Part shown: positions 1 to 64,000 of the stretch, in pieces | How positions within the stretch are numbered: position 1 is the first letter of the stretch | Layout: each line of letters starts with the position of its first letter | Source of the DNA: Streptomyces sp. NBC_01353 | GTDB taxonomy: Bacteria > Actinomycetota > Actinomycetes > Streptomycetales > Streptomycetaceae | Reading direction: 5' to 3' | NCBI RefSeq assembly: GCF_036237275.1 | Contig: NZ_CP108352.1 | Coordinates: forward strand, 7,130,001 to 7,194,000 | Length of the DNA: 64,000 nt | Program-made: the position numbers and the translations under genes | Notes under the pieces: generated by a model | What the model saw: only the letters and a program-made list of their open reading frames with translations | Database searches by the model: none | What the model was told of the DNA's origin: nothing

Positions 1-1
1 C

Positions 2-1039
2 AAGTCCTTCCGGCACCGTGAGATCTTCGGCCAGGTCGGCTTCGGCACCGGCGGCTGGGACACCGACTTCCCCAACTCCATCCTGGAGATCCTCCGCGTC
101 GTCTACACCGAGGCCGACGACCACCACCGTGGCATCGTGGGCGGCTCGCAGCAGCTCCCGCTGCGCCTGTGGGAGCGCGAGCCGGAGAAGATCGTCCACT
201 GGGCGCAGGGCACTTCTCTGAGGTCCCTGCACGAGGGTGACCCGAAGCCGGCCGTGACCCGGCTGAACCGCACCGCCGGCAACCGGATCACCGTCACCGA
301 CGCCTCCGGCGACATCCGCACGTACCAGGCGGCGATCTTCACCGCCCAGTCCTGGATGCTGCTGTCCAAGATCGCCTGTGACGACTCGCTCTTCCCGATC
401 GACCACTGGACGGCGATCGAGCGCACCCACTACATGGAGAGCTCCAAGCTCTTCGTGCCCGTGGACCGGCCGTTCTGGCTGGACAAGGACGAGGAGACCG
501 GCCGCGACGTCATGTCGATGACGCTGACCGACCGGATGACCCGCGGCACCTACCTCCTGGACGACGGCCCGGACAAGCCCGCCACGATCTGCCTCTCGTA
601 CACCTGGTGCGACGACAGCCTGAAGTGGCTGCCGCTGTCCGCGAACGAGCGGATGGAGGTCATGCTGAAGTCGCTCGGCGAGATCTACCCGAAGGTCGAC
701 ATCCGGAAGCACATCATCGGCAACCCGGTGACGGTCTCCTGGGAGAACGAGCCCTACTTCATGGGCGCCTTCAAGGCGAACCTGCCGGGTCACTACCGCT
801 ACCAGCGCCGCCTGTTCACCCACTTCATGCAGGACCGGCTGCCGGAAGACAAGCGGGGCATCTTCCTCGCGGGTGACGACATCTCCTGGACGGCCGGCTG
901 GGCCGAGGGCGCCGTGCAGACCGCGCTCAACGCCGTGTGGGGCGTGATGCACCACTTCGGCGGCTCGACCGACGCCACCAACCCGGGCCCGGGCGACGTG
1001 TACGACGAGATCGCCCCGGTGGAGCTCCCGGAGGACTGA
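2..1039 (+). CDS. Flavin monoamine oxidase family protein (5' truncated by window edge)
   Basis: The reading frame is open from the first bases of the window and ends at TGA 1037-1039, so only the C-terminal 345 or so residues are present and the N-terminal FAD-binding Rossmann segment is missing. The C-terminal block GIFLAGDDISWTAGWAEGA matches the FAD-contacting C-terminal motif of flavin amine oxidases (MAO, L-amino-acid oxidase and tryptophan 2-monooxygenase group). These enzymes oxidatively deaminate amines or amino acids. The substrate cannot be read from the sequence. No signal peptide can be judged because the start is outside the window. A strong hairpin terminator follows 32 bp downstream. 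Confidence 0.8.
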   Translation, partial: KSFRHREIFGQVGFGTGGWDTDFPNSILEILRVVYTEADDHHRGIVGGSQQLPLRLWEREPEKIVHWAQGTSLRSLHEGDPKPAVTRLNRTAGNRITVTDASGDIRTYQAAIFTAQSWMLLSKIACDDSLFPIDHWTAIERTHYMESSKLFVPVDRPFWLDKDEETGRDVMSMTLTDRMTRGTYLLDDGPDKPATICLSYTWCDDSLKWLPLSANERMEVMLKSLGEIYPKVDIRKHIIGNPVTVSWENEPYFMGAFKANLPGHYRYQRRLFTHFMQDRLPEDKRGIFLAGDDISWTAGWAEGAVQTALNAVWGVMHHFGGSTDATNPGPGDVYDEIAPVELPED

Positions 1040-1070
1040 TCCCGGTGTACTGACCCCTGGAACGACGCAG

Positions 1071-1102
1071 ACCGGCCCCCGTGGAACTTCCCGGGGGCCG
1101 GT
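1071..1102. terminator. Hairpin terminator between convergent genes
   Basis: An 11-bp perfect inverted repeat (ACCGGCCCCCG at 1071-1081, CGGGGGCCGGT at 1092-1102) with a 10-nt loop lies between the convergent amine oxidase and DUF5995 genes. It has no T-tract, as is common in Streptomyces. It probably serves both strands. Confidence 0.75.
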
Positions 1103-1156
1103 GCCGTTGGGGGAGTGGGGCGGACAGTACCGGTGTGCGAGCGGCCGCGAGAGTGG

Positions 1157-1930
1157 TCAGCCGTGCCGTGCGAGCGGCGTCAGCAGCATCCGCCCCACCA
1201 GACCCACCGACCGGTCGAGGCGTTCCCGGAACTCCTCGGCCAGGTCGGGCAGCTCACGCAGCTGCCAGAGCGAGCGCGCGGCGAGCCAGGCCCCGTCGCG
1301 GGCCCGGTCCAGGCTCCAGCAGCCCAGCAGATGCGTCAGAGGGTCCGTGATCTCCAGCAGGTCCGGGCCCGGCATGACCTCTTCGCGGATGCGCTCCTCC
1401 AGGAGCACGAGGATGTCGCCGACGCGGTCGAACTCGTCCTCCAGGTCCGGTGGCGCGCACTCCAGCTCCCGGCAGGTGTCGACCACGGCGAGGGCGAGGT
1501 CGTGCCCGATGTGCGCGTTGATCCCGGCCAGCGCGAACTGCAGCGGCCGTACGTCGGGGTGGCGCCGGTAGTGGAAGAGCGGCCGCCAGCAGGCCGGGGC
1601 GGGGGAGCCGGTGGAGACGGCGTCGACCACCGAGAGGTAGCGCTCCGCGAAGCGGACGTCGAGGGTCGCGGCCGCCCGCCGGTCGGCGAACGTGCCGGCG
1701 TCGATGGCGTGGCCGATCTCCTCCGTCACCGTCAGATAGACGCGGTTGAAGACGGCGACTCCGTCGGTCGGGTGCCAGGCCGAGCGGATGCTGCGCATCC
1801 GCTCCACCACGGGGTCGACAGCGGTGAACTGCCCGATCCGGCCGGGGCCGTGCTGACCAGGGTCGTTCTGATCGGGGCCGTCCCGACCGGAGCCGGTCTG
1901 CCGGGTGCCGAGCTGCTGGGTCTGCGCCAT
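1157..1930 (-). CDS. DUF5995 family protein
   Basis: 257 aa, ATG at 1930. The core contains INAHIGHDLALAVVD (about residues 145-160), the conserved centre of the DUF5995 family, and an Arg/His-rich stretch FHYRRHPDVRPLQFAL just before it. The family is all-helical and its biochemical role is unknown. The first 33 residues are Gln/Gly/Asp-rich and look disordered, so the true start could be a little further in. No signal peptide or membrane segment is visible. It lies downstream of the permease gene on the same strand with a 73-bp gap and could be co-transcribed with it. Confidence 0.7.
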   Translation of the reverse strand: MAQTQQLGTRQTGSGRDGPDQNDPGQHGPGRIGQFTAVDPVVERMRSIRSAWHPTDGVAVFNRVYLTVTEEIGHAIDAGTFADRRAAATLDVRFAERYLSVVDAVSTGSPAPACWRPLFHYRRHPDVRPLQFALAGINAHIGHDLALAVVDTCRELECAPPDLEDEFDRVGDILVLLEERIREEVMPGPDLLEITDPLTHLLGCWSLDRARDGAWLAARSLWQLRELPDLAEEFRERLDRSVGLVGRMLLTPLARHG

Positions 1931-2003
1931 GGGGGCAGCGTCCCAGCAGCCGGTCCCGCGAGGGAACTCCCGGGGCCCGGCTTCCCCAGAACGGGCGAAT
2001 CGC

Positions 2004-3404
2004 CTACGACTTGGTGGCGGACTCGTCGTCCTTGCTGCCGTCGTACGAGCTGGTGCCGGAGTCCAGGAGCGGCTCCTGCCGCTTCAGGTGCGCCGGGGCG
2101 AAGGCCCGCAGCACGTGGTAGCCGGTGATCACGACGATCGTGCCGAGCGCGATGCCGCCGAGCTCGAAGGTGTCGGTGAAGGTCAGCTTCACTCCACCGA
2201 CTCCGATGATGATGCCCGCGGCGGCCGGCACCAGGTTGAGCGGGTTGCGCAGGTCGACCTTGGCGTTGATCCAGATCTGGGCGCCGAGCAGGCCGATCAT
2301 GCCGTAGAGGATCACCGTGATGCCGCCGAGCACACCGCCGGGGATCGCGGCGACGATCGCGCCGAACTTGGGGCAGAGGCCGAAGAGCAGCGCGAAGCCG
2401 GCCGCGGCCCAGTAGGCGGCGGTGGAGTAGACGCGGGTGGCCGCCATGACGCCGATGTTCTCGGAGTACGTGGTGTTGGGCGGGCCGCCCGCGGCGGTCG
2501 ACAGCATCGAGGCGGCGCCGTCGGCCGCGATCGCGGTGCCGAGCTTGTGGTCCAGAGGGTCCCCTGTCATCTCGCTCACGGCCTTGACGTGACCGGCGTT
2601 CTCCGCGATGAGGGCGATCACGACGGGCAGCGCGACGAGGATCGCCGACCACTCGAAGCTGGGTCCGTGGAAGGACGGCAGGCCGATCCAGTCGGCCTGG
2701 GAGACGCCGGAGAGGTCGAGTCGCCAGTGGTCGGTGACCTGACCGCTCGGGGACATCGAGTGGATCTTGCCGAAGACCAGGTCGAAGACCCAGGAGATGC
2801 CGTAGCCGAAGATCAGGCCGAGGAAGATCGCGATGCGCGACCAGAAGCCGCGCAGACAGACCACGGCCAGACCCGTGAACAGCATGACCAGGAGCGCCGT
2901 CCACTGGTCCTGCGGCCAGTAGGTGCTCGCGGTGACCGGGGCGAGGTTGAAGCCGATCAGCATCACGACGGCGCCGGTGACGATCGGGGGCATCGCCGCG
3001 TGGATGATCCGCGCGCCGAACTTCCGTACCGCGAGGCCCGCGAGGAACAGCACGCCACCGACGACGAACACCGCGCCGGTGACCGTCGCGCTGGTGCCGC
3101 CGGAGGCCCGGATGGCCGCGGCGACACCGACGAAGGAGAGCGAGCAGCCCAGATAGCTGGGGACGGTGCCCCGCGTCGCGAGCAGGAAGATCACCGTCGC
3201 GACGCCGGACATCATGATGGCGAGGTTGGGGTCGAGACCCATGAGCACGGGCGCCACGAAGGAGGCGCCGAACATCGCGACCACGTGCTGGGCACCGAGG
3301 CCGACCGTACGGGGCCAGGAGAGCCGCTCGTCCGGCCGGACCACGGCTCCCGGAGCGGGTGTCTTCCCGTCGCCGTGCAGGGTCCAGCGCACGCCGAGGT
3401 TCAT
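2004..3404 (-). CDS. Uracil/xanthine permease family (NCS2) transporter
   Basis: 466 aa, ATG at 3404, about 12-14 hydrophobic segments. Family signatures are LIAENAGHVKAVSEMTGDP (around residue 265) and GGPPNTTYSENIGVMAATR (around residue 305), the substrate-binding region of NCS2 nucleobase:H+ symporters such as UraA. The ENxGH and NTxYxENIG motifs fit uracil permeases better than purine permeases. The predicted role is proton-driven uptake of uracil or a related nucleobase across the cytoplasmic membrane. The last 25 residues are a charged cytoplasmic tail. No pyrimidine salvage gene is adjacent. Confidence 0.88.
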   Translation of the reverse strand: MNLGVRWTLHGDGKTPAPGAVVRPDERLSWPRTVGLGAQHVVAMFGASFVAPVLMGLDPNLAIMMSGVATVIFLLATRGTVPSYLGCSLSFVGVAAAIRASGGTSATVTGAVFVVGGVLFLAGLAVRKFGARIIHAAMPPIVTGAVVMLIGFNLAPVTASTYWPQDQWTALLVMLFTGLAVVCLRGFWSRIAIFLGLIFGYGISWVFDLVFGKIHSMSPSGQVTDHWRLDLSGVSQADWIGLPSFHGPSFEWSAILVALPVVIALIAENAGHVKAVSEMTGDPLDHKLGTAIAADGAASMLSTAAGGPPNTTYSENIGVMAATRVYSTAAYWAAAGFALLFGLCPKFGAIVAAIPGGVLGGITVILYGMIGLLGAQIWINAKVDLRNPLNLVPAAAGIIIGVGGVKLTFTDTFELGGIALGTIVVITGYHVLRAFAPAHLKRQEPLLDSGTSSYDGSKDDESATKS

Positions 3405-3513
3405 GGGGTCGCTCCAGTTCTCCGGTTCCGGCGGCCGTGCCGAGGCCGCAAAAGATCAGCCACATGGTAATGCGCCGCTGGTCACCGGGGTTCCGGCACC
3501 CTGTCCGCGATGC

Positions 3514-4737
3514 CTACGAGACCTTCCCCGAGCTCGCCGCATGGCTTCCGCTTCCGGCCGCGGCGGTACTCATGGGCCGGGAGCCCTGGCGCAGCACCCC
3601 GGCGCCGAGCACCAGACCGAACGCGAGCAGGGTGACCAGGCCGAAGGAGAACATCAGCGAGGTCGCGTCGGCGATGCCGCCGATCGCCGACGGGGCGATG
3701 AGACCCGAGGTGTACGTGATGGTGGCGACGCCCGCGATGGCCTGGCTGGGGTTGGGGCCACTGCGGCCGGCCGCGGCGAAGGCGAGCGGGACGACGACGG
3801 CGACCCCGAGTCCGATGAGACCGAATCCGGCCATCGCCACGGCCGCGTGCGGGGCGAAGACCACCAGCAGCCCGCCGATGGTCGCGGCGACGCCTCCGAC
3901 CCGTACCGTCCGTACGGCGCCGAACCGGTCCACCACGCGGTCTCCGACCAGCCGGGCGATGGCCATGGTCAGCGCGAAGGCGGTGGTGGAGGCCGCGGCG
4001 ACCCCGGCCGAAGAGCCGAGCTCGTCCCGCAGATAGACCGCCGACCAGTCCAGGCTCGCGCCCTCGGCGAACACCCCGCAGAAGCCGATGGCGCCGATGA
4101 TCAGGGCGGACTTCGGCGGCAGCGAGAAGCGCGGCGGCGGCTCCTCGTCAGGGGCGCTCTGCAGATCGAGGACGCCCTGGCAGAGGACGAGGCCGAGCGC
4201 GGTCAGGACGAGGGCCGCGACGAGGTGGTGGAGGCGCGCGTCCGCGCCGAGGTGGGCGGCGACGGTGCCGGCGGCCGAGCCGAGGAGCGCGCCCACGCTC
4301 CACATGCCGTGCAGGCTGGACATGATCGACTTGTCGAGACGGTTCTCGACCTCGACGCCGAGGGCGTTCATCGCCACGTCGGACATGCCCGCGGTGGCGC
4401 CGTAGACGAAGAGCACCGCGCAGAGCCCGTAGATGTTCGGGGCGAGCGACGGCAGGATCAGGGCCATCGTCCAGAGCGCGAGCAGCCCGCGCAGCGCCGT
4501 GCGGGCGCCGAAGCGGTGGCTGATGGCACCGGCCAGGGGCATGGCGAGCGAGGCGCCGATGGCCGGGAAGGCGAGGGCGAGTCCGAGTTGGCCCGCGCTC
4601 ACGTCGGCGTGGTCCTGGATCCACGGGATGCGGGTGGCGAAGCTGCCGGTGACCGCGCCGTGGACGCAGAAGACGGCGGCGACGGCGAATCGGGCCCGCC
4701 GCAGCCGCTCGGTACTGAAGACAGTCTCGCCCGTCAT
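3514..4737 (-). CDS. MFS transporter, YbjJ-like
   Basis: 407 aa with 12 predicted membrane segments. It starts at ATG 4737 behind a good ribosome site (GGGAGGG). The pattern of short cytoplasmic loops and the motif SHRFGARTALRG between helices 2 and 3 is that of the major facilitator superfamily. The sequence style (FATRIPWIQDHADVS near the N-terminus) recalls the YbjJ/FucP-like branch. The substrate is unknown. It is divergent from a ROK regulator across 102 bp that contain a palindrome, so it is probably the regulator's target. A sugar or sugar-derivative substrate is an inference from that neighbour only. Confidence 0.82.
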   Translation of the reverse strand: MTGETVFSTERLRRARFAVAAVFCVHGAVTGSFATRIPWIQDHADVSAGQLGLALAFPAIGASLAMPLAGAISHRFGARTALRGLLALWTMALILPSLAPNIYGLCAVLFVYGATAGMSDVAMNALGVEVENRLDKSIMSSLHGMWSVGALLGSAAGTVAAHLGADARLHHLVAALVLTALGLVLCQGVLDLQSAPDEEPPPRFSLPPKSALIIGAIGFCGVFAEGASLDWSAVYLRDELGSSAGVAAASTTAFALTMAIARLVGDRVVDRFGAVRTVRVGGVAATIGGLLVVFAPHAAVAMAGFGLIGLGVAVVVPLAFAAAGRSGPNPSQAIAGVATITYTSGLIAPSAIGGIADATSLMFSFGLVTLLAFGLVLGAGVLRQGSRPMSTAAAGSGSHAASSGKVS

Positions 4738-4768
4738 GTGCCCTCCCTGGTTGACGTCCGCCGTAAAC

Positions 4769-4789
4769 TATCAGGAACCCTGCCTGATA
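4769..4789. promoter_or_regulatory. Candidate ROK-family operator (inverted repeat)
   Basis: A perfect inverted repeat TATCAGG-N7-CCTGATA sits in the 102-bp divergent region between the MFS gene and the ROK regulator. It is AT-rich against a GC-rich background and has a centre-to-centre arm spacing of 14 bp. Its position suggests control of both genes. Confidence 0.6.
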
Positions 4790-4839
4790 AATAGATCGGT
4801 GGGAGAGGTCCACGTACGAGAGTCTGAGAGGATCCCGGT

Positions 4840-5997
4840 ATGCCCGCATCTCCGAGCACCGCCAGGGCCATCAACGACCGGCTCGCCCTGCGACTGCTCC
4901 AGGACGAAGGGCCGTTGACGGCGACTCAGCTGAAGACGCTGACCGGCCTCTCCCGCCCCACCGTCGCCGACCTCGTCGAACGGCTCCAGAGCTCGGGACT
5001 CGTCCGGGTGGTGGGGGAGTCCGGCGCGGAGCGGCGTGGGCCGAACGCCAAGCTGTACGGGATCGTCGCCGACCGCGCGCACCTCGCCGCCCTCGACGTA
5101 CGGACCGAATCCCTCTCGCTCACCGTCGCCGACCTGCTCGGCACCACGATCGCGGAGGCCTCGGCGCCGATCGACGGGGAGGACGGGACAGGACCGGCGG
5201 TCGAGAAGGCCGTCTCCCTCCTCGAACGGACCGCGAAGTCGGCCGGGGTGGAGCGGCTGCACAGCGTCGCCGTCGGCGCGCCCGGACTGATCGACCCGGC
5301 CACCGGCGGGCTGCGCGACTCGGCGAAGCTTCCCGAGTGGCACCGCAGGCTGATCGACGCCCTCCAGGAGCGGCTGCCGGCGACCGTGCTGGTCGAGAAC
5401 GAGACCAACCTCGCCGCCGTCGCGGAGCAGCGCGCCGGGGCCGCCCGCGACCGCGACACCTTCGTCCTGCTCTGGCTCGGCCAGGGCGTCGGCGCGGCCG
5501 TCGTGCTGGACGGCCGGCTGCGCCGCGGGGCCTCCGGCGGAGCCGGCGAGCTCGGCTTCCTGCCGGTGCCCGGCACCTCGGGGCTGCCCTCGGCGACCGG
5601 CTGCGAGGGCGGCTTCCACGAGCTGGCCTGCGCGGCCGCGGTGCAGGCCCTCGCCGTCGAGCACGGCCTGGACCCGGCCGACGCGCTCACCTCGGGGTAC
5701 GGCCCCTTCCTCGATGCCCTCGCCCGCCGCCTCGCGGTCGGGGCCGCGGCCGTCGCCTCGGTCCTCGACCCGGGCTGTGTCGTCCTCGGGGGCGAGACCG
5801 GCCACCGTGGCGGACGGGAGCTCGCCGCCCGCGTCGAGGCCGAACTCGCCGCGCTCTCGCCGCTGCGCACGGAGGTCCGCGCCACCGAACTCGGCGACGC
5901 GGCGGTCCTCCGGGGCGCCCTCCTGGCCGCCCGCGACGCCGCGCAGGATGAGCTCTTCGGCCCGCCGGAACACGGCAGCGATGGGCGGCGCAGCTAG
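4840..5997 (+). CDS. ROK family transcriptional regulator
   Basis: 385 aa, ATG at 4840 behind GAGAGG. Residues 1-70 form a winged helix-turn-helix (TATQLKTLTGLSRPTVADLVERL). The rest is a ROK (sugar-kinase-like) domain with the glycine-rich segments GQGVGAAVVLDGRLRRGASGGAGELG. Such proteins (NagC/Mlc/XylR group) bind DNA as dimers and release it on binding a sugar ligand. The zinc motif CxCGxxGCxE typical of ROK proteins is reduced to TGCEGGFHE, with a single cysteine, so zinc binding is doubtful. It likely regulates the divergent MFS gene and itself through the palindrome at 4769-4789. Confidence 0.85.
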   Translation: MPASPSTARAINDRLALRLLQDEGPLTATQLKTLTGLSRPTVADLVERLQSSGLVRVVGESGAERRGPNAKLYGIVADRAHLAALDVRTESLSLTVADLLGTTIAEASAPIDGEDGTGPAVEKAVSLLERTAKSAGVERLHSVAVGAPGLIDPATGGLRDSAKLPEWHRRLIDALQERLPATVLVENETNLAAVAEQRAGAARDRDTFVLLWLGQGVGAAVVLDGRLRRGASGGAGELGFLPVPGTSGLPSATGCEGGFHELACAAAVQALAVEHGLDPADALTSGYGPFLDALARRLAVGAAAVASVLDPGCVVLGGETGHRGGRELAARVEAELAALSPLRTEVRATELGDAAVLRGALLAARDAAQDELFGPPEHGSDGRRS

Positions 5998-6059
5998 GCG
6001 GTGTCCCCGCGGGTCATGGCCGGAGCCGACCCTGACCGGACACCCCTGGGCCCCGCGGG

Positions 6060-7310
6060 TCAGCCGATCGTCAGCGGGGTGCCCGGGGCGAGTTCGGCCG
6101 CGATGAGCTCGGCGACGTCCTCGGCCGTGTTGCCTTGGGGCGTGTTCGCGGTCTTGGTCGTGGAGACCGCGATGGCGAGGCGCTCGGAGGGGAGATAGGC
6201 CTGGATCGCCGCGTAGCCGGAGAACGACGGGTTCTGGACCAGCCAGCTGTTGACCACGATGACGCCCAGGCCGAAGTGGGCGGCCTCGGTCTGCTTCAGG
6301 CAGATCGTGGCGGGACAGGTGGAGGTTCCGCCGCCCAGGCCGACCGTGCCCGGGTTGAGGAAGGTGCGGTAGGAGCGGGGCGAGAGGAGTTCGCCGCTGC
6401 CGATGGCCTGCGCCGAACGGGCCAGGTCACAGATGTCGGTGGTGATGACCGCGCCGGGCGCGGTGGTCCACGACGGGTTCCAGAAGGTGGACTCCTCGTA
6501 GATGCCGCGCTCGGACGTGAAGGCGTGCAGGACCGGACTCGGGATGTCCGGAGTGAAGTTGTTCTGCGTGTTGCGGAGCCCGAGGGGACCCCAGACCCGC
6601 TCCTTCAGGAACTCGTCGATCCGGGTGCCGGTGATCTTCTCCAGCGCGATGCTCAGGAGCAGGTAGTTCGCGTGGGAGTAGCTCCAGCTGGTGCCCGGCT
6701 CGTACCAGAACGAGTGGCTGAACGGGAACGCCAGCAGCTCGTTCGGGGTCCACTGGCGGAACGGGTGAGGCTCCAGCTCGGCCAGGAAGGCAGGGTCGGT
6801 GACGTAGTCGTGGAGGCCGGTGGTGTTGGAGGCCAGCATCCGCAGGGTGATCTGCTCGGCCTTGGGCAGATCGGGCAGCCAGCGTTCCACGGTGTCGTCG
6901 AGTGAGACCTTCCCCTCCTCGACCAGCTGGAGGAGGGCCGTGCCGATGTGGGCGAAGGCCACGGAGCCGGCGCGGAAGTGCATGTCCGGCCGGGCCGGGA
7001 CTCCGGTCATGGACTCGCCGAGCGCGTCGGTGAGCACCTCGCGCCCGTCGACGGTGACCTTCAGCTCCACGGAGTTCAGCTTGAGGTCCTTCTTGGCCTT
7101 GCGGGTGATCTCCAGGACCTTGCGGGCCTGGCCGTCGAGGGGACGCTCGGTCCTCACGCAGTCGCGTCCGCCGTGGTGGCCGGGACCCTCCGCGAACGCG
7201 GGTGCGGCGGCCGCGGTCTGAACGGTGGCGGCGAGGAGAGCGGCGCAGAGCAGCGCGCTGCGGGCGCGCGCACGCGTGCGCAGACGCGTGTGGAAGCGGG
7301 TGCGTGTCAT
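6060..7310 (-). CDS. Secreted serine-hydrolase/beta-lactamase-fold protein lacking the SxxK lysine
   Basis: 416 aa from the ATG at 7310. An upstream in-frame ATG at 7361 would put 17 poor residues before the signal peptide. Residues 1-40 are an Arg-rich n-region, a hydrophobic core and an AAAAPAFA cleavage region, so the protein is exported. The fold is that of class C beta-lactamase and DD-peptidase-like serine hydrolases: LLQLVEEGKVSLDDTVERWLPD, a YSH...NYLLLSIALEKITG block and a downstream HFGLG. In the nucleophile motif, where SxxK is expected, the sequence reads S116-V-A-F119, so the general-base lysine is a phenylalanine. The usual YxN reads YSH. It may be a binding protein, a pseudoenzyme or a divergent hydrolase. 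Confidence 0.78.
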   Translation of the reverse strand: MTRTRFHTRLRTRARARSALLCAALLAATVQTAAAAPAFAEGPGHHGGRDCVRTERPLDGQARKVLEITRKAKKDLKLNSVELKVTVDGREVLTDALGESMTGVPARPDMHFRAGSVAFAHIGTALLQLVEEGKVSLDDTVERWLPDLPKAEQITLRMLASNTTGLHDYVTDPAFLAELEPHPFRQWTPNELLAFPFSHSFWYEPGTSWSYSHANYLLLSIALEKITGTRIDEFLKERVWGPLGLRNTQNNFTPDIPSPVLHAFTSERGIYEESTFWNPSWTTAPGAVITTDICDLARSAQAIGSGELLSPRSYRTFLNPGTVGLGGGTSTCPATICLKQTEAAHFGLGVIVVNSWLVQNPSFSGYAAIQAYLPSERLAIAVSTTKTANTPQGNTAEDVAELIAAELAPGTPLTIG

Positions 7311-7396
7311 GCCCGCACTATGGCCGGAAGGTCGGTGACAATTCGTCTGAACACTCCGCAAAGAGCGCTATACGCGCCCATGTGGGGCAGACGGGC

Positions 7397-8164
7397 CTAG
7401 GTCGTGGCCTGGCCGGAGGCGCTTCCGTCGTCGAACCGCGCCGCCAGGAACTCCTCGAACGTCACCCGCCCCACCGCCGACTCGGGCGCGAGATGGCCTC
7501 CGTGACGCAGTCCCCGGTAGACCCGGCCCGGCAGGGGAATCTCGACGATCCTCCGCTGCCTCCCGCTCGCCCGCAGATACGCCGCGGCCAGCTCGGCGAA
7601 GGTACGGATCTCGGGGCCGCCCATGTCCGCCACGCGCCCTGCGGGCGGGCCCGCCGCGAGCTCCGCGAGGCGGTACGCGGCCTCGGTGACCTCCATCGGC
7701 TGGTCCCGCACGGCCTTCGGCACCAGCATCACCGGCGGCTTCGCCAGACCTTCCAGGAGCCGCAGGATCAGGTCGTGGAACTGGGTGGTCCGCAGGATCG
7801 TCCAGCCGAGCCCCGACTGCTGGACCAGTCGCTCGACCGCGTACTTCGTGCGGTAGTAGCCCAGCGGTACGCGGTCCACGCCGACGATCGAGATGTACAG
7901 CAGATGCGGTACGCCGGACCGGTGCGCGGCCTCGATCAGCAGCCGGGCCGCCTGCTCGTCGTGGCGCATGATGTTCGTGCAGTGGACGATCGCGTCCACG
8001 CCGTCCACGGCCCGGTCCAGGAGCGGGCCGCCCCTGCGCAGATCGACGGCGTACGGCGGGGAGTGCCGACTGAGCACCCGTACCTCGTGGCCCTCCGTGC
8101 GCAGCTTCTCGCAGACGGGCCCGCCCAGTGTGCCCGTGCCTCCGGTCACCAGGATCGTGGTCAT
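7397..8164 (-). CDS. NAD(P)-binding SDR family oxidoreductase (NmrA-like)
   Basis: 255 aa from ATG 8164; the open frame extends upstream but only this start puts the nucleotide-binding loop at the N-terminus. It begins with a beta strand and the glycine-rich loop TGGTGTLG (residues 7-14), followed by a basic residue region that would favour NADP(H). YYRTKYAVERLV supplies the Tyr-x-x-x-Lys arrangement seen in atypical SDRs. The length and pattern fit the NmrA/NAD-dependent epimerase-like atypical SDRs, which act as reductases or redox sensors. No pathway partner is adjacent. Confidence 0.8.
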   Translation of the reverse strand: MTTILVTGGTGTLGGPVCEKLRTEGHEVRVLSRHSPPYAVDLRRGGPLLDRAVDGVDAIVHCTNIMRHDEQAARLLIEAAHRSGVPHLLYISIVGVDRVPLGYYRTKYAVERLVQQSGLGWTILRTTQFHDLILRLLEGLAKPPVMLVPKAVRDQPMEVTEAAYRLAELAAGPPAGRVADMGGPEIRTFAELAAAYLRASGRQRRIVEIPLPGRVYRGLRHGGHLAPESAVGRVTFEEFLAARFDDGSASGQATT

Positions 8165-8178
8165 GCCTCCAGCGTGAA

Positions 8179-8220
8179 CGCCTTCGCCGCGGCCCGCACA
8201 CGCGGGCCGCGACGAAGGCG
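8179..8220 (-). terminator. Strong hairpin terminator downstream of the chitinase gene (first of two)
   Basis: A stem of 8 plus 9 bp with one C/A mismatch (arms 8179-8196 and 8203-8220, loop 6 nt) lies 70-110 bp past the chitinase stop on its strand and just upstream of the SDR start. It would isolate the SDR gene from chitinase read-through. Confidence 0.75.
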
Positions 8221-8229
8221 CGGTGGGGA

Positions 8230-8266
8230 CCCGGCGGCGGCAAGGGCCGTGAGTTCCGCCGCCGGG
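8230..8266 (-). terminator. Second hairpin terminator downstream of the chitinase gene
   Basis: An 11-bp perfect inverted repeat (8230-8240 and 8256-8266, loop 15 nt) begins 24 bp past the chitinase stop. With the hairpin at 8179-8220 it makes a tandem terminator. Confidence 0.65.
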
Positions 8267-8289
8267 CGTTCTGTGCGGAGGTCGGGGCG

Positions 8290-10653
8290 TCAGCAGGTGC
8301 CGAGGTCCTTCCAGACGCCCCACTCGCCGGTCGTGCCCGGCTCCTCGTTCTGGGTCCACCACTGGGCCTTCCACTTGTGGCCCTTGTGGGAGACCTCGTT
8401 GCCCGCGTTGTACACCGTGCCGGCCACGTACGCCGGGGCGGTGCAGGTGCCACCGGTCGGCGTCGGGGTCGGACCCGTCGGGGTCGGCGTCGGACCGGTC
8501 GGCGTGGGCGTCGGGGTCGGCGTCGGCGTCGAGCCGCCCGGCTCCACCACCGTCGTACCGCGCGCCAGGTCACCGGCGAGCGCGTACGTCGTGCCGCTGA
8601 TGTTCACCGTCCAGTTCGACGGCGTGGACACCGGCAGGTAGTAGTTGAACGCCAGGTCCACCGTCGCACCCGGGGCCAGCGACTGCCAGGCCGGAAGCTT
8701 CAGCGACACCCGGTGGAAGTCGCCCTTCAGGCCGCCCACGTTGGTGCCCGTGTGGTCGCTGCTGATCACCTTCGTACCGAATCCGGACTGGTCGGAGGCA
8801 TTGCCCGGCGCCGCGGTCGCGTAGTCGAACTGGAACTCCGTGCCGCCCGGCAGCGCGACGGCCGTGTTGTTGGTGATCTTGATCTTCGGGGTGATCGGGT
8901 AGTTGGAGTCGCCCAGCTTGAACTCGGTGAACTCCACGCCCACGTTCACGGCCTGGGTCGGCAGCGCGGCGTTCGACTTCTTCGCGCCGTACGGGGTGGC
9001 CGCCTTGAACTTGTCGTACATCAGCGAGGTGAGCGTGGAGCCCATCTCGTACTGGCCCTTGCCCGCGTTCCAGGCGTAGTCGCCGGCCATCTCCCAGACC
9101 ATCGTGCCGCCGATGCCCTTGCTGACCACGTAGTCGGCCTTGGCGGCCACCGACTGCTCGTCCTCGGTGGAGAGGAAGACCTTCTTCTGCGCGTTCCACA
9201 GCCACGGCGCGACCAGGGTCGAGTCGTACTTGCGGGCGTAGGTTCCGGTCAGCGTGGTGTTCGCCGGGAAGCCGTACTGCGTGACGTAGTCGCCGACGAT
9301 CCCCTTCTCCAGGTTCTTGGCGTGCCACATCGGGTTGGAGCCGGCCGGGGACTCGGCGCCGTCGGTGTCCTTGTCGTGCCAGAGGTTGTCGATGCCGACG
9401 GCGCCGTCACCGCACTTGGTCAGTCCCGCGCCGGCCGGGCAGGTGGTCGCGGATGCCTTGCCCCACAGGCCGTCGGTGCCGCCCTGCACGTTCTTGTGGC
9501 CGCGGGTGTAGTACGGCAGGCCGATGTTGATCCGGCCGGCGGGCATGGAGCCGCGGAAGTAGTGGTACGCCCAGTCGGTGTTGAGGTAGCCGATGCCGCC
9601 GTACTGCTGGGAGCCGTAGACCCCGGCGGCCGCGAGCTCGGCGTCCTTGCCGTCGTCGAAGAGCGAGGCGTTGGGACCGACGTACTCGTTCCAGGCGCCG
9701 TGCAGGTCGTAGGACATGATGTTGACGTAGTCCAGATACTTCTGCATCTGGAAGGTCTCCATGCCGCGCAGCAGATAGCCGGAGGAGGGCGCGGCGACCG
9801 TCAGCATGTAGTGCTTGCCGTCGGCTGCACCGGCCCGGTCGAGCTTCTCGCGCAGCGTCTTCATCAGGGCCGCGTAGCCCTGGACGAGGCCCGCGCGGCG
9901 CGCGTTGGCGAGCTGCCAGTCGAGCGGGTTTCCGGCGTCCTTCATCGTCGTCGGGTACTCGTAGTCGATGTCGACGCCGTTGAAGCCGTACTTCTTGATG
10001 AAGGAGACGGCTGAGTCCGCGAACGTGTCGATCCCGGCCTGGTTGACCGAACCGTCGGCGTTGGTGGCCATCGAGTAGAAGCCGCCGGAGTTCACGCGGG
10101 TTCCGTTGTCGTCGAAGTAGCCGCCGGTCTCGGCCCAGCCGCCGACCGAGATCAGCGTCTTGACGTCCGGGTGCTGCTTCTTGAACTTGTTGAGCAGGTT
10201 GAAGTGGCCCTTGTAGGCGTACGCCGGGTCCATCTCCGCGCCGGCGACACCGGGCCAGGTCATCCCGGTGGCCGCGTTGTTCGGGCCGTCCGTGCCGACG
10301 GACAGCTTGTTGTCGGAACCGATGTGTCCGAAGGCGTAGTTGATGTGGGTGATCTTGTCCCACGGGATGTTGTTGGCGAGATAGGCGGGCTCGCCGTTCT
10401 TGCCGGTGCGCCAGCCGGTGAAGTAGCCGATGACCCGGCGCTGGTGGTCCGCGCCCATCTTCTCGCGGCCCTCGGTGTCGTAGACCGAGCAGTACGGGAC
10501 GTCGACGCCGGGGGTCTTGTACAGCCCGTCCGGGCGACAGCTCTCGTTGTCGGCGGCATGCGAGACACCGCCCGCCAGGGAGCTGATCAGCAGCCCGGCG
10601 ACTGCCGCGCCGGACGCGAGCAGCGAGGCTCTCGTCTTCGTGGGGGACAACAC
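8290..10653 (-). CDS. Secreted GH18 chitinase with accessory and CBM5/12-type chitin-binding domains
   Basis: 787 aa. GTG at 10653 is chosen because it follows AGGAGGAA at the right distance and opens a clear signal peptide (residues 1-33, [19 protein letters not shown], ending SHAA). The GH18 barrel follows, with SVGGW and the catalytic motif [11 protein letters not shown] (DxxDxDxE), and a chitinase insertion domain. Next comes a beta-sandwich region of about 170 aa ([21 protein letters not shown] onward) resembling the chitinase C domain, a Thr-Pro linker ([10 protein letters not shown] repeats), and a C-terminal 45-aa chitin-binding module with the Trp-rich [14 protein letters not shown] and two terminal-region cysteines. 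It should hydrolyse extracellular chitin to chitooligosaccharides. Its promoter carries DasR-type repeats, so induction by chitin or GlcNAc products is expected. Confidence 0.93.
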
Positions 10654-10760
10654 GATCGGTTCCTCCTGGGGAGGTGAAAGAACACAACGAACAAACGGGT
10701 GGGTCGTGTTGGGCCCGTGGAGTGCGCACACCGGCGGGCCGTACCTCGGAGGTGACACGG

Positions 10761-10789
10761 AGATTAAGAGGACTAGACCAGTGCGTCAA
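10761..10789 (-). promoter_or_regulatory. Chitinase promoter (-35 TTGACG, -10 TAATCT)
   Basis: On the minus strand TTGACG (10789-10784) and TAATCT (10766-10761) are separated by exactly 17 bp, an excellent vegetative sigma-factor (HrdB-type) promoter. Transcription would start about 100 nt upstream of the GTG at 10653. One of the two regulatory repeats lies inside the spacer. Confidence 0.75.
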
Positions 10790-10802
10790 TAGGTCTGGAC
10801 CA
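10769..10802 (-). promoter_or_regulatory. Two 12-bp DasR/chitin-type direct repeats
   Basis: On the minus strand TGGTCCAGACCT (10802-10791) and TGGTCTAGTCCT (10780-10769) are direct repeats with 10 bp between them, so they repeat every 22 bp, two helical turns. They match the 12-bp repeats known from Streptomyces chitinase promoters and the DasR-responsive element core TGGTCTAGACCA. One lies just upstream of the -35 and the other in the spacer, an arrangement suited to repression. DasR is a GntR regulator released by glucosamine-6-phosphate. Confidence 0.85.
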
Positions 10803-10897
10803 TCTGAGGAGTTCATGGGGTGCTGTGAGCCAGCCCACAGGGCCTCGCCCGCATGGCCGACGATCGGCCGTGGCACACTGGCCCTGTATCAGCAGCA

Positions 10898-11023
10898 GCG
10901 CACTCCGGGGTCGGTGTAATTCCGAACCGGCGGTATAGTCCGCGACCCGTCCGCAGCCAGCGGCCGGTTGACCAGGTGAAATTCCTGGACCGACGGTGAA
11001 AGTCCGGATGGGAGGCAGTGCGC
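10898..11023 (+). ncRNA. FMN riboswitch (RFN element)
   Basis: The aptamer is bounded by a perfect 7-bp P1 helix, GCGCACT (10898-10904) with AGTGCGC (11017-11023). Inside are the conserved RFN blocks GGTGTAATTCCGAACCGGCGGT, split by the P2 arm, then the CCAGCGGCCGGTTGACC region, GGTGAAATTCCTGG and GACGGTGAAAGTCCGGATGGGAG. It precedes ribD by 163 nt and controls the riboflavin operon by binding FMN. Confidence 0.95.
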
Positions 11024-11026
11024 GGC

Positions 11027-11074
11027 GGGCGACCCTTGTAGGGGACGCTTCGGCCGTATCGCCGCTGGTCGCCC
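11027..11074 (+). promoter_or_regulatory. Hairpin downstream of the riboswitch, possible expression platform
   Basis: GGGCGACC (11027-11034) pairs perfectly with GGTCGCCC (11067-11074) just after the P1 helix, with a 32-nt loop. Neither arm overlaps the ribD ribosome site at about 11176-11182, and no T-tract follows. It may be a Rho-independent-like stop in the GC-rich style, or a structure that competes with P1. Confidence 0.45.
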
Positions 11075-11186
11075 TCGTCGGCGACCGGTGTGTCCGGCCT
11101 CGGCATCCCTGTGCGTAGCGTCGTACCCGCTCTCTGTCGTCATCGACAGACCCCGGAGTCCGTGCCCGAAGAGGCAGGAGGACCCG

Positions 11187-12275
11187 GTGGCAGAGCCGAC
11201 CGACATCACCGCCATGCGACGCGCCATCGCGCTCGCCGCCCGTGGTCTCGGCTCCACCAGCCCCAACCCGATCGTCGGCTGCGTCATCCTCGACGCCTCC
11301 GGACACCAGGTCGGCGAGGGCTTCCACCAGCGCGCCGGCGGCCCGCACGCCGAGATCCACGCCCTGCGCGCGGCCGGCGTCCTCGCCCGAGGCGGCACCG
11401 CCTACGTCACCCTCGAACCCTGCAACCACACCGGCCGCACCGGCCCCTGCGCCCAGGCGCTCGTCGAGGCCGGGATCAGCCGGGTCGTGTACGCGGTCGG
11501 CGACCCGAACGCGCAGGCCACCGGGGGTGCCGACACCCTGCGCGCGGCCGGCGTAGAGGTCGAGCAGGGCCTTCTGGAGGACGAGGCCGAGGCGGGCAAC
11601 ATCGCCTGGCTCACCTCCGTACGCCTCGGCCGCCCCTTCGTCCGCTGGAAGTACGCCGCCACCCTCGACGGCCGGATCGCCGCCGCCGACGGGACCTCCC
11701 GCTGGATCACCTCCGCGGAGTCCCGCGCCGACGTCCACCGGCTGCGCGCCGAGTCCGACGCCGTCGTCGTCGGCTCCGGCACCGCCCGCACCGACGACCC
11801 CCACCTGGCCGTACGGGACATCGAAGACGCGGACCAGCCGCTCCGGGTGGTCGTCGACACCGAGGCGAGCGCCGTGAAGCCAGGCGCCCGGGTCCTCGAC
11901 GACGCGGCCCGCACCGTGATCGCCGTGGCCGAGGACGTCCTCCTGGAGGACACCGCCCACTTCCCCGAGACGTGGCGGCTGGCCCGCGCCTCCGGCGGCG
12001 GCCTCGACATCCCGGAGCTCCTCGCCATGCTCCACCAGCAGGGCGTGCGCTCCGTCCTCCTCGAAGGCGGGCCGACCCTGGCCGGTGCCTTCGTCGCCGC
12101 GGGAGCCGTCGACCAGGTCGTCGGCTATCTCGCCCCCGTACTCCTCGGCGCGGGCCCGAACGCCCTCGCCGACGCCGGAATCACCACCATCACCGAAGCG
12201 TTGCGGCTCGACGTCACCGAGACCGTGCGCATCGGACCCGATCTCCGTATCACCGCGACCCTCAAGGGAGCCTGA
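11187..12275 (+). CDS. ribD: Bifunctional diaminohydroxyphosphoribosylaminopyrimidine deaminase / 5-amino-6-(5-phosphoribosylamino)uracil reductase
   Basis: 362 aa. GTG 11187 is chosen because AGGAGGA lies just upstream; an earlier open frame back to 11088 runs through the riboswitch leader and has no family similarity. The N-terminal deaminase (residues 1-140) has the zinc ligands HAE (GGPHAEIHAL) and PCNHTGRTGPC. The C-terminal reductase begins around KYAATLDGRIAAADGTSRWIT and has VVVGSGTARTDDPHL and SVLLEGGPTLAGAF. It catalyses the second and third steps of riboflavin synthesis from the GTP branch. It ends 2 bp before ribE in an FMN-riboswitch-controlled operon. Confidence 0.96.
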   Translation: MAEPTDITAMRRAIALAARGLGSTSPNPIVGCVILDASGHQVGEGFHQRAGGPHAEIHALRAAGVLARGGTAYVTLEPCNHTGRTGPCAQALVEAGISRVVYAVGDPNAQATGGADTLRAAGVEVEQGLLEDEAEAGNIAWLTSVRLGRPFVRWKYAATLDGRIAAADGTSRWITSAESRADVHRLRAESDAVVVGSGTARTDDPHLAVRDIEDADQPLRVVVDTEASAVKPGARVLDDAARTVIAVAEDVLLEDTAHFPETWRLARASGGGLDIPELLAMLHQQGVRSVLLEGGPTLAGAFVAAGAVDQVVGYLAPVLLGAGPNALADAGITTITEALRLDVTETVRIGPDLRITATLKGA

Positions 12276-12277
12276 CC

Positions 12278-12886
12278 GTGTTCACCGGAATCGTCGAAGA
12301 ACTGGGCGAGGTCACCGCCGTCGAGAAGCTGGCCGATGCCTCCCGCTTCCGCCTGCGGGGACCCCTGGTCACGGAAGGCGCCAAGCACGGGGACTCCATT
12401 GCCGTGAACGGTGTCTGTCTCACGGTCGTCGAGTTCGGCGGCGGCGAGTTCACCGCCGACGTGATGGAGGAGACGCTCAAGCGCTCCTCGCTCGGCGCCC
12501 TCGAAGTCGGCTCCCGCGTCAACCTGGAGCGTCCGATGGCGGTCGGCGACCGCCTCGGCGGACACATCGTCCAGGGACACGTCGACGGCACCGGCACGAT
12601 CCTCGACCGGACCCCGTCCGAGAACTGGGAGATCGTCAAGGTCGCCCTGCCTGCACACCTCTCGCGCTACGTCGTCGAGAAGGGCTCCATCACGGTCGAC
12701 GGCGTCAGCCTCACCGTCGTCGAGGCCGCCGACGACTGGTTCACCATCAGCCTCATCCCCACCACCCTCGCGCTGACCACGCTCGGCATCAAGCAGAGCG
12801 GCGACCCGGTCAACCTCGAAGTGGACGTGATCGCCAAGTACGTCGAGCGGCTGCTCGGCCCGAACGCCAAGGAGAACGTCAAGTGA
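12278..12886 (+). CDS. ribE: Riboflavin synthase (alpha subunit type)
   Basis: 202 aa from GTG 12278 ([11 protein letters not shown] start), 2 bp after the ribD stop and behind GGGAG. It contains two tandem lumazine-binding repeats, marked by [14 protein letters not shown] (about residues 43-56) and [14 protein letters not shown] (about residues 139-152), and [12 protein letters not shown] between them. The enzyme dismutates two molecules of 6,7-dimethyl-8-ribityllumazine to riboflavin. The homotrimer is normal for the family and the length is usual. The stop overlaps the ribM start by 4 bp. Confidence 0.96.
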
Positions 12887-13521
12887 GCTGGCTCAACTCC
12901 GAGGCCTTCACCGCCTTCGGTCAGCACATCATGTGGTCCGACATGATCGGCAACACGATCGGTCTGATCGCCCTCGCGCTCGGCTGGCGGCGCTCCATAC
13001 TCACCTGGCCCGCGCAGCTGCTCTCCGGCGTCATCCTCGTCGGCGCCTACGCCTCCGCCCACCTCAGCGGCGGTGTCGGCAAGCAGCTCCTGGTCATCGG
13101 CGTCGCCGCCTGGGGCTGGTGGCAGTGGAACCGGGGCAAGCAGCAGGCCCAGGACGGCTCCATCGCCGTCCGCTTCGCGAGCTGGAAGGAGCGCGGACTG
13201 CTCCTCGCCGGCGCGGTTCTCGGCACCCTCGCCGTCGGCGGCCTGTTCACCCTCTACCCGTCGCTCTCCTGGAGCCCGTGGGCCGACGCGTACATCTTCG
13301 TCGGCACGCTCGTCGCGATGGTCGCCCAGGCCCGCGGCCTGGTCGAGTTCTGGTTCGCCTGGCTCCTCGTCGACCTGGTCGGCGTCCCCCTCGCCTTCAA
13401 CAGCGGCCTCGCCTTCTCCGGCCTGGTCTACGTCATCTACTTCGCCCTCGTCATCTGGGGCATGCGCGACTGGTGGCTCCGGACGCGTACCACCACCGCT
13501 CTGGAAGGAGCCACGGCATGA
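12883..13521 (+). CDS. ribM: PnuC/PnuX-family riboflavin transporter (RibM-like)
   Basis: 212 aa from GTG 12883, overlapping the ribE stop by 4 bp (GTGA), which implies translational coupling. It has several hydrophobic segments and aromatic loops ([52 protein letters not shown]), the hallmark of the PnuC vitamin transporter family. Members placed inside FMN-controlled rib operons of actinobacteria (PnuX, RibM of S. davawensis) carry riboflavin and roseoflavin rather than nicotinamide riboside. The genomic position supports riboflavin uptake here. Specificity is inferred from context, not seen in the sequence. Confidence 0.85.
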
Positions 13522-14795
13522 GTGCGCTGCCGATCTGGGACGTCACCGACCTGTCCCTCGACCCCGTCGAGCAGGCCATCCGCGACATCGCCGCGGGCCG
13601 CCCCGTCGTCGTCGTCGACGACGAGGACCGCGAGAACGAGGGCGACCTCGTCATCGCCGCCGAGAAGGCCACCCCCGAGGTCGTCGCCTTCATGATGAGC
13701 GAGTGCCGGGGCCTGATCTGCGCCCCCATGGAGAACGACGAGCTGGAGCGCCTCCAGCTCCCGCAGATGGTCGAGCACAACACCGAGTCGATGCGGACGG
13801 CGTTCACCGTCTCCGTCGACGCGGCCCCGGCCCACGGCGTCACCACCGGCATCTCCGCCGCCGACCGCGCCACCACGCTGCGGATGCTGGCGAGCGGCGA
13901 GCACGAGCCCGGCGACTTCGTCCGCCCCGGCCACATCTTCCCGCTGCGCGCCAAGCCCGGCGGCGTCCTGGCCCGCAACGGCCACACCGAGGCCGCCGTC
14001 GACCTCGCCCGCCTCGCGGGTCTGCGCCCGGCCGGCGCGATCGTCGAGATCGCCGGCGAGGACGGCGTGATGCTGCGCCTGCCCGAGCTGGTCCCCTTCG
14101 CCCGCAAGCACGGCCTCACGATCATCTCGATCGAGGACCTCATCGCCTATCGCCGCTCCGCCGAGCCGACGGTCCGCCGTGAGGCCGAGGTGCAGCTGCC
14201 GACCGCGCACGGCGAGTTCACCGCGTACGGCTACCGCTCCACCGTCGACGGCGTCGAGCACGTCGCCCTCGTCCACGGCGAGATCGGCGACGGCGAGGAC
14301 GTCCTGGTCCGGGTCCACTCCGAGTGCCTGACCGGCGACATCTTCCACTCGCTGCGCTGCGACTGCGGCCCGCAGCTGCAGGCCTCCATGGAACGCATCA
14401 CCGAGGCCGGCCGCGGAGTCGTCGTCTATCTGCGCGGCCACGAGGGACGCGGCATCGGCCTGGTGTCCAAGCTGCGGGCGTACGAGCTCCAGGAGCGCGG
14501 CCGCGACACCCTCGACGCCAACCTGGAGCTGGGCCTGCCCGCCGACGCGCGCGACTACGCGGCCGGCGCGCAGATCCTCGGCGACCTCGGGGTGCGCAGC
14601 CTGCGGCTGATGACCAACAACCCCGACAAGATCTCCGCCCTCACCCGGCACGGCCTGAAGGTCGAGGGCCGCGAGGCCATGCCGGTCCAGGCGGGCGAGC
14701 ACAACCTCCGCTACCTGCGCACCAAGCGGGACCGGATGGGTCACGACCTGCCCTGGCTGGACGCGGAGACCGCGTCCACCTGCGGCAACCAGTAA
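13518..14795 (+). CDS. ribBA: Bifunctional 3,4-dihydroxy-2-butanone 4-phosphate synthase / GTP cyclohydrolase II
   Basis: 425 aa; ATG 13518 overlaps the ribM stop by 4 bp. The N-terminal DHBP synthase (to about residue 215) has the acidic loop [12 protein letters not shown] and the [21 protein letters not shown] region. The C-terminal GTP cyclohydrolase II has the zinc cysteines in [21 protein letters not shown] and the [10 protein letters not shown] loop. It feeds both branches of riboflavin synthesis: ribulose 5-phosphate to DHBP, and GTP to the pyrimidine precursor. All key residues are present. Confidence 0.96.
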
Positions 14796-14825
14796 GTCAG
14801 CGATCAGCACCGAGCTAGGAGAGAC

Positions 14826-15311
14826 ATGAGCGGCAAGGGCGCACCCGTCCTCAGCGTGAAGAACTGCGGCGACCTCCGGGTCGCGGTCGTCGCGGCGCAG
14901 TGGCACGAGAAGATCATGGACGGACTCGTCGACGGAGCCCTGCGGGCCCTGCACGAGCTCGGCATCGACGAGCCGACGCTGCTGCGCGTCCCCGGCAGCT
15001 TCGAGCTGCCCGTGGTGGCGAAGGTCCTCGCCGGTCGCGGCTACGATGCCGTCGTGGCCCTCGGCGTCGTCATCCGCGGCGGAACCCCGCACTTCGAGTA
15101 CGTGTGCCAGGGCGTCACCCACGGCCTCACCCAGGTCTCGATCGACACCGGCGTACCCATCGGATTCGGCGTCCTGACCGTGGACAACGAGGAGCAGGCC
15201 CTCGACCGGGCCGGCCTCGAAGGCTCCCGTGAGGACAAGGGCCACGAGGCCGTCACCGCCGCCGTCGCCACCGCGACGACGCTGCGCACGGTCAGTGAAC
15301 CCTGGCGCTAA
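14826..15311 (+). CDS. ribH: 6,7-dimethyl-8-ribityllumazine synthase
   Basis: 161 aa, ATG 14826 behind GGAGAG, 30 bp after ribBA. Active-site blocks are [31 protein letters not shown] (with the catalytic His in the PHFE segment) and [17 protein letters not shown]. It condenses DHBP with 5-amino-6-ribitylaminouracil to the lumazine substrate of RibE and normally assembles as pentamers or 60-mers. It is the last riboflavin gene of the operon; hisE starts 35 bp later. Confidence 0.96.
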
Positions 15312-15346
15312 GTGCGTGACCCTTACCCCGTACTCTTAGGACCATC

Positions 15347-15619
15347 ATGGCGAACAAAACCTTCGAAGAGCTCTTCGCCGAGCTCAAGCTCAAGGCCGAG
15401 AACGGCGACCCGGCCACCTCCCGCACCGCGGAACTGGTGGACAAGGGCGTCCATGCCATCGGCAAGAAGGTCGTCGAGGAGGCCGCCGAGGTCTGGATGG
15501 CCGCCGAGTACGAGGGCAAGGAAGCCGCCGCCGAGGAGATCTCGCAGCTGCTGTACCACGTCCAGGTGATGATGGTCGCCCGCGGGATCTCCCTCGACGA
15601 CGTCTACGCCCACCTCTGA
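15347..15619 (+). CDS. hisE: Phosphoribosyl-ATP pyrophosphatase
   Basis: 90 aa, ATG 15347. The MazG-like helical fold is marked by [32 protein letters not shown], whose acidic EExxE and ExxD-type residues hold Mg. It hydrolyses phosphoribosyl-ATP to phosphoribosyl-AMP, the second step of histidine synthesis. It lies between ribH and hisG, apart from the main his operon, the usual actinobacterial arrangement. A TACTCT-like -10 sequence in the 35-bp gap (about 15331-15336) may give it its own promoter. Confidence 0.95.
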
Positions 15620-15669
15620 GCGCATACGTCACACCCTCCCAACACTCCCAGGCAAAGGAAGCTCATCCC

Positions 15670-16518
15670 ATGCTGCGCATCGCCGTCCCCAACAAGGGTT
15701 CACTGTCCGGACCTGCGTCGGCGATGCTCCATGAGGCCGGCTACCGCCAGCGCAAGGAGTCCAAGGAGCTCGTGGTCATCGACCCCGAGAACGAGGTCGA
15801 GTTCTTCTACCTGCGGCCCAAGGACATCGCGATCTACGTGGCCTCGGGCAAGCTCGACATCGGCATCACCGGCCGTGACCTGCTGCTCGACTCCGGAGCC
15901 AACGCCGAGGAGATCCTCCCGCTGAACTTCGGCCGGTCGACCTTCCGCTACGCCACCCGACCCGGCACCGCGAACGGCCCCGAGGACTTCCACGGGATGA
16001 CGATCGCCACCTCCTACGAGGGCATCGTCGCCAAGCACCTCGCCGACCAGGGGATCGACGCCTCCGTCGTCCACCTCGACGGCGCCGTCGAGACCGCCAT
16101 CCAGCTCGGTGTCGCGCAGATCATCGCCGACGTCGTCGAGACCGGCACCAGCCTGCGCAACGCCGGCCTCGAGGTCATCGGCGAGCCGATCCTCAAGTCC
16201 GAGGCCGTGGTCGTCCGGCGCAACGGCGCCGACGCCGACCAGCCGCAGGTCCAGCAGTTCCTGCGCCGCCTTCAGGGCGTCCTGGTCGCCCGGTCGTACG
16301 TGATGATGGACTACGACTGCCGCGCCGAGCACCTGGAGCAGGCCGTGGCCCTCACCCCGGGCCTGGAATCGCCCACGATCTCCCCCCTGCACAACGAGGG
16401 CTGGGTCGCCGTCCGGGCCATGGTCCCGGCCAAGGAGGCGCAGCGGATCATGGACGACCTGTACGAGCTGGGTGCCCGCGCCATCCTGACGACGGCCATC
16501 CACGCCTGCCGCCTCTGA
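15670..16518 (+). CDS. hisG: ATP phosphoribosyltransferase (long form)
   Basis: 282 aa, ATG 15670 behind AAGGAAG. It starts LRIAVPNKGSLSGPA, has the phosphate-binding and PRPP-site segment DVVETGTSLRNAGLEVIGEPI, and a C-terminal regulatory domain (residues from about 210), so it is the long hexameric form that is feedback-inhibited by histidine and needs no HisZ. It catalyses the committed step of histidine synthesis, ATP plus PRPP to phosphoribosyl-ATP, the substrate of HisE just upstream. Confidence 0.96.
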   Translation: MLRIAVPNKGSLSGPASAMLHEAGYRQRKESKELVVIDPENEVEFFYLRPKDIAIYVASGKLDIGITGRDLLLDSGANAEEILPLNFGRSTFRYATRPGTANGPEDFHGMTIATSYEGIVAKHLADQGIDASVVHLDGAVETAIQLGVAQIIADVVETGTSLRNAGLEVIGEPILKSEAVVVRRNGADADQPQVQQFLRRLQGVLVARSYVMMDYDCRAEHLEQAVALTPGLESPTISPLHNEGWVAVRAMVPAKEAQRIMDDLYELGARAILTTAIHACRL

Positions 16519-16550
16519 CCCTCCCGCAGGCACGAAGGAACGACGAACCG

Positions 16551-17003
16551 ATGTCCGATGCGCCCATGCCCACCCTTCCGGTCACCTTCCGGCCGGCCCG
16601 CACCCGCGCGGTCCTGCTGACGATCGGGACCGTGATGTTCGCCGTCATCACCGCCGTCGCGCTGATGCTGGAGAAGCTGGGGCCGGGGGAGCGCGCGAGC
16701 TTCATCCTCACCGCGGCCCTCTTCCTCGGAGTGCTGACGCTGCTCAGCCGCCCCAAGGTCGTCGCCGACGACAGCGGTGTCACCGTCGTCAACATCACCC
16801 GGACGCGCCGACTCGCGTGGGCCGAGATCCTGCGGGTCAACCTGCGGCCCGGCGACGCCTGGGTCTTCCTGGACCTGAGCGACGGCACGAGCCTGCCCGC
16901 GCTCGGCATCCAGCCCGGCATCGCCAAGGAGCAGGCCATCCGCGACGCCCGCGCCCTGCGCGCCCTGGCCGACAGCCGCGGCACCGGACCCGACGCGAGC
17001 TGA
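16551..17003 (+). CDS. PH domain-containing membrane protein
   Basis: 150 aa, ATG 16551 behind AAGGAA, 32 bp after hisG. Two membrane segments (about residues 18-38 and 48-64) are followed by a small beta-rich domain (VVADDSGVTVVNITRTRRLAWAEILRVNL...WVFLDLSDGTSLPALGI), the bacterial PH-like domain of low-molecular-weight membrane proteins in actinobacteria. Its function is unknown. It often follows hisG in Streptomyces, so co-transcription with hisE-hisG is likely but a role in histidine synthesis is not implied. Confidence 0.75.
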   Translation: MSDAPMPTLPVTFRPARTRAVLLTIGTVMFAVITAVALMLEKLGPGERASFILTAALFLGVLTLLSRPKVVADDSGVTVVNITRTRRLAWAEILRVNLRPGDAWVFLDLSDGTSLPALGIQPGIAKEQAIRDARALRALADSRGTGPDAS

Positions 17004-17047
17004 GCCCGACGGCCCCGAACGGGAGCCACGGGTCCCCCATACGGGGG

Positions 17048-17074
17048 CCGACCCCCTGCCCTGCACGGGGTCGG
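17048..17074 (+). terminator. Hairpin terminator after the PH-domain gene
   Basis: CCGACCCC (17048-17055) pairs perfectly with GGGGTCGG (17067-17074) with an 11-nt loop, 45 bp after the PH-domain gene stop. A smaller CCCCC/GGGGG hairpin (17034-17047) directly precedes it. It probably ends the rib-his transcription unit. Confidence 0.65.
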
Positions 17075-17087
17075 CGTGATTACTCTG

Positions 17088-17119
17088 GAGGCGGTGGTGC
17101 CGAGCGGCACCACCGCCTC
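17088..17119 (+). other. Perfect 14-bp hairpin within a structured leader of the CNNM genes
   Basis: GAGGCGGTGGTGCC (17088-17101) and GGCACCACCGCCTC (17106-17119) form a perfect 14-bp stem with a GAGC loop. It is followed by further pairings: GCAGGG/CCCTGC enclosing GGGCCGC/GCGGCCC (about 17126-17161) and GGACG/CGTCC near 17190. The whole 17075-17240 stretch lies just upstream of two metal-transport-type genes. I do not recognise a named riboswitch in it. Confidence 0.55.
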
Positions 17120-17240
17120 GCATGTGCAGGGCCGCTGCCGCGGCCCGCGGGGCCACCCTGCGACCCGAGGAGTGACTCCCTCCGGCAATGGACGGATCGT
17201 CCGGTAGTACCTGCGCCGCCCCCTCCACGGAGGCGGCGGC

Positions 17241-18581
17241 ATGATCATCCCCCTTCTGCTGCTCGCCGCAGCCTTCCTCCTGATCCTCGCCAACGGCTTC
17301 TTCGTGGCAGCCGAGTTCGGCCTCGTCACCGTGGAACGCCCCGACGCCGAACGGGCCGCGGCCGCCGGTGACCGGCGCGCCCACACCGTCGTCAAGGCCC
17401 TCGGCGAGCTGTCCTTCCAGCTCTCCGGCACCCAGCTCGGCATCACGATCACCTCGCTCGTCGTCGGAATGCTCGCCCAGCCCGCCCTCGCCCAACTCCT
17501 CGACGGGCCCCTCACCGCGACCGGACTGCCCGAGGGCGCCGTCTCCGGTGTCGCCGTGGTGATCGGCATGCTGCTCGCCTCAGCCGTCCAGATGGTGATC
17601 GGCGAACTCGTCCCCAAGAACTGGGCGGTCTCCCGCCCGCTCCAGGTGGCGCGGTTCGTGGCCGGCCCCCAGCACCTCTTCTCGTCCGCCTTCCGACCGG
17701 TGATCGCCCTGCTGAACAGGGTCGCCAACCGGCTGGTCCGGCTCCTGGGCGTCGAGCCCACCGAGGAGCTGGACTCGGTCCGTACCCCCGGCGAGCTGGT
17801 CTCGCTGGCCCGGCACTCGGCCCGGGCGGGCGCGCTGGAACAGGACACCGCCGATCTCTTCGTACGGACCCTGTCCCTGGGCGGGCTCACGACCGAGCAG
17901 GTCATGACACCGCGGGTGCGGATGAGCGCGCTCCAGTCGGACGCCACCGCGGCCGACGTCCTCAACCTCACCCGGGCCACCGGGCTCTCCCGCTTCCCCG
18001 TCTACCGCGAGCGCATCGACGAGATCGTCGGCATGGTCCACCTCAAGGACGCGCTCGCCGTGCCGCTGCACGAGCGGCTGCGCACGCCGGTCGGCCGCAT
18101 CGCCGTCCCGCCGCTGCTCGTCCCCGAGACCCTCCCGGCCCAGGCGCTCCTGGAGCGACTGCGCCGGGAGCAGCCGATCGCCGTGGTCGTCGACGAGTAC
18201 GGCGGCACGGCCGGGGTCGTCACCCTGGAGGACATCGTGGAGGAGCTCGTCGGCGAGGTCCGCGACGAGCACGACACCGCGGTCGACGAGCGGCCCGAGC
18301 TGGCCGCCGTGGCCGCCGAGGACGGCCGGCCCACCTGGGAGGCCGACGGTTCCTGCCGGGTCCACACCCTGCACCGGATAGGCCTCGATGTGCCCGACGG
18401 ACCGTACGAGACGGTCGCCGGGCTCGTCGCCGATCTCCTCGGACGCATCCCGGCCCCCGGGGACCGGGCCGAACTCCCGGGCTGGCGTCTGTCGGTGCGG
18501 CAGGTGGACCGCTACCGCGCCGAGCGGGTACGGATCGTCAGGACCGCCGAACTGCCGCTGGTGCCGGAGGCCGTCCGATGA
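17241..18581 (+). CDS. CNNM/CorC-type hemolysin family protein (DUF21-CBS-CorC), first of pair
   Basis: 446 aa, ATG 17241 behind GGAGG. The N-terminal DUF21 membrane domain starts LLLAAAFLLILANGFFVAAEFGLVTV and has three or so membrane helices with the VIGELVPKNWAV signature. A CBS pair follows (VMTPRVRMSAL...FPVYRERIDEIVGMVHLKD; VVVDEYGGTAGVVTLEDIVEELVGE). The last 85 residues are a CorC/HlyC C-terminal domain. Relatives export Mg2+ or Co2+ in exchange for Na+, with ATP-Mg sensed by the CBS domains. Its stop overlaps the next gene by 4 bp. The structured leader upstream may sense a ligand. Confidence 0.88.
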   Translation: MIIPLLLLAAAFLLILANGFFVAAEFGLVTVERPDAERAAAAGDRRAHTVVKALGELSFQLSGTQLGITITSLVVGMLAQPALAQLLDGPLTATGLPEGAVSGVAVVIGMLLASAVQMVIGELVPKNWAVSRPLQVARFVAGPQHLFSSAFRPVIALLNRVANRLVRLLGVEPTEELDSVRTPGELVSLARHSARAGALEQDTADLFVRTLSLGGLTTEQVMTPRVRMSALQSDATAADVLNLTRATGLSRFPVYRERIDEIVGMVHLKDALAVPLHERLRTPVGRIAVPPLLVPETLPAQALLERLRREQPIAVVVDEYGGTAGVVTLEDIVEELVGEVRDEHDTAVDERPELAAVAAEDGRPTWEADGSCRVHTLHRIGLDVPDGPYETVAGLVADLLGRIPAPGDRAELPGWRLSVRQVDRYRAERVRIVRTAELPLVPEAVR

Positions 18582-19669
18582 GCATGGTCCAACTGCTGTT
18601 CGCCGTCCTGCTGGTGGTGGCCAACGGCTTCTTCGTCGGCGCCGAGTTCGCGCTCGTCTCCGTACGCCGCAGCCAGATCGAGCCGCTCGGCGGCAAGCGG
18701 GCACGTAAGGTCCTGTACGGCCTGGAGAACCTGCCGCAGATGATGGCCGCCGCCCAGTTCGGCATCACCGTCTGCTCGTTGACCCTGGGCGCGGTGGCCG
18801 AGCCGACCGTGGCGCACCTCCTCGAGCCGGTCTTCCACGCCGTACATGTGCCCGCCGGGCTGATCCATCCGCTGGGGTACGTCCTGGCGCTCGCCGCGGT
18901 CGTCTCCCTCCACCTCGTCATCGGCGAGATGGTCCCGAAGAACCTCGCGATGGCGGCACCGGAGAGGACCGCGCTGTGGCTCGGGCCCGGCCTGGTCGGA
19001 TTCGCCCGGATCTGCCGGCCGGTGACCCGGGCGCTCGGAGCCTGCGCCCGACTGGTGCTGCGGGCCTTCCACGTGGAGCCGAAGGACGAGGTCGAGGCGG
19101 TCTTCACCCGGGTGCAGCTCGGCCGGCTGGTCGAGGACGCGGGCCAGGCCGGGCTGCTCGACCCGGCGGAGCAGGAGCGACTCGAGGACGCCCTCGAACT
19201 GGGCAGCCGCCCGGTGACGGACGTCCTCATCGCCCCGGGGACCCTCGTGACGGTCACCCCGTCCGTCACCCCGAGGGAGATCGAGGAGCTCACCGTGCGC
19301 ACCGGCTACTCGCGGTTCCCGGTGTGCGTCGAGGGGCGCGGGACGTTCATGGGCTTCGTGCACGTCAAGGACGTCCTCGACCTGGAGGAGCGGGAGCGGG
19401 CGGTGCCCCAGCACATCTGGCGCCCCATGGCGACGGTCCGCGCCGAGCTGCCGCTCGACGACGCCCTCACCGTGATGCGCCGTGCGGCCACCCACCTCGC
19501 ACAGGTCGCGGACGGATCCGGCCACGTCCTCGGTCTTGTCGCGCTGGAGGACGTCCTGGAGACGCTGGTCGGCGAGGTCCGTGACCCGGCGCACCGCACC
19601 GAGGTGCTCACCGCCGTGCCCCTGGGCGAACAGCGCCCCGAGCGGGCGGCCCAGGCGCTGGCGGGCTGA
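18578..19669 (+). CDS. CNNM/CorC-type hemolysin family protein, second of pair
   Basis: 363 aa; ATG 18578 overlaps the stop of the first CNNM gene by 4 bp. It has the same DUF21 domain (ANGFFVGAEFALVSVRRSQ, LVIGEMVPKNLAM) and a CBS pair (TGYSRFPVCVEGRGTFMGFVHVKDVLDL; GHVLGLVALEDVLETLVGEVRDP), but it lacks the C-terminal CorC/HlyC domain present in its neighbour, so it is about 80 residues shorter. The two probably form a heterodimeric ion transporter. Paired long and short genes are common in actinobacteria. Confidence 0.88.
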   Translation: MSMVQLLFAVLLVVANGFFVGAEFALVSVRRSQIEPLGGKRARKVLYGLENLPQMMAAAQFGITVCSLTLGAVAEPTVAHLLEPVFHAVHVPAGLIHPLGYVLALAAVVSLHLVIGEMVPKNLAMAAPERTALWLGPGLVGFARICRPVTRALGACARLVLRAFHVEPKDEVEAVFTRVQLGRLVEDAGQAGLLDPAEQERLEDALELGSRPVTDVLIAPGTLVTVTPSVTPREIEELTVRTGYSRFPVCVEGRGTFMGFVHVKDVLDLEERERAVPQHIWRPMATVRAELPLDDALTVMRRAATHLAQVADGSGHVLGLVALEDVLETLVGEVRDPAHRTEVLTAVPLGEQRPERAAQALAG

Positions 19670-19673
19670 CGGC

Positions 19674-19703
19674 GGCCCGCCGGGCGTACGCGTCCGGCGG
19701 GCC
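19674..19703. terminator. Bidirectional hairpin terminator
   Basis: A 10-bp perfect inverted repeat GGCCCGCCGG/CCGGCGGGCC (19674-19683, 19694-19703) sits in the 41-bp gap between the convergent CNNM and AAA+ genes. Confidence 0.75.
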
Positions 19704-19710
19704 ACCGTCG

Positions 19711-21609
19711 TCACATGCCCGGTGGCTCCTGGGGGCCCCGGGCCGTCGGCCCGCGGCCCGAAAGGACCTCGCCATAGGCCTGCATCAGATCGGCGAGGCG
19801 TAAGGTGGCCAGGTCGTCGCGCGTCGGGGTGCACGGGTAGCCGGACAGCCGGAGGTCCCGGTAGGCGCAGGACTTCTCGTACAGCGTGCGCAGGAACCGG
19901 CCGTTGCCGAGTTCGTCGATCCAGCCCTGGTCGACGACATGGCCGCTGATCGAGCGGAGCTCGTCCAGCGCCTCCTCGTCCCAGCAGTCCCCGTTCGCCG
20001 CCGCCAACACCTCGCCGATCGCGGTCAGTTCGAGCGGACGGTACGAGGGGAAGTCGACCCGGGTCGTGAAGCGCGAGGAGAGCCCGGGGTTGGTGGCGAG
20101 CAGCCGGTCCATGCCCTCGGGATAGCCGGCCAGGATCACCACCAGGTGGTCCCGGTTGTCCTCGGCGCGCTTGAGGAGCACCTGAAGGGCCTCGTCGCCG
20201 TACGCGTCGCCCTTGCTGTAGCCGGTGTTGGAGAGGGAGTACGCCTCGTCGACGAAGAGGACCCCGCCGATCGCCGAGTCGATCAGCTCGTTCGCCTTGA
20301 CCGCGGTCTGGCCGAGGAACTCGCCGACCAGATCGGCGCGTTGGGCCTCGACGAGGTGGTCGCCGCCGAGCAGGCCGAGGGCGTAGAAGACCCGTCCGAG
20401 GATCCGGGCGACGGTGGTCTTCCCGGTGCCGGAGGGGCCGGAGAAGACAAAGTGACGTTTCGGCGGCTGGACGGGGAGGCCCTGCCCGGCCCGCAGCCTG
20501 GCCATCTCCAGCTGCGCGGACAACGCTTTGACCTGCCGTTTCACCGGCTCCATCCCGACCATGCGCTCCAGTTCGGCGAGCGCCTCGGCGAGCAGGGCAG
20601 GGTCGGTGGGGCTGGCGGGGAAGCGGGGCGGGGCCGGCTGCAGGGGGATGGCCGCCTTCTGCCGTACGCCGTCCGGGGGTTCGGGCGGCCCGTTGGAGGC
20701 GGGCGGGGGGCCGGGCTCCGTACCCAGCCGAAGCGCGTCGGGGGCCGCCCCCTCGGGGTCGGTCTGTGTCGCGTCGGCCGTGTCCTGCCCGACACCGCCG
20801 AGGGCGACCGTGGCGAGCCCCGCCGGGTCGTCCGGCCCCTCGAACCCGTCGTACTCGGCGATCGCCGCCAGCCGGGCGGCCGTGTCCATGAACGCCGGGT
20901 CGATCCGGTGCACGGCTCGGTAGAGCGGCAGGGCGGCGGCGCTGCGCCCGGTGCCCTCGTGCGCCCGGGCCAGCCAGTAGCGCAGCTCCTTACGCTGCGG
21001 CTGCTCGCTGCGACAGCGCATCAGCGCCGCCGAGAGCAGCGGCTCCGCCTGGCTGTACATCTCCAGGCGGACCCGGGCCATCCCACCGAAGAGCCCCGCC
21101 TCGATACCGAGCAGAGGGTCGTTGACGAGCGACTCGGTGTGGCGGACCAACTGGTCCCAGTCCTTGACGAGATAGGACCGGCAGGCGTGCAGAAAGCGGA
21201 CCTGGGGATCGGTGTCGACCGGCGGCAGTCCCGCCAACGCCCGGTCCAGCTCCGGCACATGGCGTCCGTCCAGCCAGTGCGAGGCGTGCGCGAGCAGCAG
21301 ATCCCGTGGGCTCTCCAGTACCGGCTGCACCCACCAGCCCAGCCAGTACCAGGAGTTCAGGGTCCGGCGGTGCCGGGCGCGCTGTTCTCCGAAGCGGTCG
21401 CGGTTGCGGTACATCCGCAGCAGCGCGGTGGTGGTGTCCACGCGCAGCGCGTGCAGCCCGAGCCAGGCGTCCGCCATGCCGGGATCGACGCGTACCGCCG
21501 ATCGGAACTCTTCCTCCGCCTGCGGATAGGCGCCCATCGTGTAGGCGTCGACTCCCCGCAGCCAGGCGAGCTCGGCCGGGGCCTGTCCGCCCTGCGTGCC
21601 GATGTCCAT
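19711..21609 (-). CDS. EccA-like AAA+ ATPase with N-terminal TPR domain (orphan)
   Basis: 632 aa from ATG 21609 behind GGGGGA; the open frame continues upstream but through low-quality sequence. Residues 1-250 are helical TPR-like repeats (YPQAEEEFRSAVRVDPGMADAWLGL). A Pro/Ala-rich linker follows, then a CbxX/CfqX-type AAA+ domain from about residue 340 with Walker A FSGPSGTGKTTVARIL, Walker B GGVLFVDEAYSL and an arginine-finger region. This is the architecture of EccA, the cytosolic ATPase of type VII secretion. No ESX membrane components or EsxA/B genes are nearby, so its role may be in another assembly process. Confidence 0.8.
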   Translation of the reverse strand: MDIGTQGGQAPAELAWLRGVDAYTMGAYPQAEEEFRSAVRVDPGMADAWLGLHALRVDTTTALLRMYRNRDRFGEQRARHRRTLNSWYWLGWWVQPVLESPRDLLLAHASHWLDGRHVPELDRALAGLPPVDTDPQVRFLHACRSYLVKDWDQLVRHTESLVNDPLLGIEAGLFGGMARVRLEMYSQAEPLLSAALMRCRSEQPQRKELRYWLARAHEGTGRSAAALPLYRAVHRIDPAFMDTAARLAAIAEYDGFEGPDDPAGLATVALGGVGQDTADATQTDPEGAAPDALRLGTEPGPPPASNGPPEPPDGVRQKAAIPLQPAPPRFPASPTDPALLAEALAELERMVGMEPVKRQVKALSAQLEMARLRAGQGLPVQPPKRHFVFSGPSGTGKTTVARILGRVFYALGLLGGDHLVEAQRADLVGEFLGQTAVKANELIDSAIGGVLFVDEAYSLSNTGYSKGDAYGDEALQVLLKRAEDNRDHLVVILAGYPEGMDRLLATNPGLSSRFTTRVDFPSYRPLELTAIGEVLAAANGDCWDEEALDELRSISGHVVDQGWIDELGNGRFLRTLYEKSCAYRDLRLSGYPCTPTRDDLATLRLADLMQAYGEVLSGRGPTARGPQEPPGM

Positions 21610-21973
21610 CGGGTCCCCCACAAAACGTGCCCCCGTTGCTGTCCCGGCGGGCGGGCGCCCGCCGGAAGCCGTACAGAACCGCCTTCTCGTGGACGGGATA
21701 TGACCCCACCGAGGGGCATCGTACCTGCACAGAGCGTGCGCGACGAAGGAGAAGCGCATGATCCGGTAGCCGTGACCCTGGGTAAGCATCAAGGTCGGCA
21801 ACGGGCCGGAGAAAGGGATGATCAGGGCAGAACGAAGCCCCCGATCACGGGGGAACAACCGGGGGCTTCGTGTCCGCGGCGACTCCGAAAAGCCGCACAT
21901 TGAGAACGTAAGACCTGTACGCCCCTTGGGTCAAGGTGAGTTGAGGCACTTGCGGAAGTGCGCTTTCACCTGC
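21610..21973. other. 364-bp intergenic region: upstream of the AAA+ gene, terminator hairpins
   Basis: No coding sequence is supported here. It holds the 5' region of the EccA-like gene on the minus strand, a strong hairpin at 21832-21871 and a small perfect stem GCACTT-GCGG-AAGTGC at 21946-21961 near the 3' end of the kinase gene. Sequence around 21890-21960 is somewhat AT-richer than its surroundings and may contain a promoter, but no clear -35/-10 pair was found. Confidence 0.5.
21832..21871. terminator. Strong hairpin terminator
   Basis: A 12-bp perfect stem ACGAAGCCCCCG (21832-21843) / CGGGGGCTTCGT (21860-21871), with a 16-nt loop that can itself pair CCCCG with CGGGG. It lies between the end of the kinase-like gene and the start of the AAA+ gene, both on the minus strand. 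Confidence 0.7.
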
Positions 21974-22600
21974 TCATTTCCGGAGGCGGGATCCATCACG
22001 CTCCGTGAGGATGTGGTTCGGGCTCGCGGTCACAGAGGGCCCAGGAAGCCACTCGTAACCCTCAGGGCACTCCCGTACCAGCGCGTCGGCGAAGGGCCGA
22101 GAAGGGTCCGCGGCGAAATGGCGAGTCTCCGCCACCGTCCAGCCGTCCCAGAACGCGGACTGCGCCGGGCCGTCGCGGTCCCGGCCGCGAACCCACGACT
22201 CCTCGGGGTCCCGTTCCATCCAGAGCAGCGCGGCGAGATACGGCCGCAGAGCACGCCGCCCCGCGCCGACACCCTCCACGAGGACGACAGGAGCCGGGGG
22301 CAGCTCCCGAGGCGGGCCGAAGGTCCGCAGATTCCAGTCGTACGGGTGAAAGAGCGCGGTCTCGCCCCGTGAGAGGGGCGCGAGCACCTGGTCCCGCATC
22401 CGCTCCGTCCACGCGAACAGCTCCTCGTGGGTGGCGAGGTCGTCGAGATGGAGGACGGGCGCGACCAGCCGGGCGGCGAGGCGGGCGGCGAAGGTGGACT
22501 TCCCCGAGCCGGCGTGACCGTCGACCGCGACCAGCCGCACCGGCCCGCAGGAGGGCGGCAGGCTGCGCAGCGCGTCGGCGGCGCGGTCGGCATGGGTCAT
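21974..22600 (-). CDS. Uridine kinase-like P-loop NTPase
   Basis: 208 aa from ATG 22600; the open frame reaches 22909 but the upstream part has no family character. Walker A is VDGHAGSGKST (residues 29-39), followed by HLDDLATHEELFAW and PVVLVEGVGAGRRAL, the layout of the uridine/phosphoribulokinase group. It would phosphorylate a small hydroxyl-bearing substrate; which one is not readable. It is divergent from the C39-peptidase gene with 227 bp between the starts. Confidence 0.78.
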   Translation of the reverse strand: MTHADRAADALRSLPPSCGPVRLVAVDGHAGSGKSTFAARLAARLVAPVLHLDDLATHEELFAWTERMRDQVLAPLSRGETALFHPYDWNLRTFGPPRELPPAPVVLVEGVGAGRRALRPYLAALLWMERDPEESWVRGRDRDGPAQSAFWDGWTVAETRHFAADPSRPFADALVRECPEGYEWLPGPSVTASPNHILTERDGSRLRK

Positions 22601-22664
22601 GGAGGCAAGCGTAGGCGAAGGTCGTTCGCCGCAGGTCAGGGGCGTGGCGCTGCCAGTGGACGAG

Positions 22665-22676
22665 ACCAATATTGGT
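22665..22676. promoter_or_regulatory. Perfect 12-bp AT-rich palindrome ACCAATATTGGT
   Basis: A perfect palindrome in the 227-bp divergent region between the kinase-like and C39-peptidase genes, 65 bp from the kinase start. It is unusual in this GC-rich context and may be an operator. The binding factor is unknown. Confidence 0.4.
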
Positions 22677-22827
22677 GCGGCGACGCGGGTCGAATCGCTG
22701 GCAGAAGCCCTCCACGAGCCGCGATAGTGGTCCACGCCCGACACGCCTTCGACCCACCTCGCTGCACCACGCGCACCCGCAGCCCCGTCTGTTCGCCTCA
22801 ACCGTTCTCGACTGGGGGTCACCGCCC

Positions 22828-24198
22828 ATGACCAGCTCCACCCCGCGCAGAACCGTCCTCGCCGCGGCGCTCGCGGCCGCCGCGGGAACGGCCGCGGCCT
22901 CCGCCGCACCGGCGACCGCCCTGGCCGGCGACGACACGGACGCCCCGCTCCCGGCCGCAGCCGCTCCCGGCCTCGTCGACAACCGCTTCTGGACCTCGTA
23001 CACCGACTGGCGCTGCGGCAGCTCCGCCGGCACCCGGGCCGTCGCCGGCCACCGCCCCGGCCTCGTGATCGCCACCCCCGCCGGCCGTCTCGACTACACC
23101 GACCCGCACACCGACACCACCTCCACCTGGGAGTACGCGAGCTGGACCTCCCCGGTCCACACCTCCACCGTCCCCGCGGCCGAGGTCATCGCCTCCTGGA
23201 ACGCCGACACCCCGCCCGGCACCTGGATCCAGATCGAACTGCGTGGTACCTACAACGACGCCGGCGCCACCCCCTGGTTCGTGATGGGCCGCTGGGCGGC
23301 CGGGGACGGCGACATCAAGCGGACCTCGGTCGACGACCAGAGCGACGGCAGAAGCTCCATCTGGACCGACACCTTCTCCGTCGACGACGCGGCGAGCGGA
23401 CTGCGCCTGGTCTCGTACCAGCTGCGCCTGACCCTCCACCGGGCCCCCGGCACGGACCTGACCCCGAGGGTGTGGCGACTCGGCGCGATGGCCTCCGACA
23501 TCCCCGACCGCTTCACCGTCCCCGCCTCCGCGCCCGGACTCGACCGCGAGCTCGCCGTCCCGCGCTACTCGCAGAACACCCACGTCGGCCAGTACCCCGA
23601 GTACGACAACGGCGGCGAGGCCTGGTGCAGCCCCACCTCCTCGCAGATGATCGTCGAGTACTGGGGTCGTAGGCCGAGCGACGAGGACCTGGCCTGGGTG
23701 AACCCGGACTTCGACGACCCACAGGTCTGCCACGCGGCCCGGTTCACCTTCGACCACCAGTACGAGGGCTGCGGCAACTGGCCCTTCAACGCCGCCTACG
23801 CCGCCACCTACCGGGACATGAACGCCGTCGTGACCCGACTGCGCTCCCTCACCGAGCTGGAGACCCTGATCCGGGCGGGCATCCCGGCCATAACGTCACA
23901 GTCCTTCCTCAAGGAGGAGCTGACCGGTGCCGGCTACGGCACCTCCGGCCATCTGATGACCGTCATCGGCTTCACCGCGGACGGCGACGTGATCGCCAAC
24001 GACCCCGCATCGCCCAGCAACGAGGCCGTCCGCAGGGTCTACCGCCGCCGCGAGTGGGAGAACATCTGGCTCCGTACCAAGCGGTACAACGCGAGCGGGA
24101 AAGTGGTCTCCGGCACAGGCGGGGTCTGCTACCTCTACTTCCCCGACCGGCTTACGCCCGCCCAGCGCAAGGCATTGGCGGCCGTCGGCATTCGCTGA
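22828..24198 (+). CDS. Secreted C39-type peptidase family protein (probable Tat substrate)
   Basis: 456 aa from ATG 22828. The N-terminus has TPRRTVLAAALAAAAGTAAASA, a twin-arginine-like signal with cleavage near residue 28-32. The first 230 residues after it form a beta-rich domain of unknown role. The C-terminal peptidase_C39-like domain has the cysteine motif GGEAWCSPTSSQMIVEYWG (about residue 270) and the histidine motif GTSGHLMTVIGF (about residue 375), followed by a possible Asp/Asn in DVIANDPAS. This fold is shared by bacteriocin-processing proteases, but these stand-alone secreted forms have unknown substrates. A helix-packed AT-poor promoter could not be picked out. Confidence 0.82.
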   Translation: MTSSTPRRTVLAAALAAAAGTAAASAAPATALAGDDTDAPLPAAAAPGLVDNRFWTSYTDWRCGSSAGTRAVAGHRPGLVIATPAGRLDYTDPHTDTTSTWEYASWTSPVHTSTVPAAEVIASWNADTPPGTWIQIELRGTYNDAGATPWFVMGRWAAGDGDIKRTSVDDQSDGRSSIWTDTFSVDDAASGLRLVSYQLRLTLHRAPGTDLTPRVWRLGAMASDIPDRFTVPASAPGLDRELAVPRYSQNTHVGQYPEYDNGGEAWCSPTSSQMIVEYWGRRPSDEDLAWVNPDFDDPQVCHAARFTFDHQYEGCGNWPFNAAYAATYRDMNAVVTRLRSLTELETLIRAGIPAITSQSFLKEELTGAGYGTSGHLMTVIGFTADGDVIANDPASPSNEAVRRVYRRREWENIWLRTKRYNASGKVVSGTGGVCYLYFPDRLTPAQRKALAAVGIR

Positions 24199-24273
24199 CG
24201 CGGGATCGGCGCACCCCGGGGCGTGAGGAACGTCTCTACCCCGGGGCCGCCCCCGCCGGGCACTGTGGTGGCC

Positions 24274-24420
24274 ATGACCGCCACCACGCACTCCGCCGCC
24301 CGCTCGCGCGCCCGCACCGGCGGCCCCAAGGACGACGGGCCGAAGATCCTGGAGCACGTCCTGGGCTGGACCCTGGTCGTCGTCCTCGCCATGTTCGTCA
24401 CCCAGGCCGGGTTGATGTGA
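24274..24420 (+). CDS. Small membrane protein, SCO1431-like
   Basis: 48 aa from ATG 24274 (a GTG two codons upstream is also possible). A short basic N-terminus (SRARTGGPKDDGPK) is followed by a single membrane helix HVLGWTLVVVLAMFVTQAGLM that reaches the stop. It matches my memory of the conserved Streptomyces family named after SCO1431, whose function is unknown. The ribosome site is poor, and a nearby GTG-rich context leaves the exact start uncertain. Confidence 0.65.
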   Translation: MTATTHSAARSRARTGGPKDDGPKILEHVLGWTLVVVLAMFVTQAGLM

Positions 24421-24620
24421 CCTTGCCTTCCGGGGTCGGACCCCAGAGGCGCCGCCCCGTGTGACCGGAGGCGGCCGAACGGGCATACTCCCTGCGCCAC
24501 GGGCGCCGGGCGCCCCCGAGCGCGATCCGCCGGGGGAGCATCGGCGCAGCAGTGACCACCGGCGGCATCGCGCCACCCGCGCACGCCGTCGCAGCGCCCG
24601 AGAGGGAGGAGTGCGCCGCC

Positions 24621-25793
24621 ATGCCCGACCGCGCCCCGCAGACCGTGGAACGCCGGTTGCCCACCGAGGAGGCCGGGGACCTGTTCGCCCTGGTCCGTGA
24701 GATCACCGAGCGGGAGATCGCGCCCCGGGCCGCCGAGGAGGAGGACGCCGGCCACTTCCCCCGGGAGGTCTTCTCGCTGCTCTCCGCCTCCGGCCTGCTC
24801 GGACTCCCGTACGACTCCGACTACGGTGGCGGTGACCAGCCCTACGCCGTCTATCTCCAGGTGCTCGAAGAGCTCGCCGCCGCCCGCCTCACCGTCGGTC
24901 TCGGCGTCAGCGTCCACTCCCTGTCCTGCCACGCGCTCGCGAACTTCGGCACCAAGGACCAGCGGGCCGCGCAGCTGCCGGCGATGCTGGGCGGCGGCCT
25001 GCTCGGCGCGTACTGCCTCTCGGAGCCGGCATCCGGTTCCGACGCGGCCGCCCTGCGCACGAAGGCGGTCCGGGACGGCGACGCCTGGGTTCTCACCGGT
25101 ACGAAGGCGTGGATCACCCATGGCGGGATCGCCGACTTCTACACGGTCATGGCCCGTACCGGCGGCGAGGGCCCGAAGGGGATCACCGCGTTCCTGGTCC
25201 CCGGGGACGCGGCGGGCCTGAGCGCGGCCGCGCCGGAGCGGAAGATGGGGATGAAGGGCTCGCCCACCGCGCAGCTCCACCTGGACGGGGTGCGGATCCC
25301 CGACACCCGCCGTATCGGAGAGGAAGGGCAGGGCTTCACGATCGCGCTCTCCGCCCTCGACTCCGGGCGGCTCGGGATCGCGGCCTGTGCGGTGGGGGTT
25401 GCGCAGGCGGCCCTGGACCAGGCCGTCTCGTACGCCGGCGAGCGGCGTCAGTTCGGCCGTCCGATCGCCGACTTCCAAGGGATCCGCTTCCTGCTCGCGG
25501 ACATGGCGACGCAGATCGAGGCGGGCCGTGCGCTGTACCTGGAGGCGGCGCGGCTGCGGGACGAGGGGCGGCCCTTCGGGCGGCAGGCGGCGATGGCGAA
25601 GCTCTTCTGCACGGACGCGGCCATGCGGATCACCACGGACGCGGTGCAGGTGCTCGGCGGCTACGGGTACACCGCTGACTTCCCCGTCGAGCGCTACATG
25701 CGCGAGGCGAAGGTGCTGCAGATCGTCGAGGGGACCAATCAGATCCAGCGGATGGTCATCGCGCGGCACCTTGTCGGACCAGAGACCCGCTGA
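24621..25793 (+). CDS. Acyl-CoA dehydrogenase
   Basis: 390 aa from ATG 24621 with GGAGGAG upstream. Family signatures are GAYCLSEPASGSDAAALRT (FAD and substrate contacts), the C-terminal QVLGGYGYTADFPVERYMRE and IVEGTNQIQR, whose glutamate is the likely catalytic base. The usual three-domain fold and length are complete. It oxidises an acyl-CoA to the trans-2-enoyl-CoA using FAD and ETF. The chain length is not readable; short-chain or branched-chain forms are closest in style. A possible promoter is TGTGAC-18-CATACT (about 24460-24489). The stop overlaps a convergent small gene by 38 bp. Confidence 0.92.
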   Translation: MPDRAPQTVERRLPTEEAGDLFALVREITEREIAPRAAEEEDAGHFPREVFSLLSASGLLGLPYDSDYGGGDQPYAVYLQVLEELAAARLTVGLGVSVHSLSCHALANFGTKDQRAAQLPAMLGGGLLGAYCLSEPASGSDAAALRTKAVRDGDAWVLTGTKAWITHGGIADFYTVMARTGGEGPKGITAFLVPGDAAGLSAAAPERKMGMKGSPTAQLHLDGVRIPDTRRIGEEGQGFTIALSALDSGRLGIAACAVGVAQAALDQAVSYAGERRQFGRPIADFQGIRFLLADMATQIEAGRALYLEAARLRDEGRPFGRQAAMAKLFCTDAAMRITTDAVQVLGGYGYTADFPVERYMREAKVLQIVEGTNQIQRMVIARHLVGPETR

Positions 25794-26043
25794 CAAGGGT
25801 GTCGCTCACCCCGCTCACCCGTACGGTCCGGTCCGCCCACACGGGGGCGGCCATCAGCCGGTTCCACTCCTGGTCGCTGCGGCCCGGCAGCGTCCGGCCG
25901 TGGCTGGCCCACTGGCTGAGCAGCGCCTTGTAGATGGGTGGGTCGGCGAGGTGCGCCCCTTGATGCGGAACCGATTCTTCAGTGCGCGGCTCGGCGAGGC
26001 GACGCCGTCCGCTCCCGACCGGGGTGGTGTACAGCGAGGTCAT
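25756..26043 (-). CDS. Small conserved hypothetical protein
   Basis: 95 aa, ATG 26043. I do not recognise a domain. The first 30 residues are Arg-rich. The middle PPIYKALLSQWASHGRTLPGRSDQEWNRL looks like a helical, probably conserved segment. Its 3' end overlaps the convergent acyl-CoA dehydrogenase by 38 bp. There is no signal peptide or membrane helix. Confidence 0.6.
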   Translation of the reverse strand: MTSLYTTPVGSGRRRLAEPRTEESVPHQGAHLADPPIYKALLSQWASHGRTLPGRSDQEWNRLMAAPVWADRTVRVSGVSDTLVSGSLVRQGAAR

Positions 26044-26158
26044 GCCCGTCCCAACGCGCCCGGCCCGCCGGGGGTCACCGCCGGACGGAATCGAGCGGGA
26101 GTTCGGGAGCTACCCGGGATCGATCCGGTGTCGCACGACTCTGGCCCTCGGCAAGCTT

Positions 26159-26175
26159 TCTGACTTACCGTCAGA
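26159..26175. promoter_or_regulatory. Inverted repeat TCTGAC-N5-GTCAGA, candidate TetR-type operator
   Basis: A perfect 6-bp-arm inverted repeat centred 36 bp upstream of the start at 26203. The size (17 bp) and position are typical of TetR-family operators. It is the only striking motif in the 159-bp region and no regulator gene is adjacent. Confidence 0.5.
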
Positions 26176-26202
26176 TCTCGCTCGCCGACCAGGAGGTCAG
26201 CC

Positions 26203-27339
26203 ATGTCCGAGGATCGGCACGTCGACGACCGGCCCGTCGCGCTCGACGAATACCCGGTGCACCAGGCACCGCTCTCGATGAAGCACCACGTCAGCGGCGA
26301 TCGCAACGCCTACGACCGGTGCATCTTCCACGTCTTCGACCACCAGGGCCGCGCCCTGCTCATCGCCGGGCTCGGCGTGTACCCCAACACCGGGGTCATC
26401 GACGCCTACGCCACCCTCCGTACCGGTGACCAGCTGCACGCCGTACGTGCCTCCGACGCCCTCGGCGACGACCGGATGAACCTCGCCGTCGGCCCGCTGC
26501 GCATCACCGTCGACGAACCCCTGAAGACGCTCTCGCTGTACTGCGAGCCGGACCCCGCCGACCCCGAGGGGCTCTCCTTCGACCTCACCTGGACCGGGGA
26601 CTTCCCCACCGTCTGGGAGCCCCACCACACCCAGCGCCGGGGCGACCGCCTCACCCTCGAAGGGCGCCGCTTCGTCCAGGCCGGCCACTGCACCGGCACC
26701 ATCCGGGCCGGCGGCGAGGAGTTCGCCGTCACCTCGGGGGAGTGGACCGGCACCCGTGACCGCAGCTGGGGCGTCCGGCCCATCCCGGGCGAGGAGCCGG
26801 GCCGCGCCGACGAGTTCCGGCCCGAGGGCTTCCACTGGCTCTGGATACCCATGCGCTTCGACGACCGCTTCGTCATGGTCATCGCGCAGGAGGACGCCGA
26901 CGGCTACCGCACCCTCAACGAGGCCGTGGTCGTACGGAACGGGCAGCGCGACACCCAACTCGGCTGGCCCCGCACGGACATCACGTACCGGCCGGGCACC
27001 CGCCACCCCGAGCGTGCCGTCGTCCACCTCGCCGACCCGACGGGCAAGCCCCTGGAGGTCGAGGTGGAGATCCTCGCCTCCTCGCCGCTCGCCGTCGGCG
27101 CCGGCTATCCGCCCGCCAGCGACTGGCAGCACGGCACCTGGCAGGGCCGCGACTGGACCGACCGCAGGGTCTACGACCTCTCCGACCCCACCGCCCACCC
27201 CATGGCCGCCTTCGGCGTCACCGACCACGCGGCCCGCTTCACCCTCGACGGGCGCACCGGGTACGGGATCTTCGAGCACGGCTCCTTCGGCCGCCACGAC
27301 CCGAGCGGCTTCGTCGACCACATCTCCTCCGCCGGCTGA
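26203..27339 (+). CDS. AttH/CrtC-like lipocalin-fold protein, function unknown
   Basis: 378 aa, ATG 26203 behind AGGAGGT. It is a beta-rich, probably two-domain lipocalin-like protein: segments such as TSGEWTGTRDRSWGVRP, GFHWLWIPMRFDDRFVMVIAQE and the C-terminal GYGIFEHGSFGRH resemble hydroxyneurosporene-synthase (CrtC) and AttH-type proteins, often seen beside aminoglycoside-phosphotransferase-like genes in actinobacteria. The catalytic role is unproven; terpenoid or steroid handling has been suggested for relatives. It is followed 29 bp later by such a phosphotransferase, so the two likely act together. Confidence 0.68.
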   Translation: MSEDRHVDDRPVALDEYPVHQAPLSMKHHVSGDRNAYDRCIFHVFDHQGRALLIAGLGVYPNTGVIDAYATLRTGDQLHAVRASDALGDDRMNLAVGPLRITVDEPLKTLSLYCEPDPADPEGLSFDLTWTGDFPTVWEPHHTQRRGDRLTLEGRRFVQAGHCTGTIRAGGEEFAVTSGEWTGTRDRSWGVRPIPGEEPGRADEFRPEGFHWLWIPMRFDDRFVMVIAQEDADGYRTLNEAVVVRNGQRDTQLGWPRTDITYRPGTRHPERAVVHLADPTGKPLEVEVEILASSPLAVGAGYPPASDWQHGTWQGRDWTDRRVYDLSDPTAHPMAAFGVTDHAARFTLDGRTGYGIFEHGSFGRHDPSGFVDHISSAG

Positions 27340-27368
27340 GCCGAGCCCCGAAGAGAAGGAGCTTGTAC

Positions 27369-28460
27369 ATGGCCACCGCGCCCCGCCCCCGCACCTCCAC
27401 CCGTGACCCCGAGGAGCTCGGCCGTCGGCTCACCGACTGGCTCGAACCGGTCCTTCCCGGCGCCCGGGTCACCGACCTCGCCGTCCCCGGCTCCAACGGC
27501 ATGTCCAGCGAGACCCTGCTCTTCGACATCGACCATCCCCACGCGCCGGTGCGCGGCTGCGCCCTGCGGCTGGCCGCCGACCCCGCCGCGTACACGATCT
27601 TTCCCGTCTACGACATGGAACGGCAGCACCGGGTGATGAGCCTGGTCGGGGAGCACACCGACATCCCCGTGCCGCGCGTGCTGTGGCTGGAGCCCGAACC
27701 AGGGCCGCTCGGCGCCCCGTTCTTCGTGATGGCCCGGGCCGAGGGCCGCGTCCCACCGGACGTCATGCCCTATACGTACGAGGGGAACTGGCTGCACTCC
27801 GCCACCGACGACGAACGCGCCCACCTGGAGGCCGAGTCCGTGTCGGTGCTGGCCCGGCTCCACGACCAGTTCCCCGCGAAGGAGGCGGAGTTCCTCCTGC
27901 CCGAGGGGACCGGCAGCCCACTGCGACGGCACGTCGACGCCCAACGCGCCTACTACGCCTGGGTGGTGGCGGGACTCGCGCCCTCCCCGCTCATCGAGTC
28001 CGGCTTCGACTGGCTGGAGGCGCACTGGCCCGCCGACGAGGGCCCGGCCGTCCTGAACTGGGGCGACGCCCGCATCGGGAACATCGTCTACGACGGATTC
28101 CAGCCCGCGGCCGTGCTCGACTGGGAGATGGCCGCCTTCGCCCCGCGCGAGGTCGACCTCGGCTGGACCGTCTATCTGCACCGCTTCTTCCAGGACCTGA
28201 CCGTGAGCTTCGGCCAGCCCGGGCTGCCCGGCTTCCTGCGCCGTGACGCGATCGAGCGGCGCTACGCAGCCCTCACCGGCCACACACCGCGGGACATGGA
28301 GTTCCACACCCTCTACGCGGCGCTGCGGCACGCGATCGTGATGCTCAGGGTCGCGTACCGCCAGGCGCACTTCGGAGAGGTCGAGGTGCCGGAGAACCCG
28401 GACAGCCTGATCCTGCACCACGCCACGCTCGCGGCGATGGTGCGGGGAAGCTACTGGTAG
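27369..28460 (+). CDS. Phosphotransferase family protein (aminoglycoside-phosphotransferase fold)
   Basis: 363 aa from ATG 27369 with GGAG 7 nt upstream; a TTG two codons earlier is less likely. The kinase-like fold has the catalytic-loop motif LNWGDARIGNIVYDG (usual HGDxxxxN, here with N-W-G-D) and the metal motif AVLDWEMAAFAPREVDLGW. Relatives beside acyl-CoA dehydrogenases phosphorylate hydroxyacyl-CoAs (ACAD10/11-like), and others act on small alcohols. In this context, a substrate made or bound by the AttH-like neighbour is plausible. Confidence 0.78.
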   Translation: MATAPRPRTSTRDPEELGRRLTDWLEPVLPGARVTDLAVPGSNGMSSETLLFDIDHPHAPVRGCALRLAADPAAYTIFPVYDMERQHRVMSLVGEHTDIPVPRVLWLEPEPGPLGAPFFVMARAEGRVPPDVMPYTYEGNWLHSATDDERAHLEAESVSVLARLHDQFPAKEAEFLLPEGTGSPLRRHVDAQRAYYAWVVAGLAPSPLIESGFDWLEAHWPADEGPAVLNWGDARIGNIVYDGFQPAAVLDWEMAAFAPREVDLGWTVYLHRFFQDLTVSFGQPGLPGFLRRDAIERRYAALTGHTPRDMEFHTLYAALRHAIVMLRVAYRQAHFGEVEVPENPDSLILHHATLAAMVRGSYW

Positions 28461-28466
28461 GCGTCG

Positions 28467-28835
28467 CTATGCCGCGCGCCGCATCTGCGGCACCTTGATC
28501 GGACGGGAGCCCGGACCGCCGACGTGCGAGAAGGGCTGCGTCCGCCAGTCGAGACTCTGAGGGAGCGTCAGCAGGAGCGCGGTGTCCTGCTCCTGGACCT
28601 CCAGCGTCTCGTCCGCGGGGCGCGCGTCGGCCGCGGCCCGGCCGGTGCCGGGGCAGACCGTGAGCACGAACGGGTTCCACGGCGTCGGGCACAGCGCGTG
28701 CTCCGGCAGCACGTCCTCGTCCGCGAGCAGCGCGATCGGCTGGACACAGTCCGGGCAGATCACCCGGTACATCTCAAAGGTGTCGTAGGCGTCGAGCTCG
28801 TCGGTCGTCTCGACCGAATCAACAGGCTCCTGCAT
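28467..28835 (-). CDS. Hypothetical protein with a zinc-ribbon-like cysteine cluster
   Basis: 122 aa from ATG 28835 (ribosome site GGGGGAG). The first 25 residues are acidic. The middle has VICPDCVQPIAL followed by CPTPWNPF and VTVCPGTG, four cysteines in a pattern compatible with a small zinc-binding fold. The C-terminus is basic. I know no function for it. It is convergent with the phosphotransferase gene with a 6-bp gap and divergent from an Lrp regulator. Confidence 0.6.
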   Translation of the reverse strand: MQEPVDSVETTDELDAYDTFEMYRVICPDCVQPIALLADEDVLPEHALCPTPWNPFVLTVCPGTGRAAADARPADETLEVQEQDTALLLTLPQSLDWRTQPFSHVGGPGSRPIKVPQMRRAA

Positions 28836-29060
28836 GGAGAATCTCCCCCTCGGGTGGGTCGACCACGTTCGGATGACCTCGACCACAGCAAGCAATTCCC
28901 ATACGGCCCGGCGCATAACCGTGAGCTCTCGAACGAGCTGGCCGCAAACCTGTGGTCTTCGTCACATGCCCGTCGCAGGTGCCCCGAGGATGCCCATAGA
29001 TGCCTTTGTCGAAGGGCCCCCGGCTGTGCCGATGGCACCCCGGGGCAATAGGTTGACCGC

Positions 29061-29501
29061 ATGGAGGAGCTGGATCGTCAGATCGTCGAGTTGCTCGTCA
29101 GGGACGGGCGCATGAGCTACACCGACCTGGGCAAGGCCACGGGCCTGTCCACCTCGGCCGTACATCAGCGCGTCCGCCGCCTCGAGCAGCGCGGGGTCAT
29201 CCGCGGCTATGCCGCAGTCGTGGACCCGGAGGCCGTCGGGCTGCCGTTGACCGCCTTCATCTCGGTCAAACCCTTCGACCCGAGCGCCCCCGACGACACC
29301 CCGGACCGGCTCGCCGACATCCCGGAGATCGAGGCCTGCCACAGCGTCGCGGGCGACGAGAACTACATCCTCAAGGTGCGCGTCGCGACCCCGCTGGAGC
29401 TGGAACACCTGCTCACCCGTATCCGCTCCCAGGCCGGCGTCTCCAGCCGCACGACGGTCGTCCTGTCGACCCCGTACGAAGCCAGGCCGCCGCGCGTCTA
29501 G
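29061..29501 (+). CDS. Lrp/AsnC family transcriptional regulator
   Basis: 146 aa, ATG 29061. The N-terminal helix-turn-helix reads LDRQIVELLVRDGRMSYTDLGKATGLSTSAVHQRVRRLEQRGVI; the C-terminal half is the RAM ligand-binding domain (VAGDENYILKVRVATPLELEHLL). Such proteins bind amino acids and oligomerise on DNA. It is 70 bp upstream of the amidohydrolase gene, on the same strand, and could regulate it or the divergent cysteine-cluster gene. Its effector is unknown. Confidence 0.9.
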   Translation: MEELDRQIVELLVRDGRMSYTDLGKATGLSTSAVHQRVRRLEQRGVIRGYAAVVDPEAVGLPLTAFISVKPFDPSAPDDTPDRLADIPEIEACHSVAGDENYILKVRVATPLELEHLLTRIRSQAGVSSRTTVVLSTPYEARPPRV

Positions 29502-29571
29502 GCGCGACGGCGGATCGGGGGCCGCGGGCCCGGCGTTCGGCCGGGTGCCGCCGCGCATCTAGCCTGGTCGC

Positions 29572-31194
29572 ATGAGCGAGACCCTGCCTGACATCGAGCA
29601 CCGCACCGTCCTGCTGCGCGGTGGAGACGTCCACAGCCCCGCCGACCCCTTCGCCACCGCCATGGTGGTGGAGCGCGGTCATGTCGCCTGGGTGGGCTCG
29701 GAGGGCGCGGCCGACGCCTTCGCCTCCGGGGTGGACGAGGTGATCGACCTCGAAGGCGCGCTCGTCACCCCCGCGTTCGTCGACGCGCACGTGCACACCA
29801 CGGCGACAGGTCTCGCGCTGACCGGCCTCGACCTGTCCTCCGCCGCGTCGCTCGCCGAGGCGACGGAGAAGATCCGCGCCTACGCCACCGCCCGCCCCGA
29901 CGACCGGATCCTGATCGGCCACGGCTGGGACGCGTCGCGCTGGCCCGAGCGCCGAGCGCCGCACCGCGACGAGTTGGACCGGCTCACCGGCGGCCGCCCG
30001 CTCTACCTCACCCGGATCGACGTCCACTCCGCCGTCGCCACCACCGCCCTGCTCGACCTCGTGCCCGGCATCCGCGAGCTCTCCGGCTTCCGCGACGGCG
30101 AACCGCTGACCGGCGACGCCCACCACGCCGTCCGCCGCGCCGCCTACGCCGTCCTCTCGCCCGCGCAGCGCACCGAGGCCCAGCGCGCGGCCCGCGCGCA
30201 CGCCGCCTCGCTCGGCATCGGCACCCTGCACGAGTGCGGCGGCCCCGAGATCTCCTCCGAGGACGACTTCACCGGACTCCTCGACCTCGCCCGTGAGGAA
30301 ACCGGGCCGCGCGTCGTCGGCTACTGGGCCGACCTCGACATCGAGCGGGCCCGGGCGCTCGGCGCCGTCGGCGCGGCAGGCGACCTCTTCGCCGACGGCT
30401 CGCTGGGCTCGCACACCGCCTGCCTCCACGACGCGTACACGGACGCCGGCCACACCGGCATCGCCCACCTCGACGCCGCCGCGGTCGCGGCCCATGTCGT
30501 CGGCTGCACCGAGGCCGGCCTCCAGGCCGGGTTCCACGCCATCGGCGACGCGGCCGTCACCGCCGTGGTCGAGGGCGTTCGGGCCGCCTCGGAGAAGCTC
30601 GGTCTCGCCCGGATCCGCGCCGCCCGCCACCGGGTCGAGCACGCCGAGATGCTCACCCCCGAGACGATCGCCGCCTTCGCCGAGCTCGGCCTCACCGCCT
30701 CCGTCCAGCCCGCGTTCGACGCGACCTGGGGCGGCGGCGAGGGCATGTACGCCGAGCGCCTCGGCGTCGAGCGGGCGCGCACCCTCAACCCGTACGCCGC
30801 TCTGCTCCGCTCCGGGGTGCCGCTGGCCTTCGGCTCGGACAGCCCGGTCACCCCGCTCGACCCCTGGGGCACCGTCCGCGCGGCCGCCTTCCATCGCACC
30901 CCCGAGCACCGGATCTCCGTCCGTGCCGCCTTCACCGCCCACACCCGGGGCGGCTGGCGGGCCGTCGGCCGCGACGACGCCGGCACGCTCGTCCCCGGCG
31001 CCCCGGCCGACTACGCGATCTGGCGGGCGGACGAGCTCGTGGTCCAGGCGCCCGACGACCGGGTGGCCCGCTGGTCGACCGATCCGCGCTCCGGAACGCC
31101 CGGTCTGCCCGACCTGACCCCCGGCGGCGAACTCCCGGTCTGTCTGCGCACGGTGGTGTTCGGACAAACGGTCTTCGTCCGGCCGAACGAGTGA
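29572..31194 (+). CDS. Amidohydrolase family protein, YtcJ-like
   Basis: 540 aa, ATG 29572. Metal-ligand motifs of the amidohydrolase-3 group are present: VDAHVHTT (HxH), HAIGDAA, RVEHAEM and FGSDSPVTPLDPW, with a conserved N-terminal beta-sandwich and a C-terminal composite part. Members hydrolyse amides or cyclic amides; the exact substrate of YtcJ proteins is not known. It is complete and soluble, with no signal peptide. It probably shares regulation with the Lrp gene upstream. Confidence 0.88.
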   Translation: MSETLPDIEHRTVLLRGGDVHSPADPFATAMVVERGHVAWVGSEGAADAFASGVDEVIDLEGALVTPAFVDAHVHTTATGLALTGLDLSSAASLAEATEKIRAYATARPDDRILIGHGWDASRWPERRAPHRDELDRLTGGRPLYLTRIDVHSAVATTALLDLVPGIRELSGFRDGEPLTGDAHHAVRRAAYAVLSPAQRTEAQRAARAHAASLGIGTLHECGGPEISSEDDFTGLLDLAREETGPRVVGYWADLDIERARALGAVGAAGDLFADGSLGSHTACLHDAYTDAGHTGIAHLDAAAVAAHVVGCTEAGLQAGFHAIGDAAVTAVVEGVRAASEKLGLARIRAARHRVEHAEMLTPETIAAFAELGLTASVQPAFDATWGGGEGMYAERLGVERARTLNPYAALLRSGVPLAFGSDSPVTPLDPWGTVRAAAFHRTPEHRISVRAAFTAHTRGGWRAVGRDDAGTLVPGAPADYAIWRADELVVQAPDDRVARWSTDPRSGTPGLPDLTPGGELPVCLRTVVFGQTVFVRPNE

Positions 31195-31711
31195 CATAGG
31201 GACATTTCGTGCCGCCGATCGATGATCAACCGGCTTGTCCACGACCTGCGGATCTTCCCCACTGACCTGGCAGTATCGGTCATCTCCGCAGGTCAAACGA
31301 GTGTTGACAGCGAGCGGCCACCGGCCGGTAGGTTCGGCGAGTCCACCACAGGACGTCCGACCGGGTTCACCTCCACGCAGTCGTCGAACGCCGCTGGGTC
31401 AAGGGATGGTGTGCCGCACCGGCTCACCATCACCGGGAACCAGGTTCAGCGCCCGCGCCTCGGGGGCGAGGGAAGGTTTCTCCGGCGGAGGGTGGGACCC
31501 GGGTGGGGCCCGGACGTTCAGTAGACAACGGCTCTCGGTCGACCCGCAGCCAGCGGGTTCCAGGTCGGCCCGAAGGGCGCCGGGCCCCGATCCGCACACG
31601 ATGCGCCACGCCGGTGCACCCCCATGGACACCCGCAACCAGCCCGCTGCGACCGAGGCGCGCCCGGGGCTCGCTATGGTGGGGGTTCGCGTATGTATCCG
31701 AAGGGGCAGCA
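31195..31711 (+). other. 517-bp intergenic region upstream of ppm1 with a candidate promoter
   Basis: No coding sequence is supported. A TTGACA at 31304-31309 is followed by TAGGTT at 31329-31334 (19-bp spacer, or GTAGGT with 18), a fair vegetative promoter. If used, it would give a leader of about 370 nt before the GTG at 31712, long for a Streptomyces gene. Short hairpins (for example GGTG-TGCCG-CACC near 31408) occur in it, but I see no recognisable riboswitch or uORF. Confidence 0.45.
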
Positions 31712-32491
31712 GTGAACGACGGTGGCCAGAGGCGTTACGGCCCGCTCGGCAGAGCCTTGGTGATCATTCCGACCTACAACGAGGCGGAGAACATCAAGCC
31801 GATCGTCTCGCGCGTACGGGCGGCCGTACCGGAGGCGCACATCCTCGTCGCCGACGACAACAGCCCCGACGGCACGGGCAAGTTCGCCGACGAGATCGCG
31901 TCGGACGACGACCATGTCCACGTCCTGCACCGCAAGGGCAAGGAGGGGCTCGGCGCCGCCTACCTCGCGGGCTTCCGCTGGGGCATCGAGCACGGCTACG
32001 GCGTCCTCGTCGAGATGGACGCCGACGGCTCCCACCAGCCCGAGGAGCTGCCCCGGCTGCTGACCGCACTCAAGGGCGCCGATCTGGTGCTCGGCTCCCG
32101 CTGGGTGCCCGGCGGCCGGATCGTGAACTGGCCCAAGTCCCGCGAGTTCATCTCCCGCGGCGGCAGCCTGTACTCCCGCGTCATGCTCGACGTGCCGATC
32201 CGTGACGTCACCGGCGGCTACCGGGCCTTCCGCAAGGAGACCCTGGAGGGCCTGGGTCTGGAGGACGTGGCCTCGGCCGGCTACTGCTTCCAGGTCGACC
32301 TGGCCCGCCGGGCCGTCGCCGCCGGCTTCCATGTCGTCGAGGTCCCGATCACCTTCGTGGAGCGCGAGATCGGCGACTCGAAGATGAGCCGCAACATCGT
32401 CGTCGAGGCCCTCTGGCGGGTCACCGGCTGGGGTCTGACGGCCCGTGCGAACAAGGTCGGCAAGATGCTCGGCCGCAAGTCCGCGAGCTGA
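31712..32491 (+). CDS. ppm1: Polyprenol-phosphate mannose synthase (GT2)
   Basis: 259 aa from GTG 31712, preceded by AGGGG; the open frame runs much further upstream without family similarity. GT2 motifs: VIIPTYNEAENI (residues 14-25), VADDNSPDGTG, EMDADGSHQPEELP (the DxD metal site) and LGSRWVPGG. It transfers mannose from GDP-mannose to polyprenyl phosphate on the cytoplasmic face; the product feeds protein O-mannosylation by Pmt. It matches the S. coelicolor enzyme (SCO1423), which is needed for phage phiC31 infection. Unlike some mycobacterial forms it has no fused N-acyltransferase domain. Confidence 0.92.
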   Translation: MNDGGQRRYGPLGRALVIIPTYNEAENIKPIVSRVRAAVPEAHILVADDNSPDGTGKFADEIASDDDHVHVLHRKGKEGLGAAYLAGFRWGIEHGYGVLVEMDADGSHQPEELPRLLTALKGADLVLGSRWVPGGRIVNWPKSREFISRGGSLYSRVMLDVPIRDVTGGYRAFRKETLEGLGLEDVASAGYCFQVDLARRAVAAGFHVVEVPITFVEREIGDSKMSRNIVVEALWRVTGWGLTARANKVGKMLGRKSAS

Positions 32492-32557
32492 CCCCTCCCC
32501 GCCGTACTGATCTCTCCTTTACGGCGTTCCTGCGACAGGCCAGGCACACTGGGGGGC

Positions 32558-33154
32558 ATGACCAACGGCGCAACGCCTCCCCTGGCCCCCAAGCGCTCCC
32601 GCGCGCGTACGTACCTCCCGCTGGCCTTCGCCGCCTGGCTGGTCCTCGAGATCTGGCTGCTCACGGTGGTGGCGAACGCGGTCGGCGGGCTGACGGTCTT
32701 CGGTCTGCTGCTCGGCGGAGCCGTCCTCGGCGCCGTGGTGATCAAGCGGGCAGGGCGCCGGGCCTTCAAGAACCTCACCGAGACCTTCCAGCAGGCGCAG
32801 GCGGCGGCGCAGTCCGGCGTCGCACCGACCGTCGGCGACCGGGCCGGCTCGCGCGACCGTAACGGCTTCCTCATGCTCGGCGGTCTGCTGCTGATGATCC
32901 CCGGCCTGATCTCCGACGTGGCCGGTCTGCTGCTGCTCGTACCGCCCGTGCGCTCCTTCCTCGGCCGCTACGCGGACCGGGCCGCCGAGCGCAGGATGAA
33001 CGCCGCCGCCGCTCCCGGCAGCCTCCAGGACGCCTTCCAGCAGGCCCGTATGCGGCGCCCCGACGGCAAGGTCGTGCAGGGCGAGGTCATCCGCGAGGAC
33101 GGGCCCCAGGGACCGCAGCGGCCCCAGGAGCCCCGACCTCCCCTGATGCAGTGA
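32558..33154 (+). CDS. FxsA family membrane protein
   Basis: 198 aa, ATG 32558. Two pairs of hydrophobic segments: residues 20-60 (LAFAAWLVLEIWLLTVVANAV and FGLLLGGAVLGAVVI) and residues 100-125 (LMLGGLLLMIPGLISDVAGL). The GGxLLMIPGxxSD pattern is the FxsA signature. E. coli FxsA limits exclusion of phage T7 by the F plasmid; the cellular role is otherwise unknown. The C-terminus is basic and cytoplasmic. It follows ppm1 by 66 bp and is convergent with rbpA. Confidence 0.85.
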   Translation: MTNGATPPLAPKRSRARTYLPLAFAAWLVLEIWLLTVVANAVGGLTVFGLLLGGAVLGAVVIKRAGRRAFKNLTETFQQAQAAAQSGVAPTVGDRAGSRDRNGFLMLGGLLLMIPGLISDVAGLLLLVPPVRSFLGRYADRAAERRMNAAAAPGSLQDAFQQARMRRPDGKVVQGEVIREDGPQGPQRPQEPRPPLMQ

Positions 33155-33241
33155 TCCTCACGGCGCGTCCGACACCGCGTCCGGGAACGGTGATCCGGCC
33201 ACGGCGCCCGGCGCATCACGATTGACTCGCATGACGACAAA

Positions 33242-33286
33242 CGCCGCGGGGCCCGGTACACACAAGGTGTACCGGGCCCCACGGCG
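33242..33286. terminator. Bidirectional terminator between fxsA-like gene and rbpA
   Basis: A 14-bp perfect stem (33248-33261 with 33267-33280, loop ACAAG) is extended by five more pairs (CGCCG/CGGCG) after one mismatch, near the 3' ends of the convergent fxsA-like and rbpA genes. Confidence 0.8.
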
Positions 33287-33308
33287 TCGCTTTCGGCCGT
33301 GCCGTCCG

Positions 33309-33683
33309 CTAGGCGGACTTGCGGCTGTCTCGTGGATGTACGGCGATGTTCATGGCGCCGGAACGAAGGACCGCCAGCCTCTCGGCCAGGACCTCCTCCA
33401 GCTCCTCGCGGGTGCGCCGCTCCATGAGCATGTCCCAGTGCGTACGCGCCGGCTTGCCCTTCTTCTCCTCGGGGCCGTCCCCGTCCACCAGGAGTGCCTG
33501 GCTGCCGCAGACCTTGCACTCCCACTCCGGCGGAATTTCCGCTTCCACCGAGAAGGGCATCTCAAAACGATGGCCCTTCTCGCATGCGTACTCCACGGCC
33601 TGGCGCGGGGCCAGATCGATGCCGCGGTCGGTCTCGTAGCTGGTCACCACGAGGCGCGTGCCGCGAAGAGCTCGCTCACTCAT
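33309..33683 (-). CDS. rbpA: RNA polymerase-binding protein RbpA
   Basis: 124 aa, ATG 33683. Residues C34, H38, C56 and C59 (YACEKGHRFEMPF, EWECKVCG) are the zinc ligands found in the S. coelicolor and mycobacterial proteins. The C-terminal half has the sigma-interaction segment (THWDMLMERRTREELEEVLAERL). RbpA binds principal sigma factors, stabilises the RNA polymerase open complex and affects rifampicin tolerance. The promoter upstream matches the SigR consensus exactly, as known for this gene in S. coelicolor (SCO1421). Confidence 0.97.
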   Translation of the reverse strand: MSERALRGTRLVVTSYETDRGIDLAPRQAVEYACEKGHRFEMPFSVEAEIPPEWECKVCGSQALLVDGDGPEEKKGKPARTHWDMLMERRTREELEEVLAERLAVLRSGAMNIAVHPRDSRKSA

Positions 33684-33744
33684 GAATCGTGCCTCCCGGG
33701 CTTGTCGCCCACAGGACAGGTGTCGCTGTCGTCGTCATCCGGTC

Positions 33745-33770
33745 AACGTCCGGTCGGCGGTAAAGATTCC
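33745..33770 (-). promoter_or_regulatory. SigR-type promoter of rbpA
   Basis: On the minus strand GGAAT (33770-33766) and GTT (33747-33745) are separated by exactly 18 bp, the SigR thiol-oxidative-stress promoter consensus. Transcription would start about 50-60 nt upstream of the rbpA ATG. Confidence 0.85.
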
Positions 33771-33807
33771 CGTTCCGGGTCATGCGTCGCCCGTCGTGCC
33801 GCCCCTT

Positions 33808-33852
33808 GTTCTACCCACCAGTGCCCGGTTTGTCACATCTGGCAGCAGATGT
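33808..33852 (-). promoter_or_regulatory. Possible second rbpA promoter with overlapping palindrome
   Basis: On the minus strand TGTGAC (33837-33832) and TAGAAC (33813-33808) are 18 bp apart, a weak vegetative-type promoter upstream of the SigR one. The perfect inverted repeat ACATCT-N6-AGATGT (33835-33852) covers its -35 region. Confidence 0.4.
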
Positions 33853-33938
33853 CACCCAGCGTCTTCACTAAAGCAGCACGCAGTAACGGTCCGCCTGGCA
33901 GGCCAAAGGCGTACACTACCGGCCTTTCACTTCCGCGT

Positions 33939-35294
33939 CTAAATCCGCTCCGGAACCGGGTTGCCCGCGGCGGCCACCGCACGCCGTACGGGTACCCGCG
34001 CGAGCAGTACGAAACCGGCCGCGAAGAAGATCACCAGAGAGATGATGGCATCCCGGTAGCTCCCGGTCAGCTGATACGCGAGACCGAACACCAGTGGCCC
34101 CAGCCAGCTGAGACCGCGGTCGCTCATCTCGTACGCCGAGAAGTACTCCGCCTCCTTGCCGCGCGGCACCAGATGGGAGAAGAGCGAGCGCGACAGCGCC
34201 TGGCTTCCGCCGAGGACGAGACCGATCGCCGCCGCGAGAAAGAAGAACGCCACCGGGGCGTCGGCCGGCAGGAAGTACCCGGCGGCCAGGATCAGCGTCC
34301 AGACCGCCAGCGAGCCGAGGATCACGCGCTTGGCGCCGTACGAACGCGCCATCCGCCCCATGCCGAGCGCTCCCGCGACCGCGAGCACCTGGACCAGCAG
34401 TACCGCTGTGATCAGCGTCGTCTGCTCGAGCCCCAGCTCCTCGGATCCGTAGATCGACGCCTGCGAGATCACGGTCTGTACGCCGTCGTTGTAGATGAGA
34501 TACGCGAGCAGGAACGACAGCGTCAGCGGGTGGCGGCGCATGTCCCGCAGCGTCGCCATCAGCTGTCGCCAGCCACCGCCGACCGCACCCTCGCCCTTCG
34601 GCTGGACGTGCCGGTCGCGCAGCCGCCGCAGCGGCACCAGCGTGAAGGCGCCCCACCACAGCCCGGCCGAGGCCAGACAGATCCGCACCGCCGCGCCCTC
34701 CGTGAGGCCGAACGACTCGTGCCCGGAATAAAGGATCAGGTTGAGGACGAGGACCAGGGCGCCCGAGGTGTAGCCGAAGGCCCAGCCGCGCGAGGAGACC
34801 GCGTCCCGTTCGTCCGGCTCGGCGATCTGCGGCAGATAGGCGTTGTAGAGCACCATCGACACCGCAAGTGAGGCGTTCGCCACGATGAGCAGGAACGCGC
34901 CCAGCAGATAGCGGTCGCCGCTCAGGAAGAACATCCCCGCCGTCGCCGCCGCGCCGGTGTACGCGGAGGCCGCGAGCAGTGGCTTCTTGCGGCCTGTACG
35001 GTCCGCCGCCGCGCCCACCAGCGGCATCACGAGGACCGCCACCAGGATCGAGACCGAGACGGCGTAGGCGAAGAGCGAGCCGGCCCGCACGGGTATGCCG
35101 AGGGGGTGGACGAAGCCGTCCGCGTCGGCCGCCGCCTTCGCGATCGAGGTCAGATAGGGGCCGAGGAACACGGTCACGACGCTCGTCGAGTACACCGAGC
35201 AGGCGAAGTCGTAGAAGTACCAGCCGCGCTGCTCGCGCCTGCGGTCGGCCGGATCGGCGGTGTGCCCCTCCGGCTCGGTGGTGTCGGCAGTCAC
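33939..35294 (-). CDS. MFS transporter, UMF1 (Atg22-like) family
   Basis: 451 aa from GTG 35294 behind GGGGG; the open frame extends upstream but only this start precedes the conserved N-terminus. RRREQRGWYFYDFACSVYSTSVVTVFLGPYLTS is the UMF1/Atg22 signature, followed by 11-12 membrane helices and the loop MVLYNAYLPQIAEPDERDAVSSRGWAFGYTSG, which is typical of the family. Atg22 exports amino acids from yeast vacuoles; bacterial substrates are unknown. It is 41 bp downstream of the GDPD gene on the same strand and may be in its operon. Confidence 0.85.
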   Translation of the reverse strand: MTADTTEPEGHTADPADRRREQRGWYFYDFACSVYSTSVVTVFLGPYLTSIAKAAADADGFVHPLGIPVRAGSLFAYAVSVSILVAVLVMPLVGAAADRTGRKKPLLAASAYTGAAATAGMFFLSGDRYLLGAFLLIVANASLAVSMVLYNAYLPQIAEPDERDAVSSRGWAFGYTSGALVLVLNLILYSGHESFGLTEGAAVRICLASAGLWWGAFTLVPLRRLRDRHVQPKGEGAVGGGWRQLMATLRDMRRHPLTLSFLLAYLIYNDGVQTVISQASIYGSEELGLEQTTLITAVLLVQVLAVAGALGMGRMARSYGAKRVILGSLAVWTLILAAGYFLPADAPVAFFFLAAAIGLVLGGSQALSRSLFSHLVPRGKEAEYFSAYEMSDRGLSWLGPLVFGLAYQLTGSYRDAIISLVIFFAAGFVLLARVPVRRAVAAAGNPVPERI

Positions 35295-35335
35295 GGCCGC
35301 GGCCCCCTCGTTCGTCCCCGTGGCGGGACGCGCGG

Positions 35336-36100
35336 TCAGATCCACGCGCCCCGAGCGGTCAGCACTGCACGCAGCGCCTCCAGATGATCGGTCATGATGC
35401 CATCCACCCCCAGGTCGAGGAGAGAGTTCATCCGCTCCGGATCGTTGACGGTCCACACATGCACCTGGAGGCCGCGGGCATGGGCCTCCCGCACGAAGCG
35501 GCGGTCGACGACCGGAATGCCGCCCTGGCTCGCCGGCACCTGTGCGGCGACCGCGCCCGCGCGCAGCGCCGCCGGGATGCCGAGCGAGCGCAGCCGCAGG
35601 CCGAGAACGCCCTTCACACCGTACGAGGTGGCGAGCCGCGGCCCCGCGAGGCGATGCGCCCGGGCCACCCGCCCCTCGGTGAAGGAGCCCACGCAGATCC
35701 GGTCCCACGCCCCGGTCCTGCGGATCAGGTCGACCAGCGGGACCAGCGAGGACTCGGCCTTCAGGTCCACGTTCCAGCGCGCCTCGGGGAACTCCTCCAG
35801 GAGCTCCTCGAAGAGCGGCAGCGGCTCCTTGCCGGCCACCCGCGCCTCGCGGACGGCGTCCCAGGGGAGATCCCGGATACGGCCCGCAGCGTCCGTGACC
35901 CGGTCGAGCGTCGAGTCGTGGAAGGCGACCAGCGCACCGTCCGCGGTGGTGTGCACATCGGTCTCGAAGTAGCGGTAACCGGCTGCCGTGGCCCGCCGGA
36001 AGGCGGCCGCGGTGTTCTCCAGGCCGTCCGCCGTGCCGCCGCGGTGGGCGAACGGAATGGGCGACGGGTGGTCGAGGTAGGGGTGGCGTACGCGAGTCAC
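35336..36100 (-). CDS. Glycerophosphodiester phosphodiesterase
   Basis: 254 aa from GTG 36100, which overlaps the YczE-type gene's stop by 4 bp, supporting this start over the longer open frame. GDPD active-site motifs: FAHRGG...LENTAAAF, ETDVHTTADGALVAFHD (the E, D and H metal and catalytic residues), and the C-terminal VHVWTVNDPERMNSLLDLGVDGIMTDH. It hydrolyses glycerophosphodiesters to glycerol 3-phosphate plus an alcohol. There is no signal peptide, so it is cytoplasmic, acting on imported or recycled lipid head groups. Confidence 0.9.
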   Translation of the reverse strand: MTRVRHPYLDHPSPIPFAHRGGTADGLENTAAAFRRATAAGYRYFETDVHTTADGALVAFHDSTLDRVTDAAGRIRDLPWDAVREARVAGKEPLPLFEELLEEFPEARWNVDLKAESSLVPLVDLIRRTGAWDRICVGSFTEGRVARAHRLAGPRLATSYGVKGVLGLRLRSLGIPAALRAGAVAAQVPASQGGIPVVDRRFVREAHARGLQVHVWTVNDPERMNSLLDLGVDGIMTDHLEALRAVLTARGAWI

Positions 36101-36813
36101 CGCCGCAGTATCGCCTGCTCCGGTGTCCCGGAGGCGACCACGGTGCTGCTCACGTCCTTCTCGGCGATGGCGAACCTGCGCAGGAAGAACTGTGCGAGCG
36201 GGCCGATGCTCAGCGCGTAGAGGACGGTGCCGACGCCGACCGAGCCGCCGAGCAGGAAGCCGGTGGCGACCACCGCGACCTCGATGGCCGTGCGGACCAG
36301 GCGGATCGAGCGGCCGGTGAGCCGGTGCAGCCCGGTCATCAGACCGTCGCGGGGGCCGGGGCCGAACCGTGCTGCGATGTAGAGGCCGGTCGCCATGCCG
36401 TTGAGCACGATGCCGACGACCAGCAGGGCGGTCCGGGCGGCGAGGCCGTGGACCTCCGGCACCAGGGCGAGGGTTCCGTCCATCGCCACGCCGATCACGA
36501 AGACGTTCGAGATCGTGCCCAGACCCGGCTTCTGCCGGATCGGGATCCACAGGATCAGCACGATCGCCCCGACGAAGATCGAGACGACTCCGATGGTCAG
36601 TCCGGTCCGCTCGGCGAGGCCCTGGTGGAGGACGCCCCAGGGCTCCAGACCGAGCCCGCCGCGCACCAGAAGCGCCGAACTGATCCCGTACAGCGCCAGT
36701 CCGACATACAGCTGCGCGAGCCGACGGGTCAGATGACGACCGGTGAGCCGGCCGCGGAGGCCGGAGGCGATGGACAAGGTGGTGCTCCCTGTGGTGGTAG
36801 TGGACTGACTCAT
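36097..36813 (-). CDS. YczE/YitT-type integral membrane protein
   Basis: 238 aa from ATG 36813. Five or so membrane helices starting LYVGLALYGISSALLVRGGLGLEPWGVLHQGLA and a loop FGPGPRDGLMTGLHRLTG, a combination found in YczE/YyaS proteins. Its function is unknown in all organisms. It is divergent from a MocR-family regulator with only 63 bp between starts, the arrangement seen for yczR-yczE pairs in Bacillus and relatives, so it should be the regulator's target. The stop overlaps the GDPD start by 4 bp. Confidence 0.82.
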   Translation of the reverse strand: MSQSTTTTGSTTLSIASGLRGRLTGRHLTRRLAQLYVGLALYGISSALLVRGGLGLEPWGVLHQGLAERTGLTIGVVSIFVGAIVLILWIPIRQKPGLGTISNVFVIGVAMDGTLALVPEVHGLAARTALLVVGIVLNGMATGLYIAARFGPGPRDGLMTGLHRLTGRSIRLVRTAIEVAVVATGFLLGGSVGVGTVLYALSIGPLAQFFLRRFAIAEKDVSSTVVASGTPEQAILRR

Positions 36814-36890
36814 GACACTCTGTGGCGGGGGATCCCATCCCAACCATGGCCAATTCGAGGAAGGTGGACTGACTTCATGGCTCAGTGGAC
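36800..36890 (+). promoter_or_regulatory. GTGGACTGACT direct repeats, candidate MocR operator
   Basis: GTGGACTGACT occurs at 36800-36810 (in the yczE-type start region) and again at 36864-36874 (before the MocR start), on the same strand. A third GTGGAC core is at 36885-36890, 21 bp after the second, two helical turns. GntR/MocR regulators such as PdxR bind direct repeats of the type GTGGACTA, so these are likely binding sites. Confidence 0.6.
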
Positions 36891-38376
36891 CTCGGCCGTC
36901 GGGCCGGCCCAGCTGGCACGGCAGCTCCAGGCACAGCAGCCGCGTCCCGCGGGACCCGGCGCGCGCAAGCCGCCCGCCTACCGAGCGCTGGCCGACGGCA
37001 TCCGCCTCCTCGTGCTCGAGGGCCGCGTGCCCGTGGCCGCCCGGCTGCCCGCCGAGCGGGAGCTCGCCGTGGCGCTCACCGTCAGCCGTACGACGGTCGC
37101 GGCCGCGTACGAGGCGCTGCGCGCCGAGGGCTTCCTGGAGTCCCGCCGCGGGGCCGGCAGCTGGACCGCCGTACCGGCCGGGAACCCGCTGCCCGCGCGC
37201 GGGCTCGAACCGCTGCCTCCGGAGTCGCTCGGGTCGATGATCGACCTCGGCTGCGCGGCGCTGCCCGCACCCGAGCCCTGGCTGACCCGGAGTGTCCAGG
37301 GGGCCCTGGAGGAGCTGCCGCCGTACGCCCACACGCACGGGGACTATCCGGCCGGCCTGCCCGCGCTGCGGCAGATGCTCGCCGACCGGTACACCGAGCG
37401 GGGCATCCCGACCATGCCCGAGCAGATCATGGTCACCACCGGCGCGATGGGCGCCATCGACGCCATCTGCCATCTCTTCGCCGGGCGCGGCGAGCGGATC
37501 GCCGTCGAGTCGCCCTCGTACGCCAACATCCTCCAGCTCATGCGCTCGGCCGGCGCCCGGCTCGTGCCTGTCGCGATGGCCGAGGGGCTCACCGGCTGGG
37601 ATCTGAACCGCTGGCGGCAGGTGCTGCGGGACGCGGCGCCGCGGCTCGCGTACGTCGTCGCCGACTTCCACAACCCGACGGGCGCCCTGGCCGACGAGGA
37701 CCAGCGACGGCAGCTCGTGGACGCGGCCCGCTCGGCCGGCACGGTCCTGGTCGTCGACGAGACGATGTCCGAACTGTTCCTGGACGACGGCCTGGAGATG
37801 CCCCGGCCCGTCTGCGCCTTCGACCCGGCGGGCGCGACGGTGCTCACGGTCGGCTCGGCGAGCAAGGCGTTCTGGGCGGGCATGAGGATCGGCTGGGTGC
37901 GGGCCGCGCCCGACGTGATCCGCTCCCTGGTGGCGGCGCGTGCCTACGCCGACCTGGGCACCCCCGTCCTGGAACAGCTCGGGGTCAACTGGCTGATGCG
38001 CACCGGGGGCTGGGAGCAGGCCGTCGACATCCGCCGCACCCAGGCGCGGGAGAACCGCGACGCGCTGGTGGCGGCGGTGCGGGCCGAGCTCCCGGAGTGG
38101 GAGTTCGAGGTCCCGCACGGCGGCCTGACGCTCTGGGTCCGTACGGGCGGCCTCTCGGGCTCGCGGATCGCCGAGGTCGGCGAGCGGGTGGGGGTGCGGG
38201 TCCCCTCGGGGCCGCGGTTCGGCGTGGACGGTGCCTTCGAGGGGTACGTCCGGCTCCCGTTCACGGTGGGCGGCCCGGTCGCGGTGGAAGCGGCGGCCCG
38301 GCTGGCGGCCGCGGCGCGGCTGGTGGAGTCGGGCGCGGGGGCGGGCGTGGAGCCCTCGCGGACGTTCGTGGCGTAG
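36877..38376 (+). CDS. MocR-type (GntR-aminotransferase) regulator, YczR-like
   Basis: 499 aa from ATG 36877. The winged helix (residues 35-110) has RLPAERELAVALTVSRTTVAAAYEALRAEGFLESRRGAGSW. The C-terminal PLP-binding fold-type-I aminotransferase-like domain has HNPTGALADEDQRR, the conserved VDETMSELFLDD and SASKAFWAGMRIGW with the PLP-Schiff-base lysine. Such regulators bind PLP (or a PLP adduct) as effector. It is divergent from the yczE-type gene, as YczR regulators are, so it probably controls that operon (yczE-gdpD-MFS). It ends at a 21-bp terminator stem. Confidence 0.88.
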   Translation: MAQWTSAVGPAQLARQLQAQQPRPAGPGARKPPAYRALADGIRLLVLEGRVPVAARLPAERELAVALTVSRTTVAAAYEALRAEGFLESRRGAGSWTAVPAGNPLPARGLEPLPPESLGSMIDLGCAALPAPEPWLTRSVQGALEELPPYAHTHGDYPAGLPALRQMLADRYTERGIPTMPEQIMVTTGAMGAIDAICHLFAGRGERIAVESPSYANILQLMRSAGARLVPVAMAEGLTGWDLNRWRQVLRDAAPRLAYVVADFHNPTGALADEDQRRQLVDAARSAGTVLVVDETMSELFLDDGLEMPRPVCAFDPAGATVLTVGSASKAFWAGMRIGWVRAAPDVIRSLVAARAYADLGTPVLEQLGVNWLMRTGGWEQAVDIRRTQARENRDALVAAVRAELPEWEFEVPHGGLTLWVRTGGLSGSRIAEVGERVGVRVPSGPRFGVDGAFEGYVRLPFTVGGPVAVEAAARLAAAARLVESGAGAGVEPSRTFVA

Positions 38377-38385
38377 GGAGTCCTA

Positions 38386-38432
38386 CGCCGGAGGGCGGGT
38401 ACGGACCGGGTGTCCGTACCCGCCCTCCGGCG
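38386..38432. terminator. Very long perfect-stem bidirectional terminator
   Basis: A perfect 21-bp stem (38386-38406 with 38412-38432) with a CGGGT loop fills the 67-bp gap between the convergent MocR-type gene and sffA. Confidence 0.85.
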
Positions 38433-38443
38433 TTCGTCCGGTG

Positions 38444-40078
38444 TCAGCCTTCCGCCGGGACCGGGGTGTGGCGCGGGGCCGGTCCCGGTTCGGGTGCGGC
38501 GGGCTTCGTCACGATGGCGGGGCCGGGGTCCGGCTCCGAGCCGGGAGCCGCCTCGACCGCAGTACCCGTGGCGGTCTGTCGCTCGGGCAGGAGCGCCAGG
38601 ACGGCCTGGCGGTGCGCCTCGCTCGTCGCGTCGTCGAACGGATCGGGCGTCGCCGGCACCTGGAGACGCAGGACCCGGCCGCTGCCGAGGCGGGCGTAGC
38701 CGCGGCCCGGCGGGACGACCGGGACCGGGGTGGTGTGCGGCCCGACGCCGAGGACCGACGCGATCTGGCCGGGGGAGGCAGGGCCGAGCACGACCCGGGC
38801 GCGGGTGTGCGTGCGCACCGTCTCGCCGAGCGTCTCCATGCTGTCGAACTGCTCCGCCACCACCACCGTGACGTGCGCGGCCCTGCCGTGCCGCAGCGGC
38901 ACCTGGAGCAGGTCCTGCGGGTCGGGCCGGCCGTCGGCCGCCGCCAGGTGGCCGAGGACGCTCGGGCGGTCGAGCAGGATCCACAGCGGGCGCCTGGTGT
39001 CGTCGGGCGCGGGGTGGCCCGCCTGGCGGGCCCGGTTCGCGGCGATCAGCCGCCGCTCGGTCTCGTGCGCCGCCCACTCCAGGCTCGCCAGCGCGCCGGC
39101 GAGACCGCACTCGACGCCCAGGACTCCGGCGCGGCCGGTCAGACAGGCGTACTCGCCGGTGCCGCTGCCCTCGACGATCAGCACGTCGCCGTGCGGCAGG
39201 GCCTGGAGCGCGATGGAGCGCAGGAGGGAGGTCGTGCCGCTGCCGGGCTGGCCGACGGCGAGCAGATGCGGCTCCGTGGAGCGCGGACCGGTGCGCCAGA
39301 CGACCGGGGGCGCGTCCTCCGCCCCGTCGGCGGCCTGCACCGGCACGGTCCGCTGAACGGCGTCGGCATCGGTGAAGCCGAGGACAGTCTCGCCCGGCAC
39401 GGTGACGAAGCGCTGGGCGGCGATCGTGGTCGGAAGGGGCGGCAGCACGCTCATGACGAGCTGGTTGCCCTCCTCGTCCCAGTCGAAGAGGTACTCGCGT
39501 CCGCGGCCCGACTTGGCGTGCAGCAGCTGCTCGATCCGGGCGCGGGCGGCGGGCTCACCGTCGGTGAAGTACGCGGGGTACTTGATCCGCAGGCGGGTGA
39601 GGCGCCCGCCGTCGTCGAAGGCGTGGTCCCCGAACGGGCCGGTCCAGTCGCCGCCGTGGGCGAAGAGCGGAGCCGGGTCCTCGGGGACGGAGAAGTACGG
39701 CACCAGTGCCTCGTAGAGGCCCTTGAGCCGCTCGATCTCGGCCTCGTCGGGCCCGGTCTTCACGACCGGGCGCTCGCGCCCCTTCCAGGCGGCGGCGCCC
39801 ATCACAGAGACGAGGGCGAGGAGCGGACCGTACGGGACGAGCGCGAGGACGAGGACGCAGGCCGCGACCAGGAGCAGCGTGGGACCGCGCCGCTCCTTCG
39901 GGGTCGCGGCCCACCTGGCACGCGCGGTCGCGGCCAGCTTCCGTAGACCACGCGTGATGGTGATCAGCGGATGGAGCACGTCGGTGGCGCTGTCGGCGGC
40001 CGTGCGCGCGATCTCTCGACTGCGAGCGATCCGGTCGCTGCCGCTGCTCAGAATGCGGGGGAGTGGTCGCCGGGCCAC
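38444..40078 (-). CDS. sffA: SffA-like SpoIIIE/FtsK-family protein with altered Walker A
   Basis: 544 aa, ATG 40078, 37 bp after smeA. Two hydrophobic helices (about residues 66-97) anchor it; the rest is cytoplasmic with an FtsK-like ATPase core from about residue 265. In Walker A, the motif GxxGxGKS reads G276QPGSGTTS284, with threonine in the lysine position. Walker B PLWILLDRP is present. The FtsK gamma DNA-recognition domain is absent. In S. coelicolor SffA (SpoIIIE/FtsK-like, SCO1415/1416 locus) is brought to sporulation septa by SmeA and helps chromosome segregation. The C-terminal 50 residues are Pro/Ala-rich. Confidence 0.82.
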   Translation of the reverse strand: MARRPLPRILSSGSDRIARSREIARTAADSATDVLHPLITITRGLRKLAATARARWAATPKERRGPTLLLVAACVLVLALVPYGPLLALVSVMGAAAWKGRERPVVKTGPDEAEIERLKGLYEALVPYFSVPEDPAPLFAHGGDWTGPFGDHAFDDGGRLTRLRIKYPAYFTDGEPAARARIEQLLHAKSGRGREYLFDWDEEGNQLVMSVLPPLPTTIAAQRFVTVPGETVLGFTDADAVQRTVPVQAADGAEDAPPVVWRTGPRSTEPHLLAVGQPGSGTTSLLRSIALQALPHGDVLIVEGSGTGEYACLTGRAGVLGVECGLAGALASLEWAAHETERRLIAANRARQAGHPAPDDTRRPLWILLDRPSVLGHLAAADGRPDPQDLLQVPLRHGRAAHVTVVVAEQFDSMETLGETVRTHTRARVVLGPASPGQIASVLGVGPHTTPVPVVPPGRGYARLGSGRVLRLQVPATPDPFDDATSEAHRQAVLALLPERQTATGTAVEAAPGSEPDPGPAIVTKPAAPEPGPAPRHTPVPAEG

Positions 40079-40115
40079 GTCGTACTCCTGGAGTTGTGGA
40101 AGGGGTTGTGGGGCG

Positions 40116-40310
40116 TCAGAACTTGATCCCGCCCAAGAGGCTGGCGAGGCTCTGTCCGCCTGCGGTGATGCTCGGGGCGATGGCGGTGCCCGCGAGGTAG
40201 AAGCCGAAGAGGGAGCTGACGAGGGCGTGGGACGCCTTCATGCCGTCCTTCTTGAAGAACAGGAAGCAGATGATGCCGAGCAGGACCACGCCTGAGATGG
40301 ACAGGATCAT
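40116..40310 (-). CDS. smeA: SmeA, small membrane protein of sporulation septa
   Basis: 64 aa, ATG 40310 behind AGGAG. An N-terminal membrane helix ILSISGVVLLGIICFLFF, a basic KKDGMKAS loop and a second hydrophobic stretch (ALVSSLFGFYLAGTAIA) before an end rich in Ser/Gly. The length is identical to S. coelicolor SmeA, and the gene is followed by sffA as there. SmeA localises to sporulation septa and recruits SffA. Expression in the family depends on whi sporulation regulators; no WhiA GACAC motif was seen in the 100 bp upstream, and the upstream region (40311-40420) is AT-richer than average with a TAGATA-like -10. Confidence 0.85.
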   Translation of the reverse strand: MILSISGVVLLGIICFLFFKKDGMKASHALVSSLFGFYLAGTAIAPSITAGGQSLASLLGGIKF

Positions 40311-40614
40311 GAGGGGTTCTCCTGGTTGAGGGGACAGTCACCATGAGTCCTTCCAGGTTCACAGGAAGTATCTATGCGATTAAAGGTGCATATGGGTGAA
40401 ACATGGGCGATTTCACTTGACTGGCGGAGGTGGAGGGCGCGCCCGAGTGGCGAAATGCCCGGAGCGCGCTAGGTGATCTTTGCCGTGGACGCGCCCGGTC
40501 ATGTCGCGGGACGGGCAGTACCCTGTCGATTCACTCGTACGGCCTTGGTCGCCGTGCGCAGGCCACCCGCACGGGAACCGACGTGCGCGACGGAATGGAA
40601 GGCGGACACGTCCG

Positions 40615-41007
40615 ATGAGCGAGACTCCGGACCCCGAGGTCATCGAGCTGGCGAGCAAGGTCTTCGACCTCGCGCGGACGGGCGACGCCGAGACCCTGGC
40701 CGCCTATGTCGACGCGGGCGTCCCCGCCGATCTCACCAACGACAGGGGCGACTCCCTCGTCATGCTCGCCGCCTACCACGGGCACGCGGAGGCGGTCACC
40801 GCACTGCTGGCCCGGGGCGCCGACTCGGACCGTGCCAACGACCGCGGCCAGACCCCGCTCGCCGGTGCGGTCTTCAAGGGCGAGGACGCCGTCGTCCGCG
40901 CGCTGCTCGCCGGCGGCGCAAATCCGGAAGCGGGGACTCCGTCTGCCGTGGATACTGCTCGGATGTTTGGGAAGACAGAACTCCTGGAGCTGTTCGACGC
41001 CCGGTGA
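40615..41007 (+). CDS. Ankyrin-repeat protein
   Basis: 130 aa from ATG 40615. Two or three ankyrin repeats, the clearest being DRGDSLVMLAAYHGHAEAVTALLARGAD and DRGQTPLAGAVFKGEDAVVRALLAGGAN. It is a small soluble protein-interaction module with no catalytic residues. The last 30 codons (about 40920-41007) are less GC-biased at third positions than the rest, a possible sign of weaker selection there. Divergent from smeA with 304 bp between starts. Function unknown. Confidence 0.82.
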   Translation: MSETPDPEVIELASKVFDLARTGDAETLAAYVDAGVPADLTNDRGDSLVMLAAYHGHAEAVTALLARGADSDRANDRGQTPLAGAVFKGEDAVVRALLAGGANPEAGTPSAVDTARMFGKTELLELFDAR

Positions 41008-41133
41008 AGATCCGGGTGAACGGGCACTGAACCCCAGGTGAGAGCGGTGTCGTAAATGTGGTCGCGGTGGCGAAATGGCTGGGTCATCATGACGTCGGGC
41101 CCGCAACGGGCCACCGACGAGAGGCAGAGGAAG

Positions 41134-41190
41134 ATGGTCAACACCAAGCGAAGGACGACGGGCGGCCGAACATGTTGCTGCGCGGCCTAG
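41134..41190 (+). CDS. Tiny Cys-rich ORF (possible leader peptide)
   Basis: 18 aa, MVNTKRRTTGGRTCCCAA, ATG 41134 to TAG 41188-41190, with AGAGGAAG upstream. It has a basic body and a run of three cysteines three residues from the end. It precedes the HEAT-repeat gene start by 60 bp. Poly-cysteine leader ORFs that attenuate operons in response to cysteine are known in mycobacteria. Whether this is one is an inference; the codon usage is too short to judge. Confidence 0.4.
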   Translation: MVNTKRRTTGGRTCCCAA

Positions 41191-41249
41191 GCGATCACCA
41201 GTCCCCGGTACTCCCGGTCGTGTCGACAGCTTGATGTGAGGCATCTTCC

Positions 41250-42665
41250 ATGTTCGAACCAGTCATAGCGCCGAGCGGCACCCTGCTCGGCCTGCTGCAG
41301 AGGGGCCGCGGCGACGGCACTCTGCACGCGCTCGCCGCGCCACGTGCCGAGGCCCTCGCGGCCCTCAACCACTGCGTTCTCAGCGACCCCCGCCAGGACT
41401 GGCAGGTCGAGAACCGCTCCCTCTACTACGCACGCCTGTACCTCGACCTGCACGGCGGGCTCACGGAGATCGAGACCCACCTCTTCGGTGCCGAGGACCA
41501 CTTCGACACCGAGGAGAACAGGACCGGGCTCGCGCTCGCCGTCCTCGGGCATCTCGCCTCCTACGGCCGCCAGGACGCCCTGGTGCTGCTCCGGCGGTAC
41601 GCCGCGACCGGCACCAACTGGGCCTGGGCCCTCGACGAGCTCGCCCTGCGCGACGACGACGCCGGACTGCGCTCGCTCGCCGCCCCGGTCCTCGCCCGCT
41701 TCGCGGCCACCCCGGAGGGCGACGCCGAACTGGCGAGCGTCGTACGGGACGCCTTCGAGCCCCGGCCGTGGCGGTTGTGGGCCGAGGATCAGCGGGACGC
41801 CGTCGGCGCCCGGGTCAGGGCGGCCCAGGAACAGGGCTCCTTCGACCGCTGGCAGCGCCAGATGCGACCGAGCGGCCCCCGGCCCGGCTGGAGCGTCCAG
41901 GCGGTCTTCGACTGGGCCCAGGAAGGCCTGGAGCGCGGCGCGGTGCTGCACGGCCCCGCCGCCCGCTGCCTGACCGCCGTCGCCGGTCCCGAGGACCGGC
42001 CGGCCATCGTCGAAGCCGCCCGCAGCGGACCCGACGGCGCGCGCTGCGCCGCCCTCCACTACCTCGCCGAATCACGTGACCCCTCCGTGCTCGACCTCAT
42101 CGAGGCCGCCGCCGGCAGCGACTCCCGTACCGTCGCCGAAGCCGCCGTCTCCGCGTTCGAGCGCATGTGCGGCGAGCCCGCCGTCGACCGCGCCCGCGGC
42201 TGGGTCCACCGGCCCGACGCGCTCGGTGCGGCCGCCGCCGGAGTCCTCGCCTGCCGCGGCGGCGCCCAGGACGCCCTGCTCGTCCTCGGCGCACTGCGCG
42301 AGACGGTCCGGGCCGAAGGCCCCGACGCGACCGCCCTCTACACCCTCGTCGACGGCTCCGGCCGCCTCGGCATCGCCTGCGCCGCCCCCGTGCTGCGCCA
42401 CGTCTACCGAGAGACGGCCTCCTCCCAACTGCGCGGCCGCACGGCCCGCGCCCTCGCGGCAACGGACCCGACCTTCCCGACGGGTTTCGCCGTCGAATGC
42501 CTCTGGGACTGCGAGGAGACCACGCGCGAGGTCGCGGCGCTGCACGCCGAGACCGGTGACGTACGAGTCGCGGAGCGACTGCGCCGCCTGGCGGCCGACC
42601 CGGCCGAGGAGGCGGAGGTCCAGACGGCGGTCCGCAACCGGATAGGGCCCGACCTGCAGGTCTGA
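41250..42665 (+). CDS. HEAT-repeat protein
   Basis: 471 aa, ATG 41250 with GAGG upstream. It is all-helical with irregular HEAT repeats, clearest from about residue 270 on (LDLIEAAAGSDSRTVAEAAVSAFERM, LVLGALRETV). The N-terminal 100 residues are less repetitive. It has no signal peptide or catalytic motif, so it is likely a scaffold. Similar proteins are common and uncharacterised in Streptomyces. A cysteine-rich mini-ORF precedes it. Confidence 0.72.
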   Translation: MFEPVIAPSGTLLGLLQRGRGDGTLHALAAPRAEALAALNHCVLSDPRQDWQVENRSLYYARLYLDLHGGLTEIETHLFGAEDHFDTEENRTGLALAVLGHLASYGRQDALVLLRRYAATGTNWAWALDELALRDDDAGLRSLAAPVLARFAATPEGDAELASVVRDAFEPRPWRLWAEDQRDAVGARVRAAQEQGSFDRWQRQMRPSGPRPGWSVQAVFDWAQEGLERGAVLHGPAARCLTAVAGPEDRPAIVEAARSGPDGARCAALHYLAESRDPSVLDLIEAAAGSDSRTVAEAAVSAFERMCGEPAVDRARGWVHRPDALGAAAAGVLACRGGAQDALLVLGALRETVRAEGPDATALYTLVDGSGRLGIACAAPVLRHVYRETASSQLRGRTARALAATDPTFPTGFAVECLWDCEETTREVAALHAETGDVRVAERLRRLAADPAEEAEVQTAVRNRIGPDLQV

Positions 42666-42722
42666 GCGGGGCCGTGCGCCGTCTGAGTGGCGGCCGAGCG
42701 GGCGCCCGGCCTGTCCGAGTGA

Positions 42723-42747
42723 GGCGCCCGCTCCGTCGGAGGGCGCC
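42723..42747 (+). terminator. Possible hairpin terminator after the HEAT gene
   Basis: GGCGCCC (42723-42729) pairs with GGGCGCC (42741-42747), loop 11 nt, 58 bp after the HEAT-gene stop and upstream of the glycosyltransferase operon (start 42882). The stem is short, so confidence is modest. Confidence 0.45.
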
Positions 42748-42881
42748 CGCCCCCGTCGCATCCGAGGGTGGCGCGGGGCCCGGGGCCGTTGGGGCTCGGC
42801 GGGGCAAACGCTCATGGGACGTTCCCCGCGCGTCCAGATCAACGTCGGCGGGAACACGCCGGGCGCGACGACAACACCGGT

Positions 42882-44015
42882 ATGCGTGTCGTCATCGTCA
42901 CCGAATCCTTCCCACCCGACGTCAATGGTGTGGCGCACTGCGCCCTGCAGACCGCGCGCCACCTCGTCCGCCGCGGTCATGACCCGCTCGTCATCGCCCC
43001 GGCCGTACCCGTGACCGGACCCGCCGACCCCACGGACTCCGACGCGCCCTGCCCCGTGGTGCGCGTACCGTCCCTCCCTCTGCCCGGCTATCCACAGGTG
43101 CGCGTCGCGCTGCCCAGCCGCCGCCTCACCGCCGCCATCGCCGCACACCGGGCCGACCTGGTGCACCTGGCGAGCCCCTTCGTCCTCGGCGTACGCGGCA
43201 TGGCCGCCGCGAGCCGACTCGGACTGCCCGCCGTCGCCGTCTACCAGACCGACCTCGCCGGCTACGCCCGCACCTACGTGGGCGCGGGCGAGGGCGCCGC
43301 CTGGCGTCGGCTCCGAGCCGTCCATGGTGCCGCCGACCGCACGCTCGCGCCGTCCACCGCCGCCGCGCGCGACCTGGAGACGCACGGCATCGCCCGCATA
43401 CGGCTCTGGCGGCGCGGCGTCGACACCGTCCGCTTCCGCCCCGAGCTGCGCGACGAGACCCTGCGCCGCGAGCTCGCCCCCGGCGGCGAGCTCCTCGTCG
43501 GCTACGTCGGCCGCCTCGCCCCCGAGAAGCGGGTCGAAGTGCTCTCCGGGGTGTGCGGACTGCCCGGCGTCCGGGTCGTGGTCGTCGGCGACGGCCCGAG
43601 CGGTCCCGGCCTGCGGAGCGCCCTCCCCGGCGCCGAGTTCCTCGGCCGCCGCACCGGCACGGACCTGGCGAGGATCTTCGCCTCGCTCGACGTGTTCGCG
43701 CACACCGGCCCGTACGAGACCTTCTGCCAGACCGTGCAGGAGGCGATGGCGAGCGGAGTCCCCGTGGTCGCCCCGGCAGCCGGGGGCCCGCTGGACCTCG
43801 TCGACCACCGGAGGACCGGACTCCTCGTCCCGCCGGACGACGCGACCGCGCTGCGGGAGGCCGTCGCCGCGCTCGCCACGGCACCGGCGCTGCGCGCCGC
43901 CTACGGGCGCGCCGGGCGGGTGGCGGTCGAGGACCGGACCTGGGAGGCCGTCGGCGACGAGCTGATCGGCCACTACCTCGAGGTGCTGCGCGAGCGGACG
44001 GCGGTCGCGGCATGA
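42882..44015 (+). CDS. GT4-family glycosyltransferase (mannosyltransferase-like)
   Basis: 377 aa from ATG 42882; the earlier open frame has no family similarity. Motifs: VTESFPPDVNGVAHCALQTARHLVRRGHDPLVIAP at the N-terminus (acceptor side) and LVGYVGRLAPEKRVEVL plus PYETFCQTVQEAMASGVPVVAPAAGGP (GPGTF/EX7E donor motif) at the C-terminus. It is closest in style to the GDP-mannose-dependent PimB/MgtA-type alpha-mannosyltransferases. It lies upstream of a second GT4 enzyme with a 4-bp overlap, so the two act on one glycoconjugate. Confidence 0.85.
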   Translation: MRVVIVTESFPPDVNGVAHCALQTARHLVRRGHDPLVIAPAVPVTGPADPTDSDAPCPVVRVPSLPLPGYPQVRVALPSRRLTAAIAAHRADLVHLASPFVLGVRGMAAASRLGLPAVAVYQTDLAGYARTYVGAGEGAAWRRLRAVHGAADRTLAPSTAAARDLETHGIARIRLWRRGVDTVRFRPELRDETLRRELAPGGELLVGYVGRLAPEKRVEVLSGVCGLPGVRVVVVGDGPSGPGLRSALPGAEFLGRRTGTDLARIFASLDVFAHTGPYETFCQTVQEAMASGVPVVAPAAGGPLDLVDHRRTGLLVPPDDATALREAVAALATAPALRAAYGRAGRVAVEDRTWEAVGDELIGHYLEVLRERTAVAA

Positions 44016-45400
44016 GCGACATCGGAAGGAACGTCGCCGACGTGGGAGTTCACGGCACGGGTGGCGTCGGCACGGACGCCCACGGCGCGGGCGTCCTGGG
44101 CACCGAAGTCCCTCGGACGGGTGTCCTCGGTCGGGACGGTGTCGGTACGGACGTCGTCGGCGCGGGTGCCCTCGGCACGGAAGTCCCCGCCCGTGACGCC
44201 CTCGGGGACGACGTCCCCGGCGCGGACGCCCTCGGTGGGCGTCGGCCGTTGCGGATCGTGCGGCTCGCCAACTTCGTCACCCCCACCTCCGGCGGCCTGC
44301 GCACCGCACTCGAACAGCTCGGCCGCGGCTACCTCGCGGCCGGGCACGAGCCCGTACTGATCGTCCCCGGTGACGTAGGGAGCGATGAGGTCACCGATCA
44401 GGGGCGGGTCATCACCCTGCCCGGCCCCGTCCTGCCCGGGACCGGCGGCTACCGCGTCCTCGCCGACCGGGGGCGCGTACGCCGACTCCTCGAAGAGCTC
44501 GCCCCGGACCGTCTGGAGGTCTCCGACCGGACGACCCTGCGCTGGACGGGGGAGTGGTCCAGGCGCGCGCGGGTGCCCTCGGTGATGGTCTCCCACGAGA
44601 CCGCCGACGGCGTGCTGCGGACCTGGGGTGTGCCGTCGTCCGCCGCCGCCCGGGCCGCCGACCGGCTCAATCGCCGTACGGCCTGGGCGTATTCGCGGAT
44701 CGTGTGCACGACGGAGTGGGCGGAGCGGGAGTTCGTACGGATCGGGGCCCGCAATGTCGTACGGGCGCCGCTCGGCGTGGACCTGGACCGCTGCAGGCCC
44801 GGGCGGCGCAGCACCGTCCTGCGGGCCAAGCACGCGGACGGTCAGCGCGTGCTGCTGTTGATGTGCTCGCGGCTCTCCGTGGAGAAGCGGCCGGGAACGG
44901 CGCTGGACGCGCTCGCCCATGTGCGCGCCGCAGGGGTCCGGGCCGCGCTCGTCGTGGCCGGCGACGGGCCGATGCGGGCCGCGCTGGAGCACCGGGCGCG
45001 GGACGAACGGCTGCCGGTGCGGTTCCTGGGGCATGTCGCGAACCGCGAGACCCTGGCGGACCTTCAGGCCGCCGCCGACCTGTGCCTGGCCCCCGGGCCC
45101 GCCGAAACGTTCGGCCTGTCCGCGCTGGAGGCGCTCGCCTGCGGCACGCCGGTGGTGGCCAGCGCCTCCTCGGCACTTCCCGAGGTCCTCGGGGACGCGG
45201 GCGCCGGTGCGGCCGACGACCCGGCCGCCTTCGCCGCGAGCATCCGTGCGCTGCTCGCCCGCCCGGAACGGGAGCGCCGCGCGGCGGCACGCGCGCGTGC
45301 CGAACTCTTCGGCTGGGACCGCTCGATCGCCGCGTTCCTCCAGGCCCATGACGCGGCCCCGGCCTCGATCCTCGTCCCGCCGCAGGGAGCCCGGCCATGA
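44012..45400 (+). CDS. GT4-family glycosyltransferase with repeat-rich N-terminal extension
   Basis: 462 aa; ATG 44012 overlaps the previous stop by 4 bp. The first 75 residues are a low-complexity extension with two copies of a GTDxxGAGxLGTEVP unit, unlike other GT4 proteins, before the normal start of the fold ([28 protein letters not shown]). The donor domain has [21 protein letters not shown] and [25 protein letters not shown] (EX7E). It probably acts with the GT4 enzyme upstream. A later start would remove the extension, but no good ribosome site was seen, and the overlap favours this one. Confidence 0.82.
44068..44235 (+). repeat. Imperfect direct repeats encoding the GT4 N-terminal extension
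   Basis: Two copies of a unit coding GTDxxGAGxLGTEVP begin near 44068 and 44152, about 84 bp apart, followed by shorter degenerate copies ([11 protein letters not shown]). They encode the low-complexity N-terminal part of the GT4 protein. Confidence 0.6.
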
Positions 45401-46815
45401 CCACCACGTTCCCGCCGACCACAGGCGCCCCGGAGTCGCTGGACTCCGTCGTAACGGCCGACGCATCCGAGACACCGGGCACCGCACGGCCGACGGGTCC
45501 GGCGGAGACCGGCGTCGGCACACCCGCGACGCCGGGCATCGCCCGGATGCCCGGCCAGGCCGTGGCCGTCCACGCGGGGACCATCCGGACGCTTGCCCTG
45601 GCGGAGACCGACGTGGCCGTACGCGAGGCGCCGGACAGCGCCCGGCCGGAGGGGCCGGCCGAGGGCGTCCATGCAGGCACCGCCCGGCCGACGGGTCCGG
45701 CGGAGACCGGCGTCGGCACACCCGCGAGGCCGGGCATCGCCCGGATGCCCGGCCAGGCCGTGGCCGTCCATGCAGGCGCCATCCGGACGCCCGGTCCGGC
45801 CGAGAGCCCGCACGCGGTCGCCGCCCAGCCGCCCCACTCGGTCGAGACCCTCCACGCACGCGTGGACCTTCCCGCCCAGCGCCGGGACACCGACGCCGCG
45901 TCCCCTCCGGCCGCCGCCGGTGGGGACACGCCGCCGACGGTCGTGGCCGCGCCCCCCGCCGTCCTTCGCTTCGTCGTCCTCGGGGACTCCCTCAGCGAGG
46001 GCGTCGGGGACCGCGTCGACGGGGCCTGGCGCGGCTGGGCCGCGTTGCTCGCCGAGGGGCTCGCCGGGCCCGCGCAGGACGTCGAGTTCCGGAATCTCGC
46101 CGTCAGCGGGGCCCAGAGTCAGGAGGTGGCCGAGCAACAGGCCCCCGAAGCCGTGGCGTTCCGGCCGGACGTCGCCTCCGTCGTCGTCGGGGTCAACGAC
46201 ACTCTGCGCCACACCTTCGACATAGCCAGGCTCGCCCGCCGTCTCGACCGGATCTGCGCGGACCTCACGGCGGGCGGAGCCGTACTCCTCACCGCGTGTC
46301 TGCCCGACCCCGGCCGGATGCTCGGCCTCCCCGCCCCGCTCGCCCGTCCGCTCGCCCGGCGCCAGAAGGCCGTCAACGCCCTCGTCCACGCGATGTCCGA
46401 CCGCTACGACGCCGTCCATCTCCACCTCACCGACGCGCGGTGGACCGACGACCGGTCACTGTGGAGCGCCGACCGGCTCCACCCCGGCGAGCGCGGCCAC
46501 CGGGCCATCGCCGCGCGGTTCCACACCCTCCTCGCCGCCCGCGGCCTCGCCCACGGCACGCCTCCCTCGCCCGAGCCCGAACAGCCCCCGCCGACCCGCG
46601 CGGAGGCGGTGCTCTGGCTCGCCACCGCCGGAACCGGCTGGGTCGCCCGGCGCTGCCACGACCTGCTGCCCCAGCTGCTGCACCTGGCGGGCTCCGAGCT
46701 GCGCCACTGGGCGGGCGGCACCGGCGCCCGACTCGACCGGCGGGCCGAACACGCCCTGTCCGCCGCCCTCGCGGCGGTGTCGCTGGACGCCTCGGTGGCC
46801 ACAATGGAGGAATGA
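45397..46815 (+). CDS. SGNH/GDSL hydrolase with repeat-expanded N-terminus
   Basis: 472 aa; ATG 45397 overlaps the previous stop by 4 bp. Residues 1-185 are disordered, Pro/Gly/Thr-rich and contain two nearly identical 37-aa copies ([19 protein letters not shown]..., 45481-45591 and 45679-45789). The SGNH domain follows: block [13 protein letters not shown], the GxND block VVGVNDTL, and block [11 protein letters not shown] with the catalytic Asp and His. The C-terminal tail (after residue 380) is Trp-rich and helical. It likely deacylates a glycan or lipid; with the two glycosyltransferases upstream, a glycan substrate is plausible. There is no signal peptide, so it is cytoplasmic. Confidence 0.8.
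45481..45789 (+). repeat. Direct repeat of 111 bp (198-bp period) inside the SGNH hydrolase gene
   Basis: 45481-45591 and 45679-45789 are about 95% identical (6 differences in 111 bp), with a period of 198 bp, exactly 66 codons. The frame is kept. The near identity suggests a recent internal duplication. Confidence 0.9.
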
Positions 46816-49800
46816 CCGGGCGCTGGGAGTTCTGGATCGACCGTGGCGGCACCTTCACCGACGTCGTGGGCCGGCGACCCGACGGGCAGCTCGTCACCCG
46901 CAAGCTCCTCTCCCACGACCCGGCCCGCCCCCACGACGCCGCCGTCGCGGGGATCCGACTCCTCCTCGGGCTCGGCCCCGACGAGCCGGTCCCCGCCGAC
47001 CGGATCGACGTCGTCAAGATGGGCACGACCGTCGCCACCAACGCCCTCCTGGAGCGGCGCGGCGAGCCGACCGTCCTCCTCGTCACCGAGGGCTTCCGCG
47101 ACGCCCTGCGCATCGCCTACCAGAACCGTCCCCGGCTCTTCGACCGCCACATCGTGCTCCCCGAGGCCGTCTACGAGCGGGTGATCGAGGTCCCCGAACG
47201 GGTCGACGCCCACGGCCGTGTCGTCACGCCGCTCGACGAGGGCGCCGTCGCCGAGGAGTTGCGGGCGGCCCAACGCGCCGGCTACCGTTCCGCCGCCGTC
47301 GTCCTCATGCACGGCTACCGGCACCCCGACCACGAGACCCGGATCGCCGCCCGCGCCCGTGCGCTCGGCTTCACCCAGATCAGCTGCTCCCACGAGGTCA
47401 GCCCGCTCATCAAGCTCGTGCCGCGGGGCGACACCACCGTCGTCGACGCCTACCTCTCCCCGATCCTGCGCCGGTACGTCGACGAGGTGGCCCGCGAACT
47501 CGCCGGGATCCGGCTGATGTTCATGCAGTCCAACGGCGGGCTGCGCGAGGCCGCCCACTTCCGTGGCAAGGACGCCGTCCTGTCCGGACCGGCCGGCGGA
47601 GTCGTCGGGATGGCCCGAACCTCGGAACAGGCGGGGTTCGACCGGGTGATCGGCTTCGACATGGGCGGCACGTCCACCGATGTGTCGCACTACGCGGGCG
47701 AGTTCGAGCGCGAACTCGGTACACAGGTCGCCGGCGTCCGGATGCGCGCCCCGATGATGAACATCCACACCGTCGCCGCGGGCGGCGGCTCCGTCCTCCA
47801 CTACGACGGCCGGCGCTACCGCGTCGGCCCCGACTCCGCGGGCGCCGTCCCCGGCCCCGCCTGCTACCGCCGCGGCGGCCCGCTCACCGTCACCGACGCC
47901 AACGTGATGCTCGGCCGCGTCCAGCCCGACCACTTCCCCGCCGTCTTCGGACCGGAAGGAGACCAGCCGCTCGACGTCGCCGTCGTGCGCGAGAAGTTCA
48001 CCGCCCTCGCCCGGGAGATCGGCGGCGGCCGCACCCCTGAGGAGGTCGCCGCCGGCTTCCTGGAGATCGCGGTCCTCAACATGGCCAACGCCGTCAAGAA
48101 GATCTCCGTCCAGCGCGGCCACGACATCACCCGCTACGCCCTCACCAGCTTCGGCGGCGCGGGCGGCCAGCACGCCTGCGCCGTCGCCGACGCCCTGGGC
48201 GTCGACACCGTCCTCGTACCGCCGCTGGCCGGTGTGCTCTCGGCGTACGGCATCGGCCTCGCCGACGCCACCGCCATGCGCGAGCAGTCGGTCGAGGCGG
48301 AGCTCCACACTCCCGGGACGCACGCGCGCGTGACGGAGCTCTGCGCCGAACTCGCCGAGAGGACCAGGGGAGAGCTGCGCGCCGACGGCCTGCCCGACTC
48401 CGCGATCACCACCCACGCGCGCGTGCTGCTGCGCTACGCCGGCACGGACGCGAGCCTCCAGGTCGACCTGGCCGCCGCCGAGGAGATGACCGAGGCGTTC
48501 GCGGCCCTCCACCGCGCGCGGTACGCCTTCACCATGGACCGGCCGCTGGTCGTCGAGGCCGTTTCCGTCGAGGCCGTCGGCACCGCCGGACCGCACGGCC
48601 CGGTGGCCGTCGAGACAGGCGTACGGGACGGAGATCCCGTACCCCGGGCGACGGTACGGATGTACGGCGCGGGCACCGCCACGACGAGCGACACCCCGTT
48701 GTACCGGCGGGAGGACCTGAGTCCTGGCGACACCGTCACCGGCCCCGCGATCCTCGCCGAGGCCGACGCGACGACCGTCGTCGACCCCGGCTGGCAGGTC
48801 ACGGTCGGCGACGGCGGACACCTCGTCCTCACCCGGGCGCAGCCCCGTCCCGCACGCGTCGCGGTCGGCACGGACGTCGATCCGGTCCTCCTGGAGGTCT
48901 TCAACAACCTCTTCATGTCGATCGCCGAGCAGATGGGCGTACGTCTGGAGAACACCGCCCACTCCGTCAACATCAAGGAGCGACTCGACTTCTCCTGCGC
49001 CCTGTTCGACGCAGAGGGCAACCTGATCGCCAACGCGCCCCACATCCCCGTCCACCTCGGTTCCATGGGCGAATCCATCAAGGAGGTGCTGCGGAGGGGC
49101 GGGGACTCCCTGCTCCCCGGTGACGTCTACGCGATCAACGACCCTTACCACGGCGGCACCCACCTCCCGGACGTCACGGTGGTCACACCGGTCTTCGACG
49201 ATTCCGGGGACGCACTGCTCTTCCTCGTCGCCTCGCGCGGACACCACGCCGAGATCGGCGGCATCACCCCCGGCTCCATGCCCGCCTTCAGCCGGACCGT
49301 CCACGAGGAGGGCGTCCTCTTCGACAACTGGCTGCTCGTACGGGAGGGGCGGCTGCGCGAGGACGAGACGCGGGCGCTGCTCGCCGGAGCGCGGTATCCC
49401 TCCCGCGACCCGGACACCAACCTCGCCGACCTGCGCGCCCAGATCGCCGCCAACGAGAAGGGCATCGAGGAACTGCGCACCATGGTCGGGCAGTTCGGCC
49501 TCGATGTCGTCCACGCCTACATGCGGCACGTGCGCGCCAACGCGGAGGAGTCCGTACGGCGGATCGTGGCCGGGCTCGAGGACGGTTCGTACCGCTACGA
49601 GACGGACGGCGGCGCGGTCGTCCAGGTCGCGGTCCACGTCGACCGCGAAGGGCGCTCCGCGGTCCTCGACTTCGCCGGCACATCCCCCGAGCAGCCGGGC
49701 AACGCCAACGCGCCGACCTCCGTCGTGATGGCCGCCGTCCTCTATGTCTTCCGCACCCTCGTCGACGACGACATCCCCCTCAACAGCGGCTGCCTGGAAC

Positions 49801-50411
49801 CCCTGGACATCCGGGTGCCGCCCGGCTCGATGCTCGCGCCCACCTATCCGGCGGCGACGGTCGCCGGGAACGTGGAGACCTCCCAGGCGGTCACCGGCGC
49901 CCTGTACGCGGCCCTCGGGGTCCAGGCAGAGGGCTCGGGCACGATGAACAACGTCACCTTCGGCAACGCGCGCGTGCAGTACTACGAGACGGTCGCGAGC
50001 GGCTCGGGCGCGGGGGACGGCTTCGACGGGGCCGACGCCGTCCAGACGCACATGACCAACTCCCGGCTCACCGACCCCGAGATCCTGGAGTGGCGCCATC
50101 CGGTCCGGGTGGACTCCTTCGCCGTACGCCGGGACAGCGGCGGGACCGGCCGCTGGCACGGCGGCAACGGCGTCGAACGCCGTGTCCGCTTCCTGGAGCC
50201 GATGACCGTGACCCTGCTGACCGGCCACCGCAGGGTGCCGCCCTACGGCATGGCCGGCGGGGAGCCCGGTGCGCTCGGGGAGAACCTGGTCGAACGCGCC
50301 GACGGCACCGTCGAGCACCTCGGCGGAGTCGACGCCACCGAGGTCGGCCCGGACGACGTCCTGGTCCTACGGACCCCGGGCGGGGGAGGCTACGGCCCCG
50401 CCCGCTCGTGA
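46812..50411 (+). CDS. ATP-dependent 5-oxoprolinase (fused hydantoinase A and B domains)
   Basis: 1,199 aa from ATG 46812, overlapping the SGNH stop by 4 bp; the longer open frame upstream is a frame shadow of the genes before it. The N-terminal HyuA part (to about residue 680) has [13 protein letters not shown] and [12 protein letters not shown], the ATPase-fold phosphate loops. The HyuB part (about residues 700-1199) begins with [20 protein letters not shown] and has [11 protein letters not shown] and the C-terminal GGGGYG. Fused length near 1,200 aa is typical of 5-oxoprolinases, which convert 5-oxo-L-proline plus ATP to L-glutamate. It is convergent with the PxpABC operon, a second, unrelated 5-oxoprolinase. 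A hydantoinase role is a possible alternative. Confidence 0.88.
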
Positions 50412-50445
50412 ACGGCCTCCGGTACGAGCCTCGCATCCCTGGCGC

Positions 50446-51309
50446 TCAGCGCAGCGGCACGAACCGCACCTCGGTCCCCGGCACCGCCTGCGCGGCCGCC
50501 GCCAGGTCGGACTCCCGTACCACCGCCACCACCGGATAGCCACCGGTCGTCGGATGGTCCGCGAGAAAGACCACGGGCCGGCCGTCCGGCGGCACCTGGA
50601 CCGCCCCCAGGACCATGCCCTCGCTGGGGAGTTCGCCGCTGCGGGCCCGCTCCAACGGCGGTCCTTCCGTGCGCAGCCCGATCCGGTTGCTCGCCGAGGA
50701 GACCCGGTACGCGCGCGTGGCGAGGGTGTGGAGCGCCCCACGTGTGAACCAGTCGTGCCGCGGCCCGAGCCGGACCCGCAGGACGAGTTCGTCCCGCGGG
50801 CCCGGCCAGGGCGGAGTGTCGACCGGCCCCCGTACGGCCGATTCCACTCCCAGCGGCAGCACGGTCCCGGCGGCCGGCGGGGCCGGGCCGAGCCCGGACA
50901 GCAGGTCGGTGGAGCGGCTGCCGAGGACGGGTTCGACGGCGACCCCGCCGCCGAACCCCACGTACGCGCGCAGGCCACGGGTGGCCGTGCCGACCTCGAG
51001 GAGCGCCCCGGCCGCGATCCGTACCGCCGCGCCCCAGGCGACCGGGCGCCCGTCGACGGTGACCGGGCACGGCGCGCCGCCCACCGCGACGGTCACGTCG
51101 CACCGGGGCCGTACCGCGCACCCGTCGACCGTGGTCTCCAGGACCGCAGCGGCCTCCGGATTGCCGACCAGCCGGTTCACCAGACGGGCCGCGCCCGGAT
51201 CCAGCGCCCCCGAGCGGGGCACGCCCAGATGCGCGTACCCGGTCCGCCCCAGGTCCTGCACCGTGGTCAGCGCTCCGGCCCGTACGACGGCGACTGCACG
51301 ATCGGTCAC
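50446..51309 (-). CDS. pxpC: 5-oxoprolinase subunit PxpC (biotin-dependent-carboxyltransferase-like)
   Basis: 287 aa; GTG 51309 overlaps the pxpB stop by 4 bp and follows GAGGGAG. AVVRAGALTTVQDLGRTGYAHLGVPRSGALDP at the N-terminus and SSASNRIGLRTEGPPLERA and LPSEGMVLGAVQVPPDGRPVVFLADHPTTGGYPVVA toward the C-terminus are the KipA/PxpC signature. With PxpA and PxpB it forms the prokaryotic ATP-dependent 5-oxoprolinase. It is the last gene of its operon, convergent with the oplAH-type gene. Confidence 0.92.
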   Translation of the reverse strand: MTDRAVAVVRAGALTTVQDLGRTGYAHLGVPRSGALDPGAARLVNRLVGNPEAAAVLETTVDGCAVRPRCDVTVAVGGAPCPVTVDGRPVAWGAAVRIAAGALLEVGTATRGLRAYVGFGGGVAVEPVLGSRSTDLLSGLGPAPPAAGTVLPLGVESAVRGPVDTPPWPGPRDELVLRVRLGPRHDWFTRGALHTLATRAYRVSSASNRIGLRTEGPPLERARSGELPSEGMVLGAVQVPPDGRPVVFLADHPTTGGYPVVAVVRESDLAAAAQAVPGTEVRFVPLR

Positions 51310-51932
51310 CGGCTCTCCCTCACGAAACGCACCCGCGCGCCGGGCGTGAGCAGTGCGGCCGGCTCCCGGCCCGCATCCCACAGCACCGTGTCCGTGGAGC
51401 CGATCACCTGCCAGCCACCGGGGGAGGAGCGCGGGTACACGCCCGTGTACGGACCCGCGAGCGCGACCGAACCGGCCGGGACAGCCGTGCGCGGAGTGGC
51501 CCGGCGTGGCACCTGGTACTGCTCGCCGAGCCCGGTCAGATAGCCGAAGCCCGGCGCGAAGCCGCAGAACGCCACCCGGAACTCGGTGCCCGAGTGGATC
51601 CGTACCGCCGTCTCCACGGACACCCCCCACAGCGCGGCGACCTCGGCCAGATCGGGGCCGTCGTAGCGGACCGGCACCTCGACGGCCCGCTCCACGCGCG
51701 CGTGGAGGGGCGGTATCGACCATTCCCGTAGCCGGTCGGCGAGCAGGTCCGGCGTGTCCACCCCGTCGAGCAGCACCGTCCGCGCCGCCGGCACGATCTC
51801 CCGTACGGAGGGCAGCGCACCGCCCGCCCGCCGGCGCAGCAGCTCGGCGTGGAACGCCTCCGTCTCCGTGCCGCTCCCCAACTCGACCAGCAGAGCCCGC
51901 TCTCCCACCCGGAACACGCGCCGCGCCCTCAT
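51306..51932 (-). CDS. pxpB: 5-oxoprolinase subunit PxpB (KipI-like)
   Basis: 208 aa, ATG 51932, overlapping pxpA's stop by 4 bp. VPVRYDGPDLAEVAALWGVSVE, FCGFAPGFGYLTGLGEQYQVPRRATPRTAVPAGSVALAG and SPGGWQVIG are the KipI/PxpB family blocks. In B. subtilis KipI inhibits the sporulation kinase KinA; the conserved role of the trio is 5-oxoproline hydrolysis. All three pxp genes overlap, so they are translated in fixed ratio. Confidence 0.92.
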   Translation of the reverse strand: MRARRVFRVGERALLVELGSGTETEAFHAELLRRRAGGALPSVREIVPAARTVLLDGVDTPDLLADRLREWSIPPLHARVERAVEVPVRYDGPDLAEVAALWGVSVETAVRIHSGTEFRVAFCGFAPGFGYLTGLGEQYQVPRRATPRTAVPAGSVALAGPYTGVYPRSSPGGWQVIGSTDTVLWDAGREPAALLTPGARVRFVRESR

Positions 51933-52693
51933 ACGAACGCCTCCACTCTGACTCCGGTGGCCTCCAGCTGGGCGCGCACCCGACGGGCGAGGCCGACCGC
52001 GCCCGGGGTGTCCCCGTGCAGGCAGAGCGACCGCGCCCGGACGGCGACGGACCGCCCGCAGTGCGCGGTCACGACGCCGAACCGGGCCATGGACACCGAC
52101 CGTTCGACGACCTCCGCCGGGTCGGTGACGACGGCCCCCTCCTGCCCCCGTGGCAGCAGGGAGCCGTCCGCCGTGTACGCCCGGTCGCCGAACGCCTCGG
52201 CGACGACGGGCAGGCCCGCCTGCTCGGCGGCCTCGTGCAGCCGCGAGCCGGGCAGACCGAGCACCGGGAGGCTCCCCCCGGCGAGGCGCACCCCGTCGAC
52301 GACGGCGGCTGCCTGCTCCTCGTCGCGGACCACCCGGTTGTACAGCGCGCCGTGCGGCTTGACGTACGAGACCGCCGAACCGGCCGCACGGGCGAAGACC
52401 TCGAGCGCGCCGATCTGGTACGCCACCTCGGCCGCCAGCTCCTCGGCCGGCACGTCCATGGAGCGCCGCCCGAAGCCGGCCAGATCGCGGTACGAGACCT
52501 GGGCCCCGATCCGTACGCCCTTCGCCGCCGCCAGCTCGCAGACGCGCCGCATGGTGACCGCGTCCCCGGCATGGAAGCCGCAGGCGACGTTGGCGCTGGT
52601 GACCACGGAGAGCAGCTCCTCGTCGTCGGTCAGCGTCCAACGGCCGAAGCCCTCTCCGAGGTCGGCGTTGAGATCGATCGAGGCCCAGGTCAT
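51929..52693 (-). CDS. pxpA: 5-oxoprolinase subunit PxpA (LamB/YcsF family)
   Basis: 254 aa, ATG 52693. The N-terminus IDLNADLGEGFGRWTLTDDEELLSVVTSANVACGFHAGD is the LamB/YcsF signature, followed by VSYVKPHGALYNRVVRDE and CLHGDTPGA, the metal-site and active-site blocks. It is the catalytic ring-opening subunit of the PxpABC 5-oxoprolinase. It follows the D-glutamate-cyclase-like gene by 40 bp. Confidence 0.93.
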   Translation of the reverse strand: MTWASIDLNADLGEGFGRWTLTDDEELLSVVTSANVACGFHAGDAVTMRRVCELAAAKGVRIGAQVSYRDLAGFGRRSMDVPAEELAAEVAYQIGALEVFARAAGSAVSYVKPHGALYNRVVRDEEQAAAVVDGVRLAGGSLPVLGLPGSRLHEAAEQAGLPVVAEAFGDRAYTADGSLLPRGQEGAVVTDPAEVVERSVSMARFGVVTAHCGRSVAVRARSLCLHGDTPGAVGLARRVRAQLEATGVRVEAFV

Positions 52694-52733
52694 GGTGACG
52701 GTTCCTTCCTTCCCGGGGGCGTGGTGCTACGGG

Positions 52734-53522
52734 TCAGGCCGCGACGCGATAATCGGCGTCGCGCACATCGGTGACGAGCATCCGCCCCGGCGCGTGGGTG
52801 ATCGCGAACGGTGGACGCGAGGCCGTCACGGCGGCCTGCGGGGTGACCCCGCAGGCCCAGAAGACCGGCACGTCCCCGGGCTCCGCCACGACCGCGTCCC
52901 CGAAGTCGGGGCGGTCCAGGTCGCGAATGCCGAGCGCCGCCGGATCACCCGCGTGCACGGGCGCTCCGTGCACGGCGGGCAGCAGTCCGCTGAGCCGTCG
53001 CGCGGTGGGGACGAGGTCGGCCGGTATGGGGCGCATCGAGACGACCATCGGCCCGTGCAGCCGCCCGGCGGGCCGGCACGCCCGGTCGGTGACGTACATC
53101 GAGACGTTGCGGCCCTGGTCGACATGGCGCAGCGGCACTCCGGCCTCCGCGAGCGACCCCTCGAAGGTGAAGCTGCAGCCGATGAGGAAAGACACCAGGT
53201 CGCCGCGCCAGTACGAGGTCACCTCGGTCGGTTCGTCGACAAGTCGCCCGTGTTCCCAGACGCGGTAGCGCGGGAGGTCCGTCCGCAGGTCCGCGCCGGC
53301 GGCGAGCTCCGTGGCCCACGGCCCGGGGTCGGTGACGTCCAGGACGGGGCACGGCTTGGGGTTACGGGTGCAGAACAGGAGCACGTCGTACGCCCAGTCC
53401 GCCGGCACCGAGATGAGGTTGGCCTGCGCGTGGCCCGGGGCCCATCCGGCCGTCGGGGCGGTCGATCCCGCACGGGCACGCGCGCGTGCCGTCCGCGGGT
53501 CGAGAACCGGCGTGGACGTCAT
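52734..53522 (-). CDS. DUF1445 hydro-lyase, D-glutamate-cyclase-like
   Basis: 262 aa from ATG 53522, overlapping the MFS stop by 4 bp. Family blocks are [74 protein letters not shown] and a Cys-containing [14 protein letters not shown]1445 proteins share a fold with part of mammalian D-glutamate cyclase, which makes 5-oxo-D-proline from D-glutamate. The position beside a 5-oxoprolinase fits a feeder reaction or a racemate-handling role. The older name is putative hydro-lyase. Confidence 0.82.
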
Positions 53523-54799
53523 ACCAGTTCCTTTCCGCGGGTCTCCGGAAGCCCGAGCAGCGCGAGTACGGCGAGGCCGTAGCCGACGGCTCCGAAGACC
53601 AGCGCGCCACCGACGCCCCAGCTCTCGGCGAGGAAGCCCACCAGTGTCGGGAAGACGGCGCCGACCGCACGTCCGGTGTTGTACGTGAAGCCCTGTCCCG
53701 TACCGCGGACCGCCGTCGGGTACAGCTCGGCGAGGAAGGAGCCGAAGCCGCTGAAGATGGCCGACATGCAGAAGCCGAGGGGGAATCCGAGCACCAGGAG
53801 GAGCGTGTTCGCCCCGGAGGGGATGTTCGTGTAGGCGAGGACGGACAGCGCCGACAGCGCGGCGAAGATCGCGATGTTCTTCTTCCGGCCGAGCCGGTCC
53901 GTGAGGTAGCCCCCGGTCAGATAGCCGATGAAGGCCCCGGAGATCAGGAAGGTCAGATAGCCGCCGGTGCCGACCACCGTCAGACCGCGTTCGGTCTTCA
54001 GGAAGGTGGGGACCCAGGTGGCGAGGGTGTAGTAGCCGCCCTGCACACCGGTGGACAGGAGCACCGCGAAGAGCGTGGTGCGCAGCAGCGGCCCCTTGAA
54101 GATGGCGGTGAACGAGCCGCGTTCGGCGGAGGTGCGCCGGATCTCGGCGGCCTGCGGGGCGTCCTCGACGTTCCGCCGGACGTAGACCACCAGGAGCGCG
54201 GGCAGGGCGCCCGTCCAGAACATGACCCGCCAGGCGATGTCGGCGTCGACGAACTGGAAGACCAGGGTGTAGACGATCACCGCGAGCGCCCAGCCGGCCG
54301 CCCAGGCGCTCTGGACGCCGCCGAGGGTACGGCCCCGGTGCTTGGCGGAGGCGTACTCGGCGACCAGGATCGCGCCCACCGCCCACTCGCCGCCGAAACC
54401 GAGGCCCTGGAGGGCCCGGAAGAGCAGCAGGGTCTCGTAGTTGGGTGCGAAGCCGCACAGCACGGTGAAGAGCGCATAGGTGATGACCGTGATCATCAGC
54501 GCCTTCACCCTGCCGATGCGGTCGGCGAGGATGCCCGCCAGCGCGCCGCCGATCGCCGAGACGACGAGGGTGACGGTGGTCAGCAGACCGGTCTGGCCCT
54601 TGTCGAGGGAGAAGTAGGCGGCGATGGCCACCATCGACAGCGGCAGCGTGAAGAAGTCGTAGGAATCCAGGGCGTATCCGCCGAACGCGCCGCCGAAGGC
54701 GCGGCGGCCGCGCGGCCCGAGGGCTCGCAGCCAGGCGAACGCGCCCGTGTCGTCGGGCCGTTCGCCCTGGGTCTGCTGCTGGGTCTGTGTCGTGCTCAT
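53519..54799 (-). CDS. MFS transporter, organic-acid/aromatic-acid type
   Basis: 426 aa from ATG 54799 behind GAGGTG; an ATG 21 codons upstream is less likely. Twelve membrane helices; the loop-2/3 motif [12 protein letters not shown], and [29 protein letters not shown] in helix 4-5, place it in the sialate/aromatic-acid:H+ symporter (NanT/MHS-like) group. As the first gene of the pxp operon it probably imports 5-oxoproline or a related acid. The gene heads the operon divergent from a GntR regulator. Confidence 0.86.
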
Positions 54800-54868
54800 C
54801 TGCACCTCGCAGAGGGGGAGGCGTGCCTGAGGACGTGCTGAAGGACCGTGCGGTGTCGTCAACGTAGG

Positions 54869-54885
54869 GGATTGTTGAACGATCC
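54869..54885. promoter_or_regulatory. Candidate GntR/FCD operator GGATTGTTGAACGATCC
   Basis: An imperfect palindrome (7 of 8 arm positions, single-base centre) in the 169-bp divergent region between the pxp-operon MFS gene and the GntR gene. ATTGTTnAACnAT-type sites are typical of FCD-subfamily GntR regulators. Confidence 0.6.
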
Positions 54886-54968
54886 GACAAGAGGTATGTC
54901 GTCACGTTCTTGTTTCCGCGAGGTACCTGCGATTGACTCGGCCGCGGACGACGGAGGGAACGGACACA

Positions 54969-55673
54969 GTGGGCGGAATCGACGAACTGGCGGACGACCG
55001 GGCGCTGCTCGGGCGGACCAGCACGGCGGAACGGGTGGCGGACATCCTGCGCACCCGCATCGCCGAGGGCTTCTTCCCGCCCGGCACCCGACTCTCCGAG
55101 GACAGCATCGGCGGCGCGCTCGGCGTCTCCCGCAACACGCTGCGCGAGGCGTTCCGGCTGCTCACGCACGAACGACTGCTCGTCCACCAGCTCAACCGGG
55201 GCGTCTTCGTGCGCGTCCTCGCGGTCGAAGACGTCGCCGACATCTACCGCACCCGCCGCCTCGTCGAATGCGCGGTCGTCCGCGACCTCGGGCAGCCGCC
55301 CTTCGTCCTCGACGGCCTCGCCGCCGCGGTCGAGGAGGGCGAGCGGGCCGCCCGCGCCGCGGACTGGAAGGGCGTCTCCACCGCCAACATCCACTTCCAC
55401 CGCGAACTGGTCGCCCTGGCCGGCAGCGCGCGCACCGACGAGCTGATGCGGGGCGTCCTCGCCGAACTCCGGCTCGCCTTCCACATCGTCGACGACCCCC
55501 GCGGCCTCCATGAGCCTTATCTCGTACGAAACCGGGAGATTCTGGAAGCCCTGCTCGCCGGCGAACGCACGACGGCGGAACGCCTCCTGGCCCGCTACCT
55601 CGACGACTCCCGCACCCGCATCGTCGAGGTGTACGCCAAGGCGGTCGAGGAGCCGGAGAGCCTGGAGGCCTGA
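54969..55673 (+). CDS. GntR family regulator, FCD (FadR-like) subfamily
   Basis: 234 aa from GTG 54969 with GGAGGG upstream; a TTG 12 codons earlier lacks a ribosome site. The winged helix is [50 protein letters not shown]. The FCD domain has [17 protein letters not shown], the metal-ligand [14 protein letters not shown] and a C-terminal acidic helix. FCD regulators bind organic acids, often through a metal. It is divergent from the pxp operon and most likely senses 5-oxoproline or D-glutamate, an inference from context. Confidence 0.9.
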
Positions 55674-55758
55674 GCGGGGCGGTCGCACCCGGGGTACCAC
55701 GTCCTGTTGCGCCGCGGGGTGCATCTGCGTCGTTTCGACCGTTGTCGGTGCGAGGACC

Positions 55759-55764
55759 TAATCT
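55759..55764 (+). promoter_or_regulatory. -10 box TAATCT for the leaderless SMC operon
   Basis: TAATCT ends 7 bp before the GTG start codon at 55772, so the transcript would begin at or next to the start codon. A plausible -35 (TTCGAC or TCGACC, 18-19 bp upstream) is weak. Confidence 0.6.
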
Positions 55765-55771
55765 GTGCATC

Positions 55772-57298
55772 GTGACTTCGCCTGCCTCGACGGACCTCGT
55801 TCCGCCCCAGCTCAGCGCGGGGCCGCGGCCCGCGCAGGGCCCGGCCGCCGACGAAGGGCTCGCGCGGCGCCTCCGCGCGCTCGCGTGCACCGCGCCGCTG
55901 CACGACCTGGACACCCGCAAGGCGAACCTGGCCGGTGAGTACTCGGTCTACGCGATGGCCGAGGTCGCTCTTTCCGCCATCGACCTCGTCACGCTCAATA
56001 TGGACTTCGACACCGGCGCCGACCACGAGCAGATCGTCGCCCGTCTCCTGCCCCGCGTCGCCGCCCAGGCCCCCGCCCGCCCCGCCGCCGAACATGAGCG
56101 CGTGGCCCGCTGGGTCCTGGAGAACCTGATCAACGTCGGCAGCGTCGACCGCGGCTTCCGCGCCGTCTACGGCACCTTCGGTGCCGACGGCGTCTACACC
56201 CGCCGCGACTACGACTTCAAGCTGATCGAAGAGGTCCCCGGCTACGGCGGAGGCGTCTACCTCCGCACGACCGACGAAGCGGTCAACGTCCTCGTCGGCG
56301 CCCTCGACACCGACGTCACGAGCGCACAGATAGCGGCTGAGGTGAAGCTCGAGGTCCTGATCAGCCGCGGCCGGCTCGCCGACGCCCAGCTGGCCGCCGA
56401 GCAGGCGCGCTACCGGACCGTGCAGTACGCCGAAAGCCTCCGCAGGACCCTGGAGGCGACCCGGCGCAACGTCCGCGCCGTGGACTGGCTGCAGGCCGTT
56501 CCGGACATGATCGCCGAGGCGCTGGACCACGTCGCCGACCGCTACCGCCACGAGAACGCGATCCTCACCAACATCCGCAAGGCCCGCGACGAGGCCGAGG
56601 ACGCCGAGCACAAGCGCCGCGCCGCCGAGCTCGTCGACATCGTCAAGGACTGCATCCGCCGCCACACCCAGCTCCAGTCCCGCCTCCTGGAGGCCGGCCC
56701 GCTCTTCCGTGCCGAGCAGGACCGGCAGGCCTTCGCCGCGCCCACCTCGTACACGGGGATAGATCTGTACGGGCAGCTCGTCGCGCCGATCCTGCCGCTC
56801 CCCGTCGAGCAGGCGACCAGGGTCACGGACGCCTTCTTCGCCCGCGGCACGGGACTGCGCACGCCCGCCTCCGTACGCGTCGGGGACCTGGTCGAGATGC
56901 TGCTCACCCCGCCGGTCGAGCGGGAGCACCTCGGCGCGGAGATGCCCGAGCCGGACCTGATCGCCACCCCCGACGACAGCCGCTTCAGCGAGGAGCAGCT
57001 GGCGAGCGCGATGGAGCTGCTCGACCTGGAGTACGACGCCCCGCGCCGCCTCTCCGGCCTCCTCGCCGACGCTCGCCGCCGCGACCCCGACCTGCCGTAC
57101 CTGGTCGCCCTCCTCGCCGTCCACGCGGCGAGCCCCCCGGTCGGCACCGCGTACCGCCAGGGCGAGGAGCGCCTGCTCTTCGCCGTCGACGACGGCACGC
57201 AGCTGGACGACCCGGAGTTCGGGGGCGCCGACTTGATAGTGGGTACGGCGCTCCTGGACGCACTCGGCATGGCGGCGGACCGCACGGAGGCCTCATGA
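55772..57298 (+). CDS. Kleisin-like subunit (MukF/MksF/JetA-type) of an SMC-like complex
   Basis: 508 aa from GTG 55772, with no ribosome site and a -10 just upstream (leaderless). Residues 1-100 are helical and winged-helix-like; residues about 195-320 are a long helical, coiled-coil-prone region (YRTVQYAESLRRTLEATRRNVRAVDWLQAVPDMIAEAL...RHENAILTNIRKARDEAEDAEHKRRAAEL); the last 130 residues are compact. The size, helical middle and position before a KITE-like and an SMC-like gene are those of MukF-type kleisins. No DUF3375 motif can be asserted without a search. The stop overlaps the next gene by 4 bp. Confidence 0.62.
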   Translation: MTSPASTDLVPPQLSAGPRPAQGPAADEGLARRLRALACTAPLHDLDTRKANLAGEYSVYAMAEVALSAIDLVTLNMDFDTGADHEQIVARLLPRVAAQAPARPAAEHERVARWVLENLINVGSVDRGFRAVYGTFGADGVYTRRDYDFKLIEEVPGYGGGVYLRTTDEAVNVLVGALDTDVTSAQIAAEVKLEVLISRGRLADAQLAAEQARYRTVQYAESLRRTLEATRRNVRAVDWLQAVPDMIAEALDHVADRYRHENAILTNIRKARDEAEDAEHKRRAAELVDIVKDCIRRHTQLQSRLLEAGPLFRAEQDRQAFAAPTSYTGIDLYGQLVAPILPLPVEQATRVTDAFFARGTGLRTPASVRVGDLVEMLLTPPVEREHLGAEMPEPDLIATPDDSRFSEEQLASAMELLDLEYDAPRRLSGLLADARRRDPDLPYLVALLAVHAASPPVGTAYRQGEERLLFAVDDGTQLDDPEFGGADLIVGTALLDALGMAADRTEAS

Positions 57299-58002
57299 CC
57301 ACGGACCGGGCGGAAACCGGGACGATGGCGCGGACCGCGCCCATGGACGGATTCCCGCCACCGGCCGAGGCGGCACTCGTCGACGGTTCTCCGTCGCCGG
57401 CCGTGGCCACGCAGGGGCACACGCCACTGGGCGACCGCGAGCCGGCAGCCGAGCCCCGGCTCCCGGCCGGGCCGTCGGTCGACGGGGTGGCGCCGGGCAT
57501 CGGCGCGGTACCCGTCGCGGACGAGACCGCGTTCGTGTCCGGTCCTTCGGCGGCCGGGAGTGAGCTTGCGGCCGATGGTCTGCCCCCGGCCGAGCCCCGG
57601 CTCCCGGCCGAGCCCCGGCTCCCGGCCGAGCCCCGGCTCCCGGCTCAGGGCCTGCTCCCGGTTCAGGGCCCGCCCGCGGGCGAGAGTTCCCTCGAGGGGG
57701 AGGTCGGCGCGTCCGACGCCGGCTCGCTCCCGAGCCGTGAGGCTCCGGTCGCCGCAGAGGAGACGCCCGCCGCGCGCGGCGCCGCGCCCGTCATGGCCGT
57801 CGGGGTCGTGTCGGCGCCCGCGTCGGCGCGCCGGAGTCCGGCGCCCTTTGTGCGGGCCGTCCGGCTGAGCGCCCCCGCGGGCGCGTCCGGCGACGTCCCG
57901 CCCCGGCGGAAGGCGGTGCGCGTCACCCCGGTCCGCCTGCCCCTGCCGCGCCCCGTCCCCACCGCACCGCCGACCACCCCCACCGAGGAGCCCCAGCCGT
58001 GA
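57295..58002 (+). CDS. Disordered Pro/Ala-rich protein, linker gene of the SMC-like operon
   Basis: 235 aa, ATG 57295, overlapping the upstream stop (ATGA) and, at its end, the next start (GTGA), so all three genes are translationally coupled. It has no recognisable domain: residues 1-165 are Pro/Ala/Gly/Glu-rich with EPRLPA repeats. The last 60 residues are strikingly basic (RRSPAPFVRAVRLSAPAG...PPRRKAVRVTPVRLPLPRP). No counterpart exists in MukBEF, MksBEF or Wadjet operons that I know. The basic tail could bind DNA or the ATPase; this is inference. Confidence 0.75.
   Translation: MTTDRAETGTMARTAPMDGFPPPAEAALVDGSPSPAVATQGHTPLGDREPAAEPRLPAGPSVDGVAPGIGAVPVADETAFVSGPSAAGSELAADGLPPAEPRLPAEPRLPAEPRLPAQGLLPVQGPPAGESSLEGEVGASDAGSLPSREAPVAAEETPAARGAAPVMAVGVVSAPASARRSPAPFVRAVRLSAPAGASGDVPPRRKAVRVTPVRLPLPRPVPTAPPTTPTEEPQP
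57590..57643 (+). repeat. Three perfect tandem 18-bp repeats (plus a separate fourth copy)
   Basis: The 18-bp unit CCGAGCCCCGGCTCCCGG occurs in perfect tandem at 57590-57607, 57608-57625 and 57626-57643. An identical copy lies at 57449-57466. Each encodes EPRLPA in the linker protein. Confidence 0.92.
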
Positions 58003-58895
58003 GCGAACACCACGCCGAGCACGCCGACGCGTGGAGCGAGCCGGAGCCCCCGCACACCCCCGCCGCGCCCGCCGCCGTCACCCCCGCGGACGCCGCCGAC
58101 GCCGCACGGCTCGTCTCGTTCGGGCTGCAGCCCAAGCTGCTGCCCGCCCGCGACGCCGAGTACGCCGAGCTGCTCCGGCGCTACCGCGAGGACCCCGCCT
58201 TCGCGCGCCTCGCCGACGCCGTCGCCACCGGCCTCGGACTCGTCGTCCTCGAGGTCTCCCCGCGCGCGGGCATGGCCGTCACCGCCGGCGAGGACTCCGT
58301 CTTCGCCGTCCGCATGGGCGACTACGCCCGCCGCGCCTCGACCGACTCCGCCGACCGGTTCCTGCACGGCCTCGCCCACCTCGCCGTCGCCGCCATGGCC
58401 TTCCCCCGCCCCGAGGACCTCGCCGACGACGGCTACATCGGCCGCCTCACCGTCAACGGCGTCGACTCCTTCGTACGCCAGGCCTGCCGTCGGCTCGAAG
58501 AGCGCGCCGAGGAGCAGGGCGAGAACACCGACCCCGCCTCCGACGCCCCCGGCCTGGAGGCCGCCTGGCGGATCTACGCCCGCCGCAGCTCCACCGGCGC
58601 CACCAAGGACGCCCGCCGTCTCGCCGGCTCCACGACCGGCATCGTCGGCAAGGCCGTCACCTTCCTCACCGAATCCGGGTTCCTCCAGCGCACCGGAGAC
58701 GACGCCGGCGGCGCCTACCGCACCACCGCCCGCTATCAGCTCCAGGTGCGCGACATGGCGGGCAGCGCCGCCATGGCCGAGCTCCTCGACCTCGGCGTCG
58801 TCCCCGTCAGCGACGGCTCCGCGACCCTCCTCCCGCCGCCCGACGGCGACGACCTGGAGCTCGCCGCCGACGCCGGCCTGCCCTTCCACGCGTAA
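57999..58895 (+). CDS. KITE/MukE/JetB-like subunit of the SMC-like complex
   Basis: 298 aa from GTG 57999, which overlaps the previous stop by 4 bp. After a disordered 35-residue N-terminus it is a compact helical protein with winged-helix features (LLPARDAEYAELLRRYREDPAFARLADAVATGLGL; STTGIVGKAVTFLTESGFLQR; YRTTARYQLQVRDMAGSAAMAELLDLGV). That composition and its place between the kleisin-like and the SMC-like genes suit a MukE/KITE partner. Direct motif proof is lacking. The SMC-like gene starts 57 bp later. Confidence 0.6.
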   Translation: MSEHHAEHADAWSEPEPPHTPAAPAAVTPADAADAARLVSFGLQPKLLPARDAEYAELLRRYREDPAFARLADAVATGLGLVVLEVSPRAGMAVTAGEDSVFAVRMGDYARRASTDSADRFLHGLAHLAVAAMAFPRPEDLADDGYIGRLTVNGVDSFVRQACRRLEERAEEQGENTDPASDAPGLEAAWRIYARRSSTGATKDARRLAGSTTGIVGKAVTFLTESGFLQRTGDDAGGAYRTTARYQLQVRDMAGSAAMAELLDLGVVPVSDGSATLLPPPDGDDLELAADAGLPFHA

Positions 58896-58952
58896 CCGCC
58901 CCGCGCCACCGCCCCGCGTCATCACCGAACCAGTCGACGAGAGTCCGCCGCC

Positions 58953-61900
58953 ATGTACGAGCTGTCCCGGGTCCGCCTCTACTCCATCGGTCCCGCCGGT
59001 GCGCGCTACGCCGACACCGTCCTGGACCTGCGCGGAGTCGGCGCGCCCGTGCCCCACCCCGCCCCCACCCAGGCGGAGTTCTTCGAGGAGGAGCCGGTCG
59101 GCCCGCCGCGCCGCCCCGCGCCCGCCGGCGTGCTCTTCCTGGAGAACGGCGGCGGCAAGTCCGTCCTCCTGAAGCTGATCTTCTCGGTCATGCTCCCCGG
59201 CCACCGCAACACCCTCGGCGGCGCAAGCTCCGGCGTGCTCCGCAAGTTCCTGCTCGCCGACGACTGCGGCCACGTCGCCCTGGAGTGGCAGCACACGCTC
59301 ACGGGCGAGCTCGTCGTCGTCGGCAAGGCCAGCGAGTGGCGCGGCCGCCAGGTCTCCAACGACCCTCGGAAGTTCGCCGAGGCCTGGTACTCCTTCCGCC
59401 CCGGACCCGGCCTGAGCATGGACAACCTCCCGGTCGCCGAGTCCACCGCCGTCCGCGCGCCCGTCGAGGGAGCCTCCGGCGCGCAGGGCCGCCGCCGCAC
59501 CATGAAGGGCTTCCGCGACGCCCTCACGGAGGCGGGAAAGGCGTACCCGCACCTGGAGGTCTACTGGGAGGAGATCCACGACCGCTGGAACGAGCACCTC
59601 GGCGACCTCGGTCTCGACCCCGAACTCTTCCGCTACCAGCGGGAGATGAACGCCGACGAGGGTGAGGCCGCCGGCCTCTTCGCGGTCAAGAAGGACTCCG
59701 ACTTCACCGACCTGCTCCTGCGGGCCGTCACCGACACCCGTGACACCGACGGCCTCGCCGACCTGGTCGGCGGCTTCGGCAACAAGCTCGGCCGGCGCGC
59801 CGAACTGACCGCCGAGCGGGACTTCACCGCGGGCTCCGTCGACCTCCTCGGACGGATCGTCGAAGCCGCCGGGACCCGGGCACGCGCGCGTGACGTCCAC
59901 GCGGCGTCCGAGCGCCGCACCCGTACGCTCGCCCGCCGCCTCTCCGCCCGCGCCACCGAGGAACGAGGCCGCACCGCCGAACTCGCCCAGCAGGTCACCT
60001 CCGCCGCGCACGCCGTCTCCGAGGCCGAGACCGCGCGCGGACGCAGCTCCCTCATCGCCGCCGAACTGGCCTACCGGCACGCCTCCCTGGCGCTGACCGT
60101 CGCCGAGAAGGGCGCCGCCTCCCAGCGCCGCGAGCTCACCGACGCCCGCACGCTGCACGCCGCCTGGCAGGCCGCAGAGGCCGTGCTCCGCAACCGGGCG
60201 GCCGGCGACCGCTCCGCGCGCGTCGCCGCCGCGATCCGCGAGGCCGAGCGTGACGCCGCGCCCGCGCTCGCCGCGCGCGCCAAGGCCGCCGCCGATCTCG
60301 TACGCGCCCTGCACGCCGCCGCCGAGGAGGGTGAGCGGCACGCGGCCGAGGAGGAGGAGCGCTCCGCGGCCCTCCAGGACGCAGGCGAGACCGCCCACCG
60401 CGACGCCACCGCTGCCGCCACCGAGGCCCAGCGCGCCCGCAGCGAGACCGGACACCTGCGGCAGCGCCTCGCCGAGGTCGAGCAGGAGACCGCCGAGGCG
60501 GTACGGGCGGGCTGGCTCGACGACACCGCCCCGGACGCCGACCCGGCACGCGCGGCCCTCGCCGCGAGCGACGCCGAGAAGACCACGGTCGCCGCCTGGG
60601 ATGCGGCCCGCGACGCGGCCCGTACCGCCGCCGACCACGCCCGCGAGGCCGCGGCCGCCGAGTCCCGCGCCGAACTCGCCGCCGCCCGCGCCACGGACGC
60701 CGCCGAGGCGGCCGAGAACGCCTACGACGCGGAACGCCGCGCCGCCGAGTCCCTCGCCACCGACGCACGCCTGGCCGAACTCCTGAGCCTGCCGGCCGCC
60801 CGGTCGACCTCCCCGTTCCCGGGCCAGCGCGCGGGGGAGACCGACGGAGCGGGCACCGAGGGCCAGAGCGCCGTCAGCGGCCGCGGCCCGGACGCCGAGC
60901 CGGGCGGCCCCGGACGGACGACGGGGGCGCACGGAGTTCCCGGCCAGAACGGGCGAGGCATCGGCTCCGGCGAGCCCGGCACGGGCTCGGGCGCGGATGC
61001 CGCCCCCGGCGCCGCCTTCGGGCTCGCGGGCGCGCCGGACTCCGGTTCCGAAGGAACCCCCGGCCCGCTCACGGTCACCGAGTTCGACCGGTACGCCGAC
61101 GAGCTCCGCCGACTGCTCGACCAGTCCATCGGCTCCGCCGAGCGTCAGCTCTTCGACCTGCGTACCGCCGCCGCCGACGACTCCCGCATCCTCGGCGCCC
61201 TCGGCGACGGCGGACTGCTGCCGCCGGGACCGGACGTGCTCGCCACCGTCGAGTACCTCGGCGAACAGGGCATCCCGGCGCTCCCGGGGTGGCGCTATCT
61301 CGCCCAGGCCGTCGACCCCGCCGACCACGCTGCCGTCCTGGCCGCCCGCCCCGAGCTGGTCGACGGCGTCGTGATCACCGACCCCGTCTCGTACGCCCGC
61401 GCCCGTGAGGTGCTGAGCACGGCAGCCCTGCTGCCGCGCTCCACCGTCGCCGTCGGCACCGCCGCCGCGCTCCTCGCGCCCGTACCGAGCCCGGACTCCG
61501 GCGAGGACACGGGCGTCTTCCTCGTCCCGCCGAACCCGGCCATGCACGACGAGCACGCCGCCGACGAGGAGCGGCACGCCCTGCGCGCCCGCGCCGTCGC
61601 CCGCGACGAGGAGATCCGCACGCTCGCGGCCCGGCTCACCGGCGACCGTTCGCTCGCCGCCCGGATCGGCTCGTGGCGAGCCGACTGCCCGCCCGGCATG
61701 ATCGCCGAACTGGCCGCCGTCGCCGCCGCCGCGCGCGAGACCGCGGAGGCGGCCGCGGCCACGCTCGCCGAGGCCCGGACGGTACGGGCGGAGGCCGACG
61801 AGGCCGCCGCCGACGCCGCCCGCGTACGGGACGAACGCCAGGAGGCCGCCCAGCGCGCCCGCCGTGTCGCCGACGCCCTCGCCGGCCTGGCGTTCCGGCT

Positions 61901-63788
61901 GCGCGAGCGGTCCGCCTGGCAGGCCAAGCTCCGCGAACTGGCCGACGACGCCGCCGAGTCCGAGGCCCGCGCCCAGACCTGCCTGGAGCGGGCCCGCGCC
62001 GCCGACGAGGACCGCCGCGCCGCCCAGCGGGCCGCCGACGACGCCCACCGCACCGCTCGCGCCCTGCGCGCCGAACGGGCCGAGATCGCCGGCGCTCCCG
62101 ACCAGCTCCCCGAGGAGGACGCGGCCGCGCCCCGTACCGCGCTCCCGACCCTCCGCGAGGCGTACCGCGCCGCGTCCCAGCTGTACGAGAAGGTCGGTGT
62201 CGGCGCCGACCTGCGCGCCGAACAGGCCCGCGCCGAGAGCGACGAGTCGGCCGCTCTCGCCGAGCTCGACCGCCTCACCAACAAGGTCCGCACCCGCGCC
62301 GAGCAGCTCCTGGAATCCACCGACGGCGCCGACGGCCCGTCCCGCCAGGCCGCGGCCGCCCGCGCCGAAGCCCTGGTCCAGATGCTGGAAACCCGCGCGT
62401 CCGAGGCGAGCGAGAAGCTCGGCCGGCTCCGCGGCGAGGCCGAACGACTGGCCCCCGAGGACGGCGAGTCGCACACCGACCTGCCCGAGGACCAGGTCCC
62501 CGCCGACGCCGAGCAGGCCCAGACCCTGCTCCGCACCGCGACCACCGAACTCGCCGCCCGTAGCGATGCCCTGGAAGCCGCGCGCACCGCGCACGCGAGC
62601 CTCCTGAGGGCCCACCGCGCCGCCGAGGACGCCGCGGGCGGCTTCGACGAGACCGCGGCGCTCCTTCGCGACCTGCTGCGCGACCACGGAGAGGACGAGG
62701 AGGACGGCCCGGAGACGTACCCCGGCACGCTGGAGGAGGCGCGGCACACCGCCGCCGAGGCCCGCCGCGCGCTGCGCGCCTGCGCCGCCGAGCTCTCCTC
62801 GGCCGACGCGGCGGTCCGCGAGGCCGGCGACATCCTCGTCCGGCACGCCAACTCCACCCGCTACGAGCAGGTCCGCACCCCGGCCCGGCAGCAGATCCGT
62901 GAACTGCCCGCCGCCGCGCTGCCCGAGCACGCGGGGAAGTGGGCCGAGGCGTTCGCGCCCCGCCTCCGGGTCCTCACCGACGAGCTGGAGCAACTGGAGC
63001 GCAACCGCGACTCCATCGTCGACCGGCTGCGCGGACTGGTGGAGTCGGCGCTGACCACGCTCCGCTCGGCGCAGCGCCTGTCGCGGCTGCCCGAGGGCCT
63101 CGGCGAGTGGTCGGGGCAGGAGTTCCTGCGTATCCGCTTCGAGGAGCCGGACCAGGCCACCCTCACCGAGCGGCTCGGGGAGGTCGTCGACGAGGCGACC
63201 CGCGCCGCCGTCAAGAAGAACTCCGACATGCGCCGGGACGGAATGTCCCTGCTCCTGCGGGGCGTTCAGGCCGCGCTCGAGCCGCGCGGCATCGCGGTCG
63301 AGATCCTCAAGCCGGACGCCGTGCTGCGGGCCGAGCGCGTACCGGTCGGGCAGATGGGCGACGTCTTCTCCGGCGGCCAGCTCCTCACCGCCGCCATCGC
63401 GCTGTACTGCACGATGGCCGCCCTGCGCTCCAACGACCGGGGCCGGGACAAGCACCGGCACGCGGGCACGCTGTTCCTCGACAACCCGATCGGCCGCGCC
63501 AACGCCACGTACCTGCTGGAGCTCCAGCGTGCGGTCTCGGACGCCCTCGGTGTCCAGCTGCTGTACACGACCGGTCTGTTCGACACGACCGCGCTCGCGG
63601 AGTTCCCGCTGGTCATCCGGTTGCGCAACGACGCCGACCTGCGGGCCGGGCTGAAGTACATCAGCGTGGAGGAGCACCTGCGCCCAGGGCTGCCGCAGCC
63701 GAGCGCGGAGGGCGAGGCGATTCACGGCGAGATCACCGCGACCCGGATGTTCCGACGCTCGCAAGTCGAGGAGTCCGTCCCGCAGTAG
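58953..63788 (+). CDS. MukB/JetC-like SMC-type ATPase with coiled coils and hinge
   Basis: 1,611 aa from ATG 58953. The P-loop is LFLENGGGKSVLL (residues 61-73, K69, S70); the first glycine of GxxxxGKS is a leucine. Coiled coil about residues 310-605 and 840-1330, between them a hinge-like globular region (about residues 705-830, GWRYLAQAV...VVITDPVSYARAREVL) preceded by a 90-residue Gly/Pro-rich insertion (about 612-705). The head C-terminus has the ABC signature VFSGGQLLTAAIAL (about 1471-1484) and Walker B TLFLDNPIGRAN (about 1506-1517), where Asn stands at the usual catalytic Glu. Such ATPases fold or segregate DNA or cleave plasmids (Wadjet). No JetD gene follows. Confidence 0.72.
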   Translation: MYELSRVRLYSIGPAGARYADTVLDLRGVGAPVPHPAPTQAEFFEEEPVGPPRRPAPAGVLFLENGGGKSVLLKLIFSVMLPGHRNTLGGASSGVLRKFLLADDCGHVALEWQHTLTGELVVVGKASEWRGRQVSNDPRKFAEAWYSFRPGPGLSMDNLPVAESTAVRAPVEGASGAQGRRRTMKGFRDALTEAGKAYPHLEVYWEEIHDRWNEHLGDLGLDPELFRYQREMNADEGEAAGLFAVKKDSDFTDLLLRAVTDTRDTDGLADLVGGFGNKLGRRAELTAERDFTAGSVDLLGRIVEAAGTRARARDVHAASERRTRTLARRLSARATEERGRTAELAQQVTSAAHAVSEAETARGRSSLIAAELAYRHASLALTVAEKGAASQRRELTDARTLHAAWQAAEAVLRNRAAGDRSARVAAAIREAERDAAPALAARAKAAADLVRALHAAAEEGERHAAEEEERSAALQDAGETAHRDATAAATEAQRARSETGHLRQRLAEVEQETAEAVRAGWLDDTAPDADPARAALAASDAEKTTVAAWDAARDAARTAADHAREAAAAESRAELAAARATDAAEAAENAYDAERRAAESLATDARLAELLSLPAARSTSPFPGQRAGETDGAGTEGQSAVSGRGPDAEPGGPGRTTGAHGVPGQNGRGIGSGEPGTGSGADAAPGAAFGLAGAPDSGSEGTPGPLTVTEFDRYADELRRLLDQSIGSAERQLFDLRTAAADDSRILGALGDGGLLPPGPDVLATVEYLGEQGIPALPGWRYLAQAVDPADHAAVLAARPELVDGVVITDPVSYARAREVLSTAALLPRSTVAVGTAAALLAPVPSPDSGEDTGVFLVPPNPAMHDEHAADEERHALRARAVARDEEIRTLAARLTGDRSLAARIGSWRADCPPGMIAELAAVAAAARETAEAAAATLAEARTVRAEADEAAADAARVRDERQEAAQRARRVADALAGLAFRLRERSAWQAKLRELADDAAESEARAQTCLERARAADEDRRAAQRAADDAHRTARALRAERAEIAGAPDQLPEEDAAAPRTALPTLREAYRAASQLYEKVGVGADLRAEQARAESDESAALAELDRLTNKVRTRAEQLLESTDGADGPSRQAAAARAEALVQMLETRASEASEKLGRLRGEAERLAPEDGESHTDLPEDQVPADAEQAQTLLRTATTELAARSDALEAARTAHASLLRAHRAAEDAAGGFDETAALLRDLLRDHGEDEEDGPETYPGTLEEARHTAAEARRALRACAAELSSADAAVREAGDILVRHANSTRYEQVRTPARQQIRELPAAALPEHAGKWAEAFAPRLRVLTDELEQLERNRDSIVDRLRGLVESALTTLRSAQRLSRLPEGLGEWSGQEFLRIRFEEPDQATLTERLGEVVDEATRAAVKKNSDMRRDGMSLLLRGVQAALEPRGIAVEILKPDAVLRAERVPVGQMGDVFSGGQLLTAAIALYCTMAALRSNDRGRDKHRHAGTLFLDNPIGRANATYLLELQRAVSDALGVQLLYTTGLFDTTALAEFPLVIRLRNDADLRAGLKYISVEEHLRPGLPQPSAEGEAIHGEITATRMFRRSQVEESVPQ

Positions 63789-63801
63789 CAGCGCCGCGTA
63801 C

Positions 63802-63841
63802 GAGAACGGCCCGACCCCCGAGAGGGGACCGGGCCGTTCTC
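63802..63841 (+). terminator. Strong terminator of the SMC-like operon
   Basis: A 12-bp perfect stem GAGAACGGCCCG (63802-63813) / CGGGCCGTTCTC (63830-63841), with an inner CCCC/GGGG pairing, begins 13 bp after the SMC-like gene's stop. Confidence 0.85.
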
Positions 63842-63898
63842 CCGCCCAAGGCAGGGGCCCAAGGCAGTGGCCCGGGCCCAAGGCCCGCCTCGGCGCCC

Positions 63899-63950
63899 GC
63901 CCGAGGCCCCCGCCCGAGGCCCCCGCCCGAGGCCCCCGCCCGAGGCCCCC
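63899..63950. repeat. Four perfect tandem 13-bp repeats
   Basis: The unit GCCCGAGGCCCCC occurs four times in perfect tandem (63899-63950), followed by a degenerate fifth copy. It lies between the SMC operon terminator and a convergent gene. Confidence 0.92.
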
Positions 63951-63966
63951 GCCCGGGGCGCCCGCC

Positions 63967-64000
63967 TCAGGCGGCCTCGGACAGCGCGTGCGTCTCCGTC
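63967..64000 (-). CDS. C-terminus of a minus-strand gene entering from the right (partial)
   Basis: On the minus strand the last ten codons read TETHALSEAA and end at TGA (63969-63967). The rest of the gene is beyond the window, so its identity cannot be judged. If real, it is convergent with the SMC-like operon, so no JetD-type gene follows directly in the same orientation. Confidence 0.35.
   Translation of the reverse strand, partial: TETHALSEAA

Follow-up and report, generated by a model that had tools for sequence, protein, structure and literature searches.

The window, a 64,000 nt stretch of Streptomyces sp. NBC_01353 with a GC content of about 72%, carries an operon of four open reading frames, here called A, X, B and C, that probably represents the JetABC part of a type III Wadjet system from which JetD was lost once, early in the family, and which has been kept as a housekeeping second condensin beside SMC-ScpAB. 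We also lean towards the fuller account in which a single disarming event, at the base of the Streptomyces family, turned a plasmid-restricting SMC complex into an unrecognised second condensin, its operon being joined by a translated ORF that is held to its frame and overlaps and is free in length and sequence. A search of the open-licence literature (titles and abstract openings) returned nothing on this operon, on JetABC lacking JetD in Streptomyces, or on a linking ORF of this kind. In the available portion of a 2026 study of how Streptomyces chromosomes are organised, SMC is the only condensin named (PMC13121528).

Arrangement of the operon

All four ORFs are on the forward strand. A (55772-57298) predicts a JetA3-type, MukF-like kleisin of 508 aa, or of 518 aa if an alternative TTG start at 55742 is used. 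X (57295-58002) is a hypervariable linking ORF of 235 codons, B (57999-58895) predicts a JetB/MukE-like KITE protein of 298 aa, and C (58953-63788) predicts a JetC3-type SMC ATPase of 1,611 aa. X overlaps A and B by 4 bp each, as the first-pass annotation of this DNA had described for the first three genes, and B and C are separated by 57 bp.

The kleisin, KITE and SMC layout proposed in that annotation for the 508, 298 and 1,611 aa products is supported by profile and fold matches, and all four ORFs are present. A matches the PADLOC type III Wadjet JetA3 profile PDLC00567 (E = 1.4e-186, profile positions 6-493 of 504) and C matches the corresponding JetC3 profile PDLC00588 (E = 0). The comparison with MukF, MukE and JetB folds, suggested earlier as a check, was carried out on A and B and pointed to MukF for A and to MukE/JetB for B, with weak matches from models of modest confidence. 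MukF chains top both structure-match lists for A, and for B the Foldseek hits ranked 1-14 are all MukBEF, MukEF, MukE or JetABC entries, none of them at E <= 0.001. B has no match in PADLOC, where the profile also missed 3 of 4 JetB proteins from JetD-bearing loci, and it is 29-50% identical to the product of the gene located between JetA and JetC in 25 JetD-bearing loci.

Downstream of C, a hairpin on the forward strand (63802-63841; -38.4 kcal/mol, z = -5.35 against shuffles) is a likely terminator. Of the strong terminator claimed earlier at this place, the strong hairpin stands, but it has no T run, and a scan in which a T run was required did not include this hairpin among its calls. The next gene does point towards the operon, being a convergent 156-aa ORF that ends at 63967 (3967-4437 on the minus strand of L031) and carries a MPDPVRTAAVRAVM-type stretch. 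Small convergent genes like it were seen behind C in L044, L047, L168 and L173. A sensor kinase, roadblock, DUF742 and GTPase set (L031 4828-9115), which resembles a conservon, lies downstream of the operon in many of the core loci defined below.

Absence of JetD

No JetD gene was found behind C in the window. In the genome of the strain itself (99.98% complete) there is no match to the Pfam JetD_C profile, which matches in the C. glutamicum control, or to the PADLOC JetD3 profile, which detects JetD in accessory loci with E-values down to 1e-122; the absence is that of JetD by these two profiles, which a nuclease unrelated to JetD would have escaped. The lack of a JetD/MksG-type nuclease after the ATPase, recognised in the first-pass annotation, is thus confirmed for the operon, and the search for a distant JetD homologue that had been proposed extends it to the whole genome.

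Annotation of 73 loci distinguished 48 core loci, in which A is at least 84% identical to that of the window, from 25 accessory loci, in which it is 31-52% identical. One core locus, L075, ends inside C, and JetD is absent from the stretch examined in all 47 that could be tested. JetD is present behind C in all 25 accessory loci, 8 from the genus and 17 from named actinobacteria, a set that was partly picked, seven of the eight genus loci having been chosen through a nearby JetD match and the 17 named ones through the JetA of a JetD-bearing copy. An unpicked figure is available from the 150 genomes of the genus, 13 of which have at least two JetA matches owing to sporadic second copies: strong JetD3 matches (E < 1e-40) occur in 11 genomes, all among these 13, the remaining 137 having none. 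At E <= 0.001, JetD3 is matched in 21/150 genomes, and the ten with weak matches only, which show no link to second JetA copies, probably carry other JetD types. JetD_C matches were found in 18/150. In G049 and G129 they lie about 34 kb from each contig end and are mirror-placed, as expected of terminal inverted repeats.

Sixteen further loci were inspected and JetD was found in eight. Among the remaining eight, three (L195, L200 and L206) reach the end of their contig within C or ahead of it, L208 is a core copy that breaks off after A, L196 is a fragment of C only, no C could be recognised in L201 and L202, and no JetA was found in L210.

Relationships of the core JetA proteins

The careful JetA tree includes 37 of 61 rows, badly trimmed and other rows having been left out and the root not inferred; a first tree had very long branches, some of them due to badly trimmed rows. 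The 15 core rows form a single clade (support 100/99) that is joined first by L206, a second copy cut short by its contig end (87/77), then by four JetD-bearing copies from the genus (91/87), and then by six more (100/100). An accessory copy in G058, a member of the genus, is near-identical to one in Streptomyces sp. SAJ15. JetD is taken to be ancestral because it is found in all three Wadjet types, as judged from profile cross-matches, and since the core clade is nested among JetD-bearing copies, one loss is enough to account for it. A putative single loss of JetD early in Streptomycetaceae, followed by retention under purifying selection, explains the pattern seen in these sequences.

Distribution of the core operon

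A JetA3 match was found in 147/150 genomes of the genus and in 0/14 control genomes. Two of the three genus genomes that have no match, G050 and G073, contain the C-terminal part of JetC3 at a contig end, and the third, G079, is 78% complete and has no JetC3. Across the family, A is matched in 198/200 genomes representing 17 genera, of which at least one has an accessory copy only. This is G567, the sole genome of genus g256 sampled, where an accessory JetABCD locus was the only one found. The core operon is accordingly present in at most 197/200 genomes and 16/17 genera, the core status of genera with no listed locus resting on E-values (<= 1e-236 for each best genome, with accessory copies reaching 1e-140 at best). 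The two family genomes lacking A are G685, which has C, and G622 (99% complete), which has neither A nor C. G121 (L216), which is counted in the 147, has no more of A than its C-terminal quarter; B is next to it, and so is a C with two separate stretches of match. G121, G567 (L217) and G622 are candidate natural losses, or assembly gaps, and because a few such genomes are without an intact core copy, the operon appears not to be indispensable.

In a sample of the order, A was found in 104/104 genomes of the genus and in 3/15 of other families, one of these only at 6.6e-6, and in a sample of the phylum 17/396 genomes matched, comprising 12 of the genus and 5/384 others. The downstream kinase is matched in 34/48 core stretches and an upstream GntR gene in 29/48 (the window is counted, adjacency does not always hold and paralogues are not excluded), whereas none of seven flanking genes was found in any of the 25 accessory stretches. 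On this sequence comparison, the behaviour of the core operon is unlike that of a defence island.

It is unlikely that the complex still serves in immunity, with JetABC using loop extrusion to sense small circular DNA and then recruiting a nuclease encoded elsewhere, or blocking replication or transfer without cutting. According to the available part of PMC10586767, JetD-bearing relatives are directed against plasmids and the sensing of DNA shape resides in JetABC, and other JetD-family genes occur in some genomes of the genus. However, near-universal presence, mostly as a single copy and with shared neighbours, is unlike that of a defence gene, and the genome of the strain has no JetD by either profile. 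The location also differs, as Streptomyces Wadjet systems are found mostly toward the chromosome ends, with more than 43% of Lamassu and Wadjet in the outermost 10% at either side of the chromosome (PMC10482375, in the portion available), whereas the distance from this operon to the nearer contig end is 1.29 Mb, about 15% of the 8.47 Mb contig. A system against plasmids or phages that relies on a separate effector, one of the roles put forward in the first-pass annotation, becomes less likely on the same grounds, the operon being often syntenic across the family. The other, a chromosome organiser, is retained as a predicted role that is consistent with near-universal presence in the family and intact ATPase motifs. 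Loss of the cutting subunit from a complex that is near-universal in the family argues that it is probably a chromosome organiser rather than a defence system.

The linking ORF

X was surveyed in 106 distinct core loci (rows dropped were 42 that are not core, 33 duplicates, 26 lacking A and 3 lacking B). In 94 of them X starts via a 4-bp overlap on the stop of A and ends via a 4-bp overlap on the start of B; the search for the gene order across relatives, also proposed earlier, placed X between A and B in most core loci. X is missing and A overlaps B directly in 7 of the 106, as is the case in 23/25 accessory loci; in 4 others X ends 8 nt inside B, and one, L089, is unclassified. Members of the family outside the genus either have or lack X, even inside one genus (L169 lacks it and L178 has it), which indicates more than one gain or loss of X. 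On the simplest reading of these sequences, a coupling ORF, X, was inserted into an ancestral A-B junction.

The 94 X ORFs start with ATG (54), GTG (31), CTG (7) or TTG (2), and their lengths take 54 distinct values between 12 and 245 codons, with 11 loci at 12 codons. At 235 codons the X of the window is the second longest, and it is one member of a hypervariable group, not an addition peculiar to this genome. The X frame is free of stops over 4,808 codons, which is partly so by definition; there are 31 (125 less the 94 stops of A) and 34 stops in the other frames. A binomial test gives 53/59 (p = 2e-19), with distinct lengths taken as independent, 6 frame changes taken as given and kinship ignored. 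Whole-X dN/dS is 0.46-0.92, and taken together with the kept frame this indicates that the frame of X is selected and its sequence hardly so.

It is quite unlikely that X is a real fourth subunit, which would be a protein with a disordered tail binding to DNA or to the complex. Upstream of X there is a ribosome-binding-site-like motif in 76/94 loci (upstream of B in 93/94), the frame is kept, the last 60 codons have a dN/dS of 0.24-0.69 against four near species, which amounts to slight constraint, and blocks resembling VRAVRL and VTPVRLPLPRP are seen repeatedly in the window and in five near species. On the other side, 12 codons are enough in 11 loci and seven loci manage with A coupled directly to B, dN/dS over the whole of X is 0.46-0.92, and the codon score of X is below background. 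X has no match in Pfam, NCBIfam or PADLOC. The 235-codon ORF described in the first-pass annotation as a fourth, unfamiliar and basic-tailed protein does exist, but it is not basic as a whole, with a net charge of -7, and its variable length, hardly conserved sequence and strict frame suit an ORF for translational coupling better than a subunit. Since X starts on the stop of A and ends on the start of B, A and B would be made together, X keeping ribosomes running from A into B. If X is translated as its frame suggests, this would be an unusual form of coupling that is selected almost without regard to sequence.

Selection on A, B and C

In comparisons with six related species, A has a dN/dS of 0.05-0.14, B one of 0.03-0.15 and C one of 0.15-0.19, and from these ratios all three genes are judged to be under purifying selection. 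C contains a Walker A motif (ENGGGKS), a signature motif (SGGQ) and a Walker B motif (FLDNPIG), and the ATPase motifs are intact in 47/47 core loci. There is next to no probability that the operon is just a decaying Wadjet relic free of selection: the loss of JetD and the broken or missing copies in a few genomes are outweighed by the preserved ATPase motifs and by the purifying selection on A, B and C and the retention in up to 197/200 family genomes, the last two of which already contradict it.

Conservation of C is interrupted by a hypervariable low-complexity insert at residues about 601-700 (60753-61052, forward strand), where the mean top-residue frequency falls to 0.39 and 0.12, as against 0.74-0.98 in 50-residue blocks outside the insert and the very C-terminus. 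The segment corresponding to residues 600-734 spans 47-555 aa across the 47 core loci. In L177 and L179, both from genus g249, the N- and C-terminal parts of C are in different frames, with the break between about residues 480-530 and 690-700 and in opposite directions in the two, which is either an assembly error or a real split. C has no match in Pfam or NCBIfam at E <= 0.1 and no solved chain was found by sequence, a miss that does not prove another family. The complex is described as resembling MksBEF and MukBEF in its working and is not filed in the MukB or MksB families.

Predicted role as a second condensin

ScpA of SMC-ScpAB is present in the genome of the strain. By analogy with MukBEF, MksBEF and JetABC, dimers of C would form the ATPase ring, A would bridge the heads and B would bind A, and ATP hydrolysis would drive loop extrusion on chromosomal DNA. 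Without JetD, a finished round of extrusion could not cut the DNA, and the complex would therefore work as a second condensin beside SMC-ScpAB. Loop extrusion, the chromosomal role and coupling by X are all inferred. Chromosome folding in Streptomyces has so far been explained with SMC, ParB and nucleoid proteins; if the prediction is right, a near-universal second SMC-type complex must enter the folding models, and it might mask part of the effects of smc deletion. As armed JetABCD and disarmed JetABC occur in the same genus, the fate of a defence SMC complex left without its nuclease is directly testable.

Comparison with known systems

The operon shares with type III Wadjet (JetABCD) the JetA3 and JetC3 families, the A-B-C order, relatives within the genus and similar ATPase motifs, and differs from it in lacking JetD (47/47 core loci), in being a core gene of the family rather than sporadic and, mostly, in having X between A and B. 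In Wadjet, JetABC recognises smaller circular DNA and JetD cuts it (PMC10586767, available part). MksBEFG of Corynebacterium glutamicum and EptABCD of Mycobacterium smegmatis are likewise actinobacterial kleisin-KITE-SMC operons, but they include the nuclease MksG/JetD and act against plasmids, as stated in the accessible portions of PMC10123090 and PMC10586767. MukBEF apparently replaced SMC-ScpAB (PMC10586767, same portion). The likeness to MukBEF of Escherichia coli lies in the three subunits and in the weak fold matches of A to MukF and of B to MukE, whereas here there is no Pfam or NCBIfam match of note and ScpA is still present. MksBEF of Pseudomonas aeruginosa belongs to another Wadjet/Mks lineage. 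The loss of JetD described here would have taken place inside type III and independently of it, and the operon looks like a second, independent case of nuclease loss, within type III, that has been retained in nearly the whole family.
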